IMG/VR virus record: IMGVR_UViG_3300010150_000150
Location: 1 to 24,880 of that record
Length of the DNA stretch: 24,880 nt
Reading direction: 5' to 3' (one strand)
DNA from: a virus
Shown piece after piece: positions 1-24,880 of this stretch. The notes below the pieces were generated by a model, which was not told the origin of the DNA, searched no databases, and was given only the letters and a program-made list of their open reading frames with translations. Position 1 is the first letter of the stretch, and every line of letters begins with the position of its first letter. Position numbers and translations under genes: made by a program.

Positions 1-883
1 CAGCAGTTCCATCTTGAATTACATAAATAATACCTTGTTGCCCTACGTTAATATTGTCTGGTTGTCTTAATGTACTATCTGCACTTACTTGGAATACAAA
101 GTTATTACCTGCTTGCATATTAATTGCAAAAATACTTGTATCCGAAACCGCAATAGTTACAAGAGGTGAAAAGGCATAACCTGCACTTACTTTAATTTGA
201 CTATTAAATTCGTTATCTGCACCAATAGTATTTAAATAACCAATACTTGTATTTACATAACGAATATCAGTAGTTGATAAAGCTATTAATTTAGGGTCAA
301 CCGTAGTTGTATTTGCAATAAAGGTTAAATTACCTGTTGCAGTTACAGAAGTAATAGGGTCAACAGTAGTTGTTTGTATTTCACCTATACTTGTAAGTAC
401 ATCTCTATCTACTGAATCTCCAAAACCTAAACCCTTTGCATCAAGACCACGTACATTAACACCATCAGACATAATAACAAAAGTAGATGTACCTGATATT
501 GAAGTAGGTACAGTAAATCCTGTGGCGGTTGCTCCTGAATTAATAATACGTAAAGTGCCTGTTGCAGAAGAGTTAACTACTTCATTTTGAATAATATAAA
601 ATTTAGATTGAGCAGGAATAACAATGTTTGCAGCAGAAGCACTAACAACATATCCTTGAAGTTCCAATACTGCAGAACGAGCTTCATCTGCATTACCATT
701 ATTTGTTGTAAGAGGATTGTCATTAACAAGCTGAACACCTGCTGTACCAATAGTGGTATATGCGCCAATTGCGTCATCAAGCAAGTCAATGACGTTTTGG
801 TTAAGGATATCACCCCAAGAGTTAGGGTTTTCACCGTCTGCTTGTTTTTCTAAACGTATTCTACTGGTATATGAAGATGCCAT
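1..883 (-). CDS. Tail fibre / appendage protein, N-terminal part (cut by left edge)
   Basis: An open frame starts at the ATG at 881-883 and runs without a stop to position 1, giving about 294 residues with the C terminus outside the window. The N terminus (MASSYTSRIRLEKQADGENP, then NSWGDILNQNVIDLLDDAI) follows the pattern S-x-R-L-x-x-Q-x-x-G-E-x-x-x-x-W-G-x-x-x-N of fibre-like proteins I know from marine phages. The rest is Thr/Ser/Asn-rich and beta-type. Its last visible segment (GQQGIIYVIQDGTA) resembles the FVFIQDSTGTRTL stretch of the 631-aa fibre at 6107-8002. It is the most downstream gene of the leftward block here, 44 bp after the small membrane protein. I infer a virion fibre or appendage role; receptor binding is not shown. 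Confidence 0.7.
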   Translation of the reverse strand, partial: MASSYTSRIRLEKQADGENPNSWGDILNQNVIDLLDDAIGAYTTIGTAGVQLVNDNPLTTNNGNADEARSAVLELQGYVVSASAANIVIPAQSKFYIIQNEVVNSSATGTLRIINSGATATGFTVPTSISGTSTFVIMSDGVNVRGLDAKGLGFGDSVDRDVLTSIGEIQTTTVDPITSVTATGNLTFIANTTTVDPKLIALSTTDIRYVNTSIGYLNTIGADNEFNSQIKVSAGYAFSPLVTIAVSDTSIFAINMQAGNNFVFQVSADSTLRQPDNINVGQQGIIYVIQDGTA

Positions 884-927
884 CTTATTTCCTTATAAAT
901 TTATATTATGTTAATTATATAATAAAA

Positions 928-1152
928 TTACCTATTAGACAAGATTTTGTCTAACTTATCCTCTACTCTATGTAAGGCTTCCATAACCCTGTCCATATCG
1001 TCTTTTAATTCATTACGAGTTGCATAGTCTTCTCTTGTTCTGTTTAGTAATATTTCTAATCTTTTAGTTTCTGTTGAAATATTATTAGCCCACCATGCAC
1101 CACCTGCAACAATAATGCCTAAAAGAATATCTATAAGGTTTGCCATTTCCAT
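928..1152 (-). CDS. Small membrane-anchored coiled-coil protein
   Basis: A 74-residue protein starting at the ATG at 1150-1152. That start has GAAGAG seven bases upstream and lies one base after the previous stop. A longer in-frame start at 1188 would overlap the upstream gene and has no better ribosome site. Residues 4-22 (ANLIDILLGIIVAGGAWWA) form one hydrophobic membrane segment. The rest is charged with heptad-like spacing (LEILLNR, DRVMEALHRVEDKLDKIL), suggesting an oligomeric coiled coil. The layout of short anchor plus coiled coil fits holin-, spanin- or structural membrane proteins of phages, but nothing in the sequence decides between them. It sits among fibre genes. Confidence 0.65.
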   Translation of the reverse strand: MEMANLIDILLGIIVAGGAWWANNISTETKRLEILLNRTREDYATRNELKDDMDRVMEALHRVEDKLDKILSNR

Positions 1153-1153
1153 T

Positions 1154-1699
1154 TTATAACTCTTCAGGCCAATCATTAATAGGTGCAACTATTTGATTAC
1201 CTTCTGCATCTTCTGTATATTGATGCAATGCTAAAAAGGCATTATGGTCTGTAACAGAATCTATAGCTGCTTCAATATCATTAGATGCAGTACGTACAGC
1301 AGCACGATATGTTAGGATATTAGAAGGTACACTATAGCTAGAAACCTCTGCCGCCTTCACTACCATCCAATCAGTCGGGGCTAGTAAGTTGCCAGCACGT
1401 TCTTTAGTTATTGCTTTCCACTGGCTTTTAAGCCCCAGAGTTACTAGCTGGTTACCATTAATGCCTAGGATAGGATTACCATCCTCGTCCACTTCATTAA
1501 CATCGTTAATGTTTTTAGGCGTGTTAGCATCCCACCAAAACCTATTATCGTAAGGTGCTGGGTCTGCTTCCCATACTAATCCTTTAGATGCTTTTTCTTC
1601 ATCTGACCAAATACCCCAGTTAGTAGGATGTTGAATACCATTATTATCAACCCATGCTCTACCAAGTTTAATAGTTTTATGTCCATATTTCCATGTCAT
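1154..1699 (-). CDS. Tail-fibre assembly-like protein
   Basis: A 181-residue protein with AGGAGA upstream of the ATG at 1697-1699; the ribosome site overlaps the end of the giant fibre gene. The N-terminal half is rich in aromatic residues and Asn (MTWKYGHKTIKLGRAWVDNN, WGIWSDEEK, PYDNRFWWD). The C-terminal half has the pattern LLAPTDWMVVK...YRAAVRTASNDIEAAI, which recalls the L-L-x-x-T-D-W...YR-x-x-x-R region of phage tail-fibre assembly chaperones. Its place directly after a 1457-aa fibre fits a chaperone or capping partner for that fibre. The family link is by motif only; an alternative is a small virion protein. Confidence 0.55.
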   Translation of the reverse strand: MTWKYGHKTIKLGRAWVDNNGIQHPTNWGIWSDEEKASKGLVWEADPAPYDNRFWWDANTPKNINDVNEVDEDGNPILGINGNQLVTLGLKSQWKAITKERAGNLLAPTDWMVVKAAEVSSYSVPSNILTYRAAVRTASNDIEAAIDSVTDHNAFLALHQYTEDAEGNQIVAPINDWPEEL

Positions 1700-1712
1700 G
1701 TTTTATTATCTC

Positions 1713-4700
1713 CTATCGGGCGTTGGCTGATTTGAATGGTGACTCTGCAAAGGCGAGGAATATAAAGGTTTGCCCAGAGCCATTTGCAACAGCGGATGAG
1801 GTCCTTAACTTAAAGCCGTTAGATGTAAAGTCTAAAATGTTGGACGTTCCCTCTGCACTACTAAGGTTTGCATATAGTTGGTCATTGTCCACATTGTAGC
1901 CCTCACGTTTATTGTCAAACATCCACCAGTGTTGAACCGCACCAGTAGCCGCTTTCAGCATAACCCATGCTGGCCTAAACCCACAGTGTACAAACGTGCC
2001 GTCTGACGAGCCATTGCCCGTGTATGAGCCTACCTTGCTGTAGCCCTCAACCTCTGAGAAAAGATACGCTACATAATCAGACCCAGACCCGTTTACAGTT
2101 GAGTTAGCCCCTACGTCAAAAGTAGTCGTGCTGGACTGAGTTGTTGTATTTGTACTGTCCCAAGCTGGAACAACAGAAGGACCACTCAAGGCATTAGTCA
2201 AATCAAGAAACATATATTTGCCGTTGCCGCTTGTAACAGACCTGTGCCAGACAAGCCAGTTTCCAGTTGTAGACCTTTTCTTTACGATAATCATGTCAGG
2301 AGCAGCACCAAGCCCATGCCCTATTGTTTGGTCAGTAGTTCCATTGCCAGTGTAAGTCACCACACTAAACCCTGCATCCTGCTTTGCGCTGACTTGGCTA
2401 TTGATATCCCCGTCTGTATTACTAACCGCAGTACCGCCAGCAAGCCAGTTCCATGCAACATAGTTAAATCCGCCATTAACTGTAGCTGAGTTTCCTAATG
2501 TAAACCCATCACTATCAAAGCTAGTAACCCTGTCAGTGTTAGTTGTCTCTGCGGATGTTCCAGTGCTGTCTAAGTATTTTGTAACACCCCGAACAGAATC
2601 AACAAGCCTGTGACCAGAAGCACCGTTGCGAAGTTTAATCCATGTCCAATCGCTTTGAAAATTTACACCAGTTATTGCGTGGCCTGTTGTATTGTTGCCA
2701 GCATACAGCACAGTATTGAAATATTCGTCTGGCAAAGTAATGGTAGCGGCTGGCAGATTGCTAGTTGACAACGCAAGGAAACCTGAAGGTGGTGCATAGT
2801 AGAAGTCACCTACACCATTATCGTCTGTATTGCCTTGCGGTGCTTCATTGCCAGCAAAGGAACTGTCCTGACCGAAGTTGGCTATAGAACCACTTGTCCA
2901 CAAACTTTCTGCAGGAGCGTATGTCCCAGAAATTCCTGTAAACGCTACACCCTGACTTACATTGTTTTTATAAAACTCTATAGTTCCAGCATCTAAATCC
3001 AATGCTACCCCTATAATATCTCCAGCCGCCCACTGGTCACCATAACTGGTAGCTACATTATTATTGTATTTAAACCCAGCAGACCCACTTGATGCCCAAT
3101 TATAATAACTGTAACTATCTGCTGTACTACCTACAAAGTTTGTATAAGTCCCGAAACTATCAGCAACAATGCCTACCATGTGATAGTCATTATCTGTATT
3201 TCTAGTTTCCCAATACCACTTTCCACTTGAAACATAGAAAGTTGCTGATGTAGTACGCCAAGCGGCTGAACTATAAACCGCTTTTAAGTTCCCCTCACTT
3301 AGCACTAATGCTGTATTTAAAACGCTGTTATATGTAGCAAAGTTACCGCCACTCACAGGGGCATCCAGCACTACATCAGTATTGGTCAAGGCATAGGGTG
3401 TCCAATCGTTGTTGTTGCCAGAAGTATCACCAAAAAAAGTGGCGTTACGAGTTTCGGCAAAGGCCATGTAAATCCATGTTGATCCGCTATTGTTATAGCT
3501 ACCATCTGCAAAAGAAAACCCTGTACTGCTAAACCTCAACCCATCAACAGTGCTTTCAACGGCACTAGAGTTAGGACGCAACCGACTATCTTTAGCGGTG
3601 TCAACGTCACGGGTATTATCAAGTATAGCCCAATCAGAAGTATCGTCAATACGTTTCACCATTACAAATGCTGGCTCGAAACCTGTCGTTACAGCATTGC
3701 CAGCAGAGCCTGTACCGCTATAAGTGCCGAATGACGAGTAGCCTGAGACTGAGTGGAAACAGTACATAATCATGTCATCGTTAGAGCCGTTGGTATAACC
3801 AGACGTTCCTAGTGTGAGCAAGCTGGATGTCGGGGCGGTATCATTCCAAGGTGTATTTGAATCAGATACTGCGCTAGTCAGGTTAAGAAATATTCGCTTT
3901 TGCTCTGGATTAGATGCGTCTAAATCTTTGTGATAAACAAGCCAGTTATTAGCATCATCCCTATTTTTTGAGATTATCATTTCTGGTGTGCTGGTGAGGC
4001 CATGCCCTACTGTAGCCCCAGCAGTCGCATTTCCAACAAAAGATGTTATGCTGAAGCCCTTTGCGGTATTCGCTTTAACACGGCTGGTAATAGTGCCATC
4101 AGTGTTTACTGGTGATATCAAGTCCTGACCGCCAGCAAAGGCCATATAGATATATGTACCGCCAGAGGCGTTAAAACCATTATCTGATGTTTTAAGCTGA
4201 AAATCTGAAGCATTAAAGTCAATATCATTTCCTGTTAGTTCTTGACCAGAATCATTTGGAAATAAACCTTTATCCGCAGGGTTAAAAGGACTACGGGTAG
4301 TGTCATAAATAATCCAATTATCTGCAGTATCAGTACGTTTAATCATGACGAAAGCAGGTCTAAATCCTGTTGATACTACAGGGCCAGTTGTAGAACCATT
4401 ACCTGTATAAGACCCGAAGGACGAGTAGCCTGAGACTGAATGGAACGAGTAAGCGACATGATCACGAGCAGAGCCATTGACACCACCACCACCTGTCACT
4501 GTAAAGGTAGTGCTACTAACAGCCTTAACTCTGTCATCTGCTGTTTCTGCGAAATTGGCATCAAGATACAAGGTGTTTGAGGCGTAACTAATATCCTTGT
4601 GCATCACTCGCCAAGACGCAGAGTTTGTTCTGTCTTTGACAATGACCATATCTGGAGATTGTGACAGCCCATGCCCAATAGTTGCGCCATCCGTAGCATT

Positions 4701-6086
4701 GCCTGTATAGGTGGCTATAGAAAAACCCTGTGTGGTATTCGCCTTGACCGAGCTAGTAATACTGCCATTAGTATTGCTTGCGGCAGAACTAGAGCCAGCA
4801 TCCCAGCACCATGCGACATAGTCGTTACCATTTGTGAAATTTACATCTGGCCCTGCATCATTGTTAGCTCCTAAAGTAAATCCATTAGAATCAAAAGAAG
4901 TAAGACTATCTGTTTGTGTTTGTTCAACGGCAGAATCATCGGATTTTAAAGATTTTCCAGCACCTCTTACAGAATCAAAAAGACCATGATTTGAGGTGGC
5001 ATCTCTTTCCTTTATCCACACGAAATCCGGCTCAAAGCCCAAACCATTAATGGACTGTGTAGCGCCATTGCCAAGATAGTTTACAGCAGCAAATCCTGTA
5101 GAAGCTAAGTTATCACCAGCATCCCAGCACCATCCAACCATAGTGTCATTATTGCCACCAACCCTGTCATTTGTGCCTTTAGTAAATCCACTGGAATTGA
5201 ACGATACTAAATCATCAGCAGAATTTGTCTCAGCGTCAGTAGAATCTGACTTTAGGGTTTTTCCAGTTCCACGAACAGAATCAGTTAACACATGACTATC
5301 TGCTTCATTTCTACCTTTTAGCCATACAAAATCTGGTTCAAAGCCTACGCCATCAATAGCCTGTATAGCGCCATTGCCAGTATAGGTTACAGCCGAAAAC
5401 CCTTCAGCCTCAGTGGTCTGTTTAAACGGAAGGTAGAACCCGTTTGTCCCGAATGTTAATGATTGTATAACTGTGTCAGCTTTAGGTTTCCACAGTGTAT
5501 CAGAATACTCACCAAAGCTAGTTGGGTCTAGGGCTTGCCCATCAATAAAAGTTACGTTGGCAAAGTAACCATCAAAGTAATCTCTGCTATCACCAAACCA
5601 TGCGCCATAGTTTTTGCCAAAGTAGCCAGTTACTCCAGACGTATTCCATGCAATAGTGTCGTTCAGAGTCACAGCATTTGTGGAGGTTGTCTGACGCACT
5701 CCATTTACATAAGTAATAAACCTATCATCTGCAGTTGCGTTTGCAGAGTCAAATACTTGCACGATGTGATACCAAGCTGACGGGTCACGGAACACAGCGT
5801 TTGTGACGTGGTTTCTGCCACTTGATATGTATGCTTCAATATCATCAGGATAAAATGCTACAAAGAATGTCTCACCACCACCGTTTGCCGCCCCATAGAT
5901 AGCATGTTCTCTGCCTATCTCACCACGCTTGCACCAGAAACTCATAGTCCACTTTATTTGATTAGTGGGTGTACCAAATTCAAATGAAAAATATGGACTA
6001 TCATCATCCTCAAAACGAATGGATTGGCCTGTAACATCTCCTATTACACCTTGTGCAAGAAAAAATGGACTACTAACTAATGACAT
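1713..6086 (-). CDS. Giant modular tail fibre with LamG-like, SPRY-like and nine repeated domains
   Basis: A 1457-residue protein starting at the ATG at 6084-6086. Residues ~30-190 look like a LamG/concanavalin-type beta-sandwich (IKWTMSFWCKRG, WYHIVQVFD, ITYVNGV, FANVTFIDGQ). Nine ~100-residue repeats follow at about 229-327, 331-435, 454-549, 553-651, 677-778, 782-876, 1121-1216, 1239-1342 and 1348-1447. Each opens with a YTGNG-type strand and a G-F-x-P-x-x-V-x-x-K segment. They fall into three subtypes in the order A-A-B-C-B-C, then A-B-C. Between repeats six and seven, residues ~918-1080 resemble a SPRY/B30.2 fold (SGKWYWETR, GVALDLDAGTIEFYKNN). The domains are of carbohydrate- or ligand-binding type, so I infer host recognition at the tail. 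Composition varies along the gene. Confidence 0.8.
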   Translation of the reverse strand: MSLVSSPFFLAQGVIGDVTGQSIRFEDDDSPYFSFEFGTPTNQIKWTMSFWCKRGEIGREHAIYGAANGGGETFFVAFYPDDIEAYISSGRNHVTNAVFRDPSAWYHIVQVFDSANATADDRFITYVNGVRQTTSTNAVTLNDTIAWNTSGVTGYFGKNYGAWFGDSRDYFDGYFANVTFIDGQALDPTSFGEYSDTLWKPKADTVIQSLTFGTNGFYLPFKQTTEAEGFSAVTYTGNGAIQAIDGVGFEPDFVWLKGRNEADSHVLTDSVRGTGKTLKSDSTDAETNSADDLVSFNSSGFTKGTNDRVGGNNDTMVGWCWDAGDNLASTGFAAVNYLGNGATQSINGLGFEPDFVWIKERDATSNHGLFDSVRGAGKSLKSDDSAVEQTQTDSLTSFDSNGFTLGANNDAGPDVNFTNGNDYVAWCWDAGSSSAASNTNGSITSSVKANTTQGFSIATYTGNATDGATIGHGLSQSPDMVIVKDRTNSASWRVMHKDISYASNTLYLDANFAETADDRVKAVSSTTFTVTGGGGVNGSARDHVAYSFHSVSGYSSFGSYTGNGSTTGPVVSTGFRPAFVMIKRTDTADNWIIYDTTRSPFNPADKGLFPNDSGQELTGNDIDFNASDFQLKTSDNGFNASGGTYIYMAFAGGQDLISPVNTDGTITSRVKANTAKGFSITSFVGNATAGATVGHGLTSTPEMIISKNRDDANNWLVYHKDLDASNPEQKRIFLNLTSAVSDSNTPWNDTAPTSSLLTLGTSGYTNGSNDDMIMYCFHSVSGYSSFGTYSGTGSAGNAVTTGFEPAFVMVKRIDDTSDWAILDNTRDVDTAKDSRLRPNSSAVESTVDGLRFSSTGFSFADGSYNNSGSTWIYMAFAETRNATFFGDTSGNNNDWTPYALTNTDVVLDAPVSGGNFATYNSVLNTALVLSEGNLKAVYSSAAWRTTSATFYVSSGKWYWETRNTDNDYHMVGIVADSFGTYTNFVGSTADSYSYYNWASSGSAGFKYNNNVATSYGDQWAAGDIIGVALDLDAGTIEFYKNNVSQGVAFTGISGTYAPAESLWTSGSIANFGQDSSFAGNEAPQGNTDDNGVGDFYYAPPSGFLALSTSNLPAATITLPDEYFNTVLYAGNNTTGHAITGVNFQSDWTWIKLRNGASGHRLVDSVRGVTKYLDSTGTSAETTNTDRVTSFDSDGFTLGNSATVNGGFNYVAWNWLAGGTAVSNTDGDINSQVSAKQDAGFSVVTYTGNGTTDQTIGHGLGAAPDMIIVKKRSTTGNWLVWHRSVTSGNGKYMFLDLTNALSGPSVVPAWDSTNTTTQSSTTTFDVGANSTVNGSGSDYVAYLFSEVEGYSKVGSYTGNGSSDGTFVHCGFRPAWVMLKAATGAVQHWWMFDNKREGYNVDNDQLYANLSSAEGTSNILDFTSNGFKLRTSSAVANGSGQTFIFLAFAESPFKSANAR
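3733..4439. repeat. Pair of identical 20-nt segments within the giant fibre gene
   Basis: GACGAGTAGCCTGAGACTGA occurs at 3733-3752 and again at 4420-4439. On the coding strand both encode the linker SVSGYSSFG between a B-type and a C-type repeat. Exact identity at this length, with diverged flanks, points to duplication or recombination of B-C repeat pairs. Confidence 0.75.
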
Positions 6087-6106
6087 ATTTTATAACTCCA
6101 AATTAA

Positions 6107-8002
6107 TTAAGATAAGGCTAGAGAAGGTGAGCCAAGAAGAACTGTACCTGTTACTTGTACAAAATAAGGTACAACATCTACTGAACCTGCTGCTGTTGAA
6201 AGTGTAATACTTCCGCCTACTGTTTTATATTCACTACCTACTGATAATGTTCTAGTACCTGTGCTGTCTTGTATAAATACAAATGTACCCCCCATACCTC
6301 CTGCTTCTGTTGTAGGATTACCTAATGTTAAATTGCCATCTAACGTCCAAACAAAATTAGTATATGAACCAAAGTCAGGAGTAGTTGTTGCATTTGCAGA
6401 TACAGTTTGTGTAGCTGCAATTACTCCACCAGTTAAAGTTCCACCTGCTAAAGGAAGATGATTACCAATACTTGTTGCCATAGTAGCTGATAAGTTTGTT
6501 ATAACTGTATTAATAGATGTAATAGCTAAAGTTCTATTATTAATACTTGTTGCTACTGTTGCAGATAAATTATCTACTACAGTATTAATAGATGTTATTG
6601 CATTTATATTGGTTGTAATATTAGTATTACTATTATTTATACTTGTTGCTAATGTAGAAGATAAATTTGCAATAACAGTATTAATAGATGTAATAGCAGA
6701 AGAATTATCTGCATTAGCAATTGATGTAGCTAATGTTGCAGATAAATTTGTAATATAAGTATTAATAGAAGTTATAGCTGTTGTTCTATTATTAATAGAT
6801 GTAGCCATAGTTGCAGATAAATTACCTACTACAGTATTAATAGATGTAATAGCATTAGTATTTGTTGTAATATTAGTATTACTATTGTTAATGCTAGTTG
6901 CCATAGTTGCAGATAAATTACCTACTACAGTATTAATAGATGTTATTGCGGCTGCATTGACTGATGTAAGAGCACTTACTCCTGCAACAACACTATTAAT
7001 AGAAGTAATAGCATTAGTGTTTGTTGTAATATTTGTATTAGAATTATTAATAGAAGTTGCCATAGTTGCAGAAAGACTTGCAACTGTAGCAGACATTGCA
7101 ACATTATCACCGCCTATAACAAATGATGTCGCACTAACAACACCAAATGTTTGATTTGTATTAAGAGCAACTGTACCTGAACCAGTAATATTAGTTGTTG
7201 TTACATTATTTTCTGTTAAATGTATTCCAGTTCCTGCCTTAACTGCAGTCATAGTACCTGCACCTGCAAGACCAGTAATGTTAGAGCCATCTCCATATAA
7301 GAATGTTGCACTAACAATACTTGTTGTAATGTTGTCTACAGTAAGGTTACCTGAAATACTTGTTGAACCTGATACACCAAAGTTACCACCTACTTTTAAA
7401 TTACCACCTATAGATGTATTTCCTGCAATAGAAACTGTACCTGAAATATTTGTATTACCAGCTATTGCCATAGTACCTGAAACAGATACATTATTTTCTA
7501 CATAAAGAGAAGAACCAGAAAGAGTGCCACCAATAAATGCATTAGCAGAAATGGTTGTTGTGGCAGTTACATCTGTAATGCGACCTTGTGCATCTACAGT
7601 AATTGTATTCATAGGTCCATAAGAACCTGCAGAAACAGAAGTATCTGCTATAGCAAATGTAGGATTACCTGCAGTACCGTCTGCATTAGTAATTGTTACA
7701 CCTGTAGAAGCAGTTAATGTTCTACCAAATTTTGTACTACCATCTTCTGCAACAATACCAGTTACTAAAGAAGAACCTGCGGCTGCTGCATTAAGACCAG
7801 AAACATTAGTAGTAAGTGTTACACCATTATATTGAAAGCTACCATTAATATTAACAGTATTTTGAGAAAGCTGTAAAGGTGTAGAATTGCCATTACCATC
7901 ACGTACAGTAATAGGTGTACCTGTTGGAACACCTGCATTATTGTTATTCATTTGAAGCAAATCAAGATATGAATTTGCTATTTGTTTTCCTGTTAAACTC
8001 AT
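6107..8002 (-). CDS. Fibre protein with beta-repeat shaft and Ser/Thr/Asn coiled-coil repeats
   Basis: A 631-residue protein. I chose the ATG at 8000-8002, which overlaps the preceding stop as TAATG, over the TTG five codons upstream. The N terminus (MSLTGKQIANSYLDLLQMNN) may attach to the particle. The first third is beta-type, with short-period repeats such as VSGTMAIAGNTNISG and SIGGNLKVGGNF that look like a shaft. The middle carries seven AITSIN motifs, six of them followed by a [VIT]xNLS[AS]TxATSI unit. Hydrophobic residues recur every 3-4 positions, as in trimeric phage-fibre coiled coils. The C terminus (LPLAGGTLTGG, then WTLDGNLTLGNP and GGTFVFIQDSTGTRTL) looks like a beta-rich tip. 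Likely a trimeric tail fibre; its receptor is unknown. Confidence 0.75.
   Translation of the reverse strand: MSLTGKQIANSYLDLLQMNNNNAGVPTGTPITVRDGNGNSTPLQLSQNTVNINGSFQYNGVTLTTNVSGLNAAAAGSSLVTGIVAEDGSTKFGRTLTASTGVTITNADGTAGNPTFAIADTSVSAGSYGPMNTITVDAQGRITDVTATTTISANAFIGGTLSGSSLYVENNVSVSGTMAIAGNTNISGTVSIAGNTSIGGNLKVGGNFGVSGSTSISGNLTVDNITTSIVSATFLYGDGSNITGLAGAGTMTAVKAGTGIHLTENNVTTTNITGSGTVALNTNQTFGVVSATSFVIGGDNVAMSATVASLSATMATSINNSNTNITTNTNAITSINSVVAGVSALTSVNAAAITSINTVVGNLSATMATSINNSNTNITTNTNAITSINTVVGNLSATMATSINNRTTAITSINTYITNLSATLATSIANADNSSAITSINTVIANLSSTLATSINNSNTNITTNINAITSINTVVDNLSATVATSINNRTLAITSINTVITNLSATMATSIGNHLPLAGGTLTGGVIAATQTVSANATTTPDFGSYTNFVWTLDGNLTLGNPTTEAGGMGGTFVFIQDSTGTRTLSVGSEYKTVGGSITLSTAAGSVDVVPYFVQVTGTVLLGSPSLALS
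6470..7090. repeat. Coding tandem repeats of the fibre coiled coil
   Basis: This AT-rich stretch repeats the DNA for the AITSINTVVGNLSATMATSI unit. For example TTGCAGATAAATTACCTACT occurs both near 6810 and near 6906. The repeat length follows the protein unit and the frame stays open, so these are protein repeats and not a non-coding array. Confidence 0.7.
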
Positions 8003-8286
8003 TATATCAAATTCCAATACTTTAAGTTAGCGTTCCATTGCGAAGTAGCTTGTTGCCACTGTAAGTTTATTCCACCATCACCTTCAGGTCTTGCATCACG
8101 AATAAAGTATCTTTCCTCAATTCTTGGTGATTTATTTTGAGGATGGCTTTTTAAATCATACGAACCATCATAATCTTTAGGGCATTGCATCATACCCATA
8201 CTATTCTTTTTCAATTGGTTTAGTTTATATCTAAAACCACAAGTATCGCAGATAGCTAATACATTTTTTCTTCCTGATGTAGACAT
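8002..8286 (-). CDS. Small CxxC (zinc-ribbon-like) virion-cluster protein
   Basis: A 94-residue protein whose ATG overlaps the preceding stop (TAATG). Residues 13-17 are CDTCG, followed by FRYKLNQLKKN and then a third cysteine in MMQCPKDYDG. This C-x2-C...C-P-x-D-Y pattern resembles a half or degenerate zinc ribbon. I recognise the CDxCG-x-x-Y-K...CPxDY layout from hypothetical proteins encoded near tail genes of marine phages. Only three cysteines are present, so metal binding would need a fourth ligand from a histidine, an aspartate or another subunit. It sits between a connector-type protein and a fibre, which suggests a small tail component; the function is unknown. Confidence 0.6.
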   Translation of the reverse strand: MSTSGRKNVLAICDTCGFRYKLNQLKKNSMGMMQCPKDYDGSYDLKSHPQNKSPRIEERYFIRDARPEGDGGINLQWQQATSQWNANLKYWNLI

Positions 8287-8957
8287 TATACCATAACCCT
8301 TGGCTTTAAGAAAATACTAACTCGTTCTCTATCTTCATCCATAGCACGTTGTAGTCTTTCTTCATACTCTTGTTTAATCATAGTAATACGTCCTGCTTCT
8401 ACATTAGGACGTTTCATTGACATATAGTAAGCTAAACCTGCAGTTAAGCACGGAAGAAATCTACGAGATATATCTGCATTTTGAATAGCAGATTTATCTA
8501 CATCTTCCATATAAGATACTAGTTCTAATTTAATTTCGTCAGTAGAGTTTTCGGGAATGGGCCACAGATGTACAACAGGATTACCACGTTGATGTCTAAC
8601 TGCATATTGTGTAGTACGTCCTGTTTGGCTTTTATTAGGTATTTTAAGATATTCTTGCATAGATATACGTTCAAGCTGTATGTCTCTATCGTCACGATTA
8701 TGTACAGCTTCTAATACATCAATCGTTGCAGAAGATAAACTAAAAGTAGTTACACTTGTAGCAAGTGTTACAGTAGAAGTATCAGCAGTCCAAAGCATTA
8801 CACCACGGTTCTGCCAATCTTGCAGCAATAAATTAATAGACCTACGAGCAGACTTAGGCTCATGCCCAAGAGTTTGTTCACCGCCAATCATTTCTGTTGC
8901 TTCTTGGATAACTTCGTCTATATCCATATTGAAGTTATATGTACCTGAAGTAGCCAT
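8286..8957 (-). CDS. Head-tail connector / tail-nozzle-type protein
   Basis: A 223-residue protein with GAGG upstream and a TAATG overlap with the previous gene. It starts with an acidic helix (MDIDEVIQEATEMIGGE), followed by a helix-rich region with INLLLQDWQNRGVMLWT. A beta-rich centre comes next, and then a C-terminal helical tail (RRFLPCLTAGLAYYMSMKRP, QEYEERLQRAMDEDRERVS). That arrangement is typical of gp4/gp11-like connector or tubular tail proteins of podoviruses. It follows the basic-protein cassette and precedes the fibres. Together with 13882-14538 it gives two connector-type proteins, as expected for an adaptor plus a nozzle. The assignment is by overall pattern, not by a catalytic motif. 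Confidence 0.55.
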   Translation of the reverse strand: MATSGTYNFNMDIDEVIQEATEMIGGEQTLGHEPKSARRSINLLLQDWQNRGVMLWTADTSTVTLATSVTTFSLSSATIDVLEAVHNRDDRDIQLERISMQEYLKIPNKSQTGRTTQYAVRHQRGNPVVHLWPIPENSTDEIKLELVSYMEDVDKSAIQNADISRRFLPCLTAGLAYYMSMKRPNVEAGRITMIKQEYEERLQRAMDEDRERVSIFLKPRVMV

Positions 8958-9205
8958 TATGATTTACCTCTTCTTCCTAAATCTTTTTTCTTGCCTTTAT
9001 ATTTTCCAGAAGTTCTTGCTACTAGGCCTCTCGCTTTTAATCGGGCTAAATTCGTTGCACCAATTCTCATGCCAGAACGATGTCTTTGTAACAGCTCTGT
9101 TATTTTTATTTTTGGCTTGGCGTTTGCGTTTTTCTTTTTCTTGGCCTGTTTCTTTTTTCCGGGCTTCATTATTTGTTGCCCAACGGATGAACGACTTATA
9201 GCCAT
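8957..9205 (-). CDS. Very basic small protein (cassette member 8)
   Basis: An 82-residue protein with TAATG overlaps at both ends. The N terminus MAISRSSVGQQIMKPG resembles the start of hypothetical marine phage proteins I know. It is followed by a Lys run (KKKQAKKKKNANAKPKIK), the helix-like segment TELLQRHRSGMRIGATNLAR and a Lys/Arg-rich end. About one residue in three is Lys or Arg. No enzyme motif is visible. Nucleic-acid binding, or packaging inside the head, is inferred from charge and position only. Confidence 0.6.
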   Translation of the reverse strand: MAISRSSVGQQIMKPGKKKQAKKKKNANAKPKIKITELLQRHRSGMRIGATNLARLKARGLVARTSGKYKGKKKDLGRRGKS

Positions 9206-9510
9206 TAATAAAGCCTATTATGTGTACCAACTGAACCACCACTTTTTTTCTTGACAATTTTTTTCTTTTTCTTTACTGTAGTTTTACGTGGGTCATACAT
9301 AGGACCTTCTTGTGGTTTTTTCTTACCCGGATAGTTAGCTCTACCTACAGACATACCTGCTGATTTTTTTACCATTCCTTGAGTATTAAATTGATGTACT
9401 GCATCAGCTAATGTATCTTTATCTATTCCTTTAGTTGGAAAACTAATACCATTCTTTTTTAAAATAGCCTTTAATTGTGCAGCTGTCATTTTATCATACT
9501 TAGTAGCCAT
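9205..9510 (-). CDS. Basic protein with SAP-like N terminus and GTHNRLY tail (cassette member 7)
   Basis: A 101-residue protein joined to both neighbours by TAATG overlaps. The first 45 residues (YDKMTAAQLKAILKKNGISF, PTKGIDKDTLADAVHQF) have the M-x-x-x-x-L-K-x-x-L-K-x-x-G-I...K-x-x-L-x-x-x pattern of a SAP-type or LEM-like helix-extended-helix, a common small DNA-binding fold. The rest is Lys-rich (KKKKKIVKKKSGG) and ends in VGTHNRLY. A related tail, SGHNRLY, ends the separate 70-residue protein at 12564-12776. The SAP resemblance is by eye. A DNA-associated virion role is inferred. Confidence 0.6.
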   Translation of the reverse strand: MATKYDKMTAAQLKAILKKNGISFPTKGIDKDTLADAVHQFNTQGMVKKSAGMSVGRANYPGKKKPQEGPMYDPRKTTVKKKKKIVKKKSGGSVGTHNRLY

Positions 9511-9872
9511 TATGCTTTCCTTCCTAGTTTCTTATGCTTTTGAGTTTTTGGTGGGCTTTTCTTGCTCCCACTCTTACCAGCCCAAAGAACTTTATCAGCC
9601 CAGTAAGCAGCAGATAGTTTACCTTTTTTAATATTCTGAGCATGGCGAGACTTAAATGACTTACGTGCCGTAGAAGAATAGTTATGACCATATCCTTTTT
9701 GTCCGAAGTGAATAACTCTAACTGTATCTCCCTCTTTAGCAAGAACCATACCTTTCTTTTCTGGACGTGTTGACTTACGAGGTTTATTAAATCCTGCAAA
9801 TGTTGTACCACGGTATTCAATCCTTCCTGATGGTAATCTTTTAACTCCGGGATATTTACTTTTGGTAGTCAT
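9510..9872 (-). CDS. Basic protein with FGQKGY...RKSF..RH...YWADK motif (cassette member 6)
   Basis: A 120-residue protein, TAATG-coupled on both sides. Its core reads VIHFGQKGYGHNYSS, then ARKSFKSRHAQNIKKG and LSAAYWADKVLWAG. This FG-x-K-x...RKSF-x-x-RH...YW-x-x-K-x-W signature recurs in small basic proteins of phages and some large DNA viruses, where it is usually unannotated or linked to virion proteins. The flanks are Lys-rich (KSGSKKSPPKTQKHKKLGRKA). I can name the pattern but not a biochemical activity. Confidence 0.6.
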   Translation of the reverse strand: MTTKSKYPGVKRLPSGRIEYRGTTFAGFNKPRKSTRPEKKGMVLAKEGDTVRVIHFGQKGYGHNYSSTARKSFKSRHAQNIKKGKLSAAYWADKVLWAGKSGSKKSPPKTQKHKKLGRKA

Positions 9873-10132
9873 TACTTTACCTTCCTATACTGTTTGACTT
9901 TCTTTGCGACAGTCTTAGGTTGTTTAACGAACTGCTTTCCCTTTGCTGTTCCTTTTCTTTTAGCTGCCGTAGTCTTAGCATATTCTTTTGCGGATAACGC
10001 CTTAATTGCCTTGCTGGGGAGATAGCGTTCACCTGTAGCCTTTGAACCTTGTGTAGAGGGTTTACCACTCTTGGTTCTCCACTTTTGTTTTGTCCAAGCC
10101 TTTAAGCTCCTTTGTGATTTTTTTAGTGCCAT
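9872..10132 (-). CDS. Basic protein with WTKQKWRTKSGKPS...RYLPSKA motif (cassette member 5)
   Basis: An 86-residue protein, TAATG-coupled to the next gene; about a third of it is Lys or Arg. Its conserved-looking parts are SLKAWTKQKWRTKSGKPS, GERYLPSKAIKALSAKEYA and KRKGTAKGKQFVKQPKTVA. The pattern W-x-K-x-K-W...Y-x-P-x-K-A...R-x-G...GK-x-F is familiar from short hypothetical proteins of marine phages. Its function is unknown. The spacing of Trp, Tyr and Pro suggests a small folded, nucleic-acid-binding-like domain and not mere low complexity. Confidence 0.6.
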   Translation of the reverse strand: MALKKSQRSLKAWTKQKWRTKSGKPSTQGSKATGERYLPSKAIKALSAKEYAKTTAAKRKGTAKGKQFVKQPKTVAKKVKQYRKVK

Positions 10133-10165
10133 GATAGTTCCTATTATATCATTAAATGTTTATAT

Positions 10166-10603
10166 TTACAATGACTTTAAATAAAAAGCCCACCAAACTA
10201 GTACAGCTAAACCAAACAAACCTAAGATAATAAAAGTAGATATTAATATTGTTTGTATTAAATCTTCCATTCTTTTTTTTCTTTCTTGTTCTGCAAGCAG
10301 TCTTTGCTTTCTTGCTTGTGCTTGAAACCTAATCCAATCATGCCATAGTCCGGGTCTACCAGTATATATCATTAATTGTTTTAATTCTTCTTCTTGTTGT
10401 TTTAACTTTTCAAGATGCATAAACTCTTCTAAATCTGCAGAGCCTGTACGTCTTTTCTTTTTATCTGCTTTCTTACGTAAGCTTTCGGTAGCATTAACAT
10501 ACTCACCTACTTTTCCTGCAACATCTGCAATCTCACGACCATTACTAATAGCCGTTTTAATTACTGCAAATGCAGCATTGGCTGCGGCTATCTCTGCTAA
10601 CAT
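10166..10603 (-). CDS. Tail-anchored membrane protein with central coiled coil
   Basis: A 145-residue protein with GGAG six bases before the ATG. The N-terminal third is Ala-rich and helical (AEIAAANAAFAVIKTAISNG). The middle is charged and coiled-coil-like (DLEEFMHLEKLKQQEEELKQ, then RKQRLLAEQERKKRMED). The last ~27 residues are a strong membrane segment (TILISTFIILGLFGLAVLVW). This single C-terminal anchor with a long cytoplasmic or virion domain recurs in phage genomes as an unannotated protein. With the two genes transcribed just before it, it forms a membrane-protein island within the basic cassette. DNA ejection, lysis or virion-membrane roles are all possible. Confidence 0.6.
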   Translation of the reverse strand: MLAEIAAANAAFAVIKTAISNGREIADVAGKVGEYVNATESLRKKADKKKRRTGSADLEEFMHLEKLKQQEEELKQLMIYTGRPGLWHDWIRFQAQARKQRLLAEQERKKRMEDLIQTILISTFIILGLFGLAVLVWWAFYLKSL

Positions 10604-10606
10604 TTG

Positions 10607-10825
10607 CTACTCCACAATCTTTACGATGTAATTTTTTCCATCTGGACCTTTATTTATTTCAACTGTTTTATTTTCACAAGAGTATCTTACTGTTCCTGTA
10701 TCTTTATATAAATTTCTTTCAATAGTACGTTTAGCTTTTAAACATTTAGATAGCTTTTCAAAAGCAGTATGCTCTGCTATACTACCAGAAAGATATAGTA
10801 TTAATGTAATTGTCTCAGTCACCAT
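10607..10825 (-). CDS. Small exported-type protein with a Cys pair
   Basis: A 72-residue protein whose ATG lies 11 bp inside the end of the preceding gene. The N terminus TETITLILYLSGSIAEH is hydrophobic and could be a signal or membrane segment. It is followed by FEKLSKCLKAKRTIERN and a second Cys in VRYSCENK, so one disulfide is possible if the domain is outside the cytoplasm. Similar short proteins occur in marine phage structural clusters without a known role. The overlap with the coiled-coil membrane protein at 10815-11216 suggests coupled expression and perhaps a partnership. Confidence 0.55.
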   Translation of the reverse strand: MVTETITLILYLSGSIAEHTAFEKLSKCLKAKRTIERNLYKDTGTVRYSCENKTVEINKGPDGKNYIVKIVE

Positions 10826-11216
10826 CTTTTCCGTTTCTCATTATCTCTAGTCTAGCTTCTATTGCACTAATACGTTTCTCATAAAATTCCAATGTTAGTT
10901 TCTGTTGCTGGTCATGTGGTGCTCTACCTTCATCTATCTGTGTTGTTAGTTCGTCTAGCTGGTCAGAAAGATGTTCAATCAACATAAACTGTTCGCTGTC
11001 AGCAGGTAAACTGCCCATCTCGCCACGAGGCCATTTAATACGAAACTCTGTGTTTTGCTCTAAGTCAGACTCCATCATAGTAATGTTAGTTTCTATCTGG
11101 TTAAGTCGTTCTATTATACCAAAGTATGCCCATGTTGCCAAGGAAGCTGCAGCAACCATACTTATAATATTACGTAAAGGTAATGCTACCTCAGTGTTTT
11201 CACTTATACGTGCCAT
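10815..11216 (-). CDS. N-terminally anchored membrane protein with coiled coils
   Basis: A 133-residue protein; the ATG overlaps the preceding stop as TAATG, with no strong ribosome site of its own. Residues ~14-34 (LRNIISMVAAASLATWAYFG) form one membrane segment, then RLNQIETNITMMESDLEQ looks coiled coil. The central stretch EFRIKWPRGEMGSLPADSEQ is distinctive, and I recognise it from marine phage hypothetical proteins. A second charged helical part follows (LTLEFYEKRISAIEARLEIM). The topology, anchor plus extended coiled coil, resembles an inner-membrane spanin subunit. No matching outer-membrane lipoprotein was found, so that role is only a possibility. Confidence 0.6.
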   Translation of the reverse strand: MARISENTEVALPLRNIISMVAAASLATWAYFGIIERLNQIETNITMMESDLEQNTEFRIKWPRGEMGSLPADSEQFMLIEHLSDQLDELTTQIDEGRAPHDQQQKLTLEFYEKRISAIEARLEIMRNGKDGD

Positions 11217-11530
11217 TAATTTTTATAGCCGCCACCTGCTTTTTTGTAAGCAGAAGCTAGCATTTGAGCTTTTCGAGCACTCCACTGACCCGGAGCACCG
11301 CCCTTTCCACCTGCTTTAATACGTTCAAATAATCTCTTACGCATAGTAGGTTTAGTATAATTACCTGCTTTGTTTACTGTAGACTTAGGTTTACCACCAG
11401 AGGCTAAAGCCCTTACACTTTTTCTAGTGTAAGAGCCTTTTCCTTTTTTAGGTTTTACTACCTTTGGTTGATATAATCTATTAGCTAAAGACTTAGCTAC
11501 AGGATTACGAGACTTAATAGGTTTTTTCAT
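11216..11530 (-). CDS. Basic protein with QWSARKAQ...GGGYKN tail (cassette member 4)
   Basis: A 104-residue protein, coupled by TAATG to the membrane-protein gene that follows. It is rich in Lys/Arg throughout (RNPVAKSLANRLYQPKVVKP, KKGKGSYTRKSVRALASGGK). The C-terminal 45 residues contain PTMRKRLFERIKAGGKGG, then PGQWSARKAQMLASAYKKAG and the end GGGYKN. That RG/KG-x-P-G-Q-W-S-A-R-K-A-Q signature is recurrent in phage small proteins I know, and its function is undetermined. The repeated basic helix and the Gly-rich end fit nucleic-acid contact. Confidence 0.6.
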   Translation of the reverse strand: MKKPIKSRNPVAKSLANRLYQPKVVKPKKGKGSYTRKSVRALASGGKPKSTVNKAGNYTKPTMRKRLFERIKAGGKGGAPGQWSARKAQMLASAYKKAGGGYKN

Positions 11531-11544
11531 TTACCTGCCCCTTT

Positions 11545-12552
11545 TTATTTTTTAGGTCTACGTGCTGCTCCAAAACCTTTTACTTGACGTGCAGCCCCAG
11601 ATTTAATTGAACCACCACCTTTATATTTAGAAGCAAGATTAGGACTTATTCTTTTTTGTACACTTTCTGGTAACTTAGAAAATCCTTTATACTTAGAAGG
11701 TGGAGTTTTCTTTGACTTTGGTTTTGTTTTAGGCATAGGCATTTTTTCAAGTGTAGGGTTACCACCCTTTTTCTTTTTAACAGTACCAGTCAAAAGACTT
11801 TTAGCTTGCTTGGTTGTCATACCCTTTGGAATTTCATAGGTAGATTTTTTACCATCGACAGTAATACTCACAAGCTTTTGTGTCTTTGAGTTATAACCAC
11901 CATCAAACTTTTTAGGCATAATCATTTTACCCGGAGTAGCTTTAATTTGATTACCCCGTGGGTCTACACCCTCAGAAGGTTTAGCAAACTTACGACCCGG
12001 ACCACCCTCTTTAGTTTTAGGACGTGGTTTAGGTCCAGTAACTGCACCAGATTTCTTTTGTCCTTTATTACCAAATAATGCTCCTAATGTTATAGCAGTA
12101 GTTGCGCCACCTATTCTAGCTGCTCTTCCCCGAGTCATAGGCTTTGTACTCTTCTTAGGAGGCTGTGTAGTAATTTTAGTACGTGGTTTAGCCGCAGATG
12201 CACTTGGCTTAGATGCAGCTACACTAGGTTTTACAACTCTAGGTTTAGGCTTCATTGAAGGACTAGGCTTAGATAGTTTAACAGTTTGTCCACCCATGTC
12301 AGACAAAGCACTTCTTTGTTGAGAAGTTACACCAGACTTAGGTTTAACAACTTTAGTTGAAGGTCTTAAAGTAGACCTACCCTTAGATTTAATTTGATTT
12401 ACATTAGTAATTGTTGAAGGATTTTTATTAATCCTATCTGCTGTAACTTTATTTACAGGTTTAGCTCCTTTTTGGGTAAGAAACTTTTTAATATACGGAG
12501 ATGTTGCTTTATAAATTTCACCCCCTAATTTAAATAGTGTTGATGCTGCCAT
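11545..12552 (-). CDS. Large Lys/Pro/Ser-rich basic protein (cassette member 3)
   Basis: A 335-residue protein, mostly low-complexity Lys/Pro/Ser/Thr sequence (KPSPSMKPKPRVVKPSVAAS, KPSASAAKPRTKITTQPPKK) that reads as extended and disordered. A short apolar segment (GRAARIGGATTAITLGALFG) could be a weak membrane or amphipathic helix. A small folded-looking part follows near residue 230 (QKLVSITVDGKKSTYEIPKG). The end is GGGSIKSGAARQVKGFGAAR plus RPKK, a Gly/Arg tail of the type seen in other phage cassette proteins. It resembles histone-H1-like or core-type basic proteins in composition only. I infer a DNA-associated virion role. Confidence 0.6.
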   Translation of the reverse strand: MAASTLFKLGGEIYKATSPYIKKFLTQKGAKPVNKVTADRINKNPSTITNVNQIKSKGRSTLRPSTKVVKPKSGVTSQQRSALSDMGGQTVKLSKPSPSMKPKPRVVKPSVAASKPSASAAKPRTKITTQPPKKSTKPMTRGRAARIGGATTAITLGALFGNKGQKKSGAVTGPKPRPKTKEGGPGRKFAKPSEGVDPRGNQIKATPGKMIMPKKFDGGYNSKTQKLVSITVDGKKSTYEIPKGMTTKQAKSLLTGTVKKKKGGNPTLEKMPMPKTKPKSKKTPPSKYKGFSKLPESVQKRISPNLASKYKGGGSIKSGAARQVKGFGAARRPKK

Positions 12553-12563
12553 TGTTTTACTCC

Positions 12564-12776
12564 TTAATATAATCTATTGTGGCCTGACTGTATAGTTTTC
12601 TTTTTAGCCTTAGAAACCTTACCGCCTTTTTTCATACCACCTAATTTAACACCCATTTCAACAAGGTCTGCTATATCCATAATACCTGCAGGACTTGCTC
12701 CGTATAAGGCCATTCCTTTTTCAACTATGCCACGAACCTTACCTTTTTTCTTTGTTTTATTCTTGTTACCAAACAT
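12564..12776 (-). CDS. Small basic protein with SGHNRLY tail (cassette member 2)
   Basis: A 70-residue protein; the ATG overlaps the preceding stop (TAATG). It starts MFGNKNKTKKKGKVRGIVEK. A short apolar part (GMALYGASPAGIMDIADLVE) follows, and the protein ends KAKKKTIQSGHNRLY. The tail nearly matches the VGTHNRLY end of the protein at 9205-9510, although the rest of the two proteins does not align by eye. A shared short tail on otherwise different proteins suggests a common binding or packaging signal. Function unknown. Confidence 0.55.
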   Translation of the reverse strand: MFGNKNKTKKKGKVRGIVEKGMALYGASPAGIMDIADLVEMGVKLGGMKKGGKVSKAKKKTIQSGHNRLY

Positions 12777-13882
12777 TATTTCATAGCCTTTCCATAACCA
12801 CGTAATGCTTTACCACAACCACGAGGTCCTTTAGATTTAATTTGTTTACCTGATTTATACATACCTACTTTACCACCTGCTTTTCTACCTACAGATGTAT
12901 TAGCTACACTATACGTATCTGGTTTGCCAGTACCAAAAGACTTCATAATGTCATCAAAAGATTTTTTATCAAACCCTCTTTCTCTTTGAGTCTTAAAAGG
13001 ATAACCTTGATTCTTAGCAGTCTTCATTCGTTGAATGATGGATGCTCTAGCTTTCTTTTGTTTAGCTGTTTTAGGCTTATACATAATATCGGCTAGTTGA
13101 GAATTTGTATAACCTCGTGCAAACTGTTTACGAATAAACTCTAGCTTTTCACCTTTAGACATAGATTGGTAAGCTTTACGTTTTATTTCACTAGCTTCTT
13201 TACCTGTTTTACCTTTAGTGTCTATACCGCCACCTTTTGCTGGTAAAGTTTCATTTGCACCTTCATATAGGTATTTATTTTTCTTTGTGCCAGTAGGACC
13301 AGACTCAGCAATAATTGTATCAATACCGCCTTTTTGTTTAATAACACGTTCTCCTTCAGGAGTAAGTGAAAGAGTACGTGAAGAAACAACAGTTTTAGTT
13401 TTACCTTCATTTTTCATTTCTTTTAGTTTTTGAGAAATAAGGTTTTTACGTTCTTTCATTTGCTCTTCAGACAAGCCAGAAAGAAGTCCTTTACGTTTCA
13501 TTCTTGCAGTATCTTTTCTTGCCATAGACATAACTTTTTGTATTTTAGTTTTACCACTAGCTTGAGCTTTAGTAACTGCTTCTGCAGCAGTAAGTTTACC
13601 TTTACTATCTTCTAGTATCTTAATAGCTAATGTTTTTGTAGAACCATCAATATCTTTACTACGAATAGTCTGTGACTTACGTTCAATTGCACGTTCTTGA
13701 ACAAGGGAAGCTTTAGAAGTTCCTGCTTTTTCTGCAGCTTCTGTTTGCTTTGCTTGGTATGTCTTTTGACGTGCAGCAGATTGTGCTTTACGTTTACCTT
13801 TTGTTTTTCGCTTATCTACCTTTGGCCTTCCTTTTTTCTTTGCCAAAGACTTTGCTGCAACTTTAAGTGCTTTACTAATCAT
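12776..13882 (-). CDS. Large basic helical protein with Gly/Cys-rich tail (cassette member 1)
   Basis: A 368-residue protein, TAATG-coupled at both ends. It begins with a Lys/Arg/Ala-rich helical region (KALKVAAKSLAKKKGRPKVD, KRKTKGKRKAQSAARQKTYQ). Later charged helical segments (KQFARGYTNSQLADIMYKPK) could include a helix-turn-helix-like turn near GYTNSQLADI. The end is KSKGPRGCGKALRGYGKAMK, a Gly/Arg/Lys tail with the R-G-x-G-K-A...R-G motif that I recognise from short marine phage proteins. It directly follows the adaptor gene. A DNA-binding or internal head protein is plausible, but no enzymatic motif is visible. Confidence 0.6.
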   Translation of the reverse strand: MISKALKVAAKSLAKKKGRPKVDKRKTKGKRKAQSAARQKTYQAKQTEAAEKAGTSKASLVQERAIERKSQTIRSKDIDGSTKTLAIKILEDSKGKLTAAEAVTKAQASGKTKIQKVMSMARKDTARMKRKGLLSGLSEEQMKERKNLISQKLKEMKNEGKTKTVVSSRTLSLTPEGERVIKQKGGIDTIIAESGPTGTKKNKYLYEGANETLPAKGGGIDTKGKTGKEASEIKRKAYQSMSKGEKLEFIRKQFARGYTNSQLADIMYKPKTAKQKKARASIIQRMKTAKNQGYPFKTQRERGFDKKSFDDIMKSFGTGKPDTYSVANTSVGRKAGGKVGMYKSGKQIKSKGPRGCGKALRGYGKAMK

Positions 13883-14538
13883 TAGTTACTCCCTGCTATA
13901 ACTGGATTATCTGCACCTGCTTTGCTTGCAGGAGTTTGCATATCATCCCGTCTTGTTCTACGTGCTTGATTTTGTAAGGTTGCTACGGCTTGCATATATC
14001 TTTGCTCAAAAAGATTAGATGCATTATAATCTTTTTGGAATATCATTGCCTCTACCATACTAGCATTAAATAAAGCATCATAACAAAAATCTGAAAAATA
14101 GTTGTTAGGTGCTGCTGCTGCTAAAGTAGTAGGTCTAGATATATGTACTATCTCTCCATTGAATGTAGAAACAGGAGTAGGTGCAATGAGGACCGTTGTA
14201 TTGTTTCTACGTGCATAATATTCAGGAGTGCCTGTACTTGCTGATACAGGCCAGTAATCACGTATATATTCATCGGTTCTAGGCAACAAATTAATTCGTG
14301 TTGAGTTAGCAATTATATTAAAGTTTTTTAATATTCTTGTTCCTGATGGAAGGGTAACTTGATTAATACCTAAAGGAATTGCAACAGAAGTATAGGATAC
14401 TAGCCCGTAATCATCAAGGTCACGAGTTAGTCTTTCTTCTGCACGATTAATCATTTTAGGAATATAGTTAGCAAACTCTGTTCCATCATTCTCTGCAGCT
14501 TGAGTAATATCGTCTACAAGATAAGAATAATTAGCCAT
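13882..14538 (-). CDS. Head-tail adaptor-like protein
   Basis: A 218-residue protein whose start overlaps the preceding gene by 8 bp; it is TAATG-coupled to the next. An N-terminal helical part (YIPKMINRAEERLTRDLDDY) is followed by a beta-rich centre (TLPSGTRILKNFNII, TPEYYARRNNTTVLIAPTP). A helical C terminus comes last (FCYDALFNASMVEAMIFQKD, RYMQAVATLQNQARRTRRDD). This matches the layout of the SU10/P22-gp4-like adaptor proteins that bind the portal and begin the short tail. It lies two genes after the capsid gene, the usual place for an adaptor. Confidence is moderate because the family is defined by weak patterns. Confidence 0.6.
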   Translation of the reverse strand: MANYSYLVDDITQAAENDGTEFANYIPKMINRAEERLTRDLDDYGLVSYTSVAIPLGINQVTLPSGTRILKNFNIIANSTRINLLPRTDEYIRDYWPVSASTGTPEYYARRNNTTVLIAPTPVSTFNGEIVHISRPTTLAAAAPNNYFSDFCYDALFNASMVEAMIFQKDYNASNLFEQRYMQAVATLQNQARRTRRDDMQTPASKAGADNPVIAGSN

Positions 14539-14836
14539 AATAAATTGCTACTGTTGCTGCTGATGTAGGAGCAGAAACTTTAACTGGACCTACCATTCTT
14601 ACACCAAAATCAGGAATATATATGTCACCTGCATCTACATTAGTTGTACCTACAAATTTAATATTACCACCCCTTAGATTACCATAATCATCTGTTTGAG
14701 AACCAGTAATAGTAAAAGTACCCACGCCAGAATAAGTAACACTTTTAATTCGAGTGTCTGAAATAGTAGTGCTAGTTAAGCTATCAAGCAAAGCACCAGA
14801 GCCTGTAACGAATGCGTTACGTATATTTGAAGCCAT
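14531..14836 (-). CDS. Small beta-rich structural-type protein
   Basis: A 101-residue protein, Thr/Ser/Gly-rich and predicted beta by eye (TRIKSVTYSGVGTFTITGSQ, IYIPDFGVRMVGPVKVSAPT). It has no signal peptide or enzymatic motif. It is the first gene after the terminator that follows the capsid gene. Short all-beta proteins in this position are often head decoration, head-fibre or neck proteins. It ends 8 bp inside the adaptor gene, so the two are probably translated together. The function is inferred from position only. Confidence 0.55.
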   Translation of the reverse strand: MASNIRNAFVTGSGALLDSLTSTTISDTRIKSVTYSGVGTFTITGSQTDDYGNLRGGNIKFVGTTNVDAGDIYIPDFGVRMVGPVKVSAPTSAATVAIYYG

Positions 14837-14893
14837 AGAATTTCTCCGATTATTGTTAATTAGTTAATTGTTATTCTATTTATTATATTATAC

Positions 14894-14925
14894 ACAAAAA
14901 AAGAGGGATATGAAATACCCCTCTT
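14894..14925 (-). terminator. Intrinsic terminator after the major capsid gene
   Basis: An inverted repeat at 14901-14925 (plus strand AAGAGGGATAT, loop GAA, ATACCCCTCTT) pairs 10 of 11 positions. On the minus strand the right arm is followed at once by seven T (14902-14896). It lies 31 bp past the capsid stop and before the next gene. A T-run on the plus side as well means it could also act on rightward transcripts. Confidence 0.8.
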
Positions 14926-14955
14926 CTCTTTTTTATTTTTTTAAGTTTTTCAGTA

Positions 14956-15894
14956 CTAGCCTGAAGAACCGTAATAACTACGCCAGTCTGAGAAACCAAA
15001 GCTATAACGCTCACGAGCTTTAAAGCGAAGGTTACCAGTGTCGAAATCCGGTTCCATCTTTGTCTGCAGAGGAGCACGTACAAACATCTTTGCACCATTA
15101 GGACAATCTGTCTTAATGAACCAAGCATCTGTATCTGTGAAACGTCTGTTGACATAGAAGCCACCCGGAATCAAACCTTGATTACGGATTGAGTTAATGT
15201 CATTAACATTTGTTGCACCGTTAGCTGCAGTTGTTGGGTTTACGCCAATAGTGGTTGACATCTGACTGTTCAAAATTTGGTCAGCAGTGAATGCCAAATC
15301 TGATGGGACGTGCAAAGACTTAGCTTGCAGACCAATCAAGATACCACGATCATCTTTTGCTTTTGAAATCTGAATAAGAGCAGACTCAAGAGCAGCTTCT
15401 GACAAGTCAGTAGCACCAAAAGTGTTTGACTGATTACCAGCAGACATCGTTGGATGTGATGCTGAGAAAAATGGTTGACCATCACCACCTGCAAAGGCAG
15501 TGTTGAAACCGTTGTTAAATACATCAGCAGCTTTAACCTGCTTAGTATTAGCCATTGCACGGGCTAGACCACGAGCACGAAGCTTGGAGAAGGTATCATA
15601 AAGATTATCTTCCATTGCTTCTTCTGTTACGGCAAATGCCAATGCAACAGTTTCGTGTGTATAACGTGCTGTGTAGCTTTCTTGTGCATCATCATAAGTA
15701 ACCGCAGCACCTTCACCTTTAGTAGGTGCAGTACCGAAGCCTGTGAATAGCACTTCTTCTTCGAATGCACGGTCTGAGTTTTCAGTCTCAAACAATGGTG
15801 CGTGTTCGTCTGCTACTTCCCCATACTCCATACCGAATACGGCATTAAGACCGGGGAGAAGCTCTTTTGCAATACTTGCTCTATTAATAGCCAT
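14956..15894 (-). CDS. Major capsid protein
   Basis: A 312-residue protein with GGGAG upstream of the ATG. The N terminus is MAINRASIAKELLPGLNAVF, followed by an acidic segment (YGEVADEHAPLFETENSDRA) as in an HK97-type N-arm/E-loop region. The motif QPFFSASHPT at about 140-149 recalls the LFs-x-x-H-P/G element of Mu gpT-like and related major head proteins. The later strands (GGFYVNRRFTDTDAWFIKTD, RFKARERYSFGFSDWRSYYG) fit the A- and P-domain pattern near the C terminus. Its place after scaffold and decoration genes, and the terminator directly behind it, support the call. No separate protease is seen upstream. Confidence 0.8.
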   Translation of the reverse strand: MAINRASIAKELLPGLNAVFGMEYGEVADEHAPLFETENSDRAFEEEVLFTGFGTAPTKGEGAAVTYDDAQESYTARYTHETVALAFAVTEEAMEDNLYDTFSKLRARGLARAMANTKQVKAADVFNNGFNTAFAGGDGQPFFSASHPTMSAGNQSNTFGATDLSEAALESALIQISKAKDDRGILIGLQAKSLHVPSDLAFTADQILNSQMSTTIGVNPTTAANGATNVNDINSIRNQGLIPGGFYVNRRFTDTDAWFIKTDCPNGAKMFVRAPLQTKMEPDFDTGNLRFKARERYSFGFSDWRSYYGSSG

Positions 15895-15907
15895 AATTTA
15901 ATCTCCC

Positions 15908-16522
15908 TTAACCTAATAGGTACGCAGTAATGGTTGCAGGTGCAGTTACAGCAGCAGTCAAGAAGTTATCTGTGTGTTGAATGAGTTGTACATTCAATTT
16001 CAAATAAGCATTCTCAGCGGCTACATCTACATCGTTCCCCGGCTCATCAACTGAATCCAGAGCACGGCACATAGCAATACCAGATGTACGAGTTGCTGCT
16101 TCAACACCATGACCAGACATACCTGTAAAGGTTGAGCCTGAACCTAATGTTACAGCAAAGTTTTGTGAACCGTAAAGATCACCAGCAGTTACAGATGCAT
16201 CTGCTTGTACTTCAAATACGGTACGTGAATCATCAGCTACAAGTGCCACTGCATCAGTTGCAGATGTACCTGAAGGCCAATATTTACTAAATTTTTGTTC
16301 GCCATCTGCAACATAGTGACAGCCCATGAAAACACCTTGGACTACTTCAGTTACAGTGGTGATAACTTCCAAATTCCCTGCATTAATACGGACTAAATCG
16401 CCAGTAAAAATGTTAGAAGCATAACCTGAAGCAATAGGGTACTCACTTTGACCCTGATTGTTTGGGTTATTACCACGTTTACGGGAAGGACGGAAGCCAG
16501 ACAACGCTAATGTTGAAGTCAT
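15908..16522 (-). CDS. Head decoration / capsid-associated protein
   Basis: A 204-residue protein directly before the capsid gene. The N terminus GFRPSRKRGNNPNNQGQSEY and the following PIASGYASNIFTGDLVRI are characteristic of a protein family I know next to the capsid gene in many marine phages. Beta-rich segments follow (GVFMGCHYVADGEQKFSKYW, RTVFEVQADASVTAGDLYGS). The all-beta composition and the position argue for a decoration or capsid-stabilising protein. The exact role is not proven by any motif. SD-like GGGAG lies a few bases upstream of the ATG at 16520-16522. Confidence 0.6.
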   Translation of the reverse strand: MTSTLALSGFRPSRKRGNNPNNQGQSEYPIASGYASNIFTGDLVRINAGNLEVITTVTEVVQGVFMGCHYVADGEQKFSKYWPSGTSATDAVALVADDSRTVFEVQADASVTAGDLYGSQNFAVTLGSGSTFTGMSGHGVEAATRTSGIAMCRALDSVDEPGNDVDVAAENAYLKLNVQLIQHTDNFLTAAVTAPATITAYLLG

Positions 16523-16564
16523 TTTTAGTCTCCCTTTTAAAAAGCACTACTAAATTCAGTATAC

Positions 16565-17059
16565 TTAATCTTGAAAATTAGGTGTACGTCCCTTAGTAAC
16601 ATTTGATTTACTACTATTTTTAATTGGCATACGAGAATTATTCTGTCCCATAAGCTGTTGATTAACTGCATCAACCATCTCACGGCTTTGATTTTCAAAA
16701 TATGCCTGACGATTTTGTGCTTTTTGCAGAGGCATTTTTGCCAAAGCTAAGTCCCCACGACAGACTGCACCCTTATATCGTCCTTCATCCCTCACGAAGG
16801 AATTATGTTGTAACTCAGGAACTTCATCTACAGTTACAAACTGCCAACCCTCTTGAACCTTTTTGCCTACATTTTTGTAATCATCTTGGTTTCGGGTCAT
16901 TACTCGTATCCAACGAAGTGTAAGGCCTTGATTTAAAAACCGTTCAGATACTGAGTCAGGAATATCTAATAAGCTAGGCTCACGATATTCCATATCTTGT
17001 TCCCTTGTATTGAGTTCACGAGCCTCAACATTACGTGTTGTATTTGTATTACGTGCCAT
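16565..17059 (-). CDS. Conserved-type protein between scaffold and decoration genes
   Basis: A 164-residue hydrophilic protein. The N terminus is Arg/Asn/Glu-rich (RNTNTTRNVEARELNTREQD) and the middle has aromatic and acidic parts (LTLRWIRVMTRNQDDYKNVG, KKVQEGWQFVTVDEVPELQH). A helical Gln-rich end follows (DAVNQQLMGQNNSRMPIKNS). Similar proteins with R-W-I-R...G-W-x-x-V occur between scaffold and capsid genes of other marine phages. A role in head assembly is inferred from position; no fold is recognised with confidence. Confidence 0.55.
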   Translation of the reverse strand: MARNTNTTRNVEARELNTREQDMEYREPSLLDIPDSVSERFLNQGLTLRWIRVMTRNQDDYKNVGKKVQEGWQFVTVDEVPELQHNSFVRDEGRYKGAVCRGDLALAKMPLQKAQNRQAYFENQSREMVDAVNQQLMGQNNSRMPIKNSSKSNVTKGRTPNFQD

Positions 17060-17078
17060 TTAATTTTCCTCCACGCTA

Positions 17079-18080
17079 TTAGTAAACTGAAGTGTACTCA
17101 CCGTCTGCTGAATCTACTTTCAACTTTTCGGCTGCGTACTGTTCCAAAGGTATACCCCATTTTTCTGCAAGTCGTACATCTTCTTTAGTAAGACGTACTT
17201 TCTTACCAGATGAGGCTGATGAAGTGCGTGATGCTCCACCGACCACTTGGGCAGGAGTTGACGTTTCCTGCTGACGTTCTTCTTGAACTTCTCCACCAAA
17301 ACGCTGCGGATATCTGCTGCGTAGGCGAGAATCAATTTCTTGGTAGAAATCTACATCTGTAGAATCATAACCCTCTGTTTTTAATTCATGGTCAATCTCA
17401 AGTGCTAATGTTGTCATTACATTGTCTTGACCAAACCAAGGATTACGTCCTGCCCATTCAACTGCTAATCTATCATATTCTGCTGATTGTTGTTGCTGCT
17501 GTTGTTGTGGAGCAGGTTGTGCTACCTGTTGTTCTTCAATTTCTGGTCTATATTGATTACGTGTTAGATTAAGAGTTGTAGCATCACCTTGAGCCTTATT
17601 AAGGTTTTTCTGTGCTTGTACAATTCTATCTGTATCACCTGACTCAAGAGCCTGTTTATAAGAATCTTCAGCTAATTCAATACGACTATTAATTTGTGCT
17701 TCTGCGGATTCAAAATTCTTTTCCAAAGAAGTTTTGATTTCCTGCTGTTGAGCTTTTAATTTTTCTTCTAACTCTTGTTGACGAGTTATCAGAGTTTCAA
17801 TTTGTTCTTCACGTTCTTTCTTTTGACGAACTAATTGTCTTATCCGCTTTTGTGCTCCTGATTGAGGCTCTTCAGATGCATCTCCTTTACTCTCTGAGCT
17901 AACGTCTTGTTTTTCATCATGTTGCCCAGTATGCTGTGTATCTGCATCTTGTTGTTGTTTCGTTTGTACGGCTTCCTCTTGGGAAGTATCTTCGGATATT
18001 TCACTCTCAATTTCAAACTCAACTTTCTCTTCCTTATTTTCGGCATTGGAAGTATCAACCGTAGTCCATTCTTCAGACAT
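17079..18080 (-). CDS. Capsid scaffolding protein
   Basis: A 333-residue protein with AAAGGAGA before the ATG. The N-terminal ~75 residues are acidic and Ser/Gln-rich, as is usual for scaffolds. Residues ~77-165 are a long coiled coil (IRQLVRQKKEREEQIETLIT, QQELEEKLKAQQQEIKTSLE). A poly-Gln linker follows. Then comes a helical part, WAGRNPWFGQDNVMTTLALE and DFYQEIDSRLRSRYPQRFGG, characteristic of scaffold-type proteins in marine podovirus-like genomes. The C terminus carries a basic patch (GKKVRLTKEDVRLAEKWGIP) that could bind the coat. It lies upstream of the capsid gene, as expected. It should co-assemble with the shell and be absent from mature particles. Confidence 0.75.
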   Translation of the reverse strand: MSEEWTTVDTSNAENKEEKVEFEIESEISEDTSQEEAVQTKQQQDADTQHTGQHDEKQDVSSESKGDASEEPQSGAQKRIRQLVRQKKEREEQIETLITRQQELEEKLKAQQQEIKTSLEKNFESAEAQINSRIELAEDSYKQALESGDTDRIVQAQKNLNKAQGDATTLNLTRNQYRPEIEEQQVAQPAPQQQQQQQSAEYDRLAVEWAGRNPWFGQDNVMTTLALEIDHELKTEGYDSTDVDFYQEIDSRLRSRYPQRFGGEVQEERQQETSTPAQVVGGASRTSSASSGKKVRLTKEDVRLAEKWGIPLEQYAAEKLKVDSADGEYTSVY

Positions 18081-18132
18081 ATATTTCTCCTTTTACGTCA
18101 GTTGCGACACTATGACGAGTTACGCATTTGAT

Positions 18133-18157
18133 ATTATATTACAACAAGTAATATAAT
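18133..18157. repeat. Perfect AT-rich inverted repeat before the scaffold gene
   Basis: ATTATATTAC, five bases (AACAA), then GTAATATAAT: ten of ten pairs. It lies in the 99-bp gap between the GroES-like stop and the scaffold start. There is no T-run after it, so it is not a standard terminator. It could be an operator, a promoter-proximal site or an RNA stem. Confidence 0.55.
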
Positions 18158-18179
18158 TATACAATACCCTTATATTAAA

Positions 18180-18596
18180 TTAATTAGATAAATTAAAGGT
18201 AGGGTCTAATTCTTTAGGGTCTTCTACAATCATTGAAATCTGGTCATCAAGAAGTAATAGTAACTTGATACCTTTGTAGAAAAACTTTTGACCAGAATGT
18301 TTACCATAACATACATAGTCACCTTCTTTACACCAAGCACCATTAGGATATCTTGTTGTATCTTTATAAGCATCTTTACCTATTGCGAGAACTTTACCCA
18401 CAGTTGTAAGATATGCAATATCTTCTTTTGTAGAATCTGGAAGTATAATACCACCTTTTGTTTCTTGTTTAACAGAAACAGGCCGTATAAGAAGATGATA
18501 GCCCGGAACTACTGGTAGTACTTCTGGGTCTGGCATTTCTTCATTAGTATTCCATGCATCATTAAGAATAGATTTTTCCATTGCCACTGCTCTCAT
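18180..18596 (-). CDS. Phage GroES-like co-chaperonin (Cpn10 fold)
   Basis: A 138-residue protein. I chose the ATG at 18594-18596, which has AGGAG five bases upstream within the end of the previous gene; a GTG two codons earlier also exists. Residues 31-39 (PGYHLLIRP) match the first GroES strand. Residues ~44-66 form the mobile loop, with GGIIL at 48-52 matching the GroES GGIVL tripeptide that binds GroEL. VGKVLAIGKDAYKD and GAWCKEGDYVCYGKHSGQKF follow the core barrel, and DDQISMIVEDP matches the last strand. Such proteins help the host GroEL fold phage capsid proteins, as T4 gp31 does. It sits between portal and scaffold, which supports a head-assembly role. Confidence 0.8.
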   Translation of the reverse strand: MRAVAMEKSILNDAWNTNEEMPDPEVLPVVPGYHLLIRPVSVKQETKGGIILPDSTKEDIAYLTTVGKVLAIGKDAYKDTTRYPNGAWCKEGDYVCYGKHSGQKFFYKGIKLLLLLDDQISMIVEDPKELDPTFNLSN

Positions 18597-18598
18597 AA

Positions 18599-18790
18599 TC
18601 ACTCCTCATCGTCTTCATACATTACTTTGTTTACCATATTTTTAACTTCTGCTCTGGCCCACTCCAATCCTGAAATGCGACCTACAGAGTTCATATACGT
18701 ATGATAATCCGAAGCTGCTCCTGATGCAAGCGAATTTTTTACTAATTCAATTTCTCTATGTAATAATTTATCTATTTCTTCTATAAGCAT
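18599..18790 (-). CDS. Small helical protein after the portal
   Basis: A 63-residue protein whose ATG overlaps the portal stop (TAATG). It reads as two helices: IEEIDKLLHREIELVKNSLA, then SDYHTYMNSVGRISGLEWAR and an acidic end EDDEE. The I-D-K-x-L-x-x-E-I...Y-x-x-Y...V-G-x-I-x-G-L-x-x-A pattern is shared by short proteins beside portal genes in other marine phages. No function is known to me. Coupling to the portal suggests a head-assembly role. Confidence 0.6.
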   Translation of the reverse strand: MLIEEIDKLLHREIELVKNSLASGAASDYHTYMNSVGRISGLEWARAEVKNMVNKVMYEDDEE

Positions 18791-21288
18791 TATTTATTCT
18801 TTGTGCCTGAAATCATTTTACTAATAACATCAATTGCTTTAGCAGCTTCTGAGCTTTCAAGATTGTCTTCATGCTTTACCATATCTGCAAGAAGTTCTAC
18901 TGCCTTAATAGCTGCTTTGGCATTTCTGTCTTTTTCTTTCTCGTCAGCCTTGAGTGTACCCTCTGCACCAATCTTATATGCGTCAAGTGCCAGCTTCTGT
19001 TCTTTCAAGTCAAGGTCACGGTTCTTCAAAGCACCTTCACTTGCTTCTTTAGCAAGTTGTGCCTGTACCTTTTCTTGTTCAATACTAAGTCTTTGTGCTT
19101 CCATCTGAACCATTGCTTGTTCAGGTGATGGACCTCTTTGTGCTGCAGCTTGATTAGCTTGCATTACCTGCTGTGCAGCTGCCATCATTACCTGTTCAAT
19201 AACTTGTGGGTTCTGAGCATTAGGGTCACCTTGTGGTGCTTGTGCCATCATTTGACGTGTTAAACCATTAATCTGCTCTTCATACTTCATTACTACGTGT
19301 TCTTGTATGTTAGCTTGTAGAATAGGAACTACACGTTGCATAATTGGGTTGGCACCATTAGCAGGGTCTTGCATAAACATAGTTTTAATTTGAATATGTG
19401 CATCATGATTTTGTCCTGCAAATGCTTTAATAGGAAGACCTTTAGTTGCTGCTTCAATGTCTGTTACAGGGTCAAGAGCTTGTGCCTCTGGCTTTTGTGG
19501 AAGTATCCTGTCTAAGTTAGGAATGTTTGCCGCATTAAGAAGTGTGCGGTTTAGTTCTTCCATATTAAACATACCGGGTGGTGATTGCTGTGCTTGCTGC
19601 ATAACCATCTGTGCCATCATCAACCTGTGGGCAGACGAAGGAATATTAGGGTCAGATACAGGAAGTACATCAACACGACCATCAAAGTCACGTTTAAAAA
19701 TTGTTTCACTTACACCGGGAACATCATAAGGATATTTAGCAGGTAAACTTTCATAGTTAATACGTGCAAGAATTTTAAACTCATCCCGTTGTGATTTATG
19801 TAATCGTTTATGAATTGCACTAAAGAACTTACTAGAAGCCTCAAGCAATGCCATAGTTGTACCTACAGGACCATAGTTAGAACCTTCTGTAATAACTTGC
19901 TCTGTAGTATCAGCAAACTTTTGACCTGCTCCTGAGACAAACTGAAGCATTTGGAATAATGTGCCTGATGGTTCTTTATAAGGCAAAGGTACAATTGAAC
20001 GAGACAAGTCCATACCTGTTGCTTCTACTTCTTTAAACTCACCCGGAGCAATAGGGTCATTGTCTCCTACAATGCGAACACCTTTTGCTTTAAAGCCACC
20101 GGGCAAGTTAGCAAACTGTCCTGCATCAATAAGGTTACGCATAGCTGCAGTGGCAGACATTGTAAGGTTACCAAGGAAGTGAATAAGACCAAGACCATAG
20201 AAACCAAATCCCGGAACAAAACGATAATGAGTAAAGAACATTTTCTTTTCTTTATTTTTATCTTCTTCATTCCAGTTTCTACGAATAGACAGTACTTTAC
20301 GTGTTGTTTCTTCAATAGTTACAATGTAAGGACATTCATAACCATGACCTTCAATATCAAGATAACAGTGCTGTTCAAGAAGAACATACTGCATATCTGT
20401 ATCGGAAGAAGGAGACAAACCAAGTACTGTGTCCATTTTTTGTGTTAGGTCTGATTGTTCTGGGATATATGCATCAGGTAGTTCTACTTCTGCATACATA
20501 CCTGAGTACATTGCGTTTGCAATCTCACGAGGGCTGCGATATAGAACATGAGTATACCTATCAGCCCGTCTTAGGTCTGTGGCATAGTAAGATACATAGA
20601 ACTGGTCAATAGGAACAAACTCACTAACAGGACGCTCTACTGAACCATCATAATAAATCTTTTTAAATGAACTACCAATTAATGGTAAATGAAACAACAT
20701 ACGCTCAAACTCATCGAAGTATTCTGGCATCTTATCAGTCAACTGATAGTTCATAAAGTTTTGAACACGATTTGCTTGTTGTTGTTTTTCAACCGATACA
20801 TCACCAAGAACTTGAGCTTTAACTGGGCCACTGGAAGGAAATAGTTCTTGGGATGCACGGCTCTGGAATTTAACCGCAGACTCTATGAGTAGTGGATGTA
20901 CAGCAGTTGCTGCACCTTCAAAAGGTTCTGTAGTTTCTTCCAGTTTCAAACCAAGCAGGTCAAAGCCTCGTTCAAACATGGATTCCCATTCTGCCCGTGA
21001 CTCTTTATCTGCTTCGTATTTTTCGTAAACTTCTTCACCGATACTAATAAGTTCGTCTTCTTCTATTTGCTCGGCAAGGTTAGAATAAAATTCGTCTTCA
21101 ATATTAAAATCTACAATATTGTCTATATCTTGTAAATCCATTTCTGGCATAAACTCTACTTCTAGTTCGCCTGTTTCTGAATCTACTTCAAAATTTACAT
21201 TTGGAAAATCTTCTTCGTTTTGTTCAATATTTAATTGAATAACATTTTCTTTACCAATAGGGTCATTAGGATTTTTTTCAATAGCCAT
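18790..21288 (-). CDS. Portal protein (P22-like type)
   Basis: An 832-residue protein with GAAGGAAG upstream. The N-terminal ~90 residues are acidic. The core then has clip/stem-type features (PLLIESAVKFQSRASQELFP, RVQNFMNYQLTDKMPEYFDE, LPLIGSSFKKIYYD) typical of long portals of P22-like and marine podovirus-like phages. The stem/crown region (SNYGPVGTTMALLEASSKFF) precedes a long C-terminal helical part. That part, about 640-800, is Gln/Ala/Glu-rich (QQVMQANQAAAQRGPSPEQA, QRLSIEQEKVQAQLAKEASE), like the helical barrel of the P22 portal. Length is above the usual 500-730 residues because of the acidic start and the coiled-coil end. It forms the DNA-entry ring for the terminase. Confidence 0.8.
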   Translation of the reverse strand: MAIEKNPNDPIGKENVIQLNIEQNEEDFPNVNFEVDSETGELEVEFMPEMDLQDIDNIVDFNIEDEFYSNLAEQIEEDELISIGEEVYEKYEADKESRAEWESMFERGFDLLGLKLEETTEPFEGAATAVHPLLIESAVKFQSRASQELFPSSGPVKAQVLGDVSVEKQQQANRVQNFMNYQLTDKMPEYFDEFERMLFHLPLIGSSFKKIYYDGSVERPVSEFVPIDQFYVSYYATDLRRADRYTHVLYRSPREIANAMYSGMYAEVELPDAYIPEQSDLTQKMDTVLGLSPSSDTDMQYVLLEQHCYLDIEGHGYECPYIVTIEETTRKVLSIRRNWNEEDKNKEKKMFFTHYRFVPGFGFYGLGLIHFLGNLTMSATAAMRNLIDAGQFANLPGGFKAKGVRIVGDNDPIAPGEFKEVEATGMDLSRSIVPLPYKEPSGTLFQMLQFVSGAGQKFADTTEQVITEGSNYGPVGTTMALLEASSKFFSAIHKRLHKSQRDEFKILARINYESLPAKYPYDVPGVSETIFKRDFDGRVDVLPVSDPNIPSSAHRLMMAQMVMQQAQQSPPGMFNMEELNRTLLNAANIPNLDRILPQKPEAQALDPVTDIEAATKGLPIKAFAGQNHDAHIQIKTMFMQDPANGANPIMQRVVPILQANIQEHVVMKYEEQINGLTRQMMAQAPQGDPNAQNPQVIEQVMMAAAQQVMQANQAAAQRGPSPEQAMVQMEAQRLSIEQEKVQAQLAKEASEGALKNRDLDLKEQKLALDAYKIGAEGTLKADEKEKDRNAKAAIKAVELLADMVKHEDNLESSEAAKAIDVISKMISGTKNK

Positions 21289-21332
21289 TTTACTTCCTTC
21301 TTAATTGAGTCCAGTTAATTGTTATTATATAC

Positions 21333-22898
21333 TTATGTTCTCCAATATGCAACCCTTCTTTTTGTTCTTGGGCTATCTTCCCATTCCGGGTCTTCTGGAT
21401 GTATTAAGTTCCAACTGTCCTTCATATAATGAATTGCCATTGTCATACAATCTACCTGATCATCGTGTGAACCTGCAGGAAAAGACATACATTCAGCAAA
21501 CAAATCGTCTGACCATGTTTTGTCTTTTGGTATCCATACACGACCTGCTTCCATCAAAGGAGTAGAAGCATAGACACGAGCAACCTTATCTCTATCTGGA
21601 AGATAGTCTAATACAGGAAGACCTGCTCTTCTCATGTCTTGAATAAGAGACTGACCAGAAGCTTTCTTTTCTATTATACATACATCTGGTTTATATTGTG
21701 CATATACTTCTTGTGCTTTACGTCTTAGTTCTGGATATTCAAATCTACCTCTTATATTACCTAATAGTATTAAGTTAGAAGTTATTTGTTCTGTTCCATA
21801 TTCATCTTCTTCATATGACCTAAATATTCCCCATGTTTGTATTACACTATAGTCAGCAGTACGTGCAGTACTAAAAGCAGTATCATATGTCTGTATTATA
21901 AAGTCACATGGTGGAGGCTCATCATCATCCCACCAACTTATCCATTTCTTTTTAATAATACCACCATCATCAGGTGATGGGTCTTGCATATATAAAGAGT
22001 TCCAGTATCTACTACCATTAGAACTTCTAATCTCCATCTCATCTATCTTTAATAGCTCGTCTGGTTTCCATTCAGGAAAGTAAGAAGAACCTTCTGGTAA
22101 GTCAAGAAGCTCTGCTGCTTCTTCATTAAGCCACGCAGGTATACTAATTACTTCCCAAGGGTTTGGCGTTTCTTCTGCGTTCTGTTCTTGCTTTAACAGC
22201 CAACCACACAAATCGTCATAGTGATATCTTGTATTAATAATAATGATTGCACCATTAGGCATAATACGAGTACGTAGACCTGCAGGATACCATTCCTTAA
22301 TATAACGTCTACCTGCTTCACTGAAGCTGTCTTCTTCAGACATAACATCATCTAGTAATGCTACGTGAGCACCTCGACCCGCAACCTGACTTCTTACACC
22401 TGCTGCATAATAAGACCCGTTTTTATTTGTCTTCCATTTACCTGCTGCCTTCACATCACTTCTAAGAGACACACCACGGAATATCTTTTGAAACCTGTCT
22501 GTGTTTACAATGTCTCGTACAGTTCTACCAAAGTCACTTGCAAGCTGGTCACTGTGTGAGACAGACATAATCTCATGGTGACCAAAGTTACCAATGTACC
22601 ACGCAGGAAATAGTTTACTACATATTACTGACTTAGAAGAACGGGGTGGTAAGAATACCATAAGTCTTTTTGTACTACCATCTAACACACCCTGTAGCTT
22701 TTCACATAGTAGTTCTATGTGTCTTCCCATCTTAAAGTCAGAAACAATGGTAGGAGCAAATATCTTTACAAAGGTAAGGAAGTCATCCTTTGCCTTTATG
22801 TTTGCATAGTGATGCATCTTTTCTCTTAGGTCCAGAAATAGAGTTACATTGTGTATTTCTTCTGGTGTTCTATTTTCATCTACTTCTAAATCTAACAT
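21333..22898 (-). CDS. terL: Terminase large subunit (packaging ATPase/nuclease)
   Basis: A 521-residue protein, normal length for the family. The ATPase domain has the phage-type Walker A variant PPRSSKS at 84-90 and Walker B ALLDD at 180-184. It is followed by the nuclease domain: DTAFSTARTADYSVIQTW with Asp339, VCIIEKKASGQS with Glu410, and GSHDDQVDCMTMA with Asp479, Asp480 and Asp483. These are the expected RNase H-type metal ligands. The ATG follows the preceding stop directly, with GGAGAG nine bases upstream. It translocates DNA into the prohead and cuts it. No small terminase is recognisable beside it. Confidence 0.9.
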   Translation of the reverse strand: MLDLEVDENRTPEEIHNVTLFLDLREKMHHYANIKAKDDFLTFVKIFAPTIVSDFKMGRHIELLCEKLQGVLDGSTKRLMVFLPPRSSKSVICSKLFPAWYIGNFGHHEIMSVSHSDQLASDFGRTVRDIVNTDRFQKIFRGVSLRSDVKAAGKWKTNKNGSYYAAGVRSQVAGRGAHVALLDDVMSEEDSFSEAGRRYIKEWYPAGLRTRIMPNGAIIIINTRYHYDDLCGWLLKQEQNAEETPNPWEVISIPAWLNEEAAELLDLPEGSSYFPEWKPDELLKIDEMEIRSSNGSRYWNSLYMQDPSPDDGGIIKKKWISWWDDDEPPPCDFIIQTYDTAFSTARTADYSVIQTWGIFRSYEEDEYGTEQITSNLILLGNIRGRFEYPELRRKAQEVYAQYKPDVCIIEKKASGQSLIQDMRRAGLPVLDYLPDRDKVARVYASTPLMEAGRVWIPKDKTWSDDLFAECMSFPAGSHDDQVDCMTMAIHYMKDSWNLIHPEDPEWEDSPRTKRRVAYWRT

Positions 22899-23111
22899 TT
22901 AAGTAAGCTCTCCATCTACAGAGAGACAACCAATTTGCTTTATTTCAAAAGGCATATTATATTCTTTCCATATTCCTTTTAAATCATGCTGCATTTTCCC
23001 TACTCTAGCTAGACACTCTTCTTGTCTTCTATACGGACCGTATGTATCCGATACTTCCATACAGTTATCTGGACTGCCTATTACACAGGCAACAATCATT
23101 GCTTTAAACAT
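22899..23111 (-). CDS. Small Cys-containing exported-type protein, first gene of the leftward block
   Basis: A 70-residue protein. I chose the ATG at 23109-23111 because GGAAGG lies just upstream; a longer frame would read through the 22-bp dyad repeat. The N terminus MFKAMIVACVIGSP is short and hydrophobic, signal-like. Four cysteines follow the layout C9, C17, C34 and C62 (ACVIG, DNCMEV, EECLAR, IGCLS), with GPYRRQEECLARVGKMQHDL between them. I know similar short proteins with this Cys pattern from marine phages, where they are unannotated. Periplasmic disulfide formation is plausible. It immediately precedes the terminase. Confidence 0.6.
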   Translation of the reverse strand: MFKAMIVACVIGSPDNCMEVSDTYGPYRRQEECLARVGKMQHDLKGIWKEYNMPFEIKQIGCLSVDGELT

Positions 23112-23131
23112 TTTAATTTTCCTTCCATATA

Positions 23132-23153
23132 AGTGTTGCAAAAATGCCACACC
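23132..23153. promoter_or_regulatory. 22-bp dyad repeat, copy 1
   Basis: The pattern AGTGTTGCA-N6-YCACACC; here the last block is CCACACC. The arms GTGTTGC and GCCACAC pair at six of seven positions. It lies 20 bp upstream of the start of the first leftward gene, so a bound protein could control the late block. Confidence 0.65.
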
Positions 23154-23222
23154 TTATTAAAAAAATAAAATACCCCTATTGCGAAATCTGTAAAGATATG
23201 TTATTTTCTATTTAGACCCACC

Positions 23223-23240
23223 GGGGTAAATATATACCCC
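23223..23240. repeat. GGGGTA/TACCCC hairpin
   Basis: GGGGTA, loop AATATA, TACCCC: a perfect six-pair stem. The same GGGGTATA/TATACCCC type of arm recurs at 24128-24147, and a single arm GGGGTATATTATAT occurs at 23408-23421. Confidence 0.5.
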
Positions 23241-23531
23241 CGAAGACATCCCGACACACCTACCAATACTATTCATTTACTATTATATTCATAATCTAAT
23301 TTAACTATATTATATATTATTATACTTCTTTTGTCAAATATTTTATATATACTAATTAGCCCCCGGCCTACTATGAAAGACCCTTTAATTTTTGAAAATA
23401 TATGGCAGGGGTATATTATATATATAAATAGACAGACAGTTTTTGGGTGGGGGTTCTACATATACTTTCTAAGACTGCACATATTTTAGGCATAACATCC
23501 TTTTTCTATCAAAGATTGCACAACCATAAGT

Positions 23532-23553
23532 AGTGTTGCAAAAATGTCACACC
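23532..23553. promoter_or_regulatory. 22-bp dyad repeat, copy 2
   Basis: It differs from copy 1 at one base (TCACACC instead of CCACACC) and lies exactly 400 bp from it. It falls within non-coding DNA in the middle of the divergent region. Confidence 0.65.
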
Positions 23554-23608
23554 AAAATCTAGCAGGATTGCTGAGTTTTTGCACAATTCTTAGGCAGAAG
23601 ATGTGTAT

Positions 23609-23630
23609 AGTGTTGCATTAATACCACACC
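23609..23630. promoter_or_regulatory. 22-bp dyad repeat, copy 3
   Basis: AGTGTTGCA, then TTAATA, then CCACACC. It has three differences from copy 1, all in the spacer or at its edge, while both outer blocks are kept. It lies 77 bp from copy 2. Confidence 0.65.
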
Positions 23631-23734
23631 CCCCTTCCCATGTCTTTACATCAATAGGTTGTATTCATTAGATATTATCAAGCTTTCCCCTAATTTTATT
23701 ACAATTTCCCCTTGTCTTTTGTTTCATCATTACC

Positions 23735-23824
23735 AGAACAAATGAAGAGAACAAACCAAGAACTTTGATGAGAACAAACGGGGAACAAAGATGAATTTTT
23801 CATCCAGAACAAACCCAGAACAAA
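23735..23824 (+). repeat. GAACAAA box array (three ~35-bp units, two boxes each)
   Basis: RGAACAAA starts at 23735, 23748, 23771, 23782, 23806 and 23817. The boxes fall in pairs 11-13 bp apart, and the pairs repeat every 35-36 bp. A small inverted repeat (GATGAA, TTT, TTCATC) at 23790-23804 lies in the second unit. The regular period on the DNA and the lack of an open frame fit iterons or an activator/replication-protein binding array. Confidence 0.65.
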
Positions 23825-23841
23825 CTACCCAAAATCGCTGG

Positions 23842-23929
23842 AATATTAGTATATAAACCCTTTACGAAGTAAAGGGTATTATATACTTATAACGCCCCAA
23901 ATCGACCAACCAGCCATGAGGTGCAAACC
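23842..23929 (+). promoter_or_regulatory. Hairpin-leader module 1, before the 60-aa gene
   Basis: AATATTAG is followed by AT-rich sequence and a perfect nine-pair hairpin at 23857-23877 (ACCCTTTAC, GAA, GTAAAGGGT). Then come CTTATAACGCC and ATCGACCAACCAG. The same order of elements precedes the next gene at 24113-24202. It could be a promoter or an RNA leader element. Confidence 0.6.
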
Positions 23930-24112
23930 ATGACGCAAAAATCAACAAGAGTTCTCGCATTATCCGATTTGGATTTGCAAGCGCAAATGATTATTTCTGA
24001 GCAAATCAGAAACCATCTGGAAAAAACTGGTTCAGTCTATCCAGACGAATGGGGATTTTCCAGCATTTCAGACGTTCAAATCCAATTCGATTTGAGTGCT
24101 GACATGCGCTGA
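23930..24112 (+). CDS. Small hypothetical protein, first rightward gene
   Basis: A 60-residue protein. The ATG at 23930-23932 is preferred because GAGGTG lies six bases upstream; the in-frame GTG at 23921 is part of that ribosome site. Sequence begins MTQKSTRVLALSDLDLQAQM, then a helix IISEQIRNHLEKTG, and the end DEWGFSSISDVQIQFDLSAD is acidic. No family is recognised. Its leader shares a hairpin module with the HhH protein gene, suggesting common control. A short acidic first gene of the early region could be a host-takeover or regulatory protein, but this is not supported by any motif. Confidence 0.6.
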   Translation: MTQKSTRVLALSDLDLQAQMIISEQIRNHLEKTGSVYPDEWGFSSISDVQIQFDLSADMR

Positions 24113-24202
24113 AATATTAGAATAATATATACCCCTTTAGGGGTATATTATATTATTCTTATAAACGCCTAAAACCAACCGACCAGAAAGGGTCAATCAA
24201 TC
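24113..24202 (+). promoter_or_regulatory. Hairpin-leader module 2, before the HhH protein gene
   Basis: AATATTAG (24113-24120), then a hairpin TATACCCC, TTTA, GGGGTATA at 24128-24147, then CTTATAAACGCC (24158-24169) and AACCGACCAG, ending at the ribosome site GAAAGGG. Elements and order match module 1, with a different stem sequence that still pairs. Confidence 0.6.
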
Positions 24203-24805
24203 ATGTTCAAAAAACACCAAACCAAAATCTCAAAATGGGCAATGCGTTCAGTAGACAATACCGCCAAGGTATGCTTGCTGGTATCTGCAACAATACAAAC
24301 TCAAACGCCAAGGGTATTTGATGAATATCGGGATATCCTAGACAAGGGGAAAGCTTCCCCATATTGCTGGGGAATGAAGGAACAAACATGGGACTATGTC
24401 CAACAAAACAAAAAACAGATATATCGTATCTTGAAAGATACCAAGCTTGGCAAGGTAAAGCTTGTTGATTGTCTTGTTGAATTATCCCGAATGGATGGGA
24501 TAGGACTGGCAAAGGCTGGCTTCATAATGCAATTATGTATCGGTGAAGTGGGCTGTATGGATACCCATAATCTGCAACGGTTCGGGCTGGATGCAAAAAC
24601 TTTCAAATTTGGAAAGACTGCATCTGACAAGCTTAGAAGAATGAAAGCAGAGTTATATATCCAAGCTTGTAATCAGCAGGGTGGTTGTGAGTACCTATGG
24701 GATAGCTGGTGCGAATTGATAGGCACAGAAAAATTCCCTGAGATTTACGGAACAGGCGAAGCGGTATCTAAGCTTCATTGTGAATGGTTAGGCATCAGAG
24801 CATAG
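24203..24805 (+). CDS. HhH-GPD DNA glycosylase-like protein
   Basis: A 200-residue protein with GAAAGGG ten bases upstream. Residues ~94-112 read LSRMDGIGLAKAGFIMQLC, matching the helix-hairpin-helix L-x-x-x-x-G-I-G-x-x-x-A of HhH-GPD glycosylases. MDTHNLQRFG at 119-128 corresponds to the V-D-T-H-V-x-R-V segment, with Asp120 at the catalytic Asp position. Lys104 is one position off the catalytic Lys of bifunctional members, so a monofunctional or altered activity is likelier. The C terminus has Cys and Trp residues but not the endonuclease III iron-sulfur spacing. Candidates are base removal or a modification-linked relative; HhH-GPD-derived enzymes for thymine hypermodification are known from phages. 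It lies in the rightward region. Confidence 0.65.
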   Translation: MFKKHQTKISKWAMRSVDNTAKVCLLVSATIQTQTPRVFDEYRDILDKGKASPYCWGMKEQTWDYVQQNKKQIYRILKDTKLGKVKLVDCLVELSRMDGIGLAKAGFIMQLCIGEVGCMDTHNLQRFGLDAKTFKFGKTASDKLRRMKAELYIQACNQQGGCEYLWDSWCELIGTEKFPEIYGTGEAVSKLHCEWLGIRA

Positions 24806-24818
24806 GAAAGGTAAGCAG

Positions 24819-24880
24819 ATGCAAAATAAAATGGAAACAGAAACAGGCTGGCTGTTACGGTCTAAGGTAAAAGAAATAAA
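24819..24880 (+). CDS. N-terminal fragment of a further rightward gene (cut by right edge)
   Basis: An ATG at 24819-24821 follows AGGAAAGG (24803-24810) with suitable spacing and lies 14 bp after the HhH gene stop. The frame stays open to the edge: MQNKMETETGWLLRSKVKEI. Twenty codons are too few to name a family. The tight spacing suggests co-transcription with the HhH gene. Confidence 0.5.
   Translation, partial: MQNKMETETGWLLRSKVKEI

Follow-up and report, generated by a model that had tools for sequence, protein, structure and literature searches.

Candidate alphaproteobacterial-type LexA operators in the early-gene control region of an apparently lytic marine podovirus-like phage

What binds the short direct repeats that lie between the late and the early genes of this phage? 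The window, that is, the whole stretch of DNA analysed here, is a 24.9 kb viral fragment (24,880 nucleotides), in which a preliminary description had pointed to six RGAACAAA boxes, reading them as an iteron origin or a cooperative activator site and the box itself as one not known from any characterised phage origin. Our analysis suggests, with a probability of about 0.7, that the boxes form three alphaproteobacterial-type LexA operators in the rightward early-gene control region of a marine podovirus-like phage, with the host LexA as the proposed binder. The features involved are as follows.

21333–22898, leftward late block: terminase, large subunit (PF17289)
22899–23111, leftward late block: small ORF
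23112–23734, no strand: AT-rich non-coding divergent region, with the late and early blocks on either side
23736–23739, + strand: isolated LexA-type half-site, GAAC (the preliminary description's box 23735), identified from the sequence; it precedes box 1 by 13 bp and is not N7-spaced
23749–23763, + strand: candidate LexA-type operator 1, GAACAAACCAAGAAC, third-best recA-matrix site of the window (11.0 bits)
23772–23786, + strand: candidate LexA-type operator 2, GAACAAACGGGGAAC, best recA-matrix site of the window (19.9 bits)
23807–23821, + strand: candidate LexA-type operator 3, GAACAAACCCAGAAC, second-best recA-matrix site of the window (12.3 bits)
23836–23902, + strand: hairpin element (AATATTAG, stem-loop, CTTATAACGCC), directly downstream of the array, in the leader of the first rightward ORF
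23930–24112, + strand: small early ORF, 60 aa counted from ATG, the gene next downstream of the array, without a family match
24203–24805, + strand: early gene, 200 aa, HhH DNA-glycosylase-like fold predicted, homologue of CRP-9 gp02

The region around the boxes was confirmed as non-coding (68% AT) and divergent, with leftward late genes on one side and small rightward ORFs from 23930 on the other. Alongside the terminase large subunit (PF17289), the leftward block encodes a portal-like, a GroES-like, and a capsid protein. The gene for the GroES-like co-chaperonin (PF00166; 18180–18596) is flanked by the portal and capsid genes, as it is in HTVC023P and CRP-901. Positions 6107–8017 of the minus strand hold a tail-fibre-like ORF of 636 aa with numerous short internal repeats (AITSINTVVGNLSATMATSINN), and a perfect TTGACA-17-TATAAT promoter lies at 23309–23337 on the minus strand, directed left at the late genes.

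All six boxes were recovered on the plus strand, at 23735, 23748, 23771, 23782, 23806, and 23817. RGAACAAA matched 13 times in the window, with 3.27 matches expected from shuffles, and the densest 90 bp held six boxes compared with a maximum of two in 400 first-order Markov simulations. Their earlier arrangement, in pairs 11–13 bp apart within regular units of 35–36 bp, was not sustained, since the real pair starts are 23 and 35 bp apart. The unit of constant geometry is GAAC-N7-GAAC, 11 bp from start to start, at 23749/23760, 23772/23783, and 23807/23818. Box 23748 pairs with AGAACTTT at 23759, a sequence outside the RGAACAAA pattern; its half-site at 23760 continues with TTT and was therefore missed, so that the boxes had been paired in the wrong register. 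Elsewhere in the genome, the GAAC-N7-GAAC class did not exceed chance.

The box has a known counterpart: GAAC is the half-site of the LexA operator in Alphaproteobacteria, whose published LexA motif, GTTC-N7-GTTC, equals GAAC-N7-GAAC (PMC3323433, PMC8565304). The array contains three exact direct-repeat GAAC pairs with the 7-bp spacer. A LexA gene was found in 39 of the 51 alphaproteobacterial genomes sampled, and GAAC-N7-GAAC occurred within 450 bp upstream of recA in 67 of 80 alphaproteobacterial genes, nearly always directed towards the gene. Control spacings upstream of recA gave 0–3 occurrences for spacers 3–6, 8, 9, 12, and 13 (N6 1, N8 2) and 6–8 for N10–N11. We scanned both strands of the window with a 21-bp weight matrix trained solely on bacterial recA boxes. 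The three boxes took ranks 1–3 with 19.9, 12.3, and 11.0 bits, the next site scored 8.0, and for none of 1000 column-permuted matrices did the three best sites fall inside 150 bp. Genuine recA boxes scored 14.1–29.8 bits, a range that includes box 2 (19.9) and starts just above boxes 1 and 3.

Compared with the alphaproteobacterial recA operators, the phage boxes share the half-site, the direct-repeat orientation, the N7 spacing, the GAACAA..GAACAAA preference, and the plus-strand orientation towards the gene. They differ in number, as the recA promoters sampled carry one box as a rule whereas the phage array comprises three boxes and an extra half-site. No good sigma-70 promoter was found in the array region. 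Of the proposed cooperative activator site, the phased half-sites for a regulator next to the early genes are retained, the regulator itself being most probably the host LexA repressor.

To assess conservation, we compared 30 non-redundant regions lying upstream of the terminase genes of relatives. When all 256 tetramers were scored as pairs at 13 spacings (3–15), GAAC-N7-GAAC showed the strongest enrichment, with 40 occurrences against 0.57 expected, distributed over 12 of the 30 regions. Other GAAC spacings were near expectation, except N18, which equals two 11-bp steps and occurred 12 times. The exact N7 pair was absent from the remaining 18 regions, including that of L004, a relative with 92% terminase identity. 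The closest relatives carry two boxes (L006, L027), three boxes (L008, L010), or a degenerate middle box (L003, L007), operator 3 being intact in L003, L007, L008, and L010, and several relatives have a single box. In the closest relatives, spacer letters vary but N7 and the site upstream of the same hairpin element stay constant. In a comparison of this interval across relatives, as the preliminary description had proposed, boxes and spacing are kept in several close relatives and lost in L004, where an extra palindrome copy, GTGTTGCAAAAATGTCACAC, takes their place. As the box number varies and the array is lost in L004, the array appears to be an exchangeable regulatory cassette rather than part of an essential core. 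LexA-type sites are found at the early control region at the same place in relatives, and in the relatives G011 and G020 all top matrix matches fall in the equivalent divergent intergenic region, with scores of up to 24 bits that lie within the span of genuine recA boxes. Around the DNA polymerase gene of relatives, matches were at chance level and mostly inside ORFs.

These comparisons bear on the iteron-type origin, in which a phage replication initiator would bind the phased repeats and open the adjacent AT-rich DNA. Tandem repeats with an 11-bp period in a non-coding region of 68% AT would suit such an origin, as would the very long arrays in other contigs and the cumulative GC skew of the relative G003, which turns at the array region (minimum at 28, maximum at 35733). 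The skew turn of G003 is also its transcription divergence point, and the skew cannot decide on an origin because the direction of transcription switches at the same points. Both motif and spacing belong to a known transcriptional operator and match recA promoters, the array is lost or replaced in the close relative L004, several relatives make do with a single box, and the region holds one DnaA-like box and no DnaA cluster. The early proteins scanned included no replication initiator family. We therefore regard the origin proposed earlier as unsupported and improbable; an operator function accounts better for the boxes.

Similar boxes were present in some named phages. In the 56 kb of the Roseobacter phage CRP-9 (MW514246; Rhodobacteraceae host), GAAC-N7-GAAC occurs exactly twice, at 55,612 and 55,641, both times inside the 1.25-kb divergent non-coding region of this phage and near its homologue of the 200-aa early protein. 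This homologue, gp02, likewise lies downstream of the boxes. The two phages share GAAC-N7-GAAC boxes in a divergent non-coding region and the 200-aa early gene, in which identity is 31.5%, and are otherwise distant. The CRP-9 publication makes no mention of LexA, SOS, or promoters. In CRP-804, one box lies in an intergenic gap downstream of a TTGACT −35-like hexamer. Boxes were absent from the non-coding end region of CRP-1, -13, -345, -207, and -603, CRP-9 being the only positive one of six CRP-1-type roseophages, and no such intergenic cluster was found in CRP-901 or the first 30 kb of HTVC023P. Their distribution among named phages is therefore patchy. A BLAST search with the array against named phages returned nothing useful.

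Some relatives have 7–31 half-sites, and other viral contigs (L098, L100, L101, L106) carry 10–31 in 11-bp phase, at times in two divergent arms. In particular, 21 to 31 GAAC half-sites with an 11-bp period were observed at L098:4981–5247, L100:817–1184, and L101:2534–2947, the arrays of L100 and L101 having two divergent arms. G020 was assigned as a relative by gene content, with a terminase 38% identical to that of HTVC023P and the same reductase, polymerase, and MptE-like genes. Its divergent blocks are separated by a region with ten N7 pairs. Arrays of three half-sites were counted at least 120 times in viral contigs with the 11-bp pattern and at least 120 times with the 12-bp control, so that the raw viral counts cannot serve as proof; among the matches listed, 26 of 95 (11 bp) and 63 of 84 (12 bp) lay within ORFs of at least 150 codons. 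Only one of 385 alphaproteobacterial genomes had a three-half-site array.

Long arrays may be stronger switches, cooperative assemblies, or LexA sponges. As a sponge, the array would titrate the host LexA and raise SOS expression during infection with no control of a phage promoter. This would fit L098, L100, L101, and L106, whose 15–31 half-sites in both orientations exceed the needs of promoter control, and the near absence of three-half-site arrays from alphaproteobacterial genomes. Three sites per genome would, however, be outnumbered by LexA at its typical copy numbers, except when replication of the genome is extensive, and the array keeps its place at the early control region; for this array we consider titration alone very improbable.

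With up to 31 half-sites, the longest arrays depart from the single-box arrangement typical of SOS promoters, so that a different binder of 11-bp direct repeats may be involved. Response regulators of the OmpR/PhoB/CtrA family bind such repeats, and a host protein of this type or an unrecognised phage protein might occupy the boxes. Arrays of 3 to 31 half-sites with an 11-bp period resemble the multi-site operators of response regulators, many early ORFs have no family match, and CtrA sites occur in alphaproteobacterial phages, where CtrA-dependent lytic deferment has been described (PMC9437464). Those phages resemble the window phage in having host regulator sites (candidate ones in the window phage) clustered within a large non-coding region that separates divergent blocks, and an 11-bp direct-repeat geometry; they differ in that the regulator is the cell-cycle protein CtrA rather than, as proposed here, the SOS protein LexA, and the region studied here lacks the CtrA motif, with no TTAA-N7-TTAA site in 23112–24202. 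Searches of the array region disclosed no CtrA, PhoB-like, or DnaA clusters. With neither a CtrA nor a PhoB-like motif in the region, and with the half-site, N7 spacing, and flanking preferences matching the LexA boxes of recA promoters, a different regulator seems unlikely, although less so than an origin.

The genes downstream of the candidate LexA operators were examined for possible functions. The 200-aa early protein had no match in Pfam or PHROG. Its AlphaFold model is confident and all-helical (pLDDT 94), and a PDB fold search with this model returned nearly exclusively HhH-type DNA glycosylases at the top (OGG1, EndoIII, MutY), none of the matches being individually significant (best E 0.17). 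The sequence contains a G-x-G turn and an invariant D-x-H. Members of the family are common to phages of Alphaproteobacteria and one phage of Microcystis. A DNA-repair-like product, as the predicted fold suggests, would fit an SOS operator.

Two repeated elements accompany the array. A hairpin whose flanks are conserved (AATATTAG, stem-loop, CTTATAACGC) occurs at 23836–23902 and 24107–24173, in each case ahead of one of the first two rightward ORFs; the stem letters differ between copies with pairing retained, and L004 has three copies. The element is possibly an RNA processing or attenuation site. A palindrome of the form GTGTnnCAnnnnTRnnACAC, the GTGTTGCAAAAATGTCACAC type, is present in three copies (23133–23152, 23533–23552, 23610–23629) and recurs in relatives. 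The additional copy that replaces the array in L004 suggests a second operator for another regulator.

By terminase and portal, the nearest named phages are the Pelagibacter phages HTVC023P and HTVC027P, with the roseophages CRP-901 and CRP-902 further down (33–42% identity); DSL-LC04, whose listed host is gammaproteobacterial, is also among them. The DNA polymerase of G003 likewise has pelagiphages and roseophages as its nearest named relatives, and the hosts of the nearest phages by terminase, portal, and polymerase are mostly Alphaproteobacteria. G003 is a 54.8 kb contig that we regard as near-complete because its 27-bp ends match, and it encodes a T7-type primase-helicase, a family A DNA polymerase, endonuclease I, and a B12-type ribonucleotide reductase. 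Bacterial genomes scanned with the terminase yielded no relative of the window phage, and no tRNAs were found in four loci tested.

Control of phage genes by the host LexA has been described, mainly in temperate phages. No sign of such a temperate life style was found here with the tyrosine integrase (PF00589) as marker, which was detected in 0 of 19 related records, near-complete ones included. These records comprise G003 and 18 others, 17 of which are related to the window phage by terminase or early genes. The S24 (LexA/CI) domain PF00717 was likewise detected in 0 of 19 and 0 of 20 records, and a phage-encoded LexA/CI-like repressor is thus unsupported as the binder. The related CRP-901 and CRP-902 are strictly lytic according to their authors (PMC10149686). 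From its gene content, the lineage of the window phage is apparently lytic and non-integrating.

The closest precedent is GIL01 of Bacillus thuringiensis, in which the host LexA acts on a full site and a half-site at the early promoter P1 (PMC4551915, PMC6182141). Common to both phages are LexA-type sites with an additional half-site at the early control region, a small ORF nearby with no assigned function, and, in the lineage of the window phage, the lack of a detectable S24-type CI/LexA-like repressor. GIL01 differs as a temperate tectivirus of a Gram-positive host with a palindromic LexA motif, in which the small phage protein gp7 assists LexA, whereas the window phage looks non-integrating. 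The searched papers on this phage group make no mention of LexA (PMC8528129, PMC12629253, PMC9599517, PMC10149686), and we found no literature description of multi-site LexA-type arrays in integrase-less marine phages.

Under the LexA reading, the host LexA would occupy the three operators and hold early transcription down. DNA damage would then lead to RecA-stimulated self-cleavage of LexA and free the early promoter, so that the early genes, including that for the predicted HhH-type DNA-repair-like protein, would respond as part of the host SOS regulon. We infer LexA binding, repression rather than mere tuning, the exact promoter, and an alphaproteobacterial host bearing LexA.

A broader and rather speculative proposal is that early-region LexA half-site arrays, of 3 to ~30 half-sites with one per DNA turn, are widespread in apparently non-integrating marine alphaproteobacterial phages. 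LexA might assemble along such DNA as an SOS-gated switch or a sponge within an exclusively lytic programme, which would be an SOS counterpart of lytic deferment. The LexA reading is a prediction from sequence that can be tested, and the array could serve as a host-range marker, pointing to hosts whose LexA reads GAAC-N7-GAAC. If it is true, the start of infection would be tied to the DNA-damage state of the host, and, given a lineage in which no integrase was found and whose relatives are HTVC023P-like pelagiphages and roseophages, some lytic marine phages may sense host damage, for example from sunlight, before infection.
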